Shown: positions 1-64,000 of the stretch, piece after piece | Layout: every line of letters starts with the position of its first letter | Numbering within the stretch: the stretch's first letter is position 1 | From: a candidate division BRC1 bacterium HGW-BRC1-1 | Lineage (GTDB): Bacteria > Sumerlaeota > Sumerlaeia > Sumerlaeales > Sumerlaeaceae | Direction: 5' to 3' | NCBI GenBank assembly: GCA_002842095.1 | Contig: PHCB01000001.1 | Span: 186,001 to 250,000 of the forward strand | Length of the DNA stretch: 64,000 nt | Made by a program: the position numbers and the translations under genes | Notes under the pieces: generated by a model | What the model was told of the DNA's origin: nothing | The model's input: only the letters and a program-made list of their open reading frames with translations | Database searches by the model: none

Positions 1-120
1 CGTCCATTCCCATCAAAAACTATTTTTAAAAAAATCGACGTGCTGAACAAATATTTTTCAATGGCTTCGTTAAAGCTATTCAACAACGCAGCAAACAAAC
101 CAAACGAAAGAATCTGAAAA

Positions 121-702
121 ATGAAAAACTCATGGATCACCCGCATCGCAGTTCTCGCAGTCGCAGCATCGTTGAGCACCGTTAGCGCCCAGGCAGCAAG
201 CTGCGGCGCCGGTGGTGGAGCCGAAGCAGCAGCCCCTGCAGCCGGTGGCGAGAAGAAGGTCGAAGTCACGAAGGTTGCCGACGCTGCCAAGCCGTCGAAG
301 GACATCGTTGACACCGCAGTCGGTGCCGGTTCTTTCAATACCCTCGTCGCCGCAGTGAAGGCCGCCGGCCTGGTTGAAACCCTCAAGGGTGACGGACCGT
401 TCACCGTCTTTGCGCCCACGGATGAGGCTTTCGCCAAGCTCCCCAAGGAAACCCTTGCCGACCTTCTCAAGCCCGAGAACAAAGAGAAGCTGACCGCGAT
501 TCTGACCTACCATGTGGTTGCCGGCAACGTTAAGGCCGCCGACGTGGTGAAGCTGAAGAGCGCCAAAACCGTGAATGGTAAAGAAGTTAAGATCAGCGTT
601 GATGGCGACAAGGTGAAGGTCGACGACGCAAACGTCATTAAGACCGACATCGCCACCAGCAACGGCACCATCCACGTCATCGACGCAGTAATTCTCCCCT
701 GA
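121..702 (+). CDS. Secreted fasciclin (FAS1) domain protein
   Basis: A 193-residue exported protein with one FAS1 domain. Residues 1-26 form a signal peptide (hydrophobic core, then an AQA cleavage site), followed by an Ala/Gly/Pro-rich linker with a single Cys at 28. The FAS1 domain spans about residues 58-193: the [11 protein letters not shown] box is at 94-104, the central YH pair at 130-131, and a C-terminal [13 protein letters not shown] box ends the protein. FAS1 domains are usually adhesion or matrix modules; the substrate here is unknown. The gene is monocistronic, closed by a strong terminator about 50 bases downstream. The 120 bases upstream are AT-rich and hold no gene. Confidence 0.93.
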
Positions 703-755
703 CCCCTGATTTCTCCGAATCAAATGCAGTAGAAGCATCTGATTCCCCCACCAGG

Positions 756-790
756 GCGGTGCGACCTTCGAGTCGCACCGCTTCTTTTTT
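756..790 (+). terminator. Rho-independent terminator after the fasciclin gene
   Basis: A perfect 10-bp stem (GCGGTGCGAC with GTCGCACCGC, 756-765 and 772-781) with a 6-base loop is followed by a T-rich run. It separates the fasciclin gene from the redox-sensing set. Confidence 0.9.
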
Positions 791-832
791 GTGCCCCCTT
801 GACCCTGCTTGACATGACCGCGTTACACCCCG

Positions 833-1111
833 ATGCCTGCACCCATGAATGCGAAAGAACCACTCTGGCTTTGCATGGGTTCCGCCTGTCATCAACGCGG
901 GGTGTATGACATCCTGCCGCATTTGCAGCGCTTGCTCTGCGAACATCAGCTCGATCGCGTTATCGAACTGAAGGGTTCATTCTGTCTCGGACCATGCGTG
1001 AATGGCAGCGTGCTCAAGTTCCGTGAAACACTCTTCATCAACATTACGCCGGAAAACCTCCGCGTCCGCTTCACGATGGAAATGCTCAGACATCTCAAAG
1101 CAGCATTGTAA
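833..1111 (+). CDS. Thioredoxin-like [2Fe-2S] ferredoxin domain protein
   Basis: A 92-residue stand-alone thioredoxin-fold ferredoxin of the NuoE/HoxE C-terminal type. Four Cys ligands are visible at 14, 19, 51 and 55 (CMGSAC and CLGPC), the usual spacing for a 2Fe-2S cluster. In other bacteria such proteins sit in operons of bifurcating or sensory [FeFe]-hydrogenases and pass electrons to or from a partner. Here it is 21 bases upstream of a PAS protein and close to a SpoIIE phosphatase, so it is probably the redox input of a signalling set. No hydrogenase gene is in the window. ATG 833 was used; ATG 845 is also possible because the Cys motif begins later. Confidence 0.85.
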   Translation: MPAPMNAKEPLWLCMGSACHQRGVYDILPHLQRLLCEHQLDRVIELKGSFCLGPCVNGSVLKFRETLFINITPENLRVRFTMEMLRHLKAAL

Positions 1112-1132
1112 GAAAAGGGGAAATTCACTTCG

Positions 1133-1642
1133 ATGGAAACCAACCGAAAAACCCTTTGGGAATCGCTTTGGGATTACGACCCCAACGGCCTCATTGTCTT
1201 CGACAAGGACCTCATCGTGCGGGTCGTGAACCCGGCTTTCTGTCGAATGTTCGGAGTAACCCCGGACGAAATCGTGGGCAAACACGCCGGGGTGGTGATG
1301 GACGACGCTGAAGAACTGTCAGCGATGTTGAAGCGCCCCGAAGGTACGCTGCCCCACCGCGAAAAATATTATGCGAAGCAGGACCTGGCCGTGCGTCAGG
1401 TTGTTTTCCCCGTGGAGGACGAGGGCATCATCGCCTGCATCCTCGTGGACCACACCCACGACTTCAAGCTGCGCCGCGAGATGCTGACACGCAAACAACA
1501 GACCATAGCCCGGGTGCAGGAGGTGGTGGACAAGCAGATGAAGGTGGCCCAGGAAATTGCTGGCCTGCTGGGAGAAACCACTGCCGAAACCAAGGTCAGC
1601 CTGATCAAGATTGTCGAACTCGTGGAGAAGGAAAACTTCTGA
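1133..1642 (+). CDS. PAS domain sensor protein with C-terminal coiled coil
   Basis: A 169-residue soluble protein. Residues about 10-110 form a PAS fold (GLIVFDKDLIVRVVNPAFCRMFG, then a DEIVGK segment). Residues about 115-169 are helical with heptad-like spacing, but no kinase domain follows. A single Cys (Cys43) lies in the PAS core. It is downstream of the 2Fe-2S ferredoxin and directly upstream of the SpoIIE phosphatase, so it likely relays a redox or ligand signal to the phosphatase. In related operons I recall this PAS region being fused to a sensory [FeFe]-hydrogenase; here it stands alone. An AGGGGAAA sequence upstream is a plausible ribosome site. Confidence 0.85.
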   Translation: METNRKTLWESLWDYDPNGLIVFDKDLIVRVVNPAFCRMFGVTPDEIVGKHAGVVMDDAEELSAMLKRPEGTLPHREKYYAKQDLAVRQVVFPVEDEGIIACILVDHTHDFKLRREMLTRKQQTIARVQEVVDKQMKVAQEIAGLLGETTAETKVSLIKIVELVEKENF

Positions 1643-1643
1643 C

Positions 1644-2804
1644 TTGCACGATTTTCTCGACATCCACGACAGCAGCCTCTTCCGCCATGGGGAGGAACTG
1701 TGCGGCGATCAGGTGAGACTCGTGCAAGCCGGCGACCGCACCATCGCCATTCTATCCGATGGCCTGGGCAGCGGCGTAAAAGCCTGCATCCTCGCGACTC
1801 TCACCTCGCAAATTATCGCCACGATGCTGGGCGCCGAGGCACCACTGGATGAAGTGCTGAGCACCGTCATAGGCACCCTGCCGATGTGCAAAGTGCGGGA
1901 AATTGCCTACGCGACTTTCACCGTCGTGGAGGTGAATCAAGTAACCCTTGAAGTGCGCGTCATCAATTTCGACAACCCACCGATCCTCTATCTGAAAGCC
2001 GGACATCCTGCGAAGCTCCAGCACCGCGTCGAGAAAATCCTCGATCGCGACGTGATCATTTCCGAGGGCCGACTGGAGCGCGGAGATTTTCTGGCGGCCC
2101 TGAGCGACGGCGTGCTGCACGCGGGACTGGGTGGCGCAATGAACTTCGGCTGGGGCCGCGACAACGTGCTCAAGTTCACCGAACAGACCATGTTGCACAA
2201 CCCCGGCAGCGCGCGGGCGATCGTAACGCGGGTTCTGAACGAAGTGAACCGCCTCTACCATGACGAACCCGGTGACGATGCCACCATCATGGGCGTCTAT
2301 GTGCGCGCCCGCAAGTCTCTCATGGTCTTCACCGGCCCGCCATTGAAGGAAGAGGACGATCGCGGGGCGTGCGATAAATTGTTCGCCTTCGCCGGGCGTC
2401 GCGTGGTTTGCGGCGGCACGACCACAAACATTGTGGGCAATTATCTGGGTATGACCATCGAAGCGGACATCTCCACCATGCGCCGCAATTTACCGCCGGT
2501 CGGATACGTAAAGGACGTCGATTTGCTGACGGAGGGAATCCTGACGATGGCGCGCACCCTCGAGATTATGCGCGAGGTGAAGGGCGACATCACGCGCCTG
2601 CCCGAGGACCGCAATGGTGCCGTGCTGCTGGCCACCGAACTATTGGAAGCCGATTACATCGAGTTCCTCGTGGGGCAGAGCATCAGCGAATATTACCAGA
2701 ACCCCCTGCTGCCGCGCAACATTTCCATCCGCGTGAGCCTGGTAAAGGAAGTGGTCGAGTTCCTGCGCGAAGTCCGCAAGGAAGTCGTGGTGGATTATAT
2801 CTGA
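1644..2804 (+). CDS. SpoIIE-family PP2C-type serine phosphatase
   Basis: A PPM/SpoIIE phosphatase of about 386 residues. Acidic metal-binding segments are visible: DGLGSG near the N-terminus, SDGVLHAG mid-domain and GDDATIMGVYV at its end (about residues 1-235). The remaining 150 residues form a second conserved domain of unknown role. I chose the TTG at 1644, one base after the PAS stop, because a GAGAAGGA ribosome site lies just upstream and relatives, as I recall them, begin close to the HGEELCGD motif; an ATG at 1611 would overlap the PAS gene by 32 bases with an unrelated N-terminus. The family dephosphorylates STAS-type antagonists, so the STAS protein at 62088-62909 is a conceivable but distant partner. 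Confidence 0.88.
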   Translation: MHDFLDIHDSSLFRHGEELCGDQVRLVQAGDRTIAILSDGLGSGVKACILATLTSQIIATMLGAEAPLDEVLSTVIGTLPMCKVREIAYATFTVVEVNQVTLEVRVINFDNPPILYLKAGHPAKLQHRVEKILDRDVIISEGRLERGDFLAALSDGVLHAGLGGAMNFGWGRDNVLKFTEQTMLHNPGSARAIVTRVLNEVNRLYHDEPGDDATIMGVYVRARKSLMVFTGPPLKEEDDRGACDKLFAFAGRRVVCGGTTTNIVGNYLGMTIEADISTMRRNLPPVGYVKDVDLLTEGILTMARTLEIMREVKGDITRLPEDRNGAVLLATELLEADYIEFLVGQSISEYYQNPLLPRNISIRVSLVKEVVEFLREVRKEVVVDYI

Positions 2805-2841
2805 CTCCAGCCGCCCTTGATTCGCGACTGTTGGAAACCAG

Positions 2842-3435
2842 CTACATCCGGCCGCCACCGAGCATGATCACATCGCCCTCGCTCAGGGTGCCGTTGGTGG
2901 CGTCGTAAGATCCGCGGACGTAAGCACCGTCCTGCTGAGCCGTTGGGTGAGCCATGCAATAGTTGCCAAAAAGAATGTAGCGATCGGGTCCGCGACCCGA
3001 CACCGAGAAGACAGAGCCACGATACATCTTTGTGCCGAAAATGGGGGCGCTTCCAAAGTACAAGTTACCCGGTGCATAGGAATAAGCGGGATCGATGAAA
3101 GGCAATCCATTGCCCTCGGGCTGGCCGGCCCGGGCAAATGGATCGTGCGGGATGGTCGTTATGTACGCCACCGGCGATGTGACCGCCTTCAGTCGATAGG
3201 TGAACGGAGTCAACACGTCGAAGGTCGATGGAAACGATGGGTTGCCCACTGGGGGATACAGGTTGTTTTCCGTGCGGTACGCCTCGAGAGCGACCTTCAG
3301 GCTTCGCAGATCGGTCTTGGTGCGGGAGACCTTCGCCCGCACCTGAGCTTCCATGAAGTTGGGGACGGCAATGGCCGCGAGGATGGCAATGATGGCAACC
3401 ACGATCAATAGTTCGATCAGGGTAAAACCGCGCAT
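2842..3435 (-). CDS. Type II secretion/type IV pseudopilin (PulG-like)
   Basis: A pseudopilin of about 197 residues. The start at 3435 (MAMRGFTLIELL) places a short leader before the prepilin peptidase site G/FTLIE, with Glu at mature position 5. A hydrophobic helix and a charged EAQVRAKVSRTKTDLR segment follow; this stretch is nearly identical in the three other pseudopilins of the window. The C-terminal half holds a GRGPDRYILFG loop and a DATNGTLSEGDVI ending, resembling the calcium-site loop region of major pseudopilins. Longer N-termini are possible but would put an unlikely segment before the leader. No secretion ATPase or other assembly gene is adjacent. Confidence 0.9.
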   Translation of the reverse strand: MRGFTLIELLIVVAIIAILAAIAVPNFMEAQVRAKVSRTKTDLRSLKVALEAYRTENNLYPPVGNPSFPSTFDVLTPFTYRLKAVTSPVAYITTIPHDPFARAGQPEGNGLPFIDPAYSYAPGNLYFGSAPIFGTKMYRGSVFSVSGRGPDRYILFGNYCMAHPTAQQDGAYVRGSYDATNGTLSEGDVIMLGGGRM

Positions 3436-3539
3436 GGCCATCATGGGGAAAAGTGCGCGGACGGGGGCCATGGGGCACCCCCCGCCGCGACTCTGCCAAT
3501 ATGTCGTCAATCGAGACATCACAGGCGTAAAGACCTCTT

Positions 3540-5090
3540 TCAGTAAACGGACCAGTCCGTCACGGCGGCTGTCGTCGTGGGGATCGTGATGTCGTCGTAG
3601 TAAACGTATGGATCAACCGTTTCGAAATAAATATGCGCCAGAGGGTCAACCGTGCGCCAGTTCGAGTAGCCACCCGAGGAAGCCGAGTCCGCCATCAAAC
3701 GCAGTTTCGGAGAATCAGAAAGACCGGGGCCCTTGAAGGCGCCGCTGCTGAAGCCGTCGATGGAAATCGTGCTGTCCGCATTGGTCATAGTAATCACCAC
3801 CTCGTGCCATCCGATGGTCCGGTTGCCGAAGACGCGTGATTCAAATCCCGCCGATGTTCCGGGAACGGGACGAATGGTGAGGAAGTAGTTGGGGCCACCG
3901 GGCGTCGGGTCGCTCGACATGGGGTAAGGGAAATTCCAAACCTCCGCGGCGAGGAAGTTCTCCGGGTTGCTGCCACTCTCGACCATGAAGCTGGCGCCGA
4001 ACAGCGTTTGCAGCGCTTCCGGCCCGCGCGCGTCATAGAACCAGAAACTCACCTGACCGTTCTCCGGAACACCGGAGAGATCGAAAGCGACGCTCTTGAA
4101 AGGTTCGGGGTTGTTTTTGAAGTAAGCAACATTGGAGCCGCCGTGGGCGATTCCCGTCGTCTGGGGTTCCCATTGGTTCACGAAGTCTGCCATGCGGGTG
4201 TTATCATTGGCGGGAATCAAGACCGGATGAGGGATAAGGAATGTGTCGTATTCGCCCGATTCAAAACCGTTTGTGTGAGAGGCAACGGCGGGGGTGACCG
4301 CATTGATCGCTATGTCATCGAAGTAGATCCAGCTTTTTGCAGCCACCTGCGCGAACTCGGTGCCGGGGGCCGTGGTGACCCAGTTTGGCATATAGCCCGG
4401 AGGCAGACCGGGCGTGCCAACCGGCGCGCTGCCATTGGCCGCAGAACCATTCATGAAACGCAGCCGAAGGGTTTTATCGCCACCGGGGCCGCCCACATCG
4501 ACCGCAGCGATTCCGTCAACGCTGAGCGTAGAGGCGGTAGCGCCGACAGTGAACGTGACCTGATGCCAACCCACAGAGCGGCCCACTGTGCTGGCTGCCC
4601 CCGACTCAAAGTTGTCACCAATGGTGCCACGATCAACCGAACCCTCGGTGCCGTAATAACGGCCACCGCCGTAAGCGAGTTCGTTCACTTCGATGGCCAC
4701 GAAATCTGATGGGTTGTTCTTGTCCTCAAGGATAATGGAACCGGAGGCTCTGGCCGCCAGAGGATTCGGGTTGAAAGCAGCCATGCCGCGCTCGTCATAA
4801 AACCAGACAGAGACGGTGCCTGTCTCCAGAACCGTGGGAGCAACGTCGTACGTGAAACTTTCAAAGAAACCCGCCCCCGGCTCAACAAACTTCAATGACT
4901 TGGTTCCGCCATGGGCCTGATCCGCGGTGGGTGCAAAGAACTTAACATCTCCCGAAACAATGGGGGATGAAAGCGGATTGGATGCCTCAAAATCGAAGAC
5001 AATCGGGGCCGCTTTGGCTGAAGTACCAAGGCCGAGTATCAGAAGTATGGTGGCAAAAAACATGCTTCCCGGAAGCGTTTGAAATTTCAT
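3540..5090 (-). CDS. Secreted protein with two tandem jelly-roll-like domains
   Basis: A 516-residue exported protein, not recognised as a named family. Residues 1-27 are a signal peptide ending AKA. The rest is an internal duplication: about residues 30-260 and 270-510 each contain VS(V/F)WFYD(E/D)RG, a YYG/YFLT segment, GWH(Q/E)V with a following beta strand and an S(V/I)DG turn, the pattern of concanavalin-like carbohydrate-binding or LamG-type modules. Each repeat ends with a YFDDI/YYDDI strand. No catalytic motif, no PEP-CTERM tail and no transmembrane anchor are visible. It lies just upstream of the pseudopilin gene on the same strand, so export through that machinery is possible. Confidence 0.8.
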   Translation of the reverse strand: MKFQTLPGSMFFATILLILGLGTSAKAAPIVFDFEASNPLSSPIVSGDVKFFAPTADQAHGGTKSLKFVEPGAGFFESFTYDVAPTVLETGTVSVWFYDERGMAAFNPNPLAARASGSIILEDKNNPSDFVAIEVNELAYGGGRYYGTEGSVDRGTIGDNFESGAASTVGRSVGWHQVTFTVGATASTLSVDGIAAVDVGGPGGDKTLRLRFMNGSAANGSAPVGTPGLPPGYMPNWVTTAPGTEFAQVAAKSWIYFDDIAINAVTPAVASHTNGFESGEYDTFLIPHPVLIPANDNTRMADFVNQWEPQTTGIAHGGSNVAYFKNNPEPFKSVAFDLSGVPENGQVSFWFYDARGPEALQTLFGASFMVESGSNPENFLAAEVWNFPYPMSSDPTPGGPNYFLTIRPVPGTSAGFESRVFGNRTIGWHEVVITMTNADSTISIDGFSSGAFKGPGLSDSPKLRLMADSASSGGYSNWRTVDPLAHIYFETVDPYVYYDDITIPTTTAAVTDWSVY

Positions 5091-5186
5091 TTTGTGCGTA
5101 TTGCTCCTTGCGCGTAAGTTTGTACGAATGGGTGAGCTTCATGGTCGGTGGATCATGAGGACAAGATAATACCTGAATCAGCGGAT

Positions 5187-5834
5187 CTAGGACTCCGCTG
5201 GTTGATATATCTCACGATACAGATTCCCCATCACGCGGAATGTATTCGAAGCAGAAGCCAGAATTGCTTCGCGCTGCTTCGCTGATAGCCCCAGGTTGTT
5301 CATACACTCCACAAACTCGCGCCACCGCGGCATCAAGTCGCGTCCGTGTGGCACCATCGCCCCAGTACCTTCGCTGCCTTCAATTTCGTAAGATTCCTGC
5401 ACCTTTACGCGTAGCATGCTCGCGCCCATGTTGCTGCCTTCGAGCACATAAAAAATCCCCAGAAGATTTACCGGATCCGCGTCCTCGGCGTCCTTCACCA
5501 GGCGACAGAATTCCTGAACGGATTTCAGATCTTCCGCGCTGCGATCGGAAGCGACCCCAAAGTATTCCACGTCTGAATCGTACAGATGAGCAAAGTGATG
5601 ATAAGGGCGGATGCATGCCGCGATGGCAGGATGATCAGCATTGGTCTGCAGGTGCTTTTCGATGCAGGCACGAATCGCCTGCAAGGGACGAAGCGACGCG
5701 GCGAAGACTTCCCTCGGCAATGTTCCCGCCATCAGGTCACGCATGAAAAACTGGTCCTCGGCGTCATCATGCGCGGAACGCGTATCCGTTTTCAGGCGCT
5801 CCATAATGGGGCGTTCATTCACAGCTTCTGTCAT
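5187..5834 (-). CDS. Heme oxygenase-like protein
   Basis: A 215-residue all-helical protein of the biliverdin-producing heme oxygenase family, which opens heme to release iron, CO and a bilin. The proximal heme ligand is expected at His22 in LKTDTRSAHDDAE, and the distal-helix signature is LLGIFYVLEGSNMGAS, here conserved. Length is normal for bacterial HO. The start is supported by a GAGG ribosome site 8 bases upstream. No bilin reductase, phytochrome or heme-uptake gene is nearby, so an iron-recycling role is an inference; hemW, the next gene upstream on this strand, is also heme-related but 317 bases away. Confidence 0.87.
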   Translation of the reverse strand: MTEAVNERPIMERLKTDTRSAHDDAEDQFFMRDLMAGTLPREVFAASLRPLQAIRACIEKHLQTNADHPAIAACIRPYHHFAHLYDSDVEYFGVASDRSAEDLKSVQEFCRLVKDAEDADPVNLLGIFYVLEGSNMGASMLRVKVQESYEIEGSEGTGAMVPHGRDLMPRWREFVECMNNLGLSAKQREAILASASNTFRVMGNLYREIYQPAES

Positions 5835-6151
5835 GTCAAGATCCTCAACTTGTGTGTTTGCATAAAACGAACCTTTGACGAGGGCGAAGATTTACCAACG
5901 GGAGTAAGTTGGTCCTATTTGTGTGTGTCATGTAAGGCGCGCCATCTTAATCAAAAGATACGCCAAGGCTCCCACCATGGCGTTTTGGTTTCAATCCCCT
6001 TTTGCAAGGCCTGGGCCAGAAACATCAAAAAACACAGACCGCTTTATCCATTCATGTTACGGTTGTTTCTGTTTATTAAATGTCGAACCCCTTGCGGTGG
6101 TTCATCGCCAGTGTGGTGGCTTATACCAGCCACTTCCCCCATCGCGGCAGC
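5835..6151. other. 317-base intergenic gap upstream of the heme oxygenase gene
   Basis: I see no supported gene here. An imperfect stem-loop at about 5936-5966 (GGCG and ATCTT pairing with AAGAT and CGCC) is present but has no T-run. The region probably holds the heme oxygenase promoter, but no convincing box could be assigned. Confidence 0.4.
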
Positions 6152-7306
6152 TCACACAAACAGCGCAGCAATTCCATCGGCGCGCAGCAAACCCTCGCTT
6201 GTCAGCCTCAGCAGACTGTCGTTTAACTCCACGAGACCCGCTTCCTGCAAACGAGCTAATGCAATTGCGTGGGTCTGGCGTACATCCGACCCCACACGCC
6301 CGGCGAACCAATCCAGATCAACGCCACGCAGAAGTCTCAGGGCCATGAAAAGATTTTCCGCGGCGAAAATCTCTGGGTCCGCTGCATCGTTTACGACTCG
6401 AAAAAGGCGGCCCTGCTCCACCGAGGCGGCATAACCACCCAGGTCGTGGGGGTTGGAATAGCGATGAGGCCACACAAGAGAATGCGCGCCGGCACCCAGA
6501 CCCACGCAGTCGTCGAGGGTCCAATATGCCGTGTTGTGACGCGATTCGCTCCCCGGCCGGGCGAAGTTGGACACCTCATATTGCGCCAGCCCTGCGGCCG
6601 CAGCCAGACACGCCACCTCAATAAACATTTCGGCACGATCGTCCTCTGATAATGCCACCACCTCCCCCGCACCCTCCGCCCGGGCCAGTTCGGTGCCATC
6701 TTTGAAGGTCAGTTCGTAAACGCTCAGATGGGCGGGCCCAAAGGAAAGCGCCTCCTCCACATCCCCGCGCAGAGCCGTGAGGTCCTGTCCGGGCCAGGCC
6801 GCGATCAGATCCACGGAGAGTGCCGTGTCACCGGCCACTTCCCGCACCGCTGTAATGGTTGTACGCGTGTCGTCGGCGGAGTGGCGACGGCCCGAGAGAT
6901 CAAGCCATCGTTGCGAGAAAGTCTGCGCTCCCACCGAAAACCGATTGATCCCCGCAGCAGCCAACTCCTCCACACCCGCGCGAGTCGTTGTCCCCGGCTG
7001 CATTTCCAGCGTGATTTCGCAATCGGACGCCACAGCGAATTCGCCGCGAACTCGATTGAGGAAATCGCCAATCACCCTCGGAGTGGTGAGGCTCGGGGTG
7101 CCTCCCCCCATGTAAATTGTGCGCAAGGGCGTCTCCGGTGAAACAGCCCCCTCTGCCCGCCATAACAGAAGTTCCTGCCATAAAAGATCAAACCATCGGG
7201 CCGCCAGAGGGTGAGTACCCTCGGCATCGGTAACTCGGAAAAAATCGCAATAACTGCATCGCTGACGACAAAAGGGAACATGCAGATAAACCGACGCAGC
7301 GGTCAT
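6152..7306 (-). CDS. hemW: HemW-type radical SAM heme chaperone
   Basis: A radical SAM protein of the HemN/HemW family, about 384 residues. CRQRCSYC (Cys13, Cys17, Cys20 from the chosen start) binds the 4Fe-4S cluster, and a GGGTPSL motif follows for SAM. An HNTAYW motif matches the HNxxYW heme-binding signature that separates HemW (heme chaperone) from true coproporphyrinogen dehydrogenase HemN. I chose the ATG at 7306, sixteen bases after the ruvC stop, because SVYLHVPFC normally begins the family; a start at 7423 would overlap ruvC by 101 bases. It looks co-transcribed with ruvC. Confidence 0.92.
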   Translation of the reverse strand: MTAASVYLHVPFCRQRCSYCDFFRVTDAEGTHPLAARWFDLLWQELLLWRAEGAVSPETPLRTIYMGGGTPSLTTPRVIGDFLNRVRGEFAVASDCEITLEMQPGTTTRAGVEELAAAGINRFSVGAQTFSQRWLDLSGRRHSADDTRTTITAVREVAGDTALSVDLIAAWPGQDLTALRGDVEEALSFGPAHLSVYELTFKDGTELARAEGAGEVVALSEDDRAEMFIEVACLAAAAGLAQYEVSNFARPGSESRHNTAYWTLDDCVGLGAGAHSLVWPHRYSNPHDLGGYAASVEQGRLFRVVNDAADPEIFAAENLFMALRLLRGVDLDWFAGRVGSDVRQTHAIALARLQEAGLVELNDSLLRLTSEGLLRADGIAALFV

Positions 7307-7322
7307 GACATGCCGCCGGGCA

Positions 7323-7880
7323 TCAACGCCATTTGCGCTTTCCACGGGCGGGCAGCGGTGCACCGGCCGCCGTGGCGAGAACTTTGAAATGCATCGAATG
7401 CGCATGGCAAAGGGCAACGGCAAGGGCGTCGGCGGCGTGATTACTCCACACGCCCTCCTGCTGGGCCAGAACCACCCTCACCATTTTCTCGACCTGTTGT
7501 TTCGTGGCGCGGCCGTAGCCCGTCACGGCCATTTTGATTTGAAGAGGGGTGTACTCCGCCAAAATAATTCCGGAGTTGGCCGTGGCCAGAATGCATGCAC
7601 CCCGCCCCTGAGCCACGGCAATGGCCGTGCGCACATTCGTGCAGAAAAACAAATCTTCGAGCGCCGCAATGGACGGCTGCCACGTTTCAATAACAGCGGC
7701 AAGACCGTCGTGAATCTGCTTCAAGCGCTGAGCAGTTTCCATGGTTGATGGCGTGGTAATGGTGCCCGCCGCCAAAAGACACGACTTGTTGCGGTCATGT
7801 TGGATGACGCCGTACCCCACATTGGCCAGACCCGGGTCGATGCCGATAATGCGCACCCCCGCAGTTCCGGGCGTGGTCAC
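7323..7880 (-). CDS. ruvC: Crossover junction endodeoxyribonuclease RuvC
   Basis: A 185-residue Holliday-junction resolvase. The catalytic acidic residues are in place: Asp15 in GIDPG, Glu75 in ALEDLFF, and His148/Asp151 in NHAADALAVALCH. It cuts four-way DNA junctions moved by RuvAB; ruvA and ruvB are not in the window. Its start overlaps the stop of the upstream acidic secreted protein gene by four bases (ATGA), so the two are translationally coupled, and hemW follows 16 bases downstream. The C-terminus has a short basic tail (ARGKRKWR). Confidence 0.96.
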   Translation of the reverse strand: MTTPGTAGVRIIGIDPGLANVGYGVIQHDRNKSCLLAAGTITTPSTMETAQRLKQIHDGLAAVIETWQPSIAALEDLFFCTNVRTAIAVAQGRGACILATANSGIILAEYTPLQIKMAVTGYGRATKQQVEKMVRVVLAQQEGVWSNHAADALAVALCHAHSMHFKVLATAAGAPLPARGKRKWR

Positions 7881-8584
7881 TCGTCGCCAGACTGTCCGGA
7901 TTGAGAGGCCGTTGCCTCGCCATCCTTTACAGAAGTGGAATCGGCCTCGCCCGCCACCTCTCCCTCGTCATTGATGGGATTATCCTCAATGATGATGCTG
8001 TCTCCAGAATCATCCGCTGTGGGCTTCTCGCCCGAGGTCGTTTCATCATCAGCAGAGGAGATCGGAACGATCTCGAGAGTCGGCGTGGAATCGTTATCGG
8101 GCGCGTTGTCCATGGTTGAGGTTGTTGCATCACCCGCATACCCGTTCAGGCTGTCCGACGTAACTGACGATGACGGGTTGAGACGCGTACGCCCCCGAAG
8201 GCGGGCACGAAAGTCCTCGGTTGCCGCGGCTGTGACCCGTTGCATTTGTTCGGGACTCAACAGCGTGGCGCGCTCGCTGTGAAATTCCTGAATGTCATCA
8301 GTGGTTGCGAAGCGAGCCATCGCAAATGCCCGCGCATCCATAAGCTGAAGACGTTCCATTTGCCCGGAAGTGACGCCTGCCTCGGCATACAATTTCTGCA
8401 ACTTCAACACTGCCGGATTTGTCATTTCCCGTTTAATATTTTCAGCAATAACTGCGTTATCGGGCCGGGCGAGGGCCTGCCCCCTCGGTTGCTCCTGAGC
8501 CATTGCCGAACTCGACAGGCATGACAAAACAAGCCAGGCCGCCCCCAGCGTCCACGACCACTTGCGACTCATGTCCGATGCCAT
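7877..8584 (-). CDS. Secreted protein with acidic, Ser/Thr-rich C-terminus
   Basis: A 235-residue protein I do not recognise. Residues 1-29 form a signal peptide (cleavage after AMA). Residues 30-130 are helical and moderately charged, with EQMQRV and EFHSERATLLS segments recalling small periplasmic Spy/CpxP-like or zinc-resistance helical proteins, though this is weak. From about residue 130 the chain becomes acidic, Ser/Thr/Asp/Glu-rich and probably disordered. An AAAAGGA ribosome site 8 bases upstream supports the start. The 4-base overlap with ruvC implies co-expression, an odd pairing of an exported protein with a resolvase. Confidence 0.75.
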   Translation of the reverse strand: MASDMSRKWSWTLGAAWLVLSCLSSSAMAQEQPRGQALARPDNAVIAENIKREMTNPAVLKLQKLYAEAGVTSGQMERLQLMDARAFAMARFATTDDIQEFHSERATLLSPEQMQRVTAAATEDFRARLRGRTRLNPSSSVTSDSLNGYAGDATTSTMDNAPDNDSTPTLEIVPISSADDETTSGEKPTADDSGDSIIIEDNPINDEGEVAGEADSTSVKDGEATASQSGQSGDE

Positions 8585-8629
8585 GCGTGAAGTCCTTTTT
8601 TCTCTCTCAAAAATACGTCGCTGTTCCCG

Positions 8630-9322
8630 TCACAGGAGGGTCAGATCGACCGCGTTTCCCTTTAGAGGACGGTCACAATAAAAACTCTCGGCGTACGGCA
8701 CATCAATGTAAAAGCCCGCGGCACGCTTGCGCGCCAGAAGACGGTCCTGATAGCCGGGGATACTTCCATATTGCGAAGCATACTTATCCGCCAGTTCCTT
8801 CCAGCGCTCGAAATAAGGAGTCACGTCCACAACGAATGTGGGCTTCACCGAATCGGGGTGGAGGTAGTAGGCGATGTTTGGAATCCAGAAGGGCGGCTGA
8901 CCTGTTTCGATGTTCTTGAACCGGCTCAGGCGGAAAGCGTTTCGCACGATGCGCCCCGTAGCTTCATGGTCGGGATGCATCAGCGGGAAGTCGTAATACT
9001 GGCAAAGGATCAGGCGGGGACGCAGTTCGCGGATGGCCTTGATCACCCGCAAGCGCGCATCGAAGTTATCCTCCACACGGGTGTCGGTGAAGTCCAGCCA
9101 GCGCACTTCGGCGCCCAGATAATCCGCCGCATCGCGCGCCTCGCTATCGCGTATCTCGGCATTGCCGTACGTGCCGGCCTCGCCGTGGGTCATGTGAACC
9201 ATCACAACGCTTTTGCCCTGATCGCGCAGGTGAAGCAATGTGCCGCCAATGCAATGCTCGATGTCATCGGGATGAGCCCCGATGGCCATCACGTCGCAGC
9301 CGTAGTCTGTTTGGGTTGTCAT
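8630..9322 (-). CDS. PIG-L/LmbE-family zinc deacetylase, BshB1-like
   Basis: A 230-residue PIG-L family N-acetylglucosaminyl deacetylase. The zinc motif AHPDD is at residues 16-20 and the second ligand motif HPDH at 116-119. The middle and C-terminal parts (RPRLILCQYYDFPLMHPDHEATGRIV, then FVVDVTPYFERW and YASQYG) resemble BshB1, which deacetylates GlcNAc-malate in bacillithiol synthesis. bshA and bshC are absent from the window, so the substrate is unproven. The gene is 45 bases upstream of the acidic secreted protein and may start the operon leading to ruvC and hemW. Confidence 0.88.
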   Translation of the reverse strand: MTTQTDYGCDVMAIGAHPDDIEHCIGGTLLHLRDQGKSVVMVHMTHGEAGTYGNAEIRDSEARDAADYLGAEVRWLDFTDTRVEDNFDARLRVIKAIRELRPRLILCQYYDFPLMHPDHEATGRIVRNAFRLSRFKNIETGQPPFWIPNIAYYLHPDSVKPTFVVDVTPYFERWKELADKYASQYGSIPGYQDRLLARKRAAGFYIDVPYAESFYCDRPLKGNAVDLTLL

Positions 9323-9377
9323 GATAACAAGAGTATGCCCGGTGGCTGGAGCGCGTTCAATAAATCTTGTGGGGGAG

Positions 9378-9475
9378 GATGGACTTTATGGACGATATGG
9401 ACTTAAATGGACGTTATGGACGTGTCAGTTTAGTCGCTGCCCCATATCGTCCATTCAGTCCATTCAGTCCATCCT
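9378..9475. repeat. Inverted array of 9-base ATGGACNNT units (array 1)
   Basis: The left arm (9378-9423) is a run of about five units such as ATGGACTTT and ATGGACGAT. The right arm (about 9441-9475) is the reverse complement type (ATATCGTCC, ATTCAGTCC). The whole could fold as a long hairpin between two minus-strand genes. Two related arrays lie at 19908-19998 and 22767-22866. Confidence 0.85.
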
Positions 9476-9487
9476 TCCACCACGGAT

Positions 9488-9970
9488 TTATTGCTTCAGC
9501 GTGAAGCCCACTTTTTCCTTCTTCCCTGTGGCGGGTTCCACTTCCACCCACAGGCTGCTTTCGGGGGTCAGGGCCTTGGGCACTTCCACGTGCGCGTCAT
9601 ATGCGTCGCCCGCTTTGGCGGCTTTGGCTTTCACTGAACCGACTCCGTTTTCTGCACCCACCCACACGCGCACAGCTTTCGGATCGGTCTGTCCGGCAGC
9701 GGGTGTAATCTCAAACACCCCGTGGCCGCCCGCCGCCACGTCGCCCATCTGCGATACGTTCACTTTCAGACTCGCGATGGTGGTTGTTCCGAGGTCCTTC
9801 GCGTCGCCATGGGCATGGCCGCCGGTTGCAGCGGGGGCTGCATGGTTATGGCCCGCGTGAGGGTCCAGGGTTGCGCCTGGTTTTGCCTGAGCGAAGACCG
9901 AGCCACCCGTCATCATCACCACGGTTACCGCTGCGGCCAGGGCCGCTTTCATCGTCTTGCTGTTGTTCAT
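9488..9970 (-). CDS. Small exported His-rich protein of the metal efflux locus
   Basis: A 160-residue exported protein with a signal peptide ending VFAQA, followed by a His-rich segment (DPHAGHNHAAP, GGHAHGD) that could bind Cu, Zn, Co or Ni. The rest looks like one beta domain (about residues 60-160). The ATG at 9970 has a strong AGAGGAG ribosome site 8 bases upstream; an upstream start at 10045 would overlap the czcA-like gene. It lies 71 bases downstream of the RND pump gene on the same strand and probably acts as a periplasmic metal carrier for it. The family is not named by me. Confidence 0.8.
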   Translation of the reverse strand: MNNSKTMKAALAAAVTVVMMTGGSVFAQAKPGATLDPHAGHNHAAPAATGGHAHGDAKDLGTTTIASLKVNVSQMGDVAAGGHGVFEITPAAGQTDPKAVRVWVGAENGVGSVKAKAAKAGDAYDAHVEVPKALTPESSLWVEVEPATGKKEKVGFTLKQ

Positions 9971-10041
9971 TGTTAGTCTCCTCTTTGTTAGTTTCTCACA
10001 CTCCCGGAAGGAAGCATAACTTGTTGTGTTGGGGGCGTGCA

Positions 10042-13000
10042 TCACTCCCCCACTATAATTTCCTCTTTGTCAGACGCCGAGGTGCTGCGCAAAGGCCGCG
10101 CGCCACTGTGCCCGAAAACCATCATGTAGCCCGCCGGCACCACGAACAGATTCAGGAAAGTGGACGTAACCAATCCGCCCAGGACCACTGCGGCCAGTGG
10201 GGCGAGCAACTCACTGCCCGGCTCACCGGCTGCCATCGCCAACGGGATCAGACCGAGAATCGCCGACAATGCTGTCATGAGAATCGGCACGAGTCGCTCC
10301 ATGCTGCCTCGCACAACAGCCTCGTGCAGGGGTCGCCTCTCCTCGCGCAGAATGTGGGCGTAGTGATTGACCAGCAGAATGCCATTACGCACCGCGATGC
10401 CAAACAACGTGACAAAACCCACCATGCCCGCGATGGAAATGACCGGTGCGATATAAACGCCACCCAGACCAAAGAGCGCCCGGGTGTTGGCAAACACAGA
10501 CGCGGGCACCGTGAGGTAAATCGCAATGATGCCGCCGATCATGGCGAGGGGCAGGTTCACCATCACCAGCAACGCCGCGCGACCTGATCCCAGAGCCATG
10601 TGGAGCAGCAGCCCGATGACAAATATCACACCCGCACCCATGATAAATATGGTGCGCGATGCCGACTGTTGCGCTTCGAACTGCCCGCCATAATGCACCG
10701 TGTAGCCGTGGCGTTCCACAATCGGATCAACCTGCTTGCGCACCGCCTGCACCAGATCGCCGAGGTTCTGTCCCTCGGCCACGTTGAGCGACACGAGCGC
10801 TTTTCGACGCGCGTTCTCGCGCACGATCTGGTTGGGCGTACGTTCCATCACCACATCGGCCACTTCGGTCAACCGAACGCTCGCGCCGCTGGCACCGCGC
10901 AACACGAGGTTCTTTAACTGGTCAACCCCCTGGCGCTCCTCGGGGTGCAACCGCACGACCAGATCGTACTGCCGAATGCCTTCGTTGACCGTCGCCACCG
11001 CGCGCCCCGCAAACGCAACGCGCACCTGCTCGGCGGCCTCCGCGGGGGTCAACCCATACAACGCCAGATGCGCAGGGCGATAATCGATGGTGACCGAATC
11101 ATTGAGCAGTTCCCGATTGGCGGTTACATCCCGCGCGCCAGGAATCTTTTTCGTCTCCTGTTCGATCTCCGCGGCGATGGACCGCAGCTTCGCCAGATCA
11201 TCGCCGTACACACTGATGGCAATAGCCGCCGGTGTACCCGAGAGAATATGCGACAGCCGGTGTTCGATGGGCTGCCCCACGCTGGTCGTCACACCGGGCA
11301 CGTCCGCAAGAATCACGTCGATCTGCCTTCGCACCTCGTCGCGTCCCTTGCCGGGCTTTACGGTCACTTCGATTTCCGAATTGCTGACCGGCTCCGCATG
11401 TTCGTCACGCTCGGCGCGGCCGGTGCGGCGAATCACCGCTCGCACACCCTCGATTTTCGACAGCCGTTCCTCGATGCCACGCGTCATGCGGTCGCTCTCC
11501 AGCAACGAGGTTCCACGCGGCGCATACACGAACACCGTGAAAGTGCCCTCGTTGAACTCCGGCAGGAAGCTTGAGCCAAAAGTCGATGCCAGAGCCAGTG
11601 CTGCCACAGACGCCACGGCCGCAAGCCCGAGCACCGTCTTTTTCCAGCGCAAAGCAGCATTGAGAATCGGAGCGTAAACACGTTTCAACACACGCACCAA
11701 CGGACCGTCATGCTCCGCCCCACCGCGCCCCAGTCGACCCTTCAGCAACAAGCGGCACATGGCCGGGGTGACCGTCAGCGCCACCAGAAGACTCGCAAGA
11801 ATGGAGGAGATGTACGCGATTCCCAGGGGACGAAAGAACCGTCCTTCCAGTCCCTGCAGAAACAGCAGCGGCACGAACACGATGACAATGATGATGGTGG
11901 CGAAAACCACCGAGGAACGGATCTCGTTGGAGGCATCGAAGATGATCTGTATCCGTCCCTTTTGTTGGCCGACGGGCAGCGCCTGATTTTCCTTCAGACG
12001 GCGAAAAACGTTCTCCACGTCAATGATAGCGTCATCCACCAACTCGCCGATGGCAACGGCCAGACCTCCCAGCGTCATGACGTTGATCGACAGTCCCAGC
12101 GCCCACAGCACCAGTAGCGCCACCCCCAGCGAAAGCGGCAACGCCGTGAGCGTGATGATCGTCGTTCGGACGTTCATGAGAAACAGAATGAGGATGATGG
12201 CGACCAGAATGGCGGCGTCGCGCGAGACCTTGACGACATTGTGAATGCTGAGGGAAATGAAATCAGACTGTCGGAAAACGTGACGGTTCATCACCGCCCC
12301 CTTCGGCAGCGCGCCCTCGGCCTGACGCAGCACTTCGTCGGCCGCCTCGGTGACAACAAGCGTGTTTGCCCCCGGCACTTTCTGGATGGAGATAACTACC
12401 GCCTGCACTCCCCCATCGCTGGCATTTCCGCGACGTGGCGCGCCCGCCAGTTGCACATCGGCCACCTGACCAATGGTCACTGCCGCACCATCAACATAGC
12501 GCACGATGGTCGCCTTGATATCCTCAACGCTGCGCACGCGGCCCGTCTGGCGCAAAGGCAACTCACGCCCCTGCACATCCGGCAGGTAGCCCGCGCTGGC
12601 GATGGTATGCGCCTTGCCCGCCGCTGCCTGGACATCTTCCACAGTCAGATCATACAGGCTCAACTGATCGGGGCGCACGTTCACCTGATACTCGGGCAGC
12701 TCGCCACCGATCGCGACAACCTGTGTTACACCCGCCACACCCAGCAGGCGGTTGCGCAATTCAAAATCCGCAAACGCGCGCATCTCGGCCGGTGAAGCCG
12801 AATTGTCCGGAGATGAAATACTGACCAGCATCACCTCGCCGGTGATGGAACTGATGGGCGCAATCTCGGCGTTAACTTCCTCGGGAAGCGTGTCCCGCGC
12901 CGCAGCCAGTCGTTCGCCCACCAACTGTCGCGCGCGATAAATGTCGGTGCTCCAATCGAACTCCACGAAAACTATGGAAAGCGATAACGCGCTGGTGCTG

Positions 13001-13248
13001 CGCACGCGTCGCACGCCGGGTAGTCCGTTCACCGCACTTTCAATCGGGAAGGTGACGTATTGCTCCACCTCCGTCGTATCGAGCCCGGATGCCTCCGTCA
13101 TTACCACGACGGTGGGCGCGTTCAACTCGGGAAAAACGTCCAGCGGCATGGCGCGCAACTTAAACAATGTGAAGCCCATCACCAACAGCGCCCCCGCCAG
13201 GATCATCCCCGGATGGCGGATCGAGAAAGCTATAACTCGTTTTAACAT
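10042..13248 (-). CDS. CzcA/CusA-family heavy-metal efflux RND pump
   Basis: A 1,068-residue inner-membrane RND transporter, the normal length for the heavy-metal efflux branch. It begins MLKRVIAFSIRHPG, with the first membrane helix, then the large periplasmic porter domain, a block of helices including GELVDDAIIDVENVF (the acidic TM4 residues characteristic of CzcA/CusA pumps), a second porter domain and a final helix block. It exports divalent or monovalent metal ions using the proton gradient, with the adaptor encoded 22 bases upstream. The start at 13248 has a GGAGAG ribosome site; longer N-terminal versions lie inside the adaptor gene. No TolC-type outer membrane channel is in the window. 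Confidence 0.94.
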   Translation of the reverse strand: MLKRVIAFSIRHPGMILAGALLVMGFTLFKLRAMPLDVFPELNAPTVVVMTEASGLDTTEVEQYVTFPIESAVNGLPGVRRVRSTSALSLSIVFVEFDWSTDIYRARQLVGERLAAARDTLPEEVNAEIAPISSITGEVMLVSISSPDNSASPAEMRAFADFELRNRLLGVAGVTQVVAIGGELPEYQVNVRPDQLSLYDLTVEDVQAAAGKAHTIASAGYLPDVQGRELPLRQTGRVRSVEDIKATIVRYVDGAAVTIGQVADVQLAGAPRRGNASDGGVQAVVISIQKVPGANTLVVTEAADEVLRQAEGALPKGAVMNRHVFRQSDFISLSIHNVVKVSRDAAILVAIILILFLMNVRTTIITLTALPLSLGVALLVLWALGLSINVMTLGGLAVAIGELVDDAIIDVENVFRRLKENQALPVGQQKGRIQIIFDASNEIRSSVVFATIIIVIVFVPLLFLQGLEGRFFRPLGIAYISSILASLLVALTVTPAMCRLLLKGRLGRGGAEHDGPLVRVLKRVYAPILNAALRWKKTVLGLAAVASVAALALASTFGSSFLPEFNEGTFTVFVYAPRGTSLLESDRMTRGIEERLSKIEGVRAVIRRTGRAERDEHAEPVSNSEIEVTVKPGKGRDEVRRQIDVILADVPGVTTSVGQPIEHRLSHILSGTPAAIAISVYGDDLAKLRSIAAEIEQETKKIPGARDVTANRELLNDSVTIDYRPAHLALYGLTPAEAAEQVRVAFAGRAVATVNEGIRQYDLVVRLHPEERQGVDQLKNLVLRGASGASVRLTEVADVVMERTPNQIVRENARRKALVSLNVAEGQNLGDLVQAVRKQVDPIVERHGYTVHYGGQFEAQQSASRTIFIMGAGVIFVIGLLLHMALGSGRAALLVMVNLPLAMIGGIIAIYLTVPASVFANTRALFGLGGVYIAPVISIAGMVGFVTLFGIAVRNGILLVNHYAHILREERRPLHEAVVRGSMERLVPILMTALSAILGLIPLAMAAGEPGSELLAPLAAVVLGGLVTSTFLNLFVVPAGYMMVFGHSGARPLRSTSASDKEEIIVGE

Positions 13249-13270
13249 GATGTTTGTTCTCTCCGCTCTC

Positions 13271-14797
13271 TCAGTGTTTGCCGAAATGGACGGTGCCATC
13301 GGCATCCACATGGGCGCCTTGCGGAACCTTGCCGGTACCAGCGAGCTTGAGCGTGTAAGCTCCCTCGACCACCACCTCGTCGCCCTCGGCCAGACCGCTC
13401 TGCATGGCGATCCACTCACCGTCGCTGACCCCGGTGTCCGCTTCGAGACGAATCACTTTATCCGGGTTTTCTGGATCGCGCCGGAACACGATGGTCCTCA
13501 GTTCATCCTGAACCACGGCGCTCAAGGGAACTGCCGGCTCTGGGTCGCTCGTCTCGTCGAGCACGGCCTCCGCAAACGCAGTCACGCCCGCGCGTGCCCA
13601 CGTCGGGGTGCTTTGGGGCGTGACGATCACATCCATCGTGCGCTTCTGGGCGTCGGTCTCAAGACCCAGAAACAGCGTGGCGGGAATCGACTCCACCCCG
13701 GCGATACTGCCGCCCGATGGCGGTGCGATTCGCGCGGCCATTCCATTACTCAGTTTCCCCAGATCACTCTGATAAGCGACCGCACGAAAGCGCACTGCTT
13801 CCGGGTCAATTGTGGTCAGCACGGGCGCCGCAGCTTCCACATGGGCACCGTGCGTAACCGGCAATGTCTCCACCACACCCGAGGCCGTTGCCCGCACCTT
13901 CACTTTATCCAGCGTCTGCCACATGGGCGAGCCATCTGCGCCGGGTTCGTCCAGATCCTCATCGCTCACCTGGAGGATCGACCTCATGGCCGCCCTCGCC
14001 AGCACCAGTCGCAAGTGCGCTGCCTCATGGTCGCTGATGCGAGCCTGCAATGCCGCCCCTTGAGTGGCTGTGGTGGCGAAGGCACCATCGCCCCCTGTGC
14101 TCAATTGCAAACGCTCCCGCTCCGAATCCGCCTTTTCCTCCTCGGCCTCAACCAGGGCGGCGCGGGCATCGGCAACACGCCTGCGGGCATCCACCATCTC
14201 ACCCGACATGCCGCCCACGGTCCGGCCCAGCTTTTCCAGCTCATCTGTCCAGGCCTCGGCAACCATCACCGATTCTCGGAGGGCCTCCAAATGCCGCTCC
14301 CCTGCTTCCGCCCGGCCCGATGAAACCAATTGCGCCCGCGAAGCCTGACCCGATGACGCCAAAGCCATCACGACCGATGCACTCGTTAACTCCACACGAG
14401 CGATCGCCTCCGCCATTTCCTGCTGCGCGCGACGCCATTCCACCGAATCCAACTCATACAAAGGCTGACCGGTGGTGATGGTGTCGTACTGGTTTACGAA
14501 AAGCTCAACACGGCCTGACAGCGGCGTGCGATACTCGCGCCGGGCCAGGGGTTGCGCCTCGAAACGCCCCGGCATTCGCAGCGTATCTGCCACCCGCCGC
14601 GACTCCACCCTGGCAAACCGAATGCCGAGGTTACGCCGGACATTCTCGGGCACATCAATGCGATTGGTCGCCTGTGCGCCTGGCATCTCCCCCTCGGCGT
14701 GCACTTCCGTTTCGGTGGCAACAGATGGTCCGTCGCCGGAGCAGCCCGCGACCAATAACAGAACTGGCAGGGCAAACCCATAAAGTCGATGCTGCAT
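13271..14797 (-). CDS. CusB/CzcB-type periplasmic adaptor lipoprotein
   Basis: A 508-residue membrane fusion protein. The N-terminus MQHRLYGFALPVLLLVAGC carries a lipobox, so the protein is probably anchored in a membrane. A lipoyl-like half (RTPLSGRVELFVNQYDTITTGQPLYEL) is followed by a long coiled-coil hairpin rich in Ala/Glu/Arg (about residues 105-250), the second lipoyl half, and beta-barrel and membrane-proximal domains ending GEWIAMQSGLAEGDEVVVEGAYTLK. It links the RND pump to an outer-membrane channel. The ATG at 14797 has a GAAAGG ribosome site 8 bases upstream; an upstream TTG at 14818 has none. Confidence 0.9.
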   Translation of the reverse strand: MQHRLYGFALPVLLLVAGCSGDGPSVATETEVHAEGEMPGAQATNRIDVPENVRRNLGIRFARVESRRVADTLRMPGRFEAQPLARREYRTPLSGRVELFVNQYDTITTGQPLYELDSVEWRRAQQEMAEAIARVELTSASVVMALASSGQASRAQLVSSGRAEAGERHLEALRESVMVAEAWTDELEKLGRTVGGMSGEMVDARRRVADARAALVEAEEEKADSERERLQLSTGGDGAFATTATQGAALQARISDHEAAHLRLVLARAAMRSILQVSDEDLDEPGADGSPMWQTLDKVKVRATASGVVETLPVTHGAHVEAAAPVLTTIDPEAVRFRAVAYQSDLGKLSNGMAARIAPPSGGSIAGVESIPATLFLGLETDAQKRTMDVIVTPQSTPTWARAGVTAFAEAVLDETSDPEPAVPLSAVVQDELRTIVFRRDPENPDKVIRLEADTGVSDGEWIAMQSGLAEGDEVVVEGAYTLKLAGTGKVPQGAHVDADGTVHFGKH

Positions 14798-14931
14798 GAT
14801 GGAAACCTTTCGTCTCAAGAGCTTCGGTTGGATTCCGTGGGTGCGCGCAGCGATAACAAAAGCGCACGGGTTGAATCAGTCCACGAACAGGGAAGCGAAT
14901 TGCCGATCGCGAAGATCAGTAGCCGGGAAAA

Positions 14932-15372
14932 TCAGGCAGAGACGAGCTTGGGAGGTTGAAAGATGGACACAGCCCCGGCGGGCGCAACACCGGGATTATA
15001 AACAAAAACGCCGCCCTCTGGAAGCGCATCAGACGAGGCCAGGGAAACTTGCTGCACGACGAACATAACATGCGAACACACATCGCCGCAGCCGGCACAG
15101 CCGCAATCCGGGGATGATTCAGTTGCACCGGAATGAGATTCGTTGGAACCTTCCGGCGAATCGGCCCCATGGGAGCATCCATCGTGATCCGCAGCGGCAT
15201 ACTTGCCCAGTGCCGATTGATGAGAGTGGTTCACATCGCCCTGATGATCTCGCACGAGATGCATCGCTGCAGCCGCGGCGCATCCACAGCCCGAAAGCTG
15301 GCCGGAAAAAGCGAAAGCGAGCATCACCATCGCCGCCACCCAACGGTGCATTTTGGAAGTGCGCAATCTCAT
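14932..15372 (-). CDS. Exported Cys/His-rich small protein heading the metal efflux operon
   Basis: A 146-residue protein with a signal sequence or N-terminal helix (to about residue 30), then clusters of metal ligands: GCGC, MHLVRDHQGDVNHSHQ, DHDGCSH and DCGCAGCGDVCSH. The arrangement recalls CopL-like metal-responsive proteins upstream of copper operons, but I cannot assign the family. It is the first minus-strand gene of the efflux operon and faces the divergent Crp/Fnr gene 179 bases away. An analogous Cys-rich small protein heads the ABC exporter cluster at 49159. It may sense, buffer or deliver metal; its ribosome site is weak. Confidence 0.7.
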   Translation of the reverse strand: MRLRTSKMHRWVAAMVMLAFAFSGQLSGCGCAAAAAMHLVRDHQGDVNHSHQSALGKYAAADHDGCSHGADSPEGSNESHSGATESSPDCGCAGCGDVCSHVMFVVQQVSLASSDALPEGGVFVYNPGVAPAGAVSIFQPPKLVSA

Positions 15373-15551
15373 TGAGCACCAACTACCCCGCCCCTCCCTC
15401 AGACATTCGATAGGATCAACAACTCCCCCGAGGCGCAGCAGCGAACGGGAACGCTTCCAATCCCCCCCGGACTTCTTTCACTTGTCATCTTATTACTTAT
15501 GGTGCAGACAATCAGTCATCATGCAATTTCCCGAACCGTTAAACTGAATCC

Positions 15552-16256
15552 ATGGCCCCCTCCCCACCCGGCTCCCGCACCCGGCGTACTCCGCTTGAGG
15601 CAGTCCCGTTTTTTCAGGGGCTCGACTCCGAACAACGACGCGAATTGGAATCGGCAGGACACCGCAAAACCCTATCGTCGGGACACCGCCTTTTTCATCA
15701 GGATGACCCTGCCGACTCATTCCATGTCGTCCTGAGCGGTCGTCTCCGGTCCCTGCGCCGCGCCCCCGCCGGTGGCGAGGTTGTCATGCACTTCATCGAG
15801 CCGGGCGACATCGTGGGAGAAATTCCGGTTTTGCTTGGCAATCACTATCACGTAAGCGCCCAGGCGCTCGAACCCAGCGAAATTTTCTCCCTACCCCTTG
15901 CTGAATTTCGCCGCGTGGTGGCTGCCCATCCCGAAGTTGGGGTGCGCTACATGCGTGCCATGGCCGCCAAGATGGTTCGCATTCTCGAGCGCCTCGAAGC
16001 GCAGAAGGGCATGCGCGCGGAACAGCGGGTTGCAACTCATCTGATGACTCAGACAAACCTCATCCCGGATGTGGGCAGCGCGCTCGAATTGCGCTCCAGC
16101 AAAAAAATCTGGGCGCAGGACCTCGGCCTCCAGCCTGAGAGCCTCTCGCGCGCGCTACGGCGCATGGCCGACGATGGCGTCATTCGCGTAGAAGGTCGAC
16201 GGATCATCATCATCGACCCCGACGCCCTCAATGCCCTCGCCTGTGGCGGGGCGTGA
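15552..16256 (+). CDS. Crp/Fnr-family transcription regulator
   Basis: A 234-residue regulator. Residues about 18-140 form a cyclic-nucleotide-binding beta-roll (FHVVLSGRLRSLRR, GDIVGEIPVLLG), followed by the dimer helix and a C-terminal winged helix (IWAQDLGLQPESLSRALRRMADDGVIRVEGRRI). The RxS phosphate-binding motif of cAMP-binding members is not seen in the GEIPVLLGNHYHVSAQA segment, and there is no N-terminal Cys cluster for an FNR iron-sulfur centre, so the effector is unknown. It is divergent from the metal efflux operon, 179 bases between starts, and is the obvious candidate regulator. No clear palindromic operator could be picked out in that gap. Confidence 0.9.
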   Translation: MAPSPPGSRTRRTPLEAVPFFQGLDSEQRRELESAGHRKTLSSGHRLFHQDDPADSFHVVLSGRLRSLRRAPAGGEVVMHFIEPGDIVGEIPVLLGNHYHVSAQALEPSEIFSLPLAEFRRVVAAHPEVGVRYMRAMAAKMVRILERLEAQKGMRAEQRVATHLMTQTNLIPDVGSALELRSSKKIWAQDLGLQPESLSRALRRMADDGVIRVEGRRIIIIDPDALNALACGGA

Positions 16257-16262
16257 AAGCCA

Positions 16263-16306
16263 CAAAAAAACCGGCCGGCTTGTGATGAACCACAAACCGA
16301 CCGGCC
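16263..16306 (-). terminator. Terminator of glnA
   Basis: On the minus strand GGCCGG and TTTGTG arms pair with CACAA and CCGGCC (outer arms 16273-16278 and 16301-16306), followed by a run of seven T (the A-run at 16264-16270). It lies between the convergent Crp/Fnr gene and glnA. Confidence 0.85.
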
Positions 16307-16338
16307 AACTATTGCTGTAACCCCAACAGAGCAGGGTG

Positions 16339-17790
16339 TTAAACGTCGTAGTACATAAAATACTCGTGCGGGGTTGGGCGAAGACGCATGGGGTCCACTT
16401 CGTGCGTACGTTTGTACTCGATGTAAGCGTCGATCACGTCCTTCGAGAAGACGTCGCCGCGCGTCAGGAACTCGTTGTCCGCCTCCAGGGCATCCAGCGC
16501 TGCATCCAGTGATGCGGGCACCTTCGGCACCTTGCGGGCTTCTTCAGCGGGCAGGTCATAGATGTTCTTATCAAGAGGATCGCCGGGATGAATCTTGTTC
16601 TGAATGCCATCCAGACCCGCCATCACAATGGCCGAGAACGCGAAGTAGAAGTTCGCAGTGGGATCCGGCGGACGGAACTCAATGCGCTTCGCCTTTTCAC
16701 TGGCCGAGTACATGGGGATACGAATGGCTGCGGAGCGATTACGCTGAGAGTATGCAAGGTTCACAGGCGCCTCGTAGCCCGGCACCAAACGCTTATAGCT
16801 GTTGGTGGTGGGGCTGGTGAACGCCAGAACCGCAGGAGCATGCTTCAGGATGCCACCGATGAAATGGAGCGCCATTTCGCTCAGACCCGCATATTGGTTA
16901 CCGGCGAAGAGGTTCTTGCCGTTGTTCCACAATGACACGTGAACGTGCATTCCGCTGCCGTTATCGCCATACATCGGCTTGGGCATGAAGGTGACCGTCT
17001 TGTTATACTTCTTCGCCACGTTCTTCACGATGTACTTGAAGAGCAGGGACTGATCGCCCATGGCCAGCAGATGGTTGAAACGAATGTCGATCTCGCACTG
17101 ACCGGCAGTAGCCACCTCGTGGTGGTGGGCCTCGGCGTGGATGCCGCATTCCATCAGCGTCAACATCATCTCACTGCGAATGTCCTGAAGTGAGTCGATG
17201 GGAGGAACCGGGAAATAACCCTCTTTGAAACGGGGACGCCAACCAAGGTTCGGATTGCCCGGCTCACTGGGGCGGCCGGTGCTCCACGCACCTTCGTCGC
17301 TCTCAATGTGGAAATACGATTCATTCGGCTGCGAGTCAAAGCGAACGCCATCAAAGATGAAGAACTCGAGCTCGGGGCCGATGAAGACGGAATCGGCAAA
17401 GCCAAGGCTCTTTACATAATTCTCACAGTTGTACGCCACACTGCGCGGGTCGCGCTCGTAACGCTCTTTGGTAACGGGGTCGAGAATATTGCAGACCAGT
17501 GACAAGGTCTTGTGTTTGGCGAAGGGGTCGATCAGCGCCGTTTCCGGATCGGGCAACATGAGCATGTCGCTCTCGTTGATTGCCCGCCAGCCGCGCATCG
17601 ATGAACCATCGAAGCCAAAGCCATCCTCAAACGAAGACTCATCCACCTGATGGCGCGGCACCGAAAGGTGCTGCCACTGGCCAGGGAGATCCATGAACTT
17701 GAAATCTACAACCTGGACTCCGACCTGATCGGCCATCGCCAGCACTTCTTTAGGTGTCTTCGGCCGGTCGGCCGCGTTCATCTTAGCCAT
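16339..17790 (-). CDS. glnA: Glutamine synthetase, type I
   Basis: A 483-residue GSI enzyme making glutamine from glutamate, ammonia and ATP. Typical motifs are seen: DGSSMRGW, the metal-site [21 protein letters not shown] with the ATP-binding region, the flexible loop, and [19 protein letters not shown]. The segment NIYDLPAEE matches the loop holding the adenylylated Tyr of GSI-beta enzymes (Tyr397 in E. coli), so control by adenylylation is possible. A GAAGGAG ribosome site precedes the ATG. The gene stands alone, with no glnK or ntrBC beside it; gltD lies far away at 60364-61821. Confidence 0.97.
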
Positions 17791-18401
17791 CTTTTTCCAA
17801 ACTCCTTCTCAGAATATGCCAAATTTCGTGCGGACTGAACAACCACCGCGAGTTGAGACACAACACAATACAATTCACGGGTTTATGCAAAAAAAACAGA
17901 CTTTTTTAATGGTCAATAAGAACCAAATTAAGCCATCCAAAGGCATTTCAATGTTTCATATTATTTGGTACTGCATAATTTTTTTGGACCGTGGGTCGGC
18001 CATGCCTGGTCCGGCGATCCACACAGTCGTGCGATTGGACGAACACACAGGTTCGCCCCTTCGGAATCGCGGGTTCAATTCGACGACAACGTTTCGGGGC
18101 ATCGTAGGGGCGGACCTGCGTGTCCGCCCTCCGACCACCTCTCTGTCATCCCCGGGGTGCGGTGAAACTATCTCATCCCATTGATCGAATGCCGATGAAT
18201 AATCGGTTCGATGTAAAGTTTCTATCCTTGGTCGTTCGCATGGCTTACGCATGTGTTCGGCGCTTGTCGGATTCAAGAAGTAGGGAAGGCCCCTTCTCTC
18301 ACCTCCAAGCCGCTTCGGCGCGTGAAAAGGTCCCACGACGCAACATGGCATTCGGCTCGCAACGCCCCCGCAAGGGACTTTGTGAAAGCCGCAAAGTTTA
18401 T
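17791..18401. other. Intergenic region between glnA and the infC leader
   Basis: The region carries the divergent promoters of glnA and the infC operon, a copy of the GGGGCGGACC-type repeat (18037-18130) and, from about 18190, probable infC leader RNA. A small hairpin at about 18376-18397 (ACTTTG pairing with CAAAGT) sits just before the leader terminator. Open frames here look like chance. Confidence 0.5.
18037..18130. repeat. Dispersed repeat with GGCGAAC/GTCCGCC-type ends (copy 1, diverged)
   Basis: Begins GGACGAACACACAGGTTCGC and ends GTAGGGGCGGACCTGCG followed by TGTCCGCCCT, the two ends found in the fuller copy at 43958-44078. The middle is different. Each end is itself a short palindrome. 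Confidence 0.7.
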
Positions 18402-18454
18402 GTCGGGGAAAAGAGACGGGTTCACCGTGTTCTTTTCCCCGACTTTTTTGTTTT
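18402..18454 (+). terminator. Terminator/attenuator in the infC leader
   Basis: A perfect 13-bp stem (GTCGGGGAAAAGA 18402-18414 with TCTTTTCCCCGAC 18431-18443) is followed by T6-G-T4. It lies only 60 bases before the infC start, inside what must be the 5' leader. In Bacillus the infC-rpmI-rplT operon is controlled by L20-dependent termination in its leader; this hairpin could serve the same purpose. It may alternatively end an upstream transcript. Confidence 0.85.
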
Positions 18455-18513
18455 AATCCGCGCCGGTTCGGGCGGACAACCAGCAGCACCAACTAAACCG
18501 GAGGCGATGCCGT

Positions 18514-19050
18514 ATCAGGGAGAACTATCGGGTTAACCGCGAAATCAGGTCGCGAGAAGTACGCCTGATCAACCAGAACAACGAGCAACTGGGCGTTGTT
18601 CCGGTAACGGAAGCCATGCGTCTGGCCGAGGAAGCCGAGCTTGATCTGGTGGAAGTTGCACCAGAAGCGAAGCCCCCCGTCTGCAAGATCGTCGATTACA
18701 AAAAAGTGATCTACGAGCAAAAGCGGCGGCTGCGTGATTCGCGCAAGAAGGCCAAGACCATCGAGATCAAGGAAGTGAAGATGCGGCCTTCGATCGACAA
18801 GCATGACTACGACACAAAGATTAACCACGCACGCGAGTTTCTGCAGGCGGGTCACAAGGTGAAGGTCACCTTCACGTACAAGAGCCGCGAGAGACTTTAT
18901 CAAGACCGCGCGATGAAACTGCTCCAGCGGGTTTTGACCGATCTTGAAGACGTCGCGGTGCAAGAAGCGGTAAACCGTATGGGAGCGACTCTCACGGGCT
19001 GCCTGCTTTCCTTCAAGCGCGAAGCTGCGGCACCATCACGTTCCACCTGA
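18514..19050 (+). CDS. infC: Translation initiation factor IF-3, apparent ATC start
   Basis: IF-3, about 178 residues. The conserved N-terminal domain (NYRVNREIRSREVRLINQNN, EQLGVVPVTEAMRLAEEAELDLVEVAP) begins well before the first in-frame ATG at 18616. Between the in-frame stop at 18454 and that ATG there is no ATG, GTG or TTG, but an ATC at 18514 lies nine bases after a GGAGG ribosome site (18500-18504) and fits the family N-terminus. infC is known for rare start codons (AUU in E. coli) that let IF-3 control its own translation. rpmI and rplT follow in the standard order. Confidence 0.93.
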   Translation: MRENYRVNREIRSREVRLINQNNEQLGVVPVTEAMRLAEEAELDLVEVAPEAKPPVCKIVDYKKVIYEQKRRLRDSRKKAKTIEIKEVKMRPSIDKHDYDTKINHAREFLQAGHKVKVTFTYKSRERLYQDRAMKLLQRVLTDLEDVAVQEAVNRMGATLTGCLLSFKREAAAPSRST

Positions 19051-19195
19051 CGCGACTTCGGTCGCTGAGGATTACAAGTTTAGTCGGTTTGATAAACCGC
19101 GGTGCTCTTGAGGACCGTCGACGATGCAGACCGCAGCGATATCATAACGCCCGGCCCTCCAGCGGAGCCAGCCGGATTGTAAGAAAGGCTCCATG

Positions 19196-19393
19196 ATGCC
19201 AAAGATGAAAACCAACCGTGGCGCGGCCAAGCGTTTCCGCGTAACCGCCAGCGGGAAAATCAAACGCAAGCAGGCGTTTCGCAGCCACATCCTGTCGTCC
19301 AAGACCACCAAGCGCAAGCGTCAGCTTCGCAAGGGTCTTCTCGTTTCCAAGCCCGATCTGGATGGCGTGCTGAAAATGCTTTGCCTGAAATAA
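19196..19393 (+). CDS. rpmI: Ribosomal protein L35 (bL35)
   Basis: A 65-residue basic protein beginning [28 protein letters not shown], the standard L35 signature, and ending with the [10 protein letters not shown] segment of the large subunit protein. Two adjacent ATGs (19193, 19196) are possible; the second gives the family N-terminus and better spacing from the AAAGG ribosome site. Gene order infC-rpmI-rplT is conserved across bacteria. Confidence 0.97.
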
Positions 19394-19461
19394 TCGCTTC
19401 ACCCGCCCCATTTTAATATAACGACTTAACGCACAGTTTCGGCCTCGGAGGAACTCTTAAC

Positions 19462-19827
19462 ATGCCACGCGCAACTAATAACCCGGCGTCTCGCCGGCGC
19501 AGAAAAAAAATTCTAGATCGTGCCAAAGGTTTTTACAGCGGCCGGCGCAAGCTGATCCGCAACGCACGGGAAACCGTGAAGCGCGCCCTGCGCTACGCCT
19601 ATCGCGACCGTCGCACGCGGAAGCGGGATTTCCGCACCCTGTGGATCGCCCGCATCAACGCGGCGGCACGCGCCAACGATATGCCCTACAGCCGCTTCAT
19701 GGCCGGCCTGCGCACCGCTGGCGTGGAAGTGAACCGCAAAATGCTGGCCGAGCTGGCCGTGCATGATCCGGCCGCTTTCAACGAATACGTGAAGCGCGCC
19801 CAGAGCGCCCTTTCCAACCCCCAGTAA
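19462..19827 (+). CDS. rplT: Ribosomal protein L20 (bL20)
   Basis: A 121-residue, strongly basic protein starting [24 protein letters not shown], with the extended Arg/Lys N-terminal helix that threads through 23S rRNA and a globular C-terminal part ([23 protein letters not shown]). Besides building the 50S subunit, L20 represses its own operon by binding the leader in well-studied bacteria. It ends the infC operon before a clear terminator. Confidence 0.97.
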
Positions 19828-19854
19828 TTTCTCCCGCATACGCGGCACAAAAAT

Positions 19855-19902
19855 GCCGCCGAGGTTTCTCTGATGATGAGGAACCTTGGCGGCTCTTTTT
19901 TT
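19855..19902 (+). terminator. Terminator of the infC-rpmI-rplT operon
   Basis: A long stem (GCCGCC, AGGTT and CTC arms pairing with GAG, AACCT and GGCGGC) with a short TGATGAT-type loop is followed by T7. Confidence 0.92.
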
Positions 19903-19907
19903 GGGGG

Positions 19908-19998
19908 ATGGACGATATGGACACTATGGACGGTATGGACACAAACCCGTTAAGGTATTGTCGGTGTCCATAGTGTCCATTTCGTCCATATCGTCCAT
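19908..19998. repeat. Inverted array of 9-base ATGGACNNT units (array 2)
   Basis: The left arm (19908-19942) has four units: ATGGACGAT, ATGGACACT, ATGGACGGT, ATGGACAC. The right arm (19964-19998), read on the minus strand, has ATGGACGAT, ATGGACGAA, ATGGACACT, ATGGACAC. The arms pair over nearly their whole 35 bases with a 21-base loop. The array lies between the rplT terminator and the 3' end of leuS. Confidence 0.9.
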
Positions 19999-20004
19999 TT
20001 CCCT

Positions 20005-22671
20005 TTATCCCACCAAATTCACCAACCGGCCCTTCACCACGATCACCTTCTTGGGTTCGCGGCCGGCGAGGGTGGCCTGCACCTTTTCATCAGCCAGCGC
20101 AGCCTCTCGTAATTGTTCGTCGGTGGCTTCCGCAGAGACCATGATCTTCGAACGAATCTTGCCGTTTACCTGCAACACGACTTCCACCTCGCTGCGCACA
20201 AGCGCCGAGGGATTGTGCGCCGGATAACGCTGGTCATCCAGGCGTCCGGTGAATCCGCTCACCCGCCACAGTTCGCTGGCAATGTGAGGAGCAAACGGGA
20301 ACAGCGACAGCAGCAACACCCGCAGCGCAAACGTCGTCACCTTCGGATCCGCCGCCTCGCCGCTCTTGGTCACATAGCTGTAGAGGGCGTTCTGGAACTC
20401 CATCACCGCTGCAATGGCCGTGTTGAAGTGGTGACGCTCACCAATTTCCACCGCCACGCGCTGTAAGGTGCGGTGGGTCATAAAGATCATTTCGCGCGTC
20501 GCCTCATCGGCAGCTCCGGCTGACACGCCATCGCTCAGGTTTTCGCCCGTCGACAGAACCTTGCGCACTTGCGGCTCCAGCATCAGAGCCAGACGCCACA
20601 CGCGGTTCAGAAAGCGCGAGCAACCATCCACGCCGTTTTCGTTCCACTCCAGTTCCTTCTCGGCGGGCGATGCGAACAAGATAAAGAGCCGTGCGGTGTC
20701 AGCCCCGTAGCGCTTGATGATGTCGATGGGATCGACACCGTTTCCAAGGGACTTGGACATCTTGGCATACTTCAGCAGGCCGTTTTCGTCCACGGCGTTT
20801 TGCCCCGTGGCCTTGTCGACAAACGTATTCGTGACCATTCCCTGCGCCAGCAGACGCTCGAACGGCTCATCGCAATCCACCAGGCCGAGGTCTCGCAACA
20901 CCTTCGTAAAGAAGCGCGCATACAGCAGGTGGAGAATGGCGTGCTCGATGCCGCCGATGTACTGATCCACCGCCATCCACGCGTCGCCATTTTCCCGGCT
21001 GAAGGGCAGCGATGTGTTGTGAGGGTCGCAATAACGCAGGAAATACCAGGAGGAATCCACAAAGGTGTCCATGGTGTCGGTCTCGCGTCGCGCCGGTCCG
21101 GCGCACTTCGGGCACTTTGCGTTGACGAATTCATCCACGGCAGCCAGCGGGTTGCCGCTGCCGCTGAACACAGCGTTCTCCGGTAGGCGGATGGGGAGGT
21201 CGCTCTCGGCCACGGGTACTGTTCCGCAGGCGGGACAGTACACAATGGGGATCGGCGTGCCCCAGAAACGCTGACGCGAGATGAGCCAGTCGCGCAGTTT
21301 GAACTGGATCGTGCGCTTGCCGAAACCGCGTTCTTCCAGATACTCCGCGATGGCGCCCTTGGCCTCCTCGCTGGGACGGCCATTGAACGCACCGCTGCCC
21401 ACCATGACGCCGGGCTCCACGTATGCAGCCTTCAGCGCAGCAGAAGCCTGCGCGCGCGCTTCGTCGCTCCCGGCGATGGCATCCGCATCGTCCGGCGGGG
21501 CGATGACCATGCGCACGGGGATGTCGTACTTGGTGGCGAATTCGAAGTCGCGCTGGTCGTGGGCCGGCACCGCCATGATGGCGCCCGTGCCGTATTCCAT
21601 CAACACGAAGTTCGCGATGTAGATCGGCACCACATCACCGTTCAGCGGGTTCACCGCATAGCGGCCAATGAAGCAGCCCTCCTTCTCGCGGTCGGCGGCG
21701 GTGCGCAGGAAACGGTCCTCCTGTTTGGCCTTCTGCACATAAGCCTTCACTTCGGCGTCGCGCGGGGTGCCCTCCACCAATTCAGTTACGCGCGGATGCT
21801 CCGGCGCGAACACCATGAAGGTAACGCCAAAAAGCGTATCGGGGCGCGTGGTGAAAATCTCCACGTCGGGAAGCTGCGACGTTTGCGCGTCGTCCACCGG
21901 CATGCCCGGCGCAAATTCCTTCGGCAACAACTTGAACCGAACCACCGCCCCCTCGCTGCGGCCGATCCAGTTGCGCTGCATGGTTTTCACGCTCTCGGGC
22001 CAATCATTAAGCTTGTCCAGATCGGCGAGAAGTTGCTCGGCGTAATCAGTAATCTTGAAAAACCACTGTTCGAGGTTCTTCACCTCCACGGGATTCTTGC
22101 AGCGCCAACAGGCACCCTGCTCCACCTGCTCGTTGGCCAGCACCGTGTTGCACGACACGCACCAGTTGATGGCTGCGGCCTTCTTGTAGACCAACCCGCG
22201 TTCCATCATTTTGAGGAAAAGCCACTGGTTCCAGTGGTAATAATCGGGCCGACACGTCACCGCTTCGCGATCCCAATCGAGACTGAAACCCATCATCTTA
22301 AACTGGGCTTTCATGTCGTCGATGCAGCGCTCGGTCCATTGCGACGGATGCACCTTGTGCAGGATGGCAGCGTTTTCCGCAGGCAGGCCGAAGGCATCGA
22401 ACCCCATGGGGTGCAGCACCTTCTTGCCGTTCATGCGCAGGAAACGGGCCAGCGCGTCACCGATGGAATACACGCGGCAGTGCCCCATGTGAAGGCGTCC
22501 GCTGGGATAGGGGAACATTTCCAGCACGTAGTATTTATCGGCACCGGGCGCGACGGGAGTGGCGAAGGTCTGCTCCTCCTCCCAATGCTGCTGCCAGCGC
22601 GATTCAACTTCGGCGAAAGGGTAATGAATTTCGGCGAGAGACGCCTGAGAATTTTGCGAGTTATCGGTCAT
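20005..22671 (-). CDS. leuS: Leucyl-tRNA synthetase
   Basis: An 888-residue class I synthetase charging tRNA-Leu. The HIGH motif appears as HMGH in [19 protein letters not shown], a zinc-type knuckle region with CWRC/CVSC follows, the CP1 editing domain occupies roughly residues 225-420 ([39 protein letters not shown]), and KMSKS is intact ([14 protein letters not shown]). The C-terminal extension domain ends the protein. The ATG at 22671 was preferred over an upstream TTG at 22710. The gene is flanked on both sides by ATGGACNNT arrays. Confidence 0.97.
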
Positions 22672-22766
22672 GATGGGGATGGTTACACCCGCACCGGATG
22701 ACGATTTCAAGCGCGGAGAAATGAGGGATTGTTCGCAGAGTGGGCGGATGAGCGGGAATGGCCGGT

Positions 22767-22866
22767 ATGGACTCTATGGACGATATGGACGATATGGACA
22801 TTGGGTTTTCGGATTAGCGGATGTCCATATCGTCCATAGAGTCCATGTCGTCCATAGAGTCCATTT
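22767..22866. repeat. Inverted array of 9-base ATGGACNNT units (array 3)
   Basis: The left arm (22767-22801) has ATGGACTCT, ATGGACGAT, ATGGACGAT, ATGGACAT. The right arm (22821-22866) reads on the minus strand as ATGGACTCT, ATGGACGAC, ATGGACTCT, ATGGACGAT, ATGGACAT. It sits between the start of leuS and the end of gatC. Confidence 0.9.
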
Positions 22867-22945
22867 AATGGGCGCGCTGCCGCACACTAATTTGCCCCCG
22901 GAACGACCTGCGTTCCGGGAGCAACAAACTGCGTTCAACCAATCT

Positions 22946-23257
22946 TCAGGCGCCGCCGCCCTCTTGAATCACGGCGGGTACTTTGAAGTAGCCATCTTCC
23001 TGCTCAGGCGCGTTGCTCAGCGCGTCTTCGGGCGTCAACGACGGTGTTATCACATCCTCGCGAAACACGTTGCTCAGGGGCAGTGAATGAGAGGTTGGCG
23101 GCACATCCGTTGTGTCCAGCTCGTCGAGCTGGCTCGAATGGGTGAGAATCATATCGAGGTCTGTGCGGAAGCCTTCCACCTCGTCGTCGCTCAACTCCAG
23201 TCGCGCCAGCGTGGCCACATGGCGCACCATTTCCTCATCAATTCGCGGTGATGTCAT
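22946..23257 (-). CDS. gatC: Asp-tRNA(Asn)/Glu-tRNA(Gln) amidotransferase subunit C
   Basis: A 103-residue GatC, the small subunit that holds GatA and GatB together in the transamidation route to Gln-tRNA and Asn-tRNA. The family pattern VRHVATLARLELSDDEVEGFRTDLDMIL opens the protein, and a LREDV-like (FREDVITPSL) and YFKVPAVIQ ending completes it. It starts 8 bases after the Tudor-domain gene, so these two are coupled; gatA and gatB are not next to it here, which is common. Confidence 0.93.
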   Translation of the reverse strand: MTSPRIDEEMVRHVATLARLELSDDEVEGFRTDLDMILTHSSQLDELDTTDVPPTSHSLPLSNVFREDVITPSLTPEDALSNAPEQEDGYFKVPAVIQEGGGA

Positions 23258-23265
23258 CGGATGTT

Positions 23266-23529
23266 TTACTCCGCCTTGCCTTCGGCTCCAGCGGTTTCTT
23301 CGCCCGCCTCTTCACCCTCGGCGGCTGCCAGGGTGGGTCGGTCCTGGATCTTCTTCAGTCGCGCATAGCGCAACGCCAGTTTCTTCTCTCCGATACCCGG
23401 CTGAAACTTCACAACGACCTTCGCGTTCAAACCATCTCCGATGCGCAAGGTAACCACACCATCCTTGAATTCCGGATGCTTTACCTTATCACCCACGTCC
23501 ACCAGTTCGAAACTCAGTTCCCTGTCCAT
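23266..23529 (-). CDS. Stand-alone Tudor-like domain resembling the UvrD/PcrA C-terminus
   Basis: An 87-residue protein. The segment VGDKVKHPEFKDGVVTLRIGDGLNAKVVVKFQPGIGEKKLALRYARLKKI closely follows the C-terminal Tudor-like domain of PcrA/UvrD helicases, which binds RNA polymerase. Here it is detached from any helicase and carries an acidic tail (AAAEGEEAGEETAGAEGKAE). I chose ATG 23529 because a GAGAGGTG ribosome site precedes it; a start at 23598 would overlap rfaE2. Its stop is 8 bases before gatC. A role at RNA polymerase is an inference from the fold only. Confidence 0.75.
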   Translation of the reverse strand: MDRELSFELVDVGDKVKHPEFKDGVVTLRIGDGLNAKVVVKFQPGIGEKKLALRYARLKKIQDRPTLAAAEGEEAGEETAGAEGKAE

Positions 23530-23557
23530 TTCAGTACACCTCTCATGATTTGCGGCG

Positions 23558-24061
23558 TTATTGACGCGCCGCCTTTGATGATTGCAAGATACGTTCAATG
23601 ATTCGACTGCTCGACGCCTCCGGCGTCACTTCCACCACCAACACCTGGCCACCATCGGCCTCCACCTCCCGGCGCCCCACTATTGTCTCGGGCGTGTAGT
23701 CGCCCCCCTTCACCAGCACGTCGGGGCGCAATAGAGTGATCAATTCCAGCGGTGTGTCCTCGTCGAAGAAGGTGACGAAATCCACCATCTCGAGAGAACT
23801 AATAATTTTTGCCCGCTCCACGAGGGGCAGCAGGGGGCGTCGCGGCCCCTTCAAGCGCGTGACGGATTCGTCACTATTCAGCCCCACAACCAGCACGTCG
23901 CCCGCAGCTTTGGCAGCTCGCAGGCAATCGATATGCCCCCCATGTAATAAATCGAAAACTCCGTTGGTAAAAACGATGCGTGTCTTGTTTTCGCGCAAGG
24001 CATCCAGTCGTTCTTTCAGTTCCAGGGCCGCACAAAAAGGCGACATTTCACGGACCGCCAA
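23558..24061 (-). CDS. rfaE2: RfaE2-type heptose 1-phosphate adenylyltransferase
   Basis: About 168 residues of the cytidylyltransferase-like fold. TNGVFDLLHGGHIDCLRAAKAAGDVLVVGLNSDESVTRLKGPRRP is the nucleotide-binding signature (HxGH), and VLVKGGDYTPETIVG plus a SSSRIIERI ending match the stand-alone second half of HldE. It makes ADP-heptose for lipopolysaccharide core, which implies a diderm envelope. I chose the TTG at 24061 because an AAGGAGG ribosome site lies five bases upstream, just past the amaP stop; ATG starts at 24046 or 24106 are poorer. The kinase half (rfaE1) is not in the window. Confidence 0.9.
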   Translation of the reverse strand: MAVREMSPFCAALELKERLDALRENKTRIVFTNGVFDLLHGGHIDCLRAAKAAGDVLVVGLNSDESVTRLKGPRRPLLPLVERAKIISSLEMVDFVTFFDEDTPLELITLLRPDVLVKGGDYTPETIVGRREVEADGGQVLVVEVTPEASSSRIIERILQSSKAARQ

Positions 24062-24071
24062 ATCGCCCTCC

Positions 24072-25085
24072 TTAGGCTTTCTTATTCTGTTCGTCCTGCG
24101 GTTCATCCATGGCTTCAGCAGCTAAATCATCCGGGAGAACGATCCCGCAATCCGAAGCGTCGGTGGGTTGAAGCGACGACGCCAACTCATCATCCGACAC
24201 GTCGTGGTCCCGATCGGAGACCTGAAGTGCACCCGCTGAAGAATCCGCATCGAACGCCGCGTCGCTTTCCACGGAGTGCTGTTCTTCGCCCTTGGAGCGC
24301 TTGAAACGCGAGAAGAATTTTTCACCACGCTTGGCATCGCCCTCATCGTCAGATCGGTACGGTTCCCTCTCCGGTGGCGTCAACAATCCACTATCCGGGG
24401 CGTCCGTGCTGGGCATGCCCGACATCGCCACCACGTCGGGATCCGCACGGTGCAACGTAACAGGTAGCGGCCCCAATGGAAATACCGAGGAGGGAATATC
24501 CATGTCTTCATCCAGTGCAACATCCGGCTCGGACGCCCGGGTGGGCGACGGCGTCATCTGAAAATCCTGAATGTACACGTGAACCCCCGAGATCGCAGAA
24601 ATGCCCATTTTGTGTATCAGCGCTTCGCGCACCCGCGCCATGATGCGGGCTTCCGCCTCGGGCAGTTTTTCCGCCGTACGCACGCTGGCGGTCACATCCA
24701 CGCGAAGGCCGGCCCGCTGTTGGGCGAGGTCAATCTTCTTCACGGAAATCCCCGGCAGTTCGCCCAGGGCCGTGCGGATATACTTTTTGATTGCCGACTC
24801 AAGAATCACAACCCGGCCATCGGCCATGTGAACCTCAACACGGGCACTGCGGCGCAAATGCGAAATGGTGACGCCGACCACCAGAAGGATACCGAAGAGC
24901 ACACCGATAAACATCCAGAACAGCATGCCGCCGGGCTGCCACACCTTCACGATTTCCAACCCTGTCTCGCGCACCCGCGCAAGAGGACCGGGCGTCCAGG
25001 GCAGTGTGGCCATGGCCCCCACTGCGGCCACCGCCGCAAGAATCAGCAGTAGTAAAAAAACCAGCGTATTGCGCAGGCCTTTCAT
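24072..25085 (-). CDS. AmaP-like membrane anchor for Asp23, with acidic tail
   Basis: A 337-residue protein. Two N-terminal membrane helices (about residues 8-28 and 53-75) are followed by an Asp23-like alpha/beta segment (about 85-175: VVILESAIKKYIRTALGELPGISVKKIDL, then VYIQDF). This is the AmaP arrangement, which in Gram-positive bacteria tethers Asp23 to the membrane. The C-terminal 150 residues are acidic and low-complexity, longer than I would expect for AmaP. The asp23-like gene is 64 bases upstream and rfaE2 follows 10 bases downstream. Confidence 0.85.
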   Translation of the reverse strand: MKGLRNTLVFLLLLILAAVAAVGAMATLPWTPGPLARVRETGLEIVKVWQPGGMLFWMFIGVLFGILLVVGVTISHLRRSARVEVHMADGRVVILESAIKKYIRTALGELPGISVKKIDLAQQRAGLRVDVTASVRTAEKLPEAEARIMARVREALIHKMGISAISGVHVYIQDFQMTPSPTRASEPDVALDEDMDIPSSVFPLGPLPVTLHRADPDVVAMSGMPSTDAPDSGLLTPPEREPYRSDDEGDAKRGEKFFSRFKRSKGEEQHSVESDAAFDADSSAGALQVSDRDHDVSDDELASSLQPTDASDCGIVLPDDLAAEAMDEPQDEQNKKA

Positions 25086-25149
25086 GGGCAGGCTCCGTTG
25101 AAAGTTATTTTGAGTTTCACACCATAAAAACGCTTCTCTGCCGCGGCAA

Positions 25150-25524
25150 CTATTTCAGCAACATCCTCGGTTGTTCGTTCACCATCAAGCTTTTCACGGT
25201 CACGTTCACCTTATCCACGGGCGTACCGGCGTAATTTTCCACCGCATTCTTCACCGCGTGTTGAAGCTGCACACAAGCATCGCGCACGGCAATGCCATAT
25301 TCCACGTTAATCTCAAGGTTGATGGTGGCCATGGCGGTCACCTCGTCCACTTCCACGGTCACGCCCTTCTCCACGTCCTTGCTCTTCGAGCCGACGTAAT
25401 CGCTGAAGGAAGACTTGCCGCTGAGCGACACCACGCCCTCCACCTCGGTAAGGGCGATGCCGGCGATCAACGCCATCACATCGTTGTTGATCCGGATATC
25501 ACCAAGTTCTTCGCCCACTGCCAT
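25150..25524 (-). CDS. Asp23/Gls24 family envelope stress protein
   Basis: A 124-residue protein with the Asp23 pattern: an N-terminal IRINNDVMALIAGIALTEVEGVVSLSGK, then VEKGVTVEVDEVTAMATINLEINVEYGIAVRDACVQLQHAVKNAVENYAGTPVDKVNVTVKSL. In Staphylococcus and relatives Asp23 coats the membrane through AmaP and responds to cell-wall stress. The ATG at 25524 has an AGGAGAA ribosome site; an upstream start at 25572 does not. The amaP-like partner follows directly. Confidence 0.92.
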   Translation of the reverse strand: MAVGEELGDIRINNDVMALIAGIALTEVEGVVSLSGKSSFSDYVGSKSKDVEKGVTVEVDEVTAMATINLEINVEYGIAVRDACVQLQHAVKNAVENYAGTPVDKVNVTVKSLMVNEQPRMLLK

Positions 25525-25694
25525 CTGGCTTCGTTCTCCTGTTGGAATTATGCTTATGGAAAAACCATACAAGACCCCGCAAAGGATTCTCCACTAAAAA
25601 TGGGCCGGGAGGTGCGAAAGGTGTCCAGCGCTTGATTTACAATCCCCTGACTCTGCTGCCCCACTCCTTGAGTCGCGATCGTCAGTGAATCATG

Positions 25695-25732
25695 AAACAA
25701 AAAAAGGGGAACAGCCGAAGCCGCTCCCCTTT
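25695..25732 (-). terminator. Terminator of the first tandem pseudopilin gene
   Basis: On the minus strand AAAGGGGA pairs with TCCCCTTT around a GCGGCTTCGGCTGT-type inner stem-loop, followed by a T-run. The terminator of the neighbouring paralogue at 26639-26676 has almost the same sequence. Confidence 0.88.
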
Positions 25733-25782
25733 GCAAAAAAACCATCTCGAAACGGCATCAGGCCGCATCGATCATCAAACCA

Positions 25783-26418
25783 TTACATACCTGAATAACC
25801 GCTGCCGGATGCCTGTGTGCGGATGATGTCGCCGTCGCTGACGGTGCCGTTGGTGGCATCATACGGTTGGGCAATATTGTTCGCAGGATAACCCATGGCT
25901 TCGGCTTTGCCAACCCAACCGGTAGGACCGTAGGTGCGGTCGGGTCCGGCAGCGTTCAGTTTCCAAGCACCATATTCAGCCATGATCATCGGGTAATAAA
26001 TGGATTTTACTATTGGTCTGAGGTTCGCGGCGTCCCAAGTATCTCCCCAGGTTGAATCCGTGCAGGTGTACCGAATATCACGGGCTTGCCAGAAGGTCGC
26101 ATTCACAACCTGACGGAAAACATCCTGATAGCTGACCGTGGTGATGTAGGCGATGGGGGTTGAAAGATCCTTGGGAAGGTACCAATAGTTATACTTACCA
26201 GCCAACGGGCCGGCAGCATTCGCTCCGTCGAACGGGTACTTGTTCCAGTCCACCATGTAAGATTCGATAGCGGTTGCAGCGCTCCGCATGTCGGCCTTGG
26301 TGCGAGAAACCTTGGAGCGAACCTGCGCCTCAAGGAAGTTGGGTACTGCGATGGCGGCCAAAATCGCGATGATGGCCACAACGATCAGAAGCTCGATAAG
26401 CGTAAAAGCCCTGCGCAT
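25783..26418 (-). CDS. Pseudopilin, tandem paralogue A
   Basis: A 211-residue pseudopilin. MRRAFTLIELLIVVAII gives a four-residue leader and the prepilin peptidase site before F, with Glu5 present. The next segment EAQVRSKVSRTKADMRSAATAIESYMVDWNKYPFDGANAAGPLAGKYNYWYLPKDLSTPIAYITTV is almost identical to the neighbouring paralogue at 26726. The C-terminus has AAGPDRTYGPTGW and ATNGTVSDGDIIRTQASGSGYSGM. A GAAAGG ribosome site is 7 bases upstream. It could be a major pseudopilin of a type II secretion system or a surface pilus; the machinery is elsewhere. Confidence 0.92.
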   Translation of the reverse strand: MRRAFTLIELLIVVAIIAILAAIAVPNFLEAQVRSKVSRTKADMRSAATAIESYMVDWNKYPFDGANAAGPLAGKYNYWYLPKDLSTPIAYITTVSYQDVFRQVVNATFWQARDIRYTCTDSTWGDTWDAANLRPIVKSIYYPMIMAEYGAWKLNAAGPDRTYGPTGWVGKAEAMGYPANNIAQPYDATNGTVSDGDIIRTQASGSGYSGM

Positions 26419-26725
26419 GAGAATGCCTTTCGTATGAAAAAAATATAGAAGCCTGATACTATTTTGCCCGGCGATTTACCGACGAACAACTATTGACGTA
26501 TTTCATCTTCAGCATTTCTGTCAAGATTTTCCGTCGCCACTAAAGCAAAAAGGTACTCCCCCCAACAAGGATGTCGGAAGATCCTTATTAACATATTGCA
26601 TCTATACAGATTCTTTTTACTGCGAAGCATGATTAAAACAGAAAAAAGGGGAACGGCCTAAGCCGCTCCCCTTTTGCAAAAAACCATCTCGAAACGGCAT
26701 CAGGCCGCTTTCGAAACGAAAACCA
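26419..26725. other. Gap between the tandem pseudopilin genes
   Basis: The 306-base gap holds the terminator of the upstream paralogue (26639-26676) and presumably a promoter for the downstream one. I see no further gene. Confidence 0.5.
26639..26676 (-). terminator. Terminator of the second tandem pseudopilin gene
   Basis: On the minus strand AAAAGGGGA pairs with TTCCCCTTTT around GCGGCTTAGGCCG, followed by a T-run. It is a near copy of the terminator at 25695-25732, showing that the duplication covered the 3' flank. Confidence 0.88.
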
Positions 26726-27367
26726 TTACATGCCAGCGTAGCCGCTGCCAGATGCCTGTGTGCGGATGATATCGCCATCGCTGACGGTGCCGTTGGTGGC
26801 GTCGTAGGGCAATGCGATGCTACCCGCTGGATAACCCAAAGCAGCCGCCTTGCCCAACCATCCACCAGGACCATAAGTGCGGTCGGGTCCGGCAGCATTC
26901 AGTTTCCAAGCACCATATTCAGCAATGAGCATCCGGTAATATGTGGACACTGTGGGGGGACTAATACCATTTGCCGCGTCCCAGGTAGATCCCCAAGTTG
27001 CGTCAACGCAGGTATACCGAATATCACGGGCTTGCCAGGTGGTCAGGGCAGCAACCTGACGGAAAACATCCGGATAGCTTACCGTGGTGATGTAGGCAAT
27101 GGGCGTAGAGAGTTCCTTCGGAAGGTACCAATAGTTATACATTTTTGCGACCATGGGGCCGGCAGCATTCGCTCCGTCGAACGGGTACTTGTTCCAGTCC
27201 ACCATGTAAGATTCGATAGCGGTTGAAGCGCTCCGCATGTCGGCCTTGGTGCGCGAAACCTTGGAGCGGACCTGCGCCTCAAGGAAGTTTGGGACTGCGA
27301 TGGCGGCCAAAATCGCAATGATGGCCACAACGATCAGAAGCTCAATGAGAGTAAAACCTTTACGCAT
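26726..27367 (-). CDS. Pseudopilin, tandem paralogue B
   Basis: A 213-residue pseudopilin, the upstream twin of the gene at 25783. The leader MRKG, the helix and the EAQVRSKVSRTKADMRSASTAIESYMVDWNKYPFDGANAAGP segment match nearly residue for residue; differences cluster in the middle (SYPDVFRQVAALTTWQ versus SYQDVFRQVVNATFWQ; ISPPTVSTYYRMLIAEYG). The end is DGDIIRTQASGSGYAGM. An AGGAGGG ribosome site precedes the ATG. The divergence pattern suggests that the variable central surface changes while the assembly helix is held fixed. Confidence 0.92.
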   Translation of the reverse strand: MRKGFTLIELLIVVAIIAILAAIAVPNFLEAQVRSKVSRTKADMRSASTAIESYMVDWNKYPFDGANAAGPMVAKMYNYWYLPKELSTPIAYITTVSYPDVFRQVAALTTWQARDIRYTCVDATWGSTWDAANGISPPTVSTYYRMLIAEYGAWKLNAAGPDRTYGPGGWLGKAAALGYPAGSIALPYDATNGTVSDGDIIRTQASGSGYAGM

Positions 27368-27643
27368 GACAGATAAGCCCTCCTGGCTTAATATATGTTC
27401 TCACCGAACGCGAACTCGATGCTCCTTCAATGAATTTTGTAGGATAGAAGCCAAGTCTGGACATCGCCATTCGGTTGATGAAAACTTCGATCTCGTGAAA
27501 ACCCTTCTGCAAGCATAATTTGAAGGATTTCCAGTCATATTATACCACATTCCCTTCTGTTGCACTCAACATTTTTGCTGGTCGCGTTTATTCCCTTTTC
27601 AATAACCCAACCATCCCAACCCCCTCCGGAGATTCACCCCATC

Positions 27644-29383
27644 ATGCGCATTGCCCTCTGCCAAATCGATACGATCACCGGAAACATTGCTGCCAACACG
27701 CGCCTCATCATCAACGAACTGACCGCCGCCGCGAGGCGCGGCACGCCCCTGGCCGTGTTTCCCGAGATGACGCTGACCGGTTACCCGCCGCGTGATTTGC
27801 TGGAATACGAGTCGTTCATTGCCAGGGCCACCGAGGCTCTTGAAGAAGTGCGCTCAACCTGCGCGGAGCTTGGGGTCGGGGCCATTCTAGGAACGCTGGC
27901 GCCCAACACTTTCGGCGGCAAACAGCCTCTGCTGAATGCCGCCGCGCACATTGCGCCCGACGGCACGCTGCAATTCATCACCAAAAAGCTGCTGCCCAAT
28001 TACGATGTTTTCGACGAGCACCGCTACTTCCGCGCGGCCCCGCCGGAGGCGGTATCGCCCCTGGTCGTAATCCCCGGCGCAGGGCCCGACGGCACCGATC
28101 TGCGCCTCGGAATTTCTGTCTGCGAGGACATCTGGAACGACAACCAGTTCTGGAAGAATGACCGCCTTTACGAATTCGATCCCATCGAGGCCCTCGTGCA
28201 ACAGGGCGCGAATGTGATCATCAACATCAGCGCATCGCCCTTCGTGATCGGCAAGCCGGCCCGACGCCTGGAAATGCTGCGCCACACCGCGCGGCGCTGG
28301 AACATGCCGGTGCTGCTGGTGAATCAGGTGGGTGGTTGCGATCAGGTGGTGTTCGACGGCGGCAGTTGTGTGGTGCTTCCCAACGGACAAATGACCGCCG
28401 TGGCCGGATGGTTTCGCGATGTTACCGTGGATTGGGATACCGCCGAAAGTGTGCAACCCGTTTGCGCTGCGGCCATGGTTCAAGGCCTGGAAGACGACAC
28501 CGCGCAAGTCCTCGCGGCGATCGAACTGGGCCTGCGCGACTACCTGGGCAAGACGGGTTTTACGCAGGTCTTGGTGGGCAACAGTGGTGGCATCGACTCC
28601 GCCGTGGTGACGGCCCTCGCGGTCGATGCGCTGGGCGCTGAAAACGTGATCAGTGTTTCCATGCCCGGCCCTTTCACAAGTCACGAAACCCACGCCGACG
28701 CCACCGCGCTGGCTGCCAACCTTGGCGTGCGCCATTTCGACATCCCCATCGTTGAACCCTTCGACGCATTCAAAAAAGTGCTGGGAGGCAACGCTGCCGC
28801 GCCCCTCATCAGCGAACTTTTCCACGGCGACCCGACCGGTGTCTCCCACCTCGCCAACGAGAATCTGCAGGCACGGCTGCGCGGAAACATCCTCATGTGG
28901 ATTTCCAACGCCATCCGAAACCCGCTGACCATGGTGCTGAGCACCGGCAACAAGAGCGAGGTGGCGGTGGGCTATTGCACGCTGTACGGCGATATGTGCG
29001 GCGGGCTCTCGGTGATTTCCGACGTGCCGAAAATGATGGTGTACCAATTGGCCGCGTTGCTGAACGAGCGATTGAACAATGCCATCCCCCAGTCGGTGCT
29101 GGACCGCGCCCCCAGCGCGGAACTTGCGCCCGACCAGAAGGACAGCGATAGCCTGCCCCCCTACCCGATTCTCGACGAAATCGTGCGCCGCTATGTGGAA
29201 GAGCGCGAGGGAGCCGAGACGATCATCGCTGCAAGCGTGGCCGACCGCGCCACCGTGGAGCGCACGCTGCGCATGATCGACCGCGCCGAGTACAAGCGCG
29301 CCCAGGCTGCCCCGGGCATCAAGGTGACCAGCAAAGCGTTCGGTGTGGGGCGTCGCATGCCCATCGCCCGCGGAAAAGTCTGA
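27644..29383 (+). CDS. nadE: Glutamine-dependent NAD+ synthetase
   Basis: A 579-residue two-domain enzyme that turns nicotinic acid adenine dinucleotide into NAD+. The N-terminal nitrilase-like glutaminase has its Glu-Lys-Cys triad: Glu41 in FPEMTLTGYPPRD, Lys114 in ITKKLLPNYDVFDE, Cys160 in SVCEDIWND. The C-terminal synthetase has SGGIDSA at 314-320 and the STGNKSEVAVGYCTLYGD segment. The ATG at 27644 (MRIALCQID) is the family start; a start at 27560 would add 28 residues with no likeness. It converges on hslU with a 19-base gap. Confidence 0.96.
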   Translation: MRIALCQIDTITGNIAANTRLIINELTAAARRGTPLAVFPEMTLTGYPPRDLLEYESFIARATEALEEVRSTCAELGVGAILGTLAPNTFGGKQPLLNAAAHIAPDGTLQFITKKLLPNYDVFDEHRYFRAAPPEAVSPLVVIPGAGPDGTDLRLGISVCEDIWNDNQFWKNDRLYEFDPIEALVQQGANVIINISASPFVIGKPARRLEMLRHTARRWNMPVLLVNQVGGCDQVVFDGGSCVVLPNGQMTAVAGWFRDVTVDWDTAESVQPVCAAAMVQGLEDDTAQVLAAIELGLRDYLGKTGFTQVLVGNSGGIDSAVVTALAVDALGAENVISVSMPGPFTSHETHADATALAANLGVRHFDIPIVEPFDAFKKVLGGNAAAPLISELFHGDPTGVSHLANENLQARLRGNILMWISNAIRNPLTMVLSTGNKSEVAVGYCTLYGDMCGGLSVISDVPKMMVYQLAALLNERLNNAIPQSVLDRAPSAELAPDQKDSDSLPPYPILDEIVRRYVEEREGAETIIAASVADRATVERTLRMIDRAEYKRAQAAPGIKVTSKAFGVGRRMPIARGKV

Positions 29384-29402
29384 CCGCGAGCTCGCACCGT
29401 AT

Positions 29403-30821
29403 TTACAGCACGAAGCGGCTTAAATCCTGCGCCTGCAAAATCCCTTCGAGGCGGGTCTTTACGTACGCCGCGTCAATAATCACGCGACCCGTTACGCCGT
29501 CGCCGGCGTCGAAGGAAATTTCCTCCAGCACCTTTTCCACCACGGTGTGAAGACGGCGGGCGCCGATGTTCTCGTGCTGCTGATTGGCCTCGAAGGCCGA
29601 GGCTGCAAGCTCGTCAAGTCCGTCCTCGGAGAAAACCAGTTCCACATTCTCCGTGGCCAGAAGGGCGCTGTACTGACGCGGCAGGTTGTTCTCCGGTTCG
29701 CGCAGAATGGCGCGAAAATCTTCCACGGTGAGGGATTCCAGTTCCACGCGCAGCGGGAAACGCCCCTGCAACTCGGGGATGAGATCGCCCGGCTTGCTGA
29801 GGTGAAACGCACCGGCTGCAATGAACAAGACGTGGTCGGTACTGACCGGCCCATGCTTGGTGTTCACCACGCTTCCCTCGACGATGGGCAGGATGTCGCG
29901 CTGCACGCCCTCGCGGGAGACGTCGCGCCCCTGGCCCGATTCGCGCCCTGCGATCTTGTCGATCTCATCGATGAAAATGATGCCGCCGTCCTGCACCCGC
30001 TGGAGCGCTTCCTCTTTCACTTTCTCCATGTCGAGCAACTCTTCCACTGCTTCGGCGGTGAAAATCTCGCGGGCCTGTTTCACCGTCATGCGGGCATCGC
30101 GGGGACGCTTGGGCATGAACGATTCGAACAGCGACTTCATGTCATTCTCGCCGCCCATCATCCCCCCATCGCCACCCATGGGCGAGAAGAATCCCATGGA
30201 GGCCGGACGCGGCGGGGTAACTTTTGCTTCCACTTCGCGGTCTTCGAGTTCGCCCGCGTTGAGTTTCACCCGCAGCTTTTCGCGGCTGCGAAGCCAGCGC
30301 TGCTCGGGCGAGTTCGATGTTTCGTCGCCCTCGGGTGCGGGGGCATTGTAAACCGTGCGAAGCGTTCCATCCACCATGCGCGTTTCGCGCGACATGCCCG
30401 CAGGCGCGGGCAGCAGCGCGTCGAGAATGCGCTCCTCCGCACGGGCCCGCGCCGGCTCCATCACCTCGGCGCTTTTTTCTTCCTTCACCATGGCCATGCC
30501 CTTGTCGGCCAGATCGCGCACCATGCTTTCCACATCGCGGCCCACGTAACCGACCTCGGTGTACTTGGTGGCTTCCACCTTCACGAAAGGCGCGCGAACG
30601 ATGCGCGCCATGCGGCGGGCAATTTCGGTCTTTCCCACGCCGGTGGGACCCATCATGATGATGTTCTTGGGGCTGACCTCGTCACGCAGTTCGGGTCCAA
30701 GTTTCAGGCGCCGGGCGCGGTTGCGGAGGGCGATGGCCACGGCGCGTTTGGCCGCGCTCTGGCCCACGATATAACGATCAAGTTCAGCTACGATTTCTCG
30801 GGGGGTTAGGTTCTCTGTCAT
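29403..30821 (-). CDS. hslU: HslU AAA+ unfoldase subunit
   Basis: A 472-residue ATPase of the HslUV protease. LTPREIVAELDRYIVGQSAAKRAVAIALRNRARR is the family N-terminus; Walker A GPTGVGKT is at residues 58-65, the EVGYVGRDVESMVRDL pore region follows, an intermediate domain spans roughly 110-240, Walker B is IIFIDEIDKI, and the C-terminus LEGILQAQDLSRFVL is the tail that docks on HslV. The peptidase gene hslV, normally directly upstream, is not beside it: the next gene upstream encodes an unrelated secreted protein. Confidence 0.95.
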   Translation of the reverse strand: MTENLTPREIVAELDRYIVGQSAAKRAVAIALRNRARRLKLGPELRDEVSPKNIIMMGPTGVGKTEIARRMARIVRAPFVKVEATKYTEVGYVGRDVESMVRDLADKGMAMVKEEKSAEVMEPARARAEERILDALLPAPAGMSRETRMVDGTLRTVYNAPAPEGDETSNSPEQRWLRSREKLRVKLNAGELEDREVEAKVTPPRPASMGFFSPMGGDGGMMGGENDMKSLFESFMPKRPRDARMTVKQAREIFTAEAVEELLDMEKVKEEALQRVQDGGIIFIDEIDKIAGRESGQGRDVSREGVQRDILPIVEGSVVNTKHGPVSTDHVLFIAAGAFHLSKPGDLIPELQGRFPLRVELESLTVEDFRAILREPENNLPRQYSALLATENVELVFSEDGLDELAASAFEANQQHENIGARRLHTVVEKVLEEISFDAGDGVTGRVIIDAAYVKTRLEGILQAQDLSRFVL

Positions 30822-30887
30822 GGCGTAGAGACACTACAATCCACACCCGGTTCGTTTCATTTCAGGGCGACACGAGGTCGCGATAGA

Positions 30888-31622
30888 TCAGCGGGGCAGG
30901 CGTGCGTAGTCCGCTGCGAACTTGCCGGCTTCTTCTTCCAGCGCTCCGTATTGCGTGGTGCGCCCCTTGAAACCGAAGGCTCCCCGTTCGTACTCCGCCT
31001 GGCCCGTGGCCACATCCAGCACGACCACGTTCAGACTCTGGGCGGTGCCGAAGTATCCAAACGTGCGGCTGTGGCGAAGTTCGCTATCGCAGATACGACC
31101 GACGACAACCTTGTCGACACCCAGTTCACGTCCGATGGCCAGCGGATCAATCTTGGCCAGGGCGGCATTCATCTCTTCGTCCGTCAGTTTGAACTTGGCG
31201 GCCAGTTTTTCGCGCTTGCTGGCGTAATAATATTTAATATCCTGACGCGACACCACCTGCATGACACCCGTACCACGCAGTGCATCCGCGTACAGATCAC
31301 CGGCAATGCGGCCAAGGTTGCCGTTGAAATAGATATTCTGGGAGTTGAACCACCAGCCCCGGATTTCTTTCTCGGCCTTCACGGGCTTCACATCGCGTTG
31401 AAGTTGGCGGTTTTCATCGCGCCACTCCGTGAGGCGGGGCGCCATGGGGAAATCCAACACGGCAACCCGTGGTCCGGTGCACGCGGCAACGTGGGCGGGT
31501 GCACCCTGAGCAACAGCATCGCGGTGGGTTGCGGGCGCGCCCAAAATCATCAGCATCAACATGGCAACAACAATGGCTCTCACAGCGGGTTCTCCCAATC
31601 TGGCATCTCCGCAACACTCCAT
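30888..31622 (-). CDS. Secreted CsgG/TPR-less lipoprotein-like protein of unknown role
   Basis: A 244-residue exported protein. From the ATG at 31622 (GGGGGAA upstream) the N-terminus has a hydrophobic helix (AIVVAMLMLMILGAPA). The mature part begins with PRVAVLDFPMAP and later has a segment predicting an ATP-independent alpha/beta fold with VVSRQDIKYYYASKREKL, GRELGVDKVVVGRI and LNVVVLDVATGQAEYERG. This pattern, a beta strand AVLDF, then LGVDKVVVG, then VVLDVATG, is that of CsgG-like or FlgO-like outer-membrane-associated proteins. No curli genes are nearby, so the role is open. Confidence 0.7.
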   Translation of the reverse strand: MECCGDARLGEPAVRAIVVAMLMLMILGAPATHRDAVAQGAPAHVAACTGPRVAVLDFPMAPRLTEWRDENRQLQRDVKPVKAEKEIRGWWFNSQNIYFNGNLGRIAGDLYADALRGTGVMQVVSRQDIKYYYASKREKLAAKFKLTDEEMNAALAKIDPLAIGRELGVDKVVVGRICDSELRHSRTFGYFGTAQSLNVVVLDVATGQAEYERGAFGFKGRTTQYGALEEEAGKFAADYARLPR

Positions 31623-31768
31623 GCTTCCCCCCGTCGGGTTGTCAAAAAGAAACAGGGACCAGTCTTGTCTTGAAATCCTATTTTTTTTTATGATCATATC
31701 TGCCTGTCGGCGCGCCAACCGCATGGGCAACGCACCGGCACCACCACTTCGAGGAGGATCAAGGGTCC

Positions 31769-32200
31769 ATGCCAACTGTAAATGATATCCTGAAGCGCAA
31801 AGGCAGAGAGGTTCACACGATTGCCCCCGGCGTCAGTGTGCTTGATGCAACCAAACTAATGAACGAACACCGCATCGGTGCGCTGTTGGTAGTGGAAAAC
31901 GACGCCGTGGTGGGCATGTTCACCGAACGCGACGTTCTGACCCGCATAGTGGCCGTGAGTCGCGATCCGGCGGCCACGAAAGTGAGCGAGGTGATGACCA
32001 CCCCCGTGGCGTATTGCACGCCCGAATCCTCGCTGGAAGAATGCAGCGATATTTTTACCGCGCGACACATCCGCCATTTGCCGGTGTTGAGCGAAAACAA
32101 ACTGATGGGTGTCATCACGTCAGGCGATCTTCTCGCCTTCGAAACCACCGCCCACCAACGCACAATCTATTATCTGGAAGCGTACATCCAGGGTCCGTAG
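31769..32200 (+). CDS. Two-CBS-domain protein
   Basis: A 143-residue protein made of a tandem CBS pair (Bateman module): VSVLDATKLMNEHRIGALLVVENDAVVGMFTERDVLTRI, then PESSLEECSDIFTARHIRHLPVLSENKLMGVITSGDLLA. Such modules bind adenine nucleotides and usually regulate partner proteins. A GAGGAGGATC ribosome site is present. It is divergent from the CsgG-like gene, with 146 bases between starts, and followed directly by a MITE-like element. Confidence 0.93.
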   Translation: MPTVNDILKRKGREVHTIAPGVSVLDATKLMNEHRIGALLVVENDAVVGMFTERDVLTRIVAVSRDPAATKVSEVMTTPVAYCTPESSLEECSDIFTARHIRHLPVLSENKLMGVITSGDLLAFETTAHQRTIYYLEAYIQGP

Positions 32201-32223
32201 TTGCTGGATCCGGTCGCCAATTA

Positions 32224-32579
32224 GAGCGGTTTTGACGTAAGTGTTAACATATCCTGCAATCTCGAAATAGTTGGAGCATTGGGTTCGGGGCGACTGTGCG
32301 TGCAGGGGCAAACTGGAGGTCGCGCGGAGGCCTGAGGCAGACCGCTGGACGGATAATGGCTTGCCGATTGCGCACCAGTTGAACCGCTTGCACACCGCTT
32401 GCACACCGCTTGCACACCGGTTGCACGCCGGTTGCACGCCGCCAGCAAGTAGGCAAGTGGGAGGCGGTAGCATCACGCACCCTGCGCTGCCGTGATGGCT
32501 ACCGACATCAGGGATGGGCGGTCACAATTCGACATCCCAACGCACCACGAGTCTATAATCATTTGAATCGAAAACGCTC
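32224..32579 (+). mobile_element. MITE-like non-coding element, copy A (356 bp)
   Basis: The element starts GAGCGGTTTTGA and ends TCGAAAACGCTC, imperfect 12-base terminal inverted repeats (10 of 12 match). It is closely related over its whole length to the inverted copy at 46706-47105. Internally it carries five tandem 11-base units (ACCGCTTGCAC, later ACCGGTTGCAC, GCCGGTTGCAC) at about 32383-32437. No transposase is encoded and the short open frames inside are low-complexity products of the 11-base repeats. TA precedes the left end but does not follow the right end in this copy. Confidence 0.8.
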
Positions 32580-32668
32580 CAGCCTACCCCCCTCCGGGGG
32601 CATGGGCAGATGCGCGGGTCTGCACCTACGGGATGAAGATCGTGTAAGCCCTCTCTGACGACATGCAC

Positions 32669-32703
32669 ACATCTGCGTTCATCTGCGCCATCTGTGGATA
32701 AAA
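32669..32703. repeat. Short CATCTGCG tandem repeat containing a DnaA-box match
   Basis: About three 10-11-base units (CATCTGCGTT, CATCTGCGCC, CATCTGTGG). The last unit forms TGTGGATAA at 32693-32701, a perfect reverse-complement match to the DnaA box TTATCCACA. The match may be a by-product of the repeat. Confidence 0.55.
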
Positions 32704-32723
32704 TGCTCTTTGTGGACCCTACC

Positions 32724-35700
32724 TCAGGCTTCCTTCGTGTAGCGGTTCTCCAGCATTTTGCGGACGGCCTCTTCGGTCACGTTCACGCCCATGATGGCGC
32801 GCATGGCTACGACCTGGTTCAACGCGCCCTTAAGTTCGCGCACGTTGGAATCCACGCGCTCGGCGATCATCATGGCAATCTCGGTGTTGAAACCCAGCTC
32901 GTTGGTTTCGATCTCCCGGTTGAGGATGGCCACGCGGGTCTCGTAATCCGGGGCCGCTATGTCCACAATAACACCGGCGCCGAAACGCGACAGCAGGCGG
33001 TTCTCCAGATGAGCAATGTCCTTCGGTGGACGGTCACTCGTCACAACAATCTGGCGTTTGCTCTGGAACAGCGCGTTGAAGATGTGGAAGAATTCCTCCT
33101 GGGCCCGCTCCTTGCCGGAGAGAAACTGCACGTCGTCAACCACCAGCATGTCGATGTTCTTATACTTGCCGCGGAAGGCGTTCACAGCACTCGTCTGAAT
33201 GGCGTTCACCAGTTCGTCCGTGAAGTCCTCGCTGTTTGTATAAATGATGCGCGCGCGCGGATCCTCCCTCAGCACATGGTTTGCGATGGCGTTCACGAGG
33301 TGGGTTTTGCCCAGCCCCACATCGCTGTACAGGAACAACGGATTGTAAGCCCGCGCCGGGGCATTGGCCACAGCCCGCGCCGTGGCATAGGCGAAGTTGT
33401 TGTGGGTACCCACCACGAAATGTTCGAAGTCGTACTCCTTCACGAGTTGCAGGAAACCGTCGCGGGGTGTGACCGCTCCGGCCAGAGGAACGCCACCGGC
33501 CGGCGTGACGCTTTGAGCCGTTTGCATGGCCACGCGGCGATACGCATCAAGGGCTCTTTCCTGATCTCCCAGCGACGCGTATATCTCCGCCCGCTTGATC
33601 AACGTGGAGGGTCGATCCGGTGAAATTTGCAGGACACGCTCCAACGTCTCCAGCGCGGATTCGTGGTCGTTCGTCTCCACTTGCAGCTCGGACAGATTTT
33701 CCAGCTCGGGGATGGCGATGGTAATCTGGTTCGCAGCCACGAGGGCGTCGGCATAGCGAACCCGCGCCGGGGTGTGACGCGGCGAAACCAGCGTGGCTTC
33801 GCGCTCTGCTTCCAGCGCACCCTCCTCGTTGCTCGCCTCGCGCCGCACGTCGGCAATCAGGTGCAACTCGCCCATCGCCTCGGTGCTCATACCCCCGTCG
33901 CGGTAGAACTTGACCAACTGCAACCGCGCATCAACCAACGCGGGGTTGGCCGCAATAACTCGTTTAACCGCTTCGATGGCGCCGGTGTGGTCGCCCGCTT
34001 CGTGCAGCACGTCGGCCAACTGGCGCAACTGCTCGTGGGCTTTCTCCACGTTGCCGAGGCGCTCGTACAAGCGCACCAGTTCCTCGCGCGCTCCCACGTG
34101 CGATGGTCCCGTAGAAAGCACCTGAAGATAGGTGATCTCCGCGTCGTCGTATTCTTCACGGGCGTGGTAATCACGAGCCAGTTCGAACTGCCGTTCCAGC
34201 GCTTCTTCCGTGCGTCCCAAACGGCGCAGGAAGTCGATCCGGTTCATGCGCAAACGGAGATTAGTGGGGTCGGCCTCGGCAATCTGATCGTACACCAGCA
34301 CCGCGTCGCCCTCGCGCGTTTCTTCCAGCAACAACTCCACCAGGAACAGGCCCCGCGTTACGGCCTCTTCCGCGTGGCCGCCGTCACGCAATAGATTGAA
34401 CAGGTCGTGAAGGGTTTCCACATCGTTGGGCTTGCGATCCAGAACAGAAGCCAGCGTGGCCCGGGCATCCTCGGCGTGGTCGCTCTTCACCTGAACCGCC
34501 GCCAACTGCCGCGCCGCCGCACACGCAGCGGATTCATCACCGCGCAGGAATTCGCACGTAATCAGTTCATACAGAATCTCCGGGTCTTCAGCGGAGAACG
34601 TCAGTGCGTCGCGCAAAACCTGCGATTCCCGGGTGTGCTCGCCCGCCTCGCGATGCTGCAACGCCTGCCGCAAACGGGTTGCTGCTGAAAAAATACGCAA
34701 CTCGATCCGCGAGCGTTCCTCGTCGCCAAGTTTCGCGAACAACTCCGCACGAATTTTCATGGCCGACAACCGCTTGGGAGCGATCTCCAACAGCGCGTTG
34801 AGTTGCGCCATGGCCTCCTTCAATCGGTCCGTTTCGATCAAGCGTGAAGCCAGCGCTTCCGAGACATCGCAGGCTTCTTCATCCCGACCCAACCCCGCCA
34901 GCGCCGTAACCTGTCGCAAGCGCAGGGGCACGTCGTCGGGCATCAAATCCGCCGCCTCGCGGTTAGCCACCAAACCGGCCTCGGCGTCACCAGCCTCGCG
35001 GAGCAGATCCGCGATGGACGTCAGTTCTGTGGCCGCCTCCGGCAGGTTGTTCCGGGCCACAAGGTACTCCACAACCATGCGACGGACTTCCACATCGCGG
35101 GGGTGCTTCTCCACGACCTGCCGCGCAACCGCGAGGGCTTCGTCCGTATCGCCGGCCGTGTGCAACGTTTCTGCCAACGCCCGCCATTGCTCGCGTTCGC
35201 GGGTCGCGTCGCCCGTGTCGCGGAACAACTCGGCCAGACGGCGATGCAACCGCGCCTCGCCCGGAGCATGGCCCAGAGCCTCGAACAGCAGTTTCTCGGC
35301 CTCGGCGGCATCACCCGCCTCTGTTTGCAACCGAGCGAGAACCAGCGCCTTCTCCAGGGCCTCCGAACCCAACTCAACCCGACGCAACAATTCCAACTCT
35401 TCGTACTTCCAGCCAAGATCGTCGGCGAATAGGTCCCCCACTTGCGCGAAGGTGCGGGCGGCCTCTCCGGCGCGACCCGAATTAACCTGAAGTTCGGCCA
35501 GACGGCGGGCCCTGTCGCGCACGTCATCCGACGGCGGCTTGCGCATGCTGAGTTCGAACAACAACTCCGCCGTGGGCAAATCTTCCGGAGCATTGTCCGA
35601 TGCCGACCGAAGGACTTCCCGTGCCTCGGGCAATTTTTTGCCCTTCAGTTTCAGACCGGCCAAATCACGCGCCGCCGCACAGGCTTCCTCACCGTGCTCA

Positions 35701-37982
35701 CGCGCAAACTGGCATTCGACCATCAGCGCGAGGAAATCCTCATCGGCGGGGAAAGCAACCAACCCCTCGCCCAACACCCGGCGTTCCTCGTTGCGATCGC
35801 CCTTGTCGCGCCAAACCTTCGCAAGCTCGGCACGCCACAAGTGGGCTGCCTCCGCATCGCCCTGAGCGGTGTACATCTGAACCAATTGATCCAGAGCATC
35901 GATGTCATCGGGAGAGAGAGACGCGACACGTTCCAATGTCGCAACGGCCGATGCGGGATCCCCGGCTCCCGAATAGGCATTTGCCAGCAGGCGCAATGTT
36001 TTCGCCAGTTCTGATGTGGAACTGTGCCCTTCCTGCAAAGCAACCAAATCACCCAGAACGTTCAGGTTCGCGGGAGCCATCGCCAGGGCTTCGACCAGAC
36101 TGCGTTCCGCCGTTTCGAAATCACCCTTTTCGCTCGCTGCCATGGCCGTGTCACGATATGTCGCCAGGGCATCATCGTTGCGTCCGGCTCGCTGCAACAT
36201 GCCCGCCAGACGTTGCGCTATCCCCAGATCCGCAGGAAGCAGCTGTGAGAAATACTCTCCCTCTGCCAGCGCCTCTTCGCCACGGCCGGCCTTGTCCAGC
36301 GCCTCCAGAGCTTCCAACGCTGCGACCCGCGCGAGACGCAGATCGCCCGAACGGAATCGGCTGCGCGCCAGCTTCGACAGCAACTCGGGGCGCATCGGCC
36401 CGAGTGAGCTTGCCCGCAAAAAATGCGATGTCGCGGTGTGTCCCGAGGTCGCATCTTGAAACAGATCGCCGACACTTTCCCATGCGCGACTTGCCGCCTC
36501 CAGGGCGGCCACTTTGCCACTGCGACCAAGTCCCTCCAACGCCTCGGCGCGCCTCATGCCAATTTGTGGATTAGTGGGCTCTGTAACTACCGCGCGTTCC
36601 AGCACCTCGGCCGCCGGACCAAAATCTCCCTGCCCAAGATGAACCGCCGCCAGACGAAGCAACAATTCGTTCGCTTCAACAGTCGCTCCCTGCCCCTCGC
36701 GCACATCCGCACCAGCCAGCAGTGCCGCAGCGTGATTCGGGTACAATTCCAGCACGGTGTCCAACATCTCGCGACCACCGCTCAGATCGCCCTGGTCCAT
36801 CAGCGTCCGCGCAAGATCGACCTTCAGATCCGCAGCTTCGCCCGCGCGTCCCGCCTCCACATATGCCGCATGCAAACGGTCAACAGCTTCGGGCAGCCGC
36901 GGCCAGTGGGTCAGAAGACGCTGCAATGCCTCAATGGCGCGGTCCTTCTCGCCCATCGACGCAAGCAAGTCTGTGGCCGCCAACACGCGCGGCAGATAGT
37001 CCTCGCGCGGCGACGCCAGCAGAGCGTACTCGATCCACTTCGACCGGATATCGGAGCGATCAGGCAACACATCAAACAGCGGTTCCAGTTCCCCCGCCGC
37101 GGTGGTGAAGTCCGCGTGGTTTGCCGCGCGCGATGCCTTCCCCGTAATGTGGTCCACGCAATCGTCCAAACGCCCCGCCTGTGTGAACGCATGAATCAGG
37201 TGCGGGTTCACATCGACGATATCCACGTCCAAATCTTCGATGCGCGTATACGCTTCAATGGCCCCCGGCCAATCCGCCGCGGCTTCGCACAAGTCTGCGG
37301 CAGCCATGAATTCTTCCAGCGCCGATTCCTTGTCATGCATCTGAAGGAAACATTCGGCGACAAGTTTGCGACACGCAGTGTCGTTTGGTCGCGAAGCAGC
37401 AAGCGCCCGCGCCTGATCCAGCGCGCTGTCCATCTGACGGTTCTGCAACGCCATGCGAACCAGCGCCTGCCGGCTGCGCGTCTGGGTTTCCTCATCTTCG
37501 CGCGCTATCGCTGTTTTCAACAAACCAGTCCACGCCCGCTCGAAAGCCGGCTCCGCATCGACGATGGCTTCAAACGTCTTCGCCGCATCATCCAGATAAC
37601 CGAGATCGAGATAGTTCTCGGCCACCTCCACATTTTTCTTCAACAGTTCCGGATCTTGAGGAATGCGAATGCTGATGCCGAACTCGGTCATCAGCGCCTC
37701 GGCCGCTTCGTTCTCATTGATACGGCGCGCCAGGGCCACCAGGCGCACAAGACTACCACCCTCGGCGCCATCGCACAAACCATACATGCAGCGGAAGGTC
37801 TGGTGGTCTTTGTTCACGACCAACGTGCGAAACACATTCTCCCGGTGAATGGGGCAGAACGCTCGCAGCGTATCTCCCGCGTCTTGAATTTTCTCGGCTT
37901 TGTAACCGATGAACTCCAACACACGTCGCGGATCGACGGCGTTGTTAATCTCAATTAAGCTGCTGTCGGGAAATATCCTCAT
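32724..37982 (-). CDS. Giant fusion: CHC2 zinc finger, TPR-like array and DnaA AAA+ domain
   Basis: A protein of 1,752 residues in three parts. Residues 15-105 resemble the DnaG-type CHC2 zinc finger: Cys43 and His46 (FCPIH), Cys65 and Cys70 (CMYGLC), then the VRLVALARRI helix and EALMTEFGI. Residues about 115-1,500 are alternating helices of TPR type (repeated GD..EA...Y..AL...P..), arranged in larger units of roughly 100 residues. Residues 1,504-1,752 match DnaA domain III: YDFEHFVVGTHNNFAYA, P-loop SDVGLGKT (1,553-1,560), Walker B MLVVDDVQFL, sensor 1 VVTSDRPP, the arginine-finger helix ENRLLSRFG and sensor 2 SNVRELKGALNQ. It stops there, without the DNA-binding domain IV. The ATG at 37982 was chosen; longer starts run into the divergent gene. 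Function unknown; it is not a canonical initiator. Confidence 0.88.
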   Translation of the reverse strand: MRIFPDSSLIEINNAVDPRRVLEFIGYKAEKIQDAGDTLRAFCPIHRENVFRTLVVNKDHQTFRCMYGLCDGAEGGSLVRLVALARRINENEAAEALMTEFGISIRIPQDPELLKKNVEVAENYLDLGYLDDAAKTFEAIVDAEPAFERAWTGLLKTAIAREDEETQTRSRQALVRMALQNRQMDSALDQARALAASRPNDTACRKLVAECFLQMHDKESALEEFMAAADLCEAAADWPGAIEAYTRIEDLDVDIVDVNPHLIHAFTQAGRLDDCVDHITGKASRAANHADFTTAAGELEPLFDVLPDRSDIRSKWIEYALLASPREDYLPRVLAATDLLASMGEKDRAIEALQRLLTHWPRLPEAVDRLHAAYVEAGRAGEAADLKVDLARTLMDQGDLSGGREMLDTVLELYPNHAAALLAGADVREGQGATVEANELLLRLAAVHLGQGDFGPAAEVLERAVVTEPTNPQIGMRRAEALEGLGRSGKVAALEAASRAWESVGDLFQDATSGHTATSHFLRASSLGPMRPELLSKLARSRFRSGDLRLARVAALEALEALDKAGRGEEALAEGEYFSQLLPADLGIAQRLAGMLQRAGRNDDALATYRDTAMAASEKGDFETAERSLVEALAMAPANLNVLGDLVALQEGHSSTSELAKTLRLLANAYSGAGDPASAVATLERVASLSPDDIDALDQLVQMYTAQGDAEAAHLWRAELAKVWRDKGDRNEERRVLGEGLVAFPADEDFLALMVECQFAREHGEEACAAARDLAGLKLKGKKLPEAREVLRSASDNAPEDLPTAELLFELSMRKPPSDDVRDRARRLAELQVNSGRAGEAARTFAQVGDLFADDLGWKYEELELLRRVELGSEALEKALVLARLQTEAGDAAEAEKLLFEALGHAPGEARLHRRLAELFRDTGDATREREQWRALAETLHTAGDTDEALAVARQVVEKHPRDVEVRRMVVEYLVARNNLPEAATELTSIADLLREAGDAEAGLVANREAADLMPDDVPLRLRQVTALAGLGRDEEACDVSEALASRLIETDRLKEAMAQLNALLEIAPKRLSAMKIRAELFAKLGDEERSRIELRIFSAATRLRQALQHREAGEHTRESQVLRDALTFSAEDPEILYELITCEFLRGDESAACAAARQLAAVQVKSDHAEDARATLASVLDRKPNDVETLHDLFNLLRDGGHAEEAVTRGLFLVELLLEETREGDAVLVYDQIAEADPTNLRLRMNRIDFLRRLGRTEEALERQFELARDYHAREEYDDAEITYLQVLSTGPSHVGAREELVRLYERLGNVEKAHEQLRQLADVLHEAGDHTGAIEAVKRVIAANPALVDARLQLVKFYRDGGMSTEAMGELHLIADVRREASNEEGALEAEREATLVSPRHTPARVRYADALVAANQITIAIPELENLSELQVETNDHESALETLERVLQISPDRPSTLIKRAEIYASLGDQERALDAYRRVAMQTAQSVTPAGGVPLAGAVTPRDGFLQLVKEYDFEHFVVGTHNNFAYATARAVANAPARAYNPLFLYSDVGLGKTHLVNAIANHVLREDPRARIIYTNSEDFTDELVNAIQTSAVNAFRGKYKNIDMLVVDDVQFLSGKERAQEEFFHIFNALFQSKRQIVVTSDRPPKDIAHLENRLLSRFGAGVIVDIAAPDYETRVAILNREIETNELGFNTEIAMMIAERVDSNVRELKGALNQVVAMRAIMGVNVTEEAVRKMLENRYTKEA

Positions 37983-38085
37983 GATGGCTTCAGATTTAGT
38001 GAAGCCCGAAGCGCTGCTTGCAAAAGAATTATCGCCTGAATCATGATCCAATCGCTTCAAAGAACCCTCAGGAGAAGCCCCCAAT

Positions 38086-38397
38086 ATGGACGATACCTAT
38101 CAAATCAAGTGTCCCTGCTGTCAGACCATCCTCATTGTGGAACGACGCTCGGGCAAGATTGTGGATGAACGCCGACCGATTCTTGAGCAGTCCACCGGTG
38201 ATCGCTATCAGGATGCCCTCAAAAAGGTGCAGGAGCGCGGTGCCGTGGCCGAGGAAAAGTTCCAGAAATTTCAGAAGGAACGCGGAACCAAGATGGACAA
38301 GCTCGACGCGCTTTTCAACGACGCGCTTAAGCGTGCCGAGGAAGAGCAATCCGATGATGACGACGAAAAGCCCCGCAATCCCTTCGACATGGATTGA
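38086..38397 (+). CDS. Small zinc-ribbon and coiled-coil protein
   Basis: A 103-residue protein. The N-terminus has CPCC, enough for a half zinc ribbon or a dimeric metal site, followed by a short basic beta segment (ILIVERRSGKIVDERRP). Residues 35-90 are highly charged and helical, likely a coiled coil (YQDALKKVQERGAVAEEKFQKFQKERGTKMDKLDALFNDALKRAEEE), with an acidic tail. An AGGAGA ribosome site is 10 bases upstream. It is divergent from the giant DnaA-fusion gene, 103 bases apart, so the two may share control. I know no function. Confidence 0.8.
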   Translation: MDDTYQIKCPCCQTILIVERRSGKIVDERRPILEQSTGDRYQDALKKVQERGAVAEEKFQKFQKERGTKMDKLDALFNDALKRAEEEQSDDDDEKPRNPFDMD

Positions 38398-38406
38398 GAC
38401 GCGCCG

Positions 38407-40434
38407 CTACAACTTGCGCTTAAAGTAACGGTCCAACTGGTCGAGCGTCAGAAGGATCATGGTCGGCCGCCCATGGGGGCATGTGAAGCCCAGACGCGCC
38501 GTTACAATGTCGCGGATGAGCGCGCGCATCTCCTCCATGTGGAGGCGCTGCCCCGCCTTGATGGCCGCGCGACACGCCATGCGCGTGACCACGCGGTCGC
38601 GCAAAACGGCCACCTCCTCAACCCTGCCCAGCGTTTCAAAATCGTCGAGCATATCGGTCATCACGGCGGCCGGGTCCATCTTGGGCAAGTCTGCGGGCAC
38701 AGACTGAATCACGAACGTCTGACCGCCGAAATGTTCCACGCGCAAACCAAGCTCGGTCAACACGGGTAGCAACCTCAGCAGAAACGGAACCGCCGACGCC
38801 GCCACATCCACGCTGATGGGCATCAACAGCGGTTGTTCGCGCGTCTCGCCCCGTTGCGCTGCAAATTTCAGATACAGCAAACGCTCGTGGGCCGCATGCT
38901 GGTCGATCAGCAACAGATCACCCCCGGCCTGCGCGATGATGTAGCACAGCGCCACCTGGCCCAGAGGTTCGGGCAGACGCCCCAGCTTCAACAGCGGATG
39001 CGAGGCCAGCGTCGCCCCATCCTCGGCGGGGCGATCCACCAACCCGGCAACACTGCTGGCCAGCGGACGCACATCGCAGGGACGCCGGCGGCCGGGTTCT
39101 GACGACGGCTCAGGAGTCTCGCTTTTCCAACCCTCCGGAGCGGTGGCAGCGTTACCACTCTCCAGTTCGTGCCGCTCAACCGCAGTGAGTTCGTCATCCG
39201 CCTGCGTGATGGCCGAGACTTCTCGTTCCCAGTGGGCGGTTTGTGCAGCGCCCGAGAAGCGACTCAAATCAACCGGAATCGTCGAATCTTTCGGCCCGCC
39301 CATGACGGGACCCAGCATCCCCACGAAGTCATCCTGCGTCGGCACACCCTTGATCCACGAGCCCGATCTTCCAGCACTACCCCCCGTCTCTTGAGGGATT
39401 TCCCCGGACGCATCCCCCGCGCCCAAATCCATGGTGGGCATCAAATTTGCCGCCCGCAAAGCAGACTGCACAGCGCGATAAACCGCCCCGTTCACCGACC
39501 CCTCGTTGCGGAAACGCACTTCCTCCTTGGTGGGATGCACGTTCACATCCACCTCACCGGACGGCACCTTCATGTTGATCACCACCATGGGAAACCTCTG
39601 CACCATGATGACGCCCTTGTACGCCTCCTGCACCGCAAACGAAAGAGACCGACTGGAAACCGGACGACCATTCACGAAGAAATATTGATGCCGCCGATCC
39701 TTGCGCGACACCGCCGGGCGCACCGCGAATCCCGTCACCCGCACCCCGTGGCGTTCCTCGTCCACCGCCAGCAAATTCTCCCGCACCCCCGTGCCCAGCA
39801 ACATGCCCACCCGGTCGGCCCACTCCTGCCGCGATGGCACATCCAGCAGCGTATCCTTGCCACGCGTGACAACGAAACCCACCGCCGGAAGCATCAACGC
39901 CTGGCGCGTAACCACGCTCATTATCTGCTGCAATTCGCTGGAAGCGCGCTTCATGAACTTCAACCGTGCCGGCGTGTTGAAGAACAAATCCCGCACCCGC
40001 ACTTCCGTTCCCACCGGCGCCCCCGACGCCCCCACCACCACGCCGCCGCCCCCCTCGCATTCGATCAGCGTGCCCGCCAGTTCGCCATTGCAGCGTGTCA
40101 GAATTTGCATCCGACTCACCGCCGAAATACTCGCCAGAGCCTCGCCCCGAAACCCGCGCGTTTCCAACGCCCACAAATCATCGAATTCAGATATCTTGCT
40201 CGTGGCGTGACGCACCAACGCCAACTCCGCGTCGGCCCGACCAATCCCCCGCCCGTCGTCGCGCACGCGCAGATCGCGACATTCGTTGCCGACCTCGATC
40301 TCCACCCGCGTGGCCCCGGCATCCACCGAGTTCTCCACCAGTTCCTTCACCACTGAAGCCGGGCGCACGATCACCTCGCCCGCGGCGATTTTATTGACCA
40401 GGTTGTCCGACAGAACACGAATCATGGGCGCCAT
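38407..40434 (-). CDS. mutL: DNA mismatch repair protein MutL
   Basis: A 675-residue MutL. The N-terminal GHKL ATPase is complete (KIAAGEVIVRPASVVKELVENSVDAGA, DDGRGI, HATSKI, TRGFRGEALASI, GTEVRVRDLFFNTPARLKF). A long linker separates it from the C-terminal dimer domain, which has IDQHAAHERLLYLKF, ACRAAIK and CPHGRP, the three blocks of endonuclease-type MutL. The second acidic residue of DQHA(x)2E(x)4E is Leu here, so nicking activity is uncertain. The ATG at 40434 lies five bases after a GTGAGG site. mutS is not in the window. Confidence 0.95.
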   Translation of the reverse strand: MAPMIRVLSDNLVNKIAAGEVIVRPASVVKELVENSVDAGATRVEIEVGNECRDLRVRDDGRGIGRADAELALVRHATSKISEFDDLWALETRGFRGEALASISAVSRMQILTRCNGELAGTLIECEGGGGVVVGASGAPVGTEVRVRDLFFNTPARLKFMKRASSELQQIMSVVTRQALMLPAVGFVVTRGKDTLLDVPSRQEWADRVGMLLGTGVRENLLAVDEERHGVRVTGFAVRPAVSRKDRRHQYFFVNGRPVSSRSLSFAVQEAYKGVIMVQRFPMVVINMKVPSGEVDVNVHPTKEEVRFRNEGSVNGAVYRAVQSALRAANLMPTMDLGAGDASGEIPQETGGSAGRSGSWIKGVPTQDDFVGMLGPVMGGPKDSTIPVDLSRFSGAAQTAHWEREVSAITQADDELTAVERHELESGNAATAPEGWKSETPEPSSEPGRRRPCDVRPLASSVAGLVDRPAEDGATLASHPLLKLGRLPEPLGQVALCYIIAQAGGDLLLIDQHAAHERLLYLKFAAQRGETREQPLLMPISVDVAASAVPFLLRLLPVLTELGLRVEHFGGQTFVIQSVPADLPKMDPAAVMTDMLDDFETLGRVEEVAVLRDRVVTRMACRAAIKAGQRLHMEEMRALIRDIVTARLGFTCPHGRPTMILLTLDQLDRYFKRKL

Positions 40435-40504
40435 CAAAACCTCACCCCCATCGCACGGTCATTAAAATTCCACGCCGCGATTTTGTCCCATCCGATCCGG
40501 TCCC

Positions 40505-41665
40505 TCACATGAAGTAAAACGCCACCGCCAGCACCACATACAACGAAATCAACTGCGCGCCCTCGAACCAGTTGCTCTCGCCGTCGTTGGCCACGCTGTT
40601 CACCACAAACAACGCGCCGAACACCGACAGCAACTCCACCGGCGTGAATTCCAACGTCATCGGTTTTCCCATGCCCCAGCTCACGAACACCAACACCGGC
40701 ACCACGAACATCGCAATCTGCATGCTCGACCCGATACAGATCTGCATTGCCAGATCCATCTTGTTGCGCATCGCCACCAGCACAGCCGTCGAGTGCTCCG
40801 CCGCGTTGCCAATAACCGCAATGATGATCGCACCCACGAACAACGGACTCCATCCCATCGAATGCATCACGGGATCCAACGTTTTCACCAACATTTCCGA
40901 AACAACCGCGATGACCGCCGTGGCCACCGCCAGCATCGTCACCGCTGCCCACACCGGCGGATGCTCCTTCTCCCCGTCAAACCCACCACTGTCCTCGCCA
41001 CCGCCCGCTCTCAGATAGGGTTCCACCCCGGATCGCCCCTCCCCCGCTTCATCCCCTTCCTCGGGAGGACCGTTGTAATACTCTTTATGGGTCCTCAGAG
41101 AAAAGACCAGACCCGTCACATAGTTCAAAATCATCACGCCCGCCAGCACCAGACTCATCGTTTCCAGCGCGGGCAAATCATCAGCGGGCAAATGTTTGCC
41201 GTGCAGATGATGATAGATGCCCGGAACGAGCATGGCCATCACCGCCACCGACATCATCGTCACCCCCGACCCTGCCGCCACTGCGTTAAACTTCTGCGTG
41301 CGATATCGCAACCCACCCGCCAGCAAACTCGCCCCCAGCACGAAGATCAGGTTTCCGAGAATCGAGCCCGTTAACGACGCCTTAACAACCTCCAGCAAAC
41401 CGGCGTTGATGGCGGCAATGGCGATTATCAACTCCGCCGCGTTTCCAAAGGTCGCATTCAACAACCCACCAATCCCCGTCCCGGCCCGCTCCGCCAGATG
41501 CTCCGTCGCCCGTCCCATCAGCCCCGCCAATGGAATAATCGCCAGGCAAGCCGATGCAAACTGCCAGACTTCCCCCACGTGCATGAAATGCAAAACGATG
41601 GTCAGCGGAACAAAAATCAAAAGTATCATCAACCAGCCGCGAAAATAACCCAGCAATGCCTTCAC
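40505..41665 (-). CDS. Ca2+/H+ exchanger (CaxA family)
   Basis: A 386-residue membrane protein of about eleven helices. Two inverted alpha-repeat motifs identify it: LLNATFGNAAELIIAIAAI in the first half and IAVIGNAAEHSTAVLVAMRNKMDLAMQICIGSSMQIAMFV in the second. These line the cation path of Cax exchangers, which expel calcium in exchange for protons. A charged cytoplasmic loop (about residues 210-235, Gly/Glu-rich) joins the halves. The start codon is GTG. It sits 70 bases upstream of mutL on the same strand. Confidence 0.93.
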   Translation of the reverse strand: MKALLGYFRGWLMILLIFVPLTIVLHFMHVGEVWQFASACLAIIPLAGLMGRATEHLAERAGTGIGGLLNATFGNAAELIIAIAAINAGLLEVVKASLTGSILGNLIFVLGASLLAGGLRYRTQKFNAVAAGSGVTMMSVAVMAMLVPGIYHHLHGKHLPADDLPALETMSLVLAGVMILNYVTGLVFSLRTHKEYYNGPPEEGDEAGEGRSGVEPYLRAGGGEDSGGFDGEKEHPPVWAAVTMLAVATAVIAVVSEMLVKTLDPVMHSMGWSPLFVGAIIIAVIGNAAEHSTAVLVAMRNKMDLAMQICIGSSMQIAMFVVPVLVFVSWGMGKPMTLEFTPVELLSVFGALFVVNSVANDGESNWFEGAQLISLYVVLAVAFYFM

Positions 41666-41851
41666 CAGCCAACCCTCACCGATCTTCAGTTTCCAAACCG
41701 TGTTGATGGATTATCGCCACCCACAAAATCAAGCGCCCAAAATACTCCCCACCTGAGAATATCCATTCTCTTTTCCGATTTCCCGGAACAATCAAAGACC
41801 AAATCGGTTCTCATTCCAGAAACCAAACAGAATTTTACGGAGGATCTTTTA

Positions 41852-42487
41852 ATGATCAGAAATCTCACCCTCGTGGCAGCGGCCCTCTCATTAGCGCTGG
41901 CCCTTCCTGCCACGGCGCAACAGACCACCGCAACCGCACCAGCCCAAAAAAGCGGCGCCATGACAACCATCGGCGCTGGCGACACCGCCCCTGCCTTCAC
42001 TCTGAAAGACCAGACCGGCAAGGAACACTCGCTGGTGGATTTCAAGGACAAGGTCGTGGTCCTCGAATGGACCAACCCCGGCTGCCCCTTCGTTGTTTAC
42101 CATCTCAAGGAAAACACCACCACCGATCTGAACAAGAAGTGGAAAGAGAAGGACGTCGTCTGGCTGAAAATTGACAGCAGCAATTTCGTAACCGCCGACG
42201 CCGCCCAGAAAGCCGTCACGGATAACAATATCGATGTTCCGGTTCTTCTCGACGCCTCCGGCACAGTGGGTAAATCCTATGGCGCCAAGACCACGCCTCA
42301 CCTGTTCGTCATCGATAAGGATGGCAAGGTAGCTTACTCCGGCGCGTACGACGACAACCCCACCCCCGAGAAAAAAGACGGCGTGAAGAATTACGTCGAT
42401 GCCGCATTGGAAAAAGTCACCGCCGGTGAGAAGCCCGAAGTGACACACATTAAGTCCTACGGCTGTAGCGTGAAGTACGCCAAGTAA
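41852..42487 (+). CDS. Exported redoxin (AhpC/TSA-like) protein
   Basis: A 211-residue secreted thioredoxin-fold protein. The signal peptide (residues 1-22, ending ATA) is followed by GDTAPAFTLKDQTGKEHSLVDFKDKVVVLEWTNPGCPFVVYHL. The peroxiredoxin-like active site has one Cys (Cys78 in NPGCPF) rather than a CxxC pair; the only other Cys is in the C-terminal YGCSVKYAK, which could act as the resolving one. A TTPHLFVID cis-Pro loop is conserved. ATG 41852 has ACGGAGGATC upstream. The role, peroxide reduction or thiol exchange in the periplasm, is not decided by sequence. Confidence 0.88.
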   Translation: MIRNLTLVAAALSLALALPATAQQTTATAPAQKSGAMTTIGAGDTAPAFTLKDQTGKEHSLVDFKDKVVVLEWTNPGCPFVVYHLKENTTTDLNKKWKEKDVVWLKIDSSNFVTADAAQKAVTDNNIDVPVLLDASGTVGKSYGAKTTPHLFVIDKDGKVAYSGAYDDNPTPEKKDGVKNYVDAALEKVTAGEKPEVTHIKSYGCSVKYAK

Positions 42488-42509
42488 TCGCACTGACCCC
42501 CGCAGTTTT

Positions 42510-42554
42510 GGCCGGAAACCTCCCGATTTCGGGGGACGTTTCCGGCCTTTTTTT
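42510..42554 (+). terminator. Terminator of the redoxin gene
   Basis: A GGCCGGAAAC arm (42510-42519) pairs with GTTTCCGGCC (42538-42547) around a CTCCCGATTTCGGGGGAC inner hairpin, followed by T7. It reaches into the stop codon of the convergent nucleotidyltransferase gene. Confidence 0.92.
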
Positions 42555-43167
42555 AATCCATATCCGCGCTCAGACTGAGCTTGCCCATGTCTTCGGGCGT
42601 GTCCACGTCCTGGCACACACCCGCGTCGTCCACCTCGACAGATACCGACGAAGCCGCCAACGAATCCAGCACATCGCGGGCGGTGGCCCCGCCCGCCGCA
42701 TCAGCCTTTATAAACGCATCGAAATGCGCCGCCGGAATGATAAACGGATGACCGCGCTTCCCCTCATAGACGGGCAGCACCAACTTCCCCGGTTCCTGTG
42801 CATATCGCTCCACGAGAACTTTCACGGTTCCCTGATCCACCAGCGGCTGATCCACCAGAGCCATCACCACCGCCGAAGCCTCCGCCTCCTGCGCCGCGGT
42901 CAACCCGAGTTGCAACGAATGCAACTGCCCGCGCCCCGGCTCGCGATTCAGCACGAAACGCCCCTCCGCAAACTTGTTCATCTGCGCCGACAGCGAAGTC
43001 TGCAAACCGGTGTTGATGACGATATGAACCGGCGACGCCCCCGCCCCAATAAGCTTGTCATAAATCGAGCGCAGAAAAAAAGAATCGCCGATCGGCATCA
43101 GCGCCTTTGGGAAACCCATACGGCTCGAAATGCCACCCGCCAGAATTACGCCTTGCACACCGGTCAT
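42553..43167 (-). CDS. MobA/MocA-like nucleotidyltransferase
   Basis: A 204-residue NTP transferase fold protein. VQGVILAGGISSRMGFPKALMPIGD is the nucleotide-binding signature, and LVDQPLVDQGTVKVLVERY with GHPFIIPAAHFDAFIKA fits the molybdenum cofactor cytidylyl/guanylyltransferase group. If MocA-like, it would prepare the cofactor of xanthine-dehydrogenase-type enzymes, of which one FAD subunit occurs at 48221-49066. The substrate is not certain; sugar nucleotidyltransferases share the fold. GGAGG lies six bases before the chosen ATG at 43167. Confidence 0.83.
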   Translation of the reverse strand: MTGVQGVILAGGISSRMGFPKALMPIGDSFFLRSIYDKLIGAGASPVHIVINTGLQTSLSAQMNKFAEGRFVLNREPGRGQLHSLQLGLTAAQEAEASAVVMALVDQPLVDQGTVKVLVERYAQEPGKLVLPVYEGKRGHPFIIPAAHFDAFIKADAAGGATARDVLDSLAASSVSVEVDDAGVCQDVDTPEDMGKLSLSADMD

Positions 43168-43316
43168 CACTGCCTCCAAGTCCGCTCCCCCGACGCACCC
43201 TGCTTCATGCCCCACACCAGATATCGGCCCTCACAGAAACCCGCAACAGCAATCGCAAAGCTCTTGCGTGAACGTCTCGCCCCCCAACATGGTATTCACC
43301 GCAGAACACACCCCGT

Positions 43317-43403
43317 GCCGGGGTGGCGGAACAGGCAGACGCAAGGGACTTAAAATCCCTCGATCGAAAGGTCATACGGGTTCGATCCCCGTCCCCGGCA
43401 CCA
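43317..43403 (+). tRNA. tRNA-Leu (UAA)
   Basis: An 87-base type II tRNA. The acceptor arms GCCGGGG and CCCCGGC pair, the anticodon arm is GGGA-CTTAAAA-TCCC with anticodon TAA, a long variable arm (CTCGATCGAAAGGTCAT region) marks a Leu tRNA, the T-arm is ACGGGTTCGATCCCCGT, and CCA is encoded at 43401-43403. Confidence 0.96.
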
Positions 43404-43409
43404 GGTTTT

Positions 43410-43871
43410 CTATGAAAACCACCTGCGGGAACGCCCGAAGATCAGGCGATCGAGACTGTGGTAGCCCGGACCGGTAATCCACAGACCCGCCAGCGCCAGT
43501 CCCACTTCAATCGCGTGGCTGGCACCAAACAAACCCTTGCCCATGGCAAACATCTGCGTGGCGGCCATGATCATGGTGAAAATCATCACAGTCGCAGTGG
43601 GCCGAAACAGCAATCCCAGCGCCAGAAAAAGTCCGCCGATGCCCTCGGCGCAGCCGGCGCAAAACCCCCAGAACGTTGGCCAGAAAGTGATGCCCAAATT
43701 CCCCATGGCACCCCCCAATTGTGCCCAACGCTCCGAGCCCGCCAGCAACTTCGGCACGCCGTGGGTCATCATCATCACGCCTAAACCCACGCGCATAACG
43801 AGCAGACCGAGATCCACTTTGTGACCGAGGCGGGACGAGGGAAAACCGAGGAAGCATTGCAGATTTTTCAT
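43410..43871 (-). CDS. DoxX-family membrane protein
   Basis: A 153-residue integral membrane protein with four helices. GLLVMRVGLGVMMMTHGVPKLLAGSERWAQLGGAMGNLGI is the DoxX family start, then FWGFCAGCAEGIGGLFLALGLLFRPTATVMIFTMIMAATQMF and a final AIEVGLALAGLWITGPG helix. DoxX proteins are linked to thiosulfate or thiol oxidation and membrane redox complexes in some species. The ATG at 43871 (MKNLQCFLG) was preferred; a longer start adds a hydrophilic, repeat-adjacent segment. Confidence 0.9.
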   Translation of the reverse strand: MKNLQCFLGFPSSRLGHKVDLGLLVMRVGLGVMMMTHGVPKLLAGSERWAQLGGAMGNLGITFWPTFWGFCAGCAEGIGGLFLALGLLFRPTATVMIFTMIMAATQMFAMGKGLFGASHAIEVGLALAGLWITGPGYHSLDRLIFGRSRRWFS

Positions 43872-43957
43872 AGGGAACCTTTTCCGTTCTATATCAGAAA
43901 ACCTACCATGCCCCGCCGGTTCTCTTCCCCCAAAGGATAAGTTCCTTTCAAACGAAC

Positions 43958-44078
43958 GGGCGAACACAAAGGTTCGCCCCTACGATGGGCGCATAACGGA
44001 TCAGCCGCTGACCCAAAAACGATTTGACCTGAAAAACCGCCCGGTTATGTGCGTAGGGGCGGACCTGCGTGTCCGCCC
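43958..44078. repeat. Dispersed repeat with GGCGAAC/GTCCGCC ends (copy 2, fullest)
   Basis: Begins GGGCGAACACAAAGGTTCGC and ends GTAGGGGCGGACCTGCG followed by TGTCCGCCC. Both ends are small palindromic modules. The middle (ACGATGGGCGCATAACGGATC, to AAAACCGCCCGG) recurs at 46615-46705 with few changes. It lies just downstream of the 799-residue glycosidase-like gene. Confidence 0.8.
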
Positions 44079-44093
44079 TCGCCTCACCGCATC

Positions 44094-46493
44094 TCACCTG
44101 ACCACCAACCGTTCCCCGTCCAGTACCATCACGGCACCTCCGGCCGGTACCAACTCATCGCCTTCCGCTTCCGCAAAGTCCTCGGCACTGTAGTTCACCG
44201 TCACTTCCAGCCTGTCGCCAAAGCGCGTCCGCTGCACGCGCTTGTCCTCGCTCAGAACCACAAATTCCGTCAGAGGCAGGAACGCGCTTACCTCGTGCGC
44301 CGGAGCCCAGGCTTTCACGTGCTTCATGATCTTCGCCTTCTGTTTGGCGAAAACCTCCGGGTTCAGATGGTACATGGGCGGAACCTGATACAGCAACTCG
44401 GTCAGCGTCACCGTCGTCTCGACGTTCTCAAATTTCATCGACGCCGCACTCCAGTGATGGCCCGACACCGCCGCATCATGAAACGCCGCCTCCCACAGGG
44501 GCACGCGATAGCGCGGATCGTAATTCTCCCGCACATATTTCTCCTTGGCCGGAACCGGCTTAAAAAAGACATCAGGAGCCTCGGGCGGATAATAACGCCC
44601 CACATAATACGGCGAGGCTTTCTCCGACATATCAGTGTCTCCCCAGCCGAAGTTCTCCGCGAACACTCCCTCGAACAGCGCCACCGACGGCACCGCGTAA
44701 GCGCTTCCCCCCTCGGTGCCCACCGCTACGCCAAACGTGCGCGCCACCCAGGCCATGCGATCCACCCGCGCGGCTGCATCAGCCATGCACGTGGCCCGAT
44801 GCGCGGTCGAATAATCATCGTACACCTGCCCGAAACCGTCGCAGTCGAAGAAATAATAATTGTAAGGTGCCGCATCAAAATTTGCACGCACGCGCCGCTC
44901 CACATAGGGCCGCGCGGCCAACGGACTGAGCAAATAGCCCCGCTGCTTGAAGCCCTTCCGCATGGTGCCATCGGCGTTCATGATGCCACCCGTTTCATAA
45001 AGGGCCGCGTCGAACTGCGCCGTGGGCCACGAGGCATCTGTGCCGCTGGTGGCCGGATCGTGGATGCTGTGATAGGAATCATAAGGACCCAGAAGGTACC
45101 CACGCGCCACCGCATCGCGCACAAAATCCGCCTTGCCGGCCTGCACCAACCCGTCAGAGCCATCCAACCCCAACCGCAGGCGATTCAACCCCGCGCTCGA
45201 AAACGCATCCAGCATGGCGGCCGAAAACGACCCGCCCCATTTTTCAACCGGTGGGAGAATGTCGGGGAAGGCTTCCTGGAGAAGCCGACAGTTGCGCTGC
45301 ACCAGTGCGCTGCCTTGCAGCGACTCGCTCAACAACCCTCGGGTTGCGGTGGTCAGTTCCGCATTGATCCATGCCGCCGGATCATAAAAATCCGCCGATT
45401 CAACACCCCGTGACAGCGCGGCACATATTGCCGCCTGTGCGTAAGGAAGCTGATAGGTCGACCCGGCCAGTTCCGTGGTTGCCGCCCACTCATCTTTGGT
45501 AAAATATTTGTGCAAGTGCTTGCCGGGCGACGCTTCCGCGCTCGCGACCTGCTGCACCAGTCGGGCGGCCAGCTTGTTCGCCGCGCCCCGCGTCAGATCA
45601 AACCGCGTCAGCGATCCCCCACCCCATAAATAAACATGCGGCGCCCCCGCCAACAGCCGTATTGCGGGAGATTCCACCGCTTTTTGTTCAAGCGTCCGAA
45701 ACTCTCCCGACTCCTTTAACCACGCCCGATAGTTAAGCGCCGGCCTGATCAATGACGCATCCCTGCCCGGCTCAAACTGGAAACGAAAAGTCAGCCATCG
45801 CTCCTCCGACGGCCGGAATTCATGCGTGAAAGATAGCGTCAATCCCTCCCCCTCGCGGGTCTCCGCAAACTCAATGCGGTTGCGAAATTGCGTCTGGACC
45901 ACGCACGACAGAACACCCTCGGCAGACGCAAGTCCCCACAGCGGCATCGACAGACTTTCCAGAGTGTCCCATCTCTCTGCGCGCAGGAAATCACGCCACT
46001 GCGCATCATCCAGCGGGATGGCGTTTCCCTCGCCTCGCGGCCAGAGCAGGGTCTTCCCGCCACTTACATTGAGCGGCTGCACCGGCCACGTCACGCTGGA
46101 TTGCGCATCCTGCGGACTGAACGCCACCTCGAGTTCGTCTCCCACAGGGTTTACGCGGATTTGTAATTGCCCCGACTTCAAAGAGGAACTCGTCCCGGAG
46201 CCACCCGCGCCAAGCGTCCATTGCACCCCGCCCTCTGTTGTCACAAAATTCTTCGCTTCCACACCGGTGAAGGCCGGGACCGACAGAACAATTTTTTCGC
46301 CCGCCGAGGTGAGAATATCCACCGCGAGAGTTTGACGGTCGATGGTATAATGCACCCCTCCTGCATCAACGCGGATTGCGGTTGCGTCGAGCGATGGGTT
46401 GCTCCCGGCAGGCACCGCCATGGCCACGCTGCAGAAAAAGCATCCCCCCGCCAATAGCCCCATAGCTGTGCGCGCAAAACCCCTAAAAACCAT
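44094..46493 (-). CDS. Large secreted glycoside-hydrolase-like protein
   Basis: A 799-residue exported protein with a signal peptide (ends AMAVPA). Residues about 40-270 are beta-rich; about 290-680 look like an alpha/beta barrel with GGSFSAAMLDAFSSAGLNRLRLGLDG, YNYYFFDCDGFGQVYDDYS (a candidate catalytic Asp) and FGVAVGTEGGSAYAVPSVALFEGV (a candidate Glu), and the end (EVTVNYSAEDFA, GDELVPAGGAVMVLDG) is a beta domain. The layout suggests a GH101-like or related glycosidase, but I cannot name the family. A GAGGG ribosome site is six bases upstream. Related repeats flank it on both sides. Confidence 0.7.
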   Translation of the reverse strand: MVFRGFARTAMGLLAGGCFFCSVAMAVPAGSNPSLDATAIRVDAGGVHYTIDRQTLAVDILTSAGEKIVLSVPAFTGVEAKNFVTTEGGVQWTLGAGGSGTSSSLKSGQLQIRVNPVGDELEVAFSPQDAQSSVTWPVQPLNVSGGKTLLWPRGEGNAIPLDDAQWRDFLRAERWDTLESLSMPLWGLASAEGVLSCVVQTQFRNRIEFAETREGEGLTLSFTHEFRPSEERWLTFRFQFEPGRDASLIRPALNYRAWLKESGEFRTLEQKAVESPAIRLLAGAPHVYLWGGGSLTRFDLTRGAANKLAARLVQQVASAEASPGKHLHKYFTKDEWAATTELAGSTYQLPYAQAAICAALSRGVESADFYDPAAWINAELTTATRGLLSESLQGSALVQRNCRLLQEAFPDILPPVEKWGGSFSAAMLDAFSSAGLNRLRLGLDGSDGLVQAGKADFVRDAVARGYLLGPYDSYHSIHDPATSGTDASWPTAQFDAALYETGGIMNADGTMRKGFKQRGYLLSPLAARPYVERRVRANFDAAPYNYYFFDCDGFGQVYDDYSTAHRATCMADAAARVDRMAWVARTFGVAVGTEGGSAYAVPSVALFEGVFAENFGWGDTDMSEKASPYYVGRYYPPEAPDVFFKPVPAKEKYVRENYDPRYRVPLWEAAFHDAAVSGHHWSAASMKFENVETTVTLTELLYQVPPMYHLNPEVFAKQKAKIMKHVKAWAPAHEVSAFLPLTEFVVLSEDKRVQRTRFGDRLEVTVNYSAEDFAEAEGDELVPAGGAVMVLDGERLVVR

Positions 46494-46614
46494 ATCGAAC
46501 CCTCGCCTTCTCTCGCCTATCAGAACCAGACCACAACGATGTACTCGGGTCTATGGTCGAATTTCGCTATGGTTTTTAACTGCTAACACCACCGCTTTGC
46601 GCCTCGCAGCGACT

Positions 46615-46705
46615 GGGCGAACACATAGGTTCACCCCTACGATGGGCGCATCACGAATCAGCCACCGACCCCAAAACGGTTTCACCTGAAAAACCGCCCG
46701 ACCTA
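46615..46705. repeat. Dispersed repeat (copy 3), interrupted by MITE copy B
   Basis: From GGGCGAACACATAGG to AAAACCGCCCGACC this matches the first three quarters of the 43958 copy in the same orientation. At 46706 the MITE-like element begins; beyond it, GCGTAGGGGCGAACCCGCGCC (about 47170-47190) looks like the displaced right end. Confidence 0.75.
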
Positions 46706-47105
46706 GAGCGTTTTCGATTCAAATGACTACAGACTCGCGGTGCGCTGGGTTGTCGAATTGTGACCGCCCATCCCTGTGGTAGGTAGCTACCACGGCCTCG
46801 CTCGGGCGCCCGATTCTACCGCTTCCCACTTGCCCACTTGCTGGCGGATGGCAACCCCGATGCGACCGGCGTGCAACCGGTGTGCAAGCGGTGTGCAACC
46901 GGTGTGCAACCGGTGTGCAAGCGGTGTGCAAGCGGTGTGCAAGCGGTGCAAATGTCTCGCAATCGGCAAGCCATTATTTACATAGAGGCCTGCCTCACGC
47001 CTCCACGCGGCCTCCAGTTTGTCCTTCACGCACAGTCGCCCAGAACCCAATGCTCCAACTATTTCGAGATTGCAGGATATCTTAACACTTACATCAAAAC
47101 CGCTC
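46706..47105 (-). mobile_element. MITE-like non-coding element, copy B (400 bp)
   Basis: The inverted relative of the element at 32224-32579. Ends are GAGCGTTTTCGA (46706) and, on the minus strand, GAGCGGTTTTGA (47105). It carries about eight 11-base units (46860-46948) against five in copy A, which accounts for 33 of the 44 extra bases. TA flanks both ends (46704-46705 and 47106-47107), consistent with a TA target duplication of the IS630/Tc1-mariner kind. No transposase is encoded. Confidence 0.8.
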
Positions 47106-47263
47106 TAATCAATACGTATGGGCGGTGGAGGGCTGGAAAGCCCCCCTCCTGTAAAACGCACGGCTTAATGCGTAGGGGCGAACCCGCGCCCTCGCCACCC
47201 GCGAGGTCACCGGGACCCTTCCCTGAACGGAAACGATTCCCCCCGCCATATCTGTCAGAGCAA

Positions 47264-47299
47264 AAAAAACGGCCTTTCCCCCGAAAGAGAAAGGCCGAC
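47264..47299 (-). terminator. Terminator of the 47336 pseudopilin gene
   Basis: On the minus strand CGGCCTTTC pairs with GAAAGGCCG around TCTTTCGGGG-type loop bases, followed by T8 (the A-run 47264-47271). Confidence 0.88.
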
Positions 47300-47335
47300 G
47301 ATGTCACTTCACGCTCCTGAAGAGCATGAGTAAAT

Positions 47336-48052
47336 TTACTTGGCAGTCTTGCTGACCGTCTCAAAGAAAACGCCACCGGGTTCACCCGAACCAAGGCCAG
47401 CGCCACCTACACGAAAAATACCGCCACGAGAAATCGTGCCGTTAGTCGAGTCGTATACCCATGCCAATACTGCTTGAGGAGTCGGAACAGGAGCCGTCCC
47501 CATAAGTCCCGTACCAGCAATTTGTGGTTTCACAAGAGTGGGGCCCGCGCTCCAAACTGACCAAAATGCCTTGCCTGAAGTTCCGTTTTGGGCAGTAAGG
47601 GCAAGAACGTTGGCACTGGGCTGGATCGTGGCAGCAAGGTATTTATAGGTTCCTTCCTGCTGAAGTTCTATTGCGGTTAAAACCGACGGGGTTGAGTCAC
47701 CTGTAGTACCATTGATAACACCTGACCGTTGTTTTGCCTGAAATGGGTCAGGAAGAAGACCGTTGGTCATGTACGCTACGGGAGTCGAGAGTCTTTCCAA
47801 AACCATGTATTGCGGGGTTGGAGGATCTGTCGTCAGCCGGGAGCTAACATTGTACTGATTCCCGCTCGGATACGCCGTATTATCCACGCGGTAAGCTTCC
47901 AGCCCTGTGGCCAGGGAACGGATGTCGGCTTTGGCGCGGCTGACCTTGGAGCGGACCTGCGCTTCGAGGAAGTTGGGAACGGCGATGGCCGCGAGAATCG
48001 CGATGATGGCCACCACGATCAGCAACTCGATGAGAGTAAATGCTTTTCTCAT
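47336..48052 (-). CDS. Pseudopilin, third locus
   Basis: A 238-residue pseudopilin starting MRKAFTLIELLIVVAIIAILAAIAVPNFLEAQVRSKVSRAKADIRSLATGLEAYRVDNTAYP, so the leader, Glu5 and the RSKVSR stretch are shared with the other three. The C-terminal region is longer and different: VLERLSTPVAYMTNGLLPDPF, a WSVWSAGPTLVKP strand region and VYDSTNGTISRGGIFRVGG. It is not a recent duplicate of the tandem pair. The ATG at 48052 has AAGGAAA upstream; an upstream start would add 33 residues before the leader. Its terminator follows. Confidence 0.91.
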   Translation of the reverse strand: MRKAFTLIELLIVVAIIAILAAIAVPNFLEAQVRSKVSRAKADIRSLATGLEAYRVDNTAYPSGNQYNVSSRLTTDPPTPQYMVLERLSTPVAYMTNGLLPDPFQAKQRSGVINGTTGDSTPSVLTAIELQQEGTYKYLAATIQPSANVLALTAQNGTSGKAFWSVWSAGPTLVKPQIAGTGLMGTAPVPTPQAVLAWVYDSTNGTISRGGIFRVGGAGLGSGEPGGVFFETVSKTAK

Positions 48053-48220
48053 GGGAGGATGTTTCCTTCTTTTGAAAAATGATGAAAAATGGAAATATGA
48101 CGATTCCAATTTAAGATTGCACTTAACGCAGAAATTGACATGTGATTGCAAGGATTATCGCAGAGATTTTCTCGCTCCCGAGCCAATATTTGCAGCACCA
48201 AAGGATGAGGTCCGCAAGTC

Positions 48221-49066
48221 ATGTTCCATCAACCACATAGCCTCGAAGACGCGCTCCGTTTGAAAAGCCTCCACGAGGGGGCAATATTCATTGCGGGGGG
48301 CACCGACCTGATTGTGATGCGCAACCACGGGCGGTTGAAGGCCGACAAATTTATCGACATCACGCGCCTTCCGGACTTCGACAAGGTCACGAAAACCGCC
48401 GATGGCAAACGATGGCGAGCCACCGGGGGCGCAACCTTCGCCCGACTGGGGAAGCTGCCGGTGCGCTGTCTGGCCGAAGCGGCCATGTCGGTGGGAGGGC
48501 CCCAAATCCGCAACCGCGCCACCATCGGCGGCAACCTGTCGAGCGCCTCCCCTGCGGCCGATGGCGCCACAGCCCTGCTGGCGCTTGACGCGACCGTGGA
48601 AATGACCAGCCTCAACGGCAGGCGCACCCTGCCCCTCAGCGAGTTCTTTCTGGATTACCGCAAAACTGCCCTCGCCCCCGACGAAATAATTTCCGCCGTG
48701 GAGTTCCCCGCCGACTGGAAATCCGCCTGGGAAAAGCTGGGCAAGCGCGGAGCCATGAACATCTCTCTGGTCTGCTGTGCCGTGGGCGTCTCGCCCGCCG
48801 GAGAGGTGCGGATCGCCTTCGGGAGCGTCGCCCCCTATCCCCTCCTCACGCCACGCACCGCGCAGTTCATTCAGGAGAGCGGGATTCTGTCCAACCCGGA
48901 AGAATCATCGCTCAACGAAGCCGCGCGACTGGCCGCTGAAGAGGTGCGCCCCGTGGATGATTTCCGCGGCAGCGCCGACTACCGCCGCGCCATGGCGGGG
49001 GCGTTGTTGGTGAAGTGCCTCCGGCAGATAAGCGGCAGCGAGCCCCAATCAGACCATAGTCTGTAA
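48221..49066 (+). CDS. FAD-binding subunit of a molybdenum hydroxylase (CoxM/XdhB-like)
   Basis: A 281-residue protein of the molybdopterin dehydrogenase FAD-binding family. IFIAGGTDLIVMRNHG (AGGTDL at 25-30) and QIRNRATIGGNLSSASPAADGATALLALDA are the two FAD-binding signatures, and the C-terminal CO dehydrogenase flavoprotein domain (about 170-270) is complete. It normally works with a 2Fe-2S subunit and a molybdenum subunit (CoxS, CoxL), neither of which is adjacent. A GAGG site ten bases upstream supports the start. The GTCAGAC repeat begins directly after its stop. Confidence 0.9.
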   Translation: MFHQPHSLEDALRLKSLHEGAIFIAGGTDLIVMRNHGRLKADKFIDITRLPDFDKVTKTADGKRWRATGGATFARLGKLPVRCLAEAAMSVGGPQIRNRATIGGNLSSASPAADGATALLALDATVEMTSLNGRRTLPLSEFFLDYRKTALAPDEIISAVEFPADWKSAWEKLGKRGAMNISLVCCAVGVSPAGEVRIAFGSVAPYPLLTPRTAQFIQESGILSNPEESSLNEAARLAAEEVRPVDDFRGSADYRRAMAGALLVKCLRQISGSEPQSDHSL

Positions 49067-49069
49067 CAC

Positions 49070-49117
49070 CAATCAGACCCGTCAGACACGTCAGACCAGT
49101 CAGACTTGTCAGACTTT
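49070..49117. repeat. Tandem 9-base GTCAGACNN repeat
   Basis: About five units in direct order: ATCAGACCC, GTCAGACAC, GTCAGACCA, GTCAGACTT, GTCAGACTT. The 9-base period with a fixed core and two variable bases is the same design as the ATGGACNNT arrays. A CAGAC-GTCTG mini-hairpin precedes it at about 49048-49061, at the end of the FAD-subunit gene. Confidence 0.85.
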
Positions 49118-49158
49118 TCTCCGAATTCCTGTTGATTTTCTTTCTCAACAGGAGGTAG

Positions 49159-49593
49159 ATGACCGGGCAAGTCATGAAAACGCTGCGCACATACGCCTTC
49201 GGGCCCCTGGCCATGGTTGTGGTCGCCTTTGTCCTCAGTTGGACGCTGGTGCCGCAAAACGTATGTCTGCGCGAGTTGTTCCACAGCGGTTGTTGCTGCG
49301 CCACCCACGGCGCACAAGCCGAGGTAAAACCCGCTGGCCCGTCGTGCTGCTCGAAAACAGCACCGGCCAAGCAAAACCCTGCGGACAAGCCTTGCGATAA
49401 ATGCTTCACGAGCGACACGCACAACTCGGCAATCCCGCGCGCTGAACTGCCCGACCTTACGCCCGTGATGGTAGCCGTGTTGCCCCACGCATTCGCTGCG
49501 GCCGACCTGCTGCCGGCCCTCACGGAGGCGCCGCAGTTCACCCGCAACCATACGGGCCTCGCTCCGCCCCCACCGCTCATCCTTCGCATTTGA
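49159..49593 (+). CDS. Small exported Cys-rich protein heading the ABC exporter cluster
   Basis: A 144-residue protein with one N-terminal hydrophobic helix (LAMVVVAFVLSWTLV) followed by Cys-rich stretches: GCCCATHG, SCCSKTA and DKPCDKCF. The ligands suggest metal binding, and the general plan (helix, Cys clusters, Pro-rich end PPPPLILRI) parallels the small protein at 14932 heading the RND operon. I do not recognise the family. The first ATG (49159) is only three bases after GGAGG; ATG 49174 is an alternative. It opens the plus-strand cluster that ends at 55475. Confidence 0.65.
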   Translation: MTGQVMKTLRTYAFGPLAMVVVAFVLSWTLVPQNVCLRELFHSGCCCATHGAQAEVKPAGPSCCSKTAPAKQNPADKPCDKCFTSDTHNSAIPRAELPDLTPVMVAVLPHAFAAADLLPALTEAPQFTRNHTGLAPPPPLILRI

Positions 49594-49729
49594 TATAACC
49601 TTCCAGCCCACGGCCACGCGCCGTGACCGATGCCGTGTTCGGCGCTTTCGGCGTTTCTGACGCCTGAACCTGCCGTCGCCCGCCGCCATCCCTATCACCC
49701 TGTTTCACCCTGCTGGAAGGACCGTACCC

Positions 49730-51211
49730 ATGAATCCAAACGTGGATCTCTCACGTTTCACCCGTGGTGGCCCATCATCATCCGAACCCGGAGGCGCGCC
49801 CATTGCGCCACCCGGCGGACAAGTGGCACCACCCCGTCGCATCATCTCGCGTTATCTCCTGCCCCTTCTGTTACTCTCGGGGTTCGCCATCCTCGGCATG
49901 GTCAGCATGCGCGATTCTCTCTCCCCCGTGCTGCCGGTTCAGGTGGTCATGCCCGTGCACCTTAACACCGCCGGAGTTTCCGAGGCTCCCGGCGCGCCCG
50001 TGTTTCAAGCACCCGGATGGATCGAACCCGATCCCTTCGCCATCACCGTGTCGGCCCTCACCGAGGGCAACGTCAAACACATGCACGTGCTGGAAGGGCA
50101 AACCGTAACGCCCGGCGATCCCATCGCCGATCTGGTGGATGACGATGCCCGCATCGCCGTGGATCAGGCCGAGGCCGCCTTGCAACGCGCTCGCGCCGAG
50201 CACGAGGCCGAAAAGGCCAACTGGGAAAATCCCGTGAAACTGGACGAAGACCTGGGTAGCGCCGAGGCGGCCGCCCGACGTTTGCAAGCCGAACTGGCCG
50301 ACGCCCGGCGCGCACTGGACCTCGCTGGCAAGCAGGCCGAGATCGATCGCAGCCTCAGCCGCGGCGGGGCGCTGGGAACATTCCCCGCGTTTCAAACTGC
50401 ATCCGCCCTGCGCGCCGCCGAACTGAGCGTACTGGAAACCGAGGCCCGCCTAGCGGCCACCACAACCACGCTTACCGCTGCCCGCCGAAACTCTCAACTG
50501 CGCATCGAAGACAAACGCAAACTCGCCGTGAGCGAGGCCATGCTTCACACCGCAAAGGCGAATCTCGACGCCGCCCAATTGCGCATGGAACGCACGAAAA
50601 TCACGGCACCCACCACGGGCACGGTCATGAAGCTCTTCGTCGGGCCCGGCTCGACAATATCCATGCAGATGGACGGCGGCATGAGGGTCTGCTCGCTTTA
50701 TGATCCGCAACAGATTCAGGCTCGCGCCGAGGTGCCGCTGGCCGAGGCCGCAAAGGTTCGCCCCGACCTGCTGGCGGAAATCCGCATTGAGTCGATGCCC
50801 GACCGCACATTCCACGGCAAGCTGACCCGCATCGTGCACGAGGCCGACATCCAGCGCAACACGTTGCCGGTGAAGGTGGCCATCCTGGACCCCGACCCCG
50901 CGCTGAAACCGGAGATGGTGGTGCGCGTGCAATTCACCGAACCACCCCGCCCGAAAGATGAATTGACCACGGGCAGCGCCACCGTCCCAACGGCGCTGTT
51001 CCTGCCCTCGTCTCTCGCCAACGCCAACGCAGATGGCGTGTGGGTGGTCAACCCGGAACAACGCGCCACCAAACGCCCCGTGAAGTGGGGCGAACGCACC
51101 AGCGGCGACCTGCGCGAGGTGCTCGAAGGAATCACCCCCACCGACAAGGTCATCGTGACCGGCAGCGCAAATCTCGAACCCGGCGCACGTGTGGCCATGG
51201 AGGATAAATAA
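49730..51211 (+). CDS. MacA/HlyD-like periplasmic adaptor
   Basis: A 493-residue membrane fusion protein. A Pro/Gly-rich cytoplasmic N-tail precedes one membrane helix (about residues 39-58). Then come a lipoyl half (FAITVSALTEGNVKHMHVLEGQTVTPGDPIADLVDDDA), a long coiled coil (about 135-275), the second lipoyl half (TKITAPTTGTVMKLFVGPGSTI) and a beta-barrel region (AEVPLAEAAKVRPDL) with a final adaptor domain. It probably couples the ABC ATPase and permeases, encoded next, to an outer-membrane channel. The stop codon shares one base with the next start. GGAAGGA lies 8 bases upstream. Confidence 0.88.
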   Translation: MNPNVDLSRFTRGGPSSSEPGGAPIAPPGGQVAPPRRIISRYLLPLLLLSGFAILGMVSMRDSLSPVLPVQVVMPVHLNTAGVSEAPGAPVFQAPGWIEPDPFAITVSALTEGNVKHMHVLEGQTVTPGDPIADLVDDDARIAVDQAEAALQRARAEHEAEKANWENPVKLDEDLGSAEAAARRLQAELADARRALDLAGKQAEIDRSLSRGGALGTFPAFQTASALRAAELSVLETEARLAATTTTLTAARRNSQLRIEDKRKLAVSEAMLHTAKANLDAAQLRMERTKITAPTTGTVMKLFVGPGSTISMQMDGGMRVCSLYDPQQIQARAEVPLAEAAKVRPDLLAEIRIESMPDRTFHGKLTRIVHEADIQRNTLPVKVAILDPDPALKPEMVVRVQFTEPPRPKDELTTGSATVPTALFLPSSLANANADGVWVVNPEQRATKRPVKWGERTSGDLREVLEGITPTDKVIVTGSANLEPGARVAMEDK

Positions 51212-51915
51212 TGAAGCAACCACTGATCGAACTTCGCGAAGTAACCAAGTCGTACCGCAAGGGCGACACCACCGTAACCCCCCTCGCTAACCTGAACCTC
51301 GATGTGCAGCAGGGCGATTTTCTCGCACTCATGGGGCCCAGCGGGTCGGGCAAGACGACGCTGCTGAACCTCGTGGCGGGCGTTGACCAACCAACCAGCG
51401 GCAGCGTGATCGTGGCCGGATCTGACATCGGCCTGCTTTCGCGCTCGAAGCTGGCCAAGTGGCGCGCGCACCACGTCGGCTACATCTTCCAGATGTACCA
51501 CCTGGTGCCGGTGCTCACGGCTTACGAAAACGTGGAGTTGCCGCTGCTGTTGCACTCCATGAGCCGCGCCCAACGCCGCGAACGGGTGAACCTGGCCCTG
51601 GAGGCGGTGGGCCTGCTCGACCGCCACGACCACTACCCGCGCCAGCTCTCCGGTGGACAGGAGCAGCGCGTGGCCATCGCCCGCGCCATTGTGGCCGACC
51701 CGGTTATTCTGGTGGCCGACGAACCCACCGGCGACCTGGATGCGGCCAGCGCCGAGGCCACACTGGCGCTGTTGAACCGCCTCAACTCCGAGATGCAAAA
51801 AACCATCCTCATGGTGACCCACGATCCCAAAGCCGCAGCCGCGGCACGGCGATCCATCCATCTGGAGAAGGGCGCCATCGTGGACGCTCCTGAACAGGTT
51901 CTGGTGGCATCATGA
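51211..51915 (+). CDS. ABC transporter ATPase, MacB/LolD type
   Basis: A 234-residue ATP-binding protein. Walker A is GPSGSGKTT, the Q-loop is in HVGYIFQMYHLVPVLTAYENVELP, the signature is LSGGQEQRVAIARAI, Walker B is VILVADEPTGDLD and the H-loop is MVTHDP. The sequence type is that of MacB, LolD and FtsE. It overlaps the adaptor stop by one base and the first permease start by four, so the genes are translated as a unit. Confidence 0.95.
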   Translation: MKQPLIELREVTKSYRKGDTTVTPLANLNLDVQQGDFLALMGPSGSGKTTLLNLVAGVDQPTSGSVIVAGSDIGLLSRSKLAKWRAHHVGYIFQMYHLVPVLTAYENVELPLLLHSMSRAQRRERVNLALEAVGLLDRHDHYPRQLSGGQEQRVAIARAIVADPVILVADEPTGDLDAASAEATLALLNRLNSEMQKTILMVTHDPKAAAAARRSIHLEKGAIVDAPEQVLVAS

Positions 51916-53057
51916 TACTCTCTCTCGTCCATTACGCATGGCGCACCATGACGCGCCACAAGCTGCGCAGCGCCCTGACCATCGGCGGCATTGCCACCGC
52001 CATGTTTCTCTTCTGCTTCATCGAAGGGCTGCAGAACGGTGTGCGACAGGCCACGGAAAATGAAGCCACACAGAATGTTCTGATCGTGTATCAGAAGAGC
52101 CGCTTCTGCCCCGCCACCAGCCTGCTGCCAGAGCGCTACGTGCCGGCGATTCAGCGCATTGACGGAGTCAAAAGCGTTGTTCCCGTAAAGGTTTATGTGA
52201 ACAACTGCCGCGCGAGCCTGGACACGGTGACCTTCCTCGGCGTCCCACCGGAGTTGGTGAACACCATCAAGAAGATTGACCTCAAGTCGGGGTCGCTGGG
52301 CGACTTTACGGGTCGGCGCGATGCCGCCATCGTGGGCGAAAGCCTCGCCGCCCGGCGCGGGTTGAAGCCCGGTGACCGCTTCCAGATTGGCGGCTTTTCG
52401 GTGGGCATCGCCGGGGTTTTCAAATCCGACACACCCGGAGAAGACAACGTGGCCTTCACCCACCTCGAGATGCTGCAACGGGGCAAGGCTGTCGACTCGC
52501 TCGGTTACGTGACCCAGTTCGAAGTGGCCATCGACGACCCCGCGAAGGCGGATGCGATCTCGGAAAAGATCGACGAGATGTTTAAATCCGAAACGGTTCA
52601 AACCACCACAAAAAGCCACAAGGCGTTTATCGCATCATCCACGGGCGACCTCATGGGGATGATCCGGTTCACGCGATTCCTCGGTCTGCTCTGCGTGGTG
52701 CTGGTTCTCGCGCTCACGGCCAACACGGTGTTTGTGATGGTTCAGGAACGTGTGCGGGAACACGCCGTGCTTCAGACGATCGGGTTCGCGGGTCGGCATC
52801 TTTTCTCCATGATCATCGTGGAGAGCCTGCTACTGGCCCTTGCGGGAGGCATCATTGGCACTGCCGCAGCCGCAGCCGCCCTGCACTTCGGCCACTTCAA
52901 TCTCTCCGCCGAGGGCGTGAACATCTCGTTCGCGTTCACGCCGCTGGTGGTTGCAGCGGGAATGGCGGCGTCTGCCATCACGGGCCTTCTGGCAGGATTC
53001 GTCCCTGCGCTGCAAGCCTCACTCATTTCCATCACGGAGGCTCTGCGACGCTCATGA
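51912..53057 (+). CDS. ABC exporter permease, FtsX/MacB type (first)
   Basis: A 381-residue permease with the MacB plan: an N-terminal membrane helix (SALTIGGIATAMFLFCFIEGLQNGV), a large periplasmic domain (about residues 45-255) and three C-terminal helices (FLGLLCVVLVLALTANTVFVMV; SMIIVESLLLALAGGIIGTAAAAAAL; FTPLVVAAGMAASAITGLLAGFVPAL). It lacks its own ATPase, which is the separate upstream gene. The start overlaps the ATPase gene by four bases (ATGA), and the end overlaps the second permease likewise. Confidence 0.92.
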   Translation: MILSLVHYAWRTMTRHKLRSALTIGGIATAMFLFCFIEGLQNGVRQATENEATQNVLIVYQKSRFCPATSLLPERYVPAIQRIDGVKSVVPVKVYVNNCRASLDTVTFLGVPPELVNTIKKIDLKSGSLGDFTGRRDAAIVGESLAARRGLKPGDRFQIGGFSVGIAGVFKSDTPGEDNVAFTHLEMLQRGKAVDSLGYVTQFEVAIDDPAKADAISEKIDEMFKSETVQTTTKSHKAFIASSTGDLMGMIRFTRFLGLLCVVLVLALTANTVFVMVQERVREHAVLQTIGFAGRHLFSMIIVESLLLALAGGIIGTAAAAAALHFGHFNLSAEGVNISFAFTPLVVAAGMAASAITGLLAGFVPALQASLISITEALRRS

Positions 53058-54220
53058 AGTTACTTCCCTTCGAATACCCCGTCCGCAACGCGGGCCGCAG
53101 TCCGGTCCGCACGGCCCTCACGATTTTCGGCGCAGCCGCCGTGGTGTTTCTGGTGCTTCTCATGGGCTCCTTCGTGGAGTCTCTGAGGAAAAGCCTCGCC
53201 GCAACGGGCCACCCGGCCAACGTCATCGTGCTGGGGGCGGGCAGCGAGAATTTCCTCGAACAGTCCGAGGTCTCGCCCGCGTTGCCTTCCATCATTGATG
53301 CGTCGGTAAAGGGCATCAAGCGCATTCAAAACGTGCCCATGCTCTCGCCGGAAATCCACCACGCAGCCACGGTGAGGCTGGGTAGCGACGAGAACACGGG
53401 TCAACAGGGTCGCGCGCTTTTGCGCGGGGTGACGGACATGGCATTCCCGGTGCACTCGCAGGTTTACATCACCTCGGGTCGCCCGCCTGGTCCCGGAGAA
53501 ATTCTGGTTGGGCGTCTCGCATCCACCAAAGTCAATCTGCCCGAAAACGCCCTCAACATCGGCGCAGACCTCTGGTTCGAGGGACGCGCCTGGAAAGTCA
53601 GCGGCACGTTCACCGCACCGGGCACCGCATTCGATTCGGAAATCTGGGTGCCTTTGGAGGACCTGAAAACGCAGGTGAAGCGCGACTCCATCACTTGCGT
53701 CATAGCCCGCATGGAATCTCCGGCGAAGGCCAGCGAGGTGCAGATTTTCACCAAAACACGCCTCGACCTCGAACTCGGCTCCGAGCGGGAAGTGGCGTAC
53801 TACAGCGGTCTTGCAACCTTCTACCAACCCATCCGGATGATGGGATGGGTCATGGCCATTATCGCTGTGGGTGCGGGTTTGTTTGGCGGATTGAACATCA
53901 TGGTGGCCGTGGTGGCGGGTCGTTCGCGTGAACTGGCGGCGCTGGAAACCCTCGGGTTCAGTCGCGTTGCCATCACCCTGAGCCTGTTCATCGAGTTCCT
54001 CATCCAAACTTCGGCCGGCGCGCTCATCGCGTCGGCGCTGGCGCTGCTGTTTCTCTCGGGACGCGCCATGCGCTTCACCATGGGTGCCATCTCGCTGGAT
54101 GTGGATCCGGCCATTCTGGCCGCCGGATGTGGAACCGCTTTGCTGCTCGCCGTAGCGGGCACATTGTTCGCCGGGGCCCGCCTTGTGCGAACCCCGCTGA
54201 TTGAATCGTTACGTAGTTAA
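53054..54220 (+). CDS. ABC exporter permease, FtsX/MacB type (second)
   Basis: A 388-residue permease with the same plan as its neighbour: first helix TALTIFGAAAVVFLVLLMGSFV, a periplasmic domain, then three C-terminal helices (MMGWVMAIIAVGAGLFGGLNIMVAVV; FIEFLIQTSAGALIASALALLFLSG; PAILAAGCGTALLLAVAGTLFAGA). The pair is divergent enough to suggest a heterodimer rather than a recent duplicate. It overlaps the first permease by four bases. The transported substrate is not shown; LolCE-type extraction of lipoproteins, MacB-type export or metal export remain open. Confidence 0.92.
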   Translation: MKLLPFEYPVRNAGRSPVRTALTIFGAAAVVFLVLLMGSFVESLRKSLAATGHPANVIVLGAGSENFLEQSEVSPALPSIIDASVKGIKRIQNVPMLSPEIHHAATVRLGSDENTGQQGRALLRGVTDMAFPVHSQVYITSGRPPGPGEILVGRLASTKVNLPENALNIGADLWFEGRAWKVSGTFTAPGTAFDSEIWVPLEDLKTQVKRDSITCVIARMESPAKASEVQIFTKTRLDLELGSEREVAYYSGLATFYQPIRMMGWVMAIIAVGAGLFGGLNIMVAVVAGRSRELAALETLGFSRVAITLSLFIEFLIQTSAGALIASALALLFLSGRAMRFTMGAISLDVDPAILAAGCGTALLLAVAGTLFAGARLVRTPLIESLRS

Positions 54221-54251
54221 ACAATCAAATAAATAGCAAGGAGATATTAAC

Positions 54252-54806
54252 ATGATTAACGCAAGTGGATCCATCCGTTTGGCAATGGTTCTGGCCACAG
54301 GTCTCGCTCTGGCCGGGTGCAGCAAGGCACCCGAGTCTGAAACAGCCTCCGCACCCGCAACGACCGAAACCAGCTCAGCTTCCGCAGCCGCATCACCGGC
54401 GGCGGAACAGATTCAGGTGGGGCTTCCGACCCAATCCGAAAATGTGATTGAGGCCAAACAGGCGGCCAAAGACGGGCAAAACATCGTCCTCGTGGGCCGC
54501 GTGAAGGATTTCGTGGAAGGCGCCTCGGTGCTGACCCTCGCCGATGAATCGCTGGAGGATTGCACGCGCCACGCCATGGATAGCTGCCCCACCCCCTGGG
54601 ATTATTGCTGTGTGGCACCGGACGTGGTCTCATCAGGCACGGCCACCGTGAAGCTGGTAAACAGCGCCGGCGAACCGATGCTCACCGGGCTCAAGGGCGT
54701 GAAGGGTATCGACCACCTCGTCCAGCTCGCCGCCGAGGGCAAGGTCGTGCGCGACGAAACAGGTAATCTGATCGTGGAAGCATCGCGCTTGTATGTGAAA
54801 CAATAA
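54252..54806 (+). CDS. Lipoprotein with OB-like domain and Cys cluster
   Basis: A 184-residue lipoprotein. The lipobox is LALAGC (residues about 18-23), followed by a Ser/Ala/Thr-rich linker to about residue 65. The globular part has NIVLVGRVKDFVEGASVLTLADES, an OB-fold-like start, and an unusual Cys cluster EDCTRHAMDSCPTPWDYCC. The cluster could bind metal or form disulfides. AAGGAGAT lies 7 bases upstream. Its place after the two permeases suggests a subunit or substrate-binding partner of the exporter. The family is not known to me. Confidence 0.75.
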   Translation: MINASGSIRLAMVLATGLALAGCSKAPESETASAPATTETSSASAAASPAAEQIQVGLPTQSENVIEAKQAAKDGQNIVLVGRVKDFVEGASVLTLADESLEDCTRHAMDSCPTPWDYCCVAPDVVSSGTATVKLVNSAGEPMLTGLKGVKGIDHLVQLAAEGKVVRDETGNLIVEASRLYVKQ

Positions 54807-54824
54807 CCCCGCGAAGAAAACCGA

Positions 54825-55475
54825 ATGCTTAACTCAGAAAAATCTTGTGCGAACCCCGGTGATAACCTCACCGGGGACGCACAAGTTCGTACAGCACTGA
54901 ACCTTCAATACCTCACCATCGGCTACAACGTGCTTGAAGGCGTTGCCTGCATAGTAGCCGGCGGGTTGACAGGCGTGCTGTCCATGCTGGCATTTGGTAT
55001 CGACTCTTTTATCGAAGTTCTTGCCAGCGCCATCATGGTGCGACGCCTCCGGTTTCGTGGAACCACCGATGAATTGGAACAGGCCGAAACCCGCGCCCAG
55101 CGCGCTGTGGGGATCACTTTTTTTATCCTCGCAGCCTTTATTCTTTTTGAGTCGGGGCGGGACCTTTACGCCCGGGAGTCTCCGGACCAGTCCACTTTCG
55201 CGCTGATAATCGCAGCAGCTTCCGCTGTCGCCATGCCCCTTCTGGGTCGGATTAAGCGGAATCTCGCTCTTCGCATGAACATGCCGTCGCTGGCGAGCGA
55301 AGCCGCCCAAACCACACTCTGTGGTTGGCTGAGTATTATTCTTCTGCTGACCGTAGGAGTTTACCGCTTAACCGGTTGGTGGTGGGTCGATGCGGTGGGC
55401 GCGATCGCCATGACGCCTATCATCATAATTGAAGGCGTGAAGAGCCTGCAGGGCAAGAGTTGCGGTTGCTCCTGA
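54825..55475 (+). CDS. CDF-like cation transporter
   Basis: A 216-residue membrane protein with about five or six helices and the general shape of the cation diffusion facilitator fold. LNLQYLTIGYNVLEGVACIVAGGLTGVLSMLAFGIDSFIEVLASAIMVRRL parallels TM1-TM2, with Asp and Glu in FGIDSFIEVLAS where CDFs hold metal ligands, and MPSLASEAAQTTLCGWLSI parallels TM5. The usual C-terminal cytoplasmic domain is absent; the chain ends in GKSCGCS, a possible metal-binding tail. It closes the cluster and favours a metal-related role for the whole group. Confidence 0.78.
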   Translation: MLNSEKSCANPGDNLTGDAQVRTALNLQYLTIGYNVLEGVACIVAGGLTGVLSMLAFGIDSFIEVLASAIMVRRLRFRGTTDELEQAETRAQRAVGITFFILAAFILFESGRDLYARESPDQSTFALIIAAASAVAMPLLGRIKRNLALRMNMPSLASEAAQTTLCGWLSIILLLTVGVYRLTGWWWVDAVGAIAMTPIIIIEGVKSLQGKSCGCS

Positions 55476-55491
55476 CCGGATAAAGAATCGG

Positions 55492-55965
55492 CTACTCCGC
55501 CCCCGCCGCCTTCAATTCGTCCATCACTTCATCCACGTGGGCCTCGACCTTCACCTTGCGCCAGGCCTTGTGAATGACCCCTTCGGGGTTGATGAGAAAG
55601 GTGGACCGCTCGATTCCCATGATCTTCTTGCCGTACATGTTCTTCTCGATCCACACGCCATAATCCTGCGAGACGGTGTGTTCGGGGTCGGCCAGCAAGG
55701 TGAATGGCAGGTCGTACTTCGCGATGAACTTGTCGTGGGCCTTCAGGTCATCGGGGCTCACACCCAGCACCACCGCGCCCAACGCTTCCAGTCGCTTGTG
55801 GTTGTCGCGGAAGGAGCAGGCCTCGCGGGTGCAACCGGGTGTGTCGTCCTTCGGATAAAAATAGAGCACGACCCATTTGCCGCGAAGATCTTTCAACGCA
55901 ATTTTCTTCCCGGTCGATGCATCCAGTTTGAAATCCGGAGCTTCGCGGCCTTCGGAAACTGTCAT
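55492..55965 (-). CDS. bcp: Thioredoxin-dependent thiol peroxidase (Bcp)
   Basis: A 157-residue atypical 2-Cys peroxiredoxin of the Bcp/PrxQ group. YFYPKDDTPGCTREACSFRDN holds the peroxidatic Cys45 and the resolving Cys50 five residues later. GVSPDDLKAHDKFIAKYDLPFTLLADPEH and RSTFLINPEGVI complete the fold. It reduces hydroperoxides using thioredoxin. GGAGAG is upstream of the ATG. It converges on the CDF-like gene with a 16-base gap. Confidence 0.96.
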   Translation of the reverse strand: MTVSEGREAPDFKLDASTGKKIALKDLRGKWVVLYFYPKDDTPGCTREACSFRDNHKRLEALGAVVLGVSPDDLKAHDKFIAKYDLPFTLLADPEHTVSQDYGVWIEKNMYGKKIMGIERSTFLINPEGVIHKAWRKVKVEAHVDEVMDELKAAGAE

Positions 55966-56067
55966 TTGTCGGCTCTCCTCGTGCGATAAATATTAGTCGG
56001 AAGGGATGGCCCTACCCAAGTGCAGTCTATATCACCTGGTTCATTTAGTCTCTTGTTGCATCATGAT

Positions 56068-56109
56068 GGTTCCCACCGCCGGGATAAAAATCTCCCGGCC
56101 GTGAGAACC
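56068..56109. other. Stem-loop between the DUF4912 and bcp genes
   Basis: GGTTC and CAC arms flank a GCCGGGA/TCCCGGC inner stem with a short A/T-rich loop. It lies at the 3' end of the DUF4912 gene and may end its transcript, but there is no long T-run, so terminator function is uncertain. Confidence 0.6.
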
Positions 56110-56120
56110 CACTGTTCATG

Positions 56121-57530
56121 TTATCGTGTGGTCTTCTTCACCACGGGGGTTATTTCGCGGGACATATCACCGTCGGCGTTCACGGCCTTCACGTCCAGCA
56201 CCTGCTCACCATCGGGCAGAGAGAAGCGCAGGCTGAAGGTTCCGTCCTGATTCAGATCAACGCGCCGGCCCTGCACGGTCACCGTGGCGTCCGGCTCGGT
56301 TGAACCGTACAGCACCATTTCCGTCTGGACCTGCAGGTGGAAATCCTTCGCGTTTTTCGGCGAGGGGAGCACCTGGGAGCCGCTGGAAACCGAGTCACTG
56401 CTGGTCCCCTGGCCGCTCAATGCAATGCCAACCTGCTTCTGCAACACACGAATGATTTCCTCACTGCCACGCATTTCGCGCAGGGAGAAGGCACCCGCCG
56501 CTTCGTAAAGTTTGCGGAAGGTTTCCTCGACGATCATCCACTGCGTGTCGGTTTCCTCGCTGATGCGGTCGCGCGGCATGGAGATGACGTTCGAGCGGGC
56601 GATGGAAACGTAATTCCCCTCCTGATCGAACATGCCCAACTCGGCCACCCACTGGCTGTCGGCCTCGGGCATGCGCAGATACCAACTGCTGGAGTACGGC
56701 CCCACCTCCACGTCGAACGTGTAATGGGCGGGTTCCGCCGGCCAGTCGCGGCCGTCCACTTTATAGAACCGCAACACCACCCGACGGTCGTGTCCGGTGC
56801 GGAAGAGCTTCAATTCATCGCGCTTCTCGTCATTCACTTCCCAATAAGCGAACACCCACTCAGGGTCGCGCACCATCACCACGATCCTCGTGTCGCCGTA
56901 GTCATGGGGTAACTCGCGTCCCTCGCTCACTTCGGGCACGTAACGTCGCTCGGGAAAAAACTGGAGTTTCACATCCGTTGGATTCAGCGCATCAATCTCG
57001 CTCTCCTTCGGATGCACAATTGCCTCAGACTTCTTAGCCGCGCTTTTTTTGACCGGGGATTTTTTCGCAGGTGCCTTCTTTGCTCCTGCGGCGGGTTTCT
57101 TAGCCGTAGCTTTGGAAGCGGCAGCGGGCTTGGCGGCAGCCTTTTTTACGGGAGTTGCCTTAGGTGTCGTTGCACTTTTTGAAGTGGCTGGTTTCGCAGT
57201 TGTCGCTTTTGCCGCCGCCGGTTTCGCTGCCGTTTTCTTTGCAGCGGCGGGTTTAGCCACAGCCTTCGTGGTTGCCGGAGCTTTTTTTGCGGCCGGTTTT
57301 GGAGCGGTAGCCTTGACGGCGGCCTTCACCGGACTGGCACTTTTCTTCTTCGCAGCTGCGGGCTTGTCGTCTGACTTCACAACTTTCGTCGCTTTCTTAA
57401 CAGCGGTAGTTACCGCGCTCTTCACTGTTTTTGCGGCTGCAACAATTTTAGAGTCGCCAGCCGGGGCTTTCTTTTTAACGGCAGCTTTTGGGGCTTCGTT
57501 GTCTGTTTTCTTTTTCACGGGCATTTTCAT
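56121..57530 (-). CDS. DUF4912 protein with histone H1-like N-terminus
   Basis: A 469-residue protein of two unlike halves. Residues 1-170 are Ala/Lys/Pro-rich with repeated AAKKTA, KPAAAK and KKAPAKKS motifs, like histone H1 tails. Residues about 185-335 are the DUF4912 domain: DTRIVVMVRDPEWVFAYWEVNDEKRDEL, VLRFYKVDG, VEVGPYSSSWYLRMPEADSQWVAELGMFDQEGNYVSIARSNVISMPRD. The C-terminal 110 residues include a beta domain (EMVLYGSTEPDATVTVQGRRVDLNQDGTFSLRFSLPDGEQVLDVKAVNADG). The N-terminal half should bind DNA or RNA non-specifically; the function of DUF4912 is unknown to me. Confidence 0.85.
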   Translation of the reverse strand: MKMPVKKKTDNEAPKAAVKKKAPAGDSKIVAAAKTVKSAVTTAVKKATKVVKSDDKPAAAKKKSASPVKAAVKATAPKPAAKKAPATTKAVAKPAAAKKTAAKPAAAKATTAKPATSKSATTPKATPVKKAAAKPAAASKATAKKPAAGAKKAPAKKSPVKKSAAKKSEAIVHPKESEIDALNPTDVKLQFFPERRYVPEVSEGRELPHDYGDTRIVVMVRDPEWVFAYWEVNDEKRDELKLFRTGHDRRVVLRFYKVDGRDWPAEPAHYTFDVEVGPYSSSWYLRMPEADSQWVAELGMFDQEGNYVSIARSNVISMPRDRISEETDTQWMIVEETFRKLYEAAGAFSLREMRGSEEIIRVLQKQVGIALSGQGTSSDSVSSGSQVLPSPKNAKDFHLQVQTEMVLYGSTEPDATVTVQGRRVDLNQDGTFSLRFSLPDGEQVLDVKAVNADGDMSREITPVVKKTTR

Positions 57531-57781
57531 TCGCTCCCTGTCGGGCGTTCACTGTTGTCGTTAAAATATTGAGTAGTTCGCAGACGCAGAACCTGCGCCG
57601 GATTCAACCTCTACCAATCCCGCTGGGGGATTTTTATGTAAAGACCTTTTTCCTTCACAGACCCTTCCGCGGGCAACCATTGAACATGGTGATTATTCCG
57701 TTAAACCCTCATGAATAGATCAACCACTGGTCCGGATTGTAGCTTCACCCATAATCCTGCTCAATCCGGACGTGAAAGCCC

Positions 57782-59059
57782 ATGAAGCTCAACCGCCTGC
57801 AAAACGGCCTCACTGTAGCCATCAAGCGTGTACCCAACAAGGTCGTTACCCTTGATGCCTGGGTGAATGTCGGATCCGCCAACGAAACTCCCGACCTCAA
57901 TGGCGTCTCCCATTTCCTCGAACACATGATGTTCAAGGGCACACCCACCTATGGAGTGGGCGATCTGGACAAAACAATCATGAATGTCGGCGGCGTGTGG
58001 AACGCCGGAACCTCAAAAGATTTCACCCATTATTATGTCACGGTCGCGGCGCCGTTTTTTCAAAAAGCTCTGGATGCCATCTCCGACATGATGCAACACG
58101 CGCTCATCGACGCCGATGAATTCGCCCGCGAGAAAAACGTCATCCTCGAAGAATACCGCCGCAAGCAGGACAGCCCCTGGGGCATGCTTTTCGACGAGCT
58201 TTACATGGCCACCTTCGCCGAGGGGCCTTATCGTAACAGCGTCCTCGGCTCCTTCGAATCCATTTCCAACCTTCAGCGCGATGACATGGCGGCCTACTAT
58301 CGCGCCCACTACCAGCCGAACAACATGCTGTTTTGCGTAATCGGGGACGTTGATCCCGACGAAGCGCTCAAGGCCGTGGACACCGCCTTCAATTCCCCCC
58401 CCCCTCTCGATCCGGCCCGCCTGCACCCCGCGCACCAGCCCTCGCCCACTGTGTATGGTTCGCCCACAAGTCGCACAATCCAGCGCGATGTTTTCGAAAC
58501 GTATGTCGCCATGGCATTCCCGGCCCCTGGCATCCATCAGCCCGCTGATGTTCTCGCCCTCGACATCGCCTCCATCATCCTCGGTTCCGGGCGCAGTTCG
58601 CGAATGAACCGCATCCTGCACGAGGAACAGCGCGTTGCCAATTCGGTGTCCGCGGGTTCCCCCACGCACCGCAGCGAAAGCATGTTTTATGTAGCCATGA
58701 CCACCGAGGCCGCCGACACCGAAAAGGCGACCACCCTCGCCGGCGAGATCCTCAACGGCATGGCAAGCACGGCACCCCCCACCGAGGCCGAAATGGCCAA
58801 GGCCCGCCGCAACCTTCGCAACGATATCCAGTTCGGCACCGAAACCAACACCGGCCAGTCCAGCATGATCGGCTACTACTACACCCTCACCGGTTCCACC
58901 GATTTCCTCGATCAGTACATCGAACGCGTCGACTCCATAACCGCCGATCAGGTTGCAGATGTCGTCCAGCGACACCTTACCGTGGCGCCGGTTACCCTCA
59001 TCCTGCAGCCCGGCTCCACCAGCAATGCCACCCCCACTCCGCAAACCTTGGAGAATTGA
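57782..59059 (+). CDS. M16 zinc peptidase, catalytic subunit
   Basis: A 425-residue M16 peptidase (processing protease/YmxG type). The inverted zinc motif HxxEH is HFLEH at 44-48, with the third ligand Glu in NVILEEYRRK about 75 residues on. Two M16 halves are visible, the second after about residue 200. It probably works with the next gene product, which has the same fold without zinc ligands, like mitochondrial processing peptidase and bacterial M16B pairs. No signal peptide is seen, so a cytoplasmic site is likely. The divergent DUF4912 gene starts 251 bases away. Confidence 0.93.
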   Translation: MKLNRLQNGLTVAIKRVPNKVVTLDAWVNVGSANETPDLNGVSHFLEHMMFKGTPTYGVGDLDKTIMNVGGVWNAGTSKDFTHYYVTVAAPFFQKALDAISDMMQHALIDADEFAREKNVILEEYRRKQDSPWGMLFDELYMATFAEGPYRNSVLGSFESISNLQRDDMAAYYRAHYQPNNMLFCVIGDVDPDEALKAVDTAFNSPPPLDPARLHPAHQPSPTVYGSPTSRTIQRDVFETYVAMAFPAPGIHQPADVLALDIASIILGSGRSSRMNRILHEEQRVANSVSAGSPTHRSESMFYVAMTTEAADTEKATTLAGEILNGMASTAPPTEAEMAKARRNLRNDIQFGTETNTGQSSMIGYYYTLTGSTDFLDQYIERVDSITADQVADVVQRHLTVAPVTLILQPGSTSNATPTPQTLEN

Positions 59060-59065
59060 TCCACC

Positions 59066-60340
59066 ATGAGCGAATCCCCCATCAACGCCCCGACCATTGA
59101 AGTTCTCCCCGGTGGCATGCGCCTGCTGCTTCAACCATCCACCATCAACGACATTGTAGCCACAGCCGTTTTTATCCCGCTGCCCGGTGCCATTGTTTCT
59201 CCGGCCGAAGCGGGCCTGGTCTCGTTCCTCCACAGCATGCTGCTGCGGGGCACCACCTCCCTTGCCACCGCAGAGTTGAACGAAGCCATCGAATCCCTTG
59301 GCATGAACATCGGTTCCGCTGCCTCCACCGATTTCTCCGCCGCAAGCCTCGTCTGCACGGCGGACACCTTCGCAACAGGCGTGAGCCTGCTGGGTGATGT
59401 GTTGCTGAACCCATCCTTCGAACCCGAGGAAATCGAGAAGGAGCGTCAGTCCACCCTCGCCCATCTGCGCGCCTCCGATGACGACAAATTCTCCGTAACG
59501 CTCCGCCGCCTGGCCCGCGAAATGTACGGCGACCACGGCTACGGGATGCCTTCCGCGGGATACCCCGAGAATGTACGGGAGTTCCGACGGGAACAACTGG
59601 TTGAGTTGCACCAACTCGGTATCAACCCATCCACCATGCTCGCCGTCTGTTTCGGCAATTTTTCACCTGACGAAGCCCGCGAACTTTTCGCCCAACATTT
59701 CCCCGTGCGTGCTCATGGCGCTGAACCGCTGGCGATCTCTCCCCCTCACCACATCGCACCATCCCACGTTCACATTGCCCGCACCGCCGAGCAAGCGTTC
59801 GTCGCAATCGGGTTTCCAACGGCACCCGTAACGTCGCCCGATCACGCCGCGCTGCGCGTTCTGGGCGGCGTGCTGGGCGAGGGCATGAGCAGCCGGTTCT
59901 TCACCGATCTGCGCGACAAGCAGGGCCTCGCCTACGCCACCGGATGTTTCACATCATCCATGGTCCACGCCGGCAGCCTCACGGGCTACATCGGCACGAA
60001 ACCTGAAAGCCGCGAAACCGCGCGCGACGGCATGTTGCGCATCTTCGAAGAAATCCGACACACCCCCGTGAGCTACGAAGAGCTCGAGCGGACGCGGAAT
60101 TACATCATCGGCAAATTCCTCATCGATCACCAGACGAACCTGCGCCGCGCGAACTATCTGGGCCAGTATGAAACCATGGGTCTCGGCCTCGGCTACGACG
60201 AGAAATTCCCTCAGTTGATTCGCGCCATTACCGCCGAACAGGTGCAGGACGTGGCGCAACGCTACCTCACGCATCCGACCGTGGTGGAACTGTCACCGAC
60301 CGACCCCACCGACGAACTGCCGCTTCCCGTCGCGCCATAA
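59066..60340 (+). CDS. M16-like protein, non-catalytic partner
   Basis: A 424-residue M16-fold protein starting six bases after the catalytic subunit. Where that has GVSHFLEHMMFKGT, this has GLVSFLHSMLLRGT: the aligned positions of all three HxxEH residues are replaced (Ser53, His56, Ser57), so it should not bind zinc there. The second-half glycine/Arg-Tyr motif (RNYIIGKFLIDHQTNLRRANYLGQYE) that holds the substrate is kept. This is the usual split of labour in heterodimeric M16B proteases. Confidence 0.92.
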   Translation: MSESPINAPTIEVLPGGMRLLLQPSTINDIVATAVFIPLPGAIVSPAEAGLVSFLHSMLLRGTTSLATAELNEAIESLGMNIGSAASTDFSAASLVCTADTFATGVSLLGDVLLNPSFEPEEIEKERQSTLAHLRASDDDKFSVTLRRLAREMYGDHGYGMPSAGYPENVREFRREQLVELHQLGINPSTMLAVCFGNFSPDEARELFAQHFPVRAHGAEPLAISPPHHIAPSHVHIARTAEQAFVAIGFPTAPVTSPDHAALRVLGGVLGEGMSSRFFTDLRDKQGLAYATGCFTSSMVHAGSLTGYIGTKPESRETARDGMLRIFEEIRHTPVSYEELERTRNYIIGKFLIDHQTNLRRANYLGQYETMGLGLGYDEKFPQLIRAITAEQVQDVAQRYLTHPTVVELSPTDPTDELPLPVAP

Positions 60341-60363
60341 TTCACGGGGCTGAGTCCGGTGCT

Positions 60364-61821
60364 TCAGGGTAGTTGGGTCTCGCCCATGAGGAACATATCC
60401 ACGCCGCGCGCCGCCTGGCGCCCTTCGCGGATCGCCCACACGACGAGACTCTGTCCGCGACGCATATCTCCCGCCGCAAACACACCCGGTACGCTCGTGG
60501 CATAGTTCCCATCGCCACACACGTTCCCGCGATCATCAAGCTCCAGCCCCCATTGAGAAATCATGCCCTCAGTTTCCGGGCCTGTGAATCCCATGGCGAG
60601 CAAAACCAGATCGGCGCGGAGTTCGAATTCCCCGCCCGGTGCCTCATGCATTTCAGGTCTGCCGCCGGGTGTCGGCGAAGGACGCCATTCGAGGTTCACA
60701 CCGTGCAGAGCCTCGACCCGCCCATCCTTACCCGCAAACCGCTTGGTGGCCACGCTCCAGGTTCTCGTGAGGCGGCCATCCAACTCCCCTTCATCATGGG
60801 AACTGGACGTGCGCAATATCATTGGATAAGTTGGCCAAGGCATTTCCGCCGTGCGTGAGGGCGGTGGCTGCGGAAGCAGTTCGAACTGACGCACCGAAGC
60901 CGCTCCCTGCCGCAGAGATGTGCCCACGCAGTCACTCCCCGTGTCGCCACCACCGATGACGATGACATGCCTGCCCCGGGCCGAGATGGCGGCGTCACCC
61001 ACCGAGCCGTTTTTCGCGACTTCGCGGTTTTGCAACGGCAGGAAATCCATGGCGAAATGAATGCCATCCAGCTCGCGTCCCGTCACCGGCAGATCGCGGG
61101 GGCGCGTGCTGCCGCCGCACAGAACGATCGCATCAAATTCGGCCGACAACTCCGACGCTGCGATGGTCACGCCGACGTTCACATTCGTGCGGAAGCTGAT
61201 ACCCTCGGCCTCCATCAGATCCACGCGTCGTTGCACGACCTGCTTCTCCAATTTGAAATCAGGGATGCCGTAGGTCAGCAATCCACCCACGCGGTCGGCT
61301 CGCTCGAAAACCGTGACTTCATGCCCCGCACGATTCAACTGCTGGGCGCATGCCAGACCCGCCGGGCCGGAACCCACCACGGCCACCCGCTTGCCCGTGC
61401 GATGTTGCGGCAGCACCGGGACGATCCAACCCTGCTCAAACCCGTGGTCCACAATTGCCAGTTCGATCTGTTTGATCGTCACCGGATCGTCATTGATACC
61501 CAGCACACATGAAGTCTCACACGGCGCGGGGCAAACCCAGCCCGTGAACTCGGGGAAATTGTTCGTGGCATGAAGTTCATCCAGCGCCTCCCGCCAACGT
61601 CCGCGATATACCAAATCGTTCCAGTCGGGGATAATGTTTCCCAGCGGACACCCCGTGTGGCAAAATGGAACCCCACAATCCATGCATCGCGCACCCTGGC
61701 GTGCGACAAGCTCTTCGGATGGTTTGCCATATACCTGCTTGAAATCGTTCAGCCGCTCGTCGACAGGACGCAAAAACGATGTCTCGCGCTGAAATTCCCG
61801 AAAACCTGTAACTTTACCCAT
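60364..61821 (-). CDS. gltD: Glutamate synthase small subunit (GltD)
   Basis: A 485-residue NADPH-dependent glutamate synthase beta subunit. The N-terminus holds the 4Fe-4S binding Cys set ([22 protein letters not shown], then CPAPCETSC), followed by two nucleotide-binding domains: [48 protein letters not shown] (FAD) and [23 protein letters not shown] (NADPH). It passes electrons to the GltB large subunit, which is absent here. The ATG at 61821 has TTGGAGGA upstream and gives the family start MGKVTGF. It converges on the M16 partner gene. Confidence 0.96.
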
Positions 61822-62087
61822 GATCCGCGATTCCTCCAAGCATGGAGCGTAACGGCGGAAATAATCAGATTCCGCAACGCTGTTGTGAGATTTTTTTACA
61901 GGGCGGACACAGTCTAAATTCCAAATTTACTGAGTGAAAACGGGCTGATATCAAACCCCGTCTCAACCAATAATAGTTCTTTTTAACCACGCCGTTTGCG
62001 ATGCAACAAATCCCTCAGTGTTTATCAATTTGGGATTATGGTCGGAACGAATTGGTGGATCGCCCCTGCGCGCTAAAAACCGGGGGG

Positions 62088-62909
62088 TCAACCCGCCATG
62101 TTTTTCAAACTGGCCAGGTGTCGCTCAGCACGGTCCAGGTGTTTCTGGTCACCGCGCTGGCGGCTGAGGTCCATCACCTTCTCCCACTGCTCGATGGCCA
62201 TGGGAATGGTGGAAGGTTGCTTTTCGTAAACAATCGCCAGATTGTTCATGGCGGGCAGGTAGAGCGGATCCAGCGCCAAAGCCTTGCGATACTCCTCCAC
62301 CGAACTGGCGAAGGCTCCCTCCCGCATGAACTCCACGGCGCGGCGACAATACTCTTCCAGTTTCTCCCGAGGGTCGAGATCCAAACCTTCAGTGTTATTC
62401 GAACCTCCATCGCCAATGGGATGATTTGCAGAGGAAGCAACATCAACCGACGCATTATCTGCCCGGAATGTGGGGCCCGTGGCCTTGGGAAACTCTGCCA
62501 GCGGTGGAGTTGATGTTGCTCCTCCCGGCCCCGACAACGCTCCCTGCTGAAAAAGGTTCTCTGGCTGGGCAAGCTGCGCCTTCAGCATATCGGCCTCAAC
62601 GCCCGTCATGATGTCAAAAATCCCGTCGAGCTTGGAAATGTACAGGATATCCGATACGGACCGCGCCGGCTGCAACAGCACGATGCGCGCCTTGTTTTTA
62701 CTGGAGGTCATCTTCAAGCCCACCAACACACCAAGCCCTGCGCTGTCGATGTATTCCACCTTGGAAAGATCGACCACGACCTGCTCCAGCCCTTTATGGA
62801 TCAAAGGAATACAGGTGTTTTTCAGTCGGTCGCATTCCTCCAGAACCACGCGCCCGCGCAGCAGGAAATACAGGTCGCTTTGAGTCTCGTAAATTTCCAG
62901 GTCCAACAT
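62088..62909 (-). CDS. STAS-domain antagonist fused to TPR repeats
   Basis: A 273-residue protein. Residues 1-105 form a STAS domain of the anti-sigma-factor-antagonist type, with the phosphorylatable Ser56 in YIDSAGLGVLVGL. A 70-residue low-complexity linker follows, then about two or three TPR helices (residues about 185-265: EYCRRAVEFMREGAFASSVEEYRKALALDPLYLPAMNNLAIVYEKQPSTIPMAIEQWEKV). The protein would be a target for a SpoIIE-type phosphatase and an anti-sigma kinase, and the TPRs may add a docking role. No kinase gene is adjacent. Confidence 0.88.
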   Translation of the reverse strand: MLDLEIYETQSDLYFLLRGRVVLEECDRLKNTCIPLIHKGLEQVVVDLSKVEYIDSAGLGVLVGLKMTSSKNKARIVLLQPARSVSDILYISKLDGIFDIMTGVEADMLKAQLAQPENLFQQGALSGPGGATSTPPLAEFPKATGPTFRADNASVDVASSANHPIGDGGSNNTEGLDLDPREKLEEYCRRAVEFMREGAFASSVEEYRKALALDPLYLPAMNNLAIVYEKQPSTIPMAIEQWEKVMDLSRQRGDQKHLDRAERHLASLKNMAG

Positions 62910-63082
62910 TCAAAAACCACCGATCATTGAGAGACTATCCTTGAAGTGTTTGCTGCCTTGCGAAAACCGACATCGCCATCCTCATGCAATCGAAGGGGAT
63001 AGTTGTTTCAGCAAAAGCACCAAAAGCTCAAAGGCATTTGTAAATCAGACCGCAAGTGCGATATCAAGCTAACTAAGCGAAC

Positions 63083-64000
63083 TTATTTCAACAGACTCTG
63101 CAGAATGTAAACCAGTTCCACAGTGGTCGATGTGTTCAACTGCCCATCGGGTTGAGGAGTAATGTAAAGGTCGTCGAGGGAATAAGTGCGTGGTTGGTTC
63201 GTCACGTCGAAGAGATATTGAACCGTGCTTGCATGAGTACCACGGAAATAGATCTCAACCCCGGTACCACTGCCGATTTTGTCCACCACGGGTGTTGCCT
63301 GGGCCTGCATCGGCATTCCCATTCCCATTGCGCCACCCATCATGGCGGGGTCTCCCATCCCCATACCAGGGTCCATCATCCCTGGATCTCCGAACATAGC
63401 ACCACCCATGGGCATTCCGACCGAAGCTGCGGCCGTAGGTTTGGGGGTTGGCGTCTGGCCCGGCACGCGCTCGACTGCTTTTCCAAATGTTGCCGGCTTC
63501 AGGAGGTTTACCTGACTGATTTCCGCGATGCCATTTTTGTCGGCCATTTTCGCCAGATCAATCAAAGCTCGCAACTGCTTGTTGACCGCTAAAACCGATT
63601 CGTCCTTCGGGAAATTAACGCCCAGATCTTTTCGCAACTGAGCCTTGTCGACGTTTATTGTGTCCTTGGTCTTTTCCAGAATCAACTCTGTCAGCCACAG
63701 TTTTTTCAACTGGGCAACCAGAACCCCGGATTTTGCGAGGCTGGCCGCAGCCGCTTGTAATTGAAAGGCGTTCACCTGAGTCTGTGTCTGGCCGGGTATA
63801 TTGGGTGTCAGCAACCGGATGAAATCATTTGCTGTCGGCAGAAGCTGCATCCGGTTCTGTCCGGAAGGCGTGCGCAGTGCCGTGGCCAGTGTATCGTCAC
63901 TGAAATAAATCGGAGTCTGACCATACATGACGAACCAGACCTCCGTCTCCGCAGGGTCCAGCCCAATCTGCTTCATCAACTGATTGTATTGATAGTAATT
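63083..64000 (-). CDS. PilO-like/structural protein, 5'-truncated by the window edge
   Basis: The frame stays open to base 64000 on the minus strand, so the N-terminus is missing; at least 305 residues are present. The middle is a Gly/Met/Pro-rich low-complexity stretch (MGGAMFGDPGMMDPGMGMGDPAMMGG). The C-terminal 60 residues (VEIYFRGTHASTVQYLFDVTNQPRTYSLDDLYITPQPDGQLNTSTTVELVYIL) have the alternation of a ferredoxin-like PilO-type domain, and the pseudopilins elsewhere make a type IV pilus link plausible. I do not recognise the full protein. Confidence 0.65.
   Translation of the reverse strand, partial: NYYQYNQLMKQIGLDPAETEVWFVMYGQTPIYFSDDTLATALRTPSGQNRMQLLPTANDFIRLLTPNIPGQTQTQVNAFQLQAAAASLAKSGVLVAQLKKLWLTELILEKTKDTINVDKAQLRKDLGVNFPKDESVLAVNKQLRALIDLAKMADKNGIAEISQVNLLKPATFGKAVERVPGQTPTPKPTAAASVGMPMGGAMFGDPGMMDPGMGMGDPAMMGGAMGMGMPMQAQATPVVDKIGSGTGVEIYFRGTHASTVQYLFDVTNQPRTYSLDDLYITPQPDGQLNTSTTVELVYILQSLLK

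Follow-up and report, generated by a model that had tools for sequence, protein, structure and literature searches.

The window, a stretch of 64,000 nucleotides from a candidate division BRC1 bacterium (HGW-BRC1-1), contains two elements, A and B, that belong to a repeat family designated F1. An earlier note on this DNA had described both elements and their ends, and they are present as it placed them:

32222..32223: TA at the left border of copy A, in the context TTA
32224..32579, plus strand: F1 copy A (locus L001), full length, 356 bp
32224..32235, plus strand: left terminal inverted repeat (TIR) of copy A, GAGCGGTTTTGA
32388..32442, plus strand: 11-bp array of copy A, 5 units, types aabcd
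32568..32579, minus strand: right TIR of copy A, GAGCGTTTTCGA, read on the minus strand
46704..46705: TA at the right end of copy B
46706..47105, minus strand: F1 copy B (locus L026), full length, 400 bp
46866..46942, minus strand: 11-bp array of copy B, 7 canonical units (aabbabc), then one degenerate unit
47106..47107: TA at the left end of copy B

TA is thus present on both sides of copy B, as had been claimed, and the right border of copy A is CA, the second TA having been lost or mutated. The unit counts reported previously, five against eight, hold for A, and eight is acceptable for B if the degenerate unit is added to the seven canonical ones; Tandem Repeats Finder returns copy numbers of 5.5 for A and 7.5 for B.

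The surrounding DNA has other features. On the minus strand at 32724-38084 there is an open frame of 1786 aa which, to judge from its translation, seems to combine a zinc-finger/TPR part with a DnaA-like C-terminal part. Tandem arrays with a 9-bp period occur at 9379-9472, 19908-20001, 22758-22864 and 49073-49114; among these, ATGGACGAT and GTCCATAGA apparently form facing pairs, and TCAGACCCG is also found. Short GC-rich phrases such as gggttcgcccctacg and gtaggggtgaacctatgtgttcgccc are found repeatedly next to F1 and array loci, in the window at 47175-47220, 46620-46660 and 32585-32640, and may represent another interspersed repeat.

A blastn search with copy A as query against its own genome (3,768,617 bases in 34 contigs, 94.76% complete) returned 41 rows at 74-100% identity. 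Two of these are halves of one copy, so that the family occupies 40 places. Thirty of these are full-length copies, which constitute the oriented set used below; this excludes the partial loci L023 and L032-L040, and L041 was dropped as a repeat of L030. An alignment of 29 rows was made from this set, with L030 omitted because of a large deletion. An extra right-end fragment is located at the start of a contig. The copies are about 333-412 bp long, and one with an internal deletion measures 290 bp. The inverted ends are GAGCGGTTTTGA on the left and GAGCGTTTTCGA on the right (minus strand), and the imperfection of the 12-base TIRs noted for the window copies extends to the family, with 8-11 of the 12 positions in agreement (mean 9.2) across the 30 full copies. 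Similarity among copies falls to background within 3-4 bases of the ends, and from the fourth base outward there is no agreement. The earlier note had named a lack of further copies, or ends that do not coincide with a sharp loss of similarity, as grounds against its reading; the family has many copies, and their ends are sharp.

The bases that flank these ends reveal a preferred target. TA adjoins the left end in 25 of the 30 full copies, the right end in 22 and both ends in 18; one base further out, 28 of 30 copies have a pyrimidine at the left end and all 30 a purine at the right. The target of F1 looks like YTAR, with an apparent duplication of TA that is now partly eroded. In twelve of the 30 copies TA is missing from at least one side, and the retention of the purine/pyrimidine context suggests that this is due to decay. 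The description of F1 as a MITE-like family with terminal inverted repeats is thereby borne out: F1 is a genuine, old and decayed MITE family with ordinary ends.

The positions of individual copies are consistent with this target. Since both ends of F1 start with G, TA followed by the element yields a TAG codon in either direction. A pair of convergent genes terminates within the putatively duplicated TA at each of L002 and L030, and a single gene does so at L011 and at L015. The gene pairs, identified by Pfam, are a glycosyltransferase with a UDP-sugar dehydrogenase at L002 and a type II/IV secretion ATPase with a phosphatase at L030. Removal of one TA at these two loci would leave overlapping stop codons, at TTAG and TTAA, and these overlaps fit a duplication of TA. 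In a genome of another genus of the same family (G002) the two L002 genes likewise converge; their stop codons are 112 bp apart, the element is missing, and the dehydrogenase terminates at the residue that matches its end at L002. The intergenic sequence of this pair is different. G002 thus offers a relative that lacks the element here rather than a precise counterpart of the site before insertion; the check for empty sites and a duplicated TA that had been proposed turned up no precise empty site. Among the 30 full copies there was no convincing insertion within a gene that restores a reading frame. With neighbouring genes called by a crude codon-score script rather than a gene finder, both neighbours were identified for 22 copies, and 10 of these lie between convergent genes, whereas 9 of the 45 neighbouring gene pairs of the window are convergent (P=0.006); the excess over the share of intergenic bases has P=4e-5.

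The earlier note had also proposed to look for an autonomous IS630-type element with the same ends as F1. A pattern of 24 bases from the left end (up to 3 mismatches) occurs at 27 places in the genome and one of 27 bases from the right end at 35, all of them F1 copies or fragments. When a 14-base end pattern was allowed a single mismatch, 64 places were found, compared with 12 for the reversed control, and the excess consists of F1. No transposase that shares the ends of F1 was found in the assembly, which is 94.76% complete; the partner may have been lost, so its absence is not decisive against a MITE. A single gene in the genome matches Pfam DDE_3; it lies at the end of contig C30 (locus L042) and encodes an intact IS630-type transposase. 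That this enzyme moved F1 has some attraction. Both elements target TA; on contig C16 an IS end of the L042 type is followed by TA and then by F1 copy L007 (G000:C16:120470-120834), so that the two abut over a shared TA; and both IS ends contain the 7-mer CGTAAGT, which F1 also has close to its left end. However, the ends of this IS, TA followed by GTATTCTCTTGC and TA followed by GTACTCCCTTGC (also given as TA followed by GTAYTCYCTTGC), are of a type common to several IS630 relatives in other bacteria (GTRCTTACTTGC) and are unlike GAGCGGTTTTGA, while chance can produce such an adjacency for two elements that insert at TA. The junction at L007 is just this, two TA-inserting elements side by side without shared ends, and we consider it improbable that L042 mobilized F1. 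Because the DDE_3 transposase has other ends, F1 is not filed as IS630-derived. From the earlier proposal of IS630/Tc1-type insertion, then, the TA target survives and IS630-type mobilization may be inferred from it; the expected IS630 with F1 ends was not found in the assembly. The ends of contigs C30 and C16 share an overlap through which the two contigs could be linked.

A search with the family consensus had been recommended for this genome and its relatives; in this genome copy A as query yielded the 40 places described above. F1 was found in 0 of 40 relatives at E≤0.001, its own genome aside, and in a comparison of the consensus with 40 genomes of the phylum, this one included, the only additional hit was a 31-base match in one genome (G027) that is likely due to chance. 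There is therefore no sign of movement between strains. A pattern of two array units was likewise found in 0 of 40 relatives. An exact 25-base pattern had no match in the genome_contigs collection and an exact 18-base pattern none in viral_contigs, collections from which records near the genome of the window may be absent.

A dispersed family of noncoding elements might instead consist of genes for a structured or regulatory RNA, and an RNA structure had indeed been suggested. Some internal blocks of F1 are well conserved, and copy B, in the sense of the element, folds somewhat better than shuffled sequences (z=-2.86). Against this, the other three folds, from both copies and both strands, have z-scores of -1.40, 0.40 and -0.09, only 2 of the 70 pairs in the consensus fold exhibit changes on both sides, the covariation term is -0.19, and Rfam gave no match in four loci. 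Dispersal and sharp ends bounded by YTAR are, moreover, traits of mobile elements. The suggestion of a structured RNA was not upheld, and we regard an RNA gene family as very improbable.

The array at the center of F1 consists of 2-8 canonical units in a polar order, with the consensus (TTGCACRCCGS)n; the units, TTGCAC-R-CCG-S, are of type a (ending in ACCGC), b (ACCGG) or c (GCCGG). It is not private to F1, a point absent from the earlier reading. Two adjacent units, with one mismatch allowed, occur at 194 places in the genome, and a listing of array starts has 41 places, 10 in F1 and 31 elsewhere, which with the 40 F1 places makes 71 array loci. The arms of the 31 non-F1 loci were compared by blastn and their left arms were read individually, since one blastn cluster of 54 left arms joins F1 to a second family, F2, through locus L096. 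At least one F2 arm is present at 18 of the 31. The ends of F2, GGGACTGCTGAA and TTCAGCAGTCCC, differ from those of F1, and 5-bp target duplications are exact in three of its five two-ended copies (GAATT, GATCC and GTTTC); of the other two, one matches at four of five bases and one fails. L086, L087, L090 and other F2 loci represent a second, older MITE family with apparent 5-bp duplications. Two families that differ in both their ends and the length of their duplications thus share one array, and this is shared in turn with other loci.

Some array loci are chimeric in their arms. At L085 an F2 left arm is combined with an F1 right arm that includes the F1 TIR, at L096 a left arm resembling that of F1 (about 75% identity) with an F2 right arm, and at L117 the left arm of L070 and L114 with a sequence weakly similar (68%) to the right arm of L080. 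These chimeric loci are internal to contigs, where misassembly at short repeats is possible in principle. The remaining 13 of the 31 loci possess neither F1 nor F2 arms, and three of them (L076, L118 and L120) share an arm with no other locus. This raises the prospect that the array is itself mobile, or arises independently, with arms added around it, and the fact that the first and last units hold their polar order (b to c) in different contexts might be taken in the same sense. However, several of the 13 share one arm with one another (L070, L114 and L117; L080, L111 and L119; L074 and L083; L078 and L116), as would be expected of decayed or truncated families, and neither a duplication nor an end sequence was found for the array alone. 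An array that moves or arises by itself is accordingly an unlikely source of this distribution.

The F1 copies permit a comparison of the array with the arms that surround it. A locus outside F1 had to match an exact two-unit pattern to be listed, which in itself ensures that its first two units look conserved, and only the comparison within F1 is free of this bias. At nine fixed unit positions, 9 of 1179 array letters differ from the consensus, in 7 events, compared with 692 of 7906 letters in the non-array columns of the arms. At the arm rate, 79 differences would be expected in the array on the terminal branches alone. Tiling between fixed anchors with no mismatch limit disclosed no hidden degenerate units besides a degenerate tail that is family-wide. 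The tree of the F1 arms has the shape of a star; its end branches have a median of 0.067, and the median private arm divergence is about 7%, which indicates that much of the arm change took place after insertion. However, 609 of 806 variant cells are common to at least two copies, so that either subfamilies exist to some degree or the same changes have recurred. Unit number does not track the arm tree, requiring 16 changes compared with a mean of 16.67 after shuffling, with 82 of 200 shuffles at or below the observed value.

Even if the units within each array were fully homogenized, 18.6 events would be expected on the terminal branches, and 7 were seen (Poisson P of about 0.002). The low divergence of the F1 array needs either selection or homogenization between loci. 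The array could in principle be unconstrained and look conserved through recombination or gene conversion between loci, a process that would at the same time explain the arm swaps at L085, L096 and L117. One variant has spread over three units at L024, and the freedom with which unit number varies across the tree points in the same direction. On the other hand, type a units (TTGCACACCGC) are kept at the left of F1 arrays and are rare in the 31 other arrays, which implies limited exchange between the families; the arrays are short, at 22-88 bp; and homogenization within a locus, as the expected 18.6 events make clear, cannot by itself reduce divergence between loci. Exchange without constraint is a contender to be taken seriously, to which we would nevertheless give less than even odds.

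A promoter was also considered as the role of the array. Neighbouring units, read as TTGCAC-N5-TTGCA, have the spacing of a sigma-54 promoter, but its -24 box would be TTGCAC instead of TGGCAC. Moreover, of the 25 non-F1 loci for which a right-hand gene was called, by the same crude approach as above, 17 have that gene directed away from the array, near the window background of about 60% of intergenic bases, and the promoter was rejected. A bound array would be compatible with the strong sequence constraint on the units.

As a whole, these results favor the view, to which we assign a probability of about 0.78, that F1 is a non-autonomous MITE within a BOX-like composite system, in which the array permits arms to be swapped and the core is constrained or homogenized. 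F1 would have spread in intergenic DNA, presumably by cut-and-paste insertion at YTAR with duplication of TA, driven by a transposase no longer visible in the assembly and whose type we infer. Each element comprises a left arm, 2-8 eleven-base units in tandem and a right arm. The same array is carried by at least one further MITE family, F2, which has other ends and apparent duplications of 5 bp, and arms would be exchanged at the array. Unit number would change often, probably via slippage or unequal recombination. To judge from the median private arm divergence, the insertions are old, and the near absence of change in the array suggests selection after insertion or homogenization between loci. 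If there is selection, it may act on a row of putative binding sites one helical turn apart. A tentative extension, on the doubtful side in our estimation, is that at least two unrelated MITE families seeded the same 11-bp array at about 70 intergenic places in 3.77 Mb, and that the host keeps its letters while the rest decays, as a multi-site binding network in helical phase. The role of a middle module is in any case testable, because a mere passenger should decay with its arms and the F1 array does not. Tandem cores may also let mobile repeats swap their ends.

How does this system compare with known small repeats? Excerpts of the papers cited below form the basis of the comparison, and in the literature found, on bacterial MITEs with internal tandem repeats, we recognized no description of F1. 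RUP of Streptococcus pneumoniae is a small, non-autonomous intergenic repeat with a TIR and TA borders that has been attributed to an IS630-type transposase (PMC2229807). F1 resembles it in each of these structural traits; unlike F1, RUP is described as 107 bp long with no tandem core, and its ends resemble those of IS630-Spn1, whereas F1 has no matching IS in the assembly. The Correia or NEMIS elements of Neisseria have a TIR, a target duplication and TA termini and may carry a DNA motif, and F1 is like them in its TIR and TA borders and probably in its target duplication, the carried motif being a possibility in both; neither a tandem array nor an exchange of arms is mentioned for them in the sections consulted, which sets them apart from F1 (PMC2229807).

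The closest parallel is with BOX, the composite repeat of S. pneumoniae and S. suis, in which end modules surround a tandem boxB, with a TIR and target duplications, and of which 17 lone modules are reported (PMC3049150). BOX is over-represented between convergent genes, and the repeat supplies a stop codon in 36 cases; in S. suis two families of end modules (A/C and E/F) share boxB modules (PMC3049150). F1 and F2 share with BOX two end modules, a tandem middle of variable number, a TIR, apparent duplications and the occurrence of lone modules, F1 has the same excess between convergent genes and involvement in the stop codons of its neighbours, and, as in S. suis, different end modules surround a common tandem module. 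The boxB unit is tens of bp long, in contrast to the 11 bp of the F1/F2 unit. As far as the excerpts go, two further differences are that the duplications of F1 and F2 are unlike each other (TA and 5 bp), and that BOX is predicted to fold tightly, whereas RNA structure is not supported for F1. In the literature found, BOX-type composite repeats are streptococcal, and the same architecture is now seen in another genome. We liken the two by description, not by sequence or membership: the F1/F2 system works in the manner of streptococcal BOX.

Follow-up and report, generated by a model that had tools for sequence, protein, structure and literature searches.

Replication modules that seem to be built into an undescribed membrane-linked machine in Sumerlaeota

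The fusion gene and its three parts

We analysed a 64,000-nucleotide stretch of a Sumerlaeota genome (the window, in the following), in which one gene on the reverse strand encodes a protein made of a DnaG-type zinc ribbon, a long array of helical repeats and a DnaA-type AAA+ ATPase. We refer to this protein as the fusion. Its features are as follows, with positions numbered along the window:

32724..37982 (-): whole gene, CHC2 ribbon + array of 54-residue repeats + DnaA-type AAA+ domain (translation, Pfam, orthologs)
37653..37982 (-): DnaG-type CHC2 zinc ribbon, residues 1-110 (PF01807, hhalign, AF2, Foldseek)
37854..37856 (-): zinc ligand C43, invariant in 28
37845..37847 (-): zinc ligand H46, invariant in 28
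37788..37790 (-): zinc ligand C65, invariant in 28
37773..37775 (-): zinc ligand C70, invariant in 28
33516..37637 (-): about 25 TPR-like repeats, each of three helices and 54 residues, residues 116-1489 (autocorrelation, stacking, model, Pfam TPR)
33453..33515 (-): flexible linker, Ala/Gly/Pro/Thr-rich, residues 1490-1510 (pLDDT <50; sequence)
32727..33452 (-): DnaA domain III-type AAA+ ATPase, residues 1511-1752 (PF00308, 216 bits; Foldseek 8bv3)
33303..33326 (-): Walker A SDVGLGKT (K1559), K in 27/27 fusions
33132..33137 (-): Walker B D1616-D1617, 27/27 fusions
32985..32987 (-): arginine finger R1666 (E. coli DnaA R285), 27/27 fusions
32838..32840 (-): sensor II R1715 (E. coli DnaA R334), 27/27 fusions

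The first-pass annotation had proposed a single 1,752-residue protein, and the translation bears this out: the frame at 32724-37982 (-) yields 1,752 amino acids plus a stop codon, with no internal stop and no frameshift. A longer alternative frame begins at a TTG at 38084; the relatives align from the ATG at 37982, which is the start that fits the orthologs (MSIYPE...). The source assembly comprises 3.77 Mb in 34 contigs. Two other frames in the window were noted in passing. One is a 103-residue frame with a CPCC motif (38086-38397, +) that is divergent from the fusion gene and has no convincing family match, and the other a 516-residue frame (3540-5090, -) without a Pfam match at 1e-6.

The N-terminal zinc finger of CHC2 type that had been read from the letters was recovered by profile and structure comparisons. 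The CHC2 model (PF01807) scored 19.6 bits in the scan of the whole protein, below the cut-off of 24.9, and 26.0 bits, above the cut-off, when residues 1-110 were scanned alone; 22 of the 28 relatives match the same model. C43, H46, C65 and C70 are unchanged across the 28-member alignment. A profile comparison with hhalign paired the ribbon with the zinc domain of DnaG from its own genome at 97.5% probability, the AlphaFold2 model reached a pLDDT of 92.2, and the only significant Foldseek matches in the PDB were the DnaG zinc domains 2au3 and 1d0q. These results identify the ribbon as a DnaG-type zinc domain. Its ligands are spaced C-x2-H-x18-C-x4-C, with the gap between the last two Cys two residues longer than in the DnaG of the same genome. 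In family f13 (L059, L136) the ribbon has lost its zinc ligands, and the remainder of the fusion is kept.

Many Pfam TPR models match between the ribbon and the AAA+ domain. The first-pass annotation had described this part as about 1,400 residues of TPR-like helical repeats; the array is confirmed at about 1,370 residues, with a unit of 54 residues and not the plain 34-residue TPR. The autocorrelation has peaks at exactly 54 residues and at multiples of this length that far exceed the values of shuffled sequences, and in one ortholog (L075) 18 units of 54 residues stack without insertion or deletion, so a plain 34-residue array was replaced by the longer unit. Each unit can be divided into 34 + 20 residues, a TPR-like helix pair followed by a third helix, and the structure model of the C-terminal units shows three helices per unit. 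Outside the family of the window's genome the fusion is mostly about 1,360-1,380 residues long, and within that family its lengths lie near 1,750 and 2,140 residues. The internal similarity of the rod in this family peaks at a lag of 386 residues. From this lag and the steps in length, the family probably lengthened its rod in 386-residue steps by block duplication.

The DnaA AAA+ domain that had been placed at the C-terminus is present, although it corresponds to domain III only. Bac_DnaA (PF00308) matches residues 1514-1674 with 216 bits, and neither domain IV (PF08299) nor domain I (PF11638) was among the Pfam matches listed for the fusion; the protein ends with domain III and lacks the helix-turn-helix domain IV. 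A model of the C-terminal 440 residues displays repeats, the low-confidence linker and the AAA+ domain. In Foldseek this domain aligned to domain III of B. subtilis DnaA (8bv3) with a TMt of 0.93 and 48% identity, and to Hda with a TMt of about 0.67-0.72. The structure predictions suggested by the first-pass annotation thus return DnaG for one end of the protein (pLDDT 92) and DnaA domain III for the other, and the head is a DnaA-type ATPase. With the DnaA model TIGR00362 the fusion scores 322.6 bits, below the curated cut-off of 343.9. In E. coli numbering, K178, D235, D236, R281, R285 and R334 are kept in 27/27 fusions; we take the roles of the numbered residues to be those of E. coli DnaA. 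Of the positions that contact single-stranded DNA, 211 is V or I in 25/27 and 245 is R in 22/27. W288 is replaced in all 27 fusions and E337 is changed to K in 25 of them, so the surfaces of the head have diverged from DnaA. We predict from these residues that the head is a competent ATPase able to stack.

Distribution, descent and neighbouring genes

We surveyed 40 Sumerlaeota genomes. The zinc domain occurs in 37, usually in several copies, and 35 have another strong DnaA-type domain, of the kind found in the fusion. When we looked for the three-part order in related genomes, ribbon and DnaA domain shared one uninterrupted frame in 27 of the 40. In the remaining genomes the gene is broken, mostly at contig ends; in G001 it is split into two overlapping frames. 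We found neither a frameshift or join inside the frame, nor a missing end domain, nor an occurrence confined to a single genome, and the recurrence of the three-part order across genomes led us to reject an assembly join. The sole genome outside the class Sumerlaeia (G039) has zinc-ribbon proteins and no fusion, which makes the fusion so far a trait of the class. A contig scan of named genomes with one peptide pattern found the zinc domain almost only in Candidatus Sumerlaeota (former BRC1); UBP4 and a few other bacteria were the exceptions.

A tree of 64 DnaA-type domains groups the 27 fusions in a single clade (100/99); the canonical DnaA of Sumerlaeia are separate from it and fall among ordinary DnaA. 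A recent fusion from the organism's own dnaA was rejected on the grounds of this separate clade. Within the clade the families mostly group together, as expected for vertical descent. A plasmid or mobile origin was likewise set aside: tblastn against plasmids matched the DnaA region only, among the 20 records listed.

A canonical DnaA stands beside the fusion in nearly every Sumerlaeota genome. When we looked for separate dnaA and dnaG genes in the genome of the window, both were present: dnaA lies on contig C11 and is complete (domains I, III and IV), and dnaG lies on contig C12. A DnaC-like loader with its own zinc cluster is also encoded on contig C11. With all three present, the fusion does not replace the normal replication genes. 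The fusion gene is not adjacent to dnaA, dnaN or dnaG. PADLOC returned no anti-phage model match, and we dropped an anti-phage system as a candidate.

In many families the gene directly downstream of the fusion encodes a protein whose length is about 180-230 residues; it spans the membrane once and contains two SHOCT-like hairpins, with a match to Pfam SHOCT. A profile search detected this protein in 36/40 genomes, in nearly all as a single copy, and in 33 of the 35 fusion-bearing genomes. Its gene lies directly downstream on the same strand in 18 genomes from 7 families. The two genes are apart in 15 genomes, including that of the window, where the SHOCT gene is found about 48 kb from the fusion and outside the window (G000:C8:170449-170964). 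The positive charge around the single hydrophobic segment is mostly on its C side, for which reason the SHOCT part should be mostly cytoplasmic. The SHOCT gene is followed by a third gene in families f7 and f13 (L053:3552-5654, L054, L058, L059, L134-L136); its product of about 685-700 residues has a hydrophobic segment at the N-terminus and matched nothing in Pfam.

Paralogs and known relatives

The zinc ribbon also heads at least two further subfamilies according to a zinc-domain tree, whose 110 columns resolve the subfamilies roughly. The giant paralogs have about 2,450-3,130 residues, no AAA+ domain and, in those tested, the 54-residue period; those at L035:5045-12844 (G000:C16) and L063-L072 measure 2,600-3,100 residues. 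In 11 of 14 loci the preceding gene codes for a conserved protein that has two hydrophobic segments, one of them signal-like, and the scanned members of this protein carry SPOR domains. The short paralogs (L036, L102-L111) comprise about 500 residues including the ribbon, and in four loci of families f7 and f13 they adjoin a PilT-type ATPase. A weak zinc-ribbon match was also seen within a 3,845-residue open frame (G015:C112:24762-24998).

In UBP4 a SPOR protein likewise precedes a giant zinc-ribbon form (L193). The same lineage encodes, in UBA6127, a fusion of MshEN with a DnaA-type AAA+ domain that has no domain IV beside it (L191:7340-8953); this protein falls outside the fusion clade, on a long branch of the 64-domain tree. 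Like the fusion, it places this ATPase in a non-initiator architecture, with MshEN in place of ribbon and rod. The literature search returned no paper that joins MshEN and DnaA. MshEN is described as the c-di-GMP-binding domain of pilus and secretion ATPases (PMC5013675).

We then compared the fusion with known systems. Its head has the same fold as DnaA domain III (PF00308; 8bv3/8btg), belongs to the same clade and keeps the catalytic and most of the ssDNA-contact positions; it differs from DnaA by the absence of domains I and IV, by the replaced W288 and E337 and by its place on a giant rod. The ribbon shares the fold and the C-H-C-C ligand set of the DnaG zinc domain (PF01807; 1d0q, 2au3). 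It deviates from DnaG in the longer gap between the last two Cys and in the missing helicase-binding domain, and, unlike the ribbon of DnaG, it is common to at least three paralogous rod proteins. No TOPRIM catalytic core of DnaG was among the Pfam matches listed, and the rest of the fusion consists of repeats and the AAA+ domain.

Hda, a paralog of DnaA, has no domain IV and can contact DnaA by way of its AAA+ faces. The fusion resembles it in lacking the domain that binds DnaA boxes, but its AAA+ domain is much closer to DnaA than to Hda and its score with the Hda model (TIGR03420) is 88.4 bits, below the cut-off of 194.8. The fusion fails testable defining features of DnaA, DnaG and Hda alike. 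In DnaI, too, a zinc module is combined with an AAA+ domain from the wider clade. The fusion has this wider clade in common with DnaI and DnaC, yet it is a giant protein with an AAA+ domain of a different subgroup. With the long TPR scaffolds SgmX, PilW and MamA it shares a TPR-type solenoid and weak model matches far below all cut-offs (60.9 bits versus a cut-off of 1800 for the SgmX model NF052243); its 54-residue three-helix unit and the added AAA+ and zinc domains set it apart from them. The first-pass annotation had called the architecture undescribed. No result contradicts this, and a literature search that covered few subscription journals found no paper describing a CHC2-rod-DnaA protein.

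Proposed role and alternatives

We consider it quite possible, if short of probable, that the fusion is a cytoplasmic, ATP-switched scaffold that has a link to the inner membrane and was passed down at least from the ancestor of the class Sumerlaeia. Its task would probably not be to start replication itself but the ATP-dependent positioning or assembly of an envelope-associated machine or of a junction between DNA and membrane. DnaA domain III stacks head-to-tail with ATP. We infer an ATP-dependent assembly of a similar kind, in which ATP would enable head-to-tail stacking of the AAA+ heads with one another or with DnaA, the solenoid would be the arm that holds partners and the single-pass SHOCT protein would tie the assembly to the membrane. 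The zinc ribbon, which is common to paralogs without the ATPase, would form a docking or nucleic-acid-binding end. We prefer a membrane-linked scaffold to a replication factor mainly because the partners of all three subfamilies have envelope character. Several observations speak against it. The putative SHOCT link consists of genomic co-occurrence and adjacency, with the genes apart in 15 genomes, and the zinc ligands are lost in family f13 (L059). The kept ssDNA-contact positions and the primase-type ribbon would also suit a DNA-based role.

The strongest rival, on account of the intact DnaA-like contact residues, is control of DnaA. The head might join or cap DnaA-ATP filaments or stimulate ATP hydrolysis as Hda does, which acts on DnaA-ATP together with the sliding clamp, so that initiation would be controlled in space, with rod and membrane partner placing this control at the envelope. 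The ATP and ssDNA-binding positions are kept, hence such control has to be considered; the equivalents of the head-to-tail contact residues R281, R285 and R334 are retained in 27/27 fusions, the domain that binds DnaA boxes is missing as in Hda, and a canonical DnaA is available in nearly every genome. However, no linkage to dnaA or dnaN was seen, W288 and E337 are replaced as given above, and those paralogs that lack an AAA+ domain have retained both ribbon and repeats and are paired with envelope genes. We rate control of DnaA as rather unlikely. The first-pass annotation had proposed a role in replication control, loading or chromosome organisation. The ATP-binding, arginine-finger and sensor positions of DnaA and most of its ssDNA-contact positions are kept, which would suit such a role. 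A function as loader or initiator is countered by the dnaA, dnaG and DnaC-like loader of the same genome, by the missing DnaA-box-binding and primase catalytic domains, by the distance of the gene from dnaA, dnaN and dnaG and by the membrane character of the conserved partner. With dnaG and a separate zinc-bearing DnaC-like loader in the same genome, we give little credence to a helicase- or primase-loading factor whose head loads DnaB like DnaC or DnaI and whose ribbon contacts primase or template. DnaI offers a precedent for the combination of zinc module and AAA+ domain, and the ribbon is that of DnaG, but the AAA+ domain is DnaA domain III and not DnaC-like, and there is no primase catalytic domain.

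An unlikely alternative, though clearly less so than a loading factor, is a factor that positions or regulates machines for type IV pili or secretion, with the AAA+ head as switch and the rod as polar scaffold. It agrees with the place of a zinc-ribbon paralog beside PilT-type ATPases, with the fusion of a DnaA-type AAA+ domain to MshEN in UBP4 (MshEN function from PMC5013675) and with the 15 strong matches to T2SSE, a pilus or secretion ATPase, in the genome of the window, a number that looks unusually large. The fusion gene itself, however, is not beside pilus genes, and the UBP4 protein lies on its long branch outside the fusion clade. A chance fusion or assembly join without function can practically be dismissed: no support for it was found, the nearest observation being the split frame in G001, and the survey refutes it with the same order as one frame in 27 genomes, a near-constant length of about 1,365 amino acids outside the window's family, a monophyletic AAA+ domain and intact catalytic residues.

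A DnaA domain III or a DnaG zinc ribbon is almost automatically read as a replication part. Here both modules are found on a conserved giant protein that is not an initiator and not a primase, the organisms have retained the usual replication genes, and the modules seem to be built into an undescribed membrane-linked machine. If the preferred reading of an ATP-switched, membrane-linked scaffold is true, the fusion represents an undescribed class of such scaffolds, DnaA-type ATPases have a second job, and there is a concrete handle on cell organisation across a whole, largely uncultured phylum. A broader and more doubtful proposal is that a phylum-level Sumerlaeota family of giant zinc-ribbon solenoids uses dedicated membrane partners to couple envelope machines with the cytoplasm and that one branch gained a DnaA head; the resulting membrane-tethered, DnaA-like switch could tie chromosome replication or segregation to the envelope. 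Automatic annotation can also label such a fusion gene dnaA.
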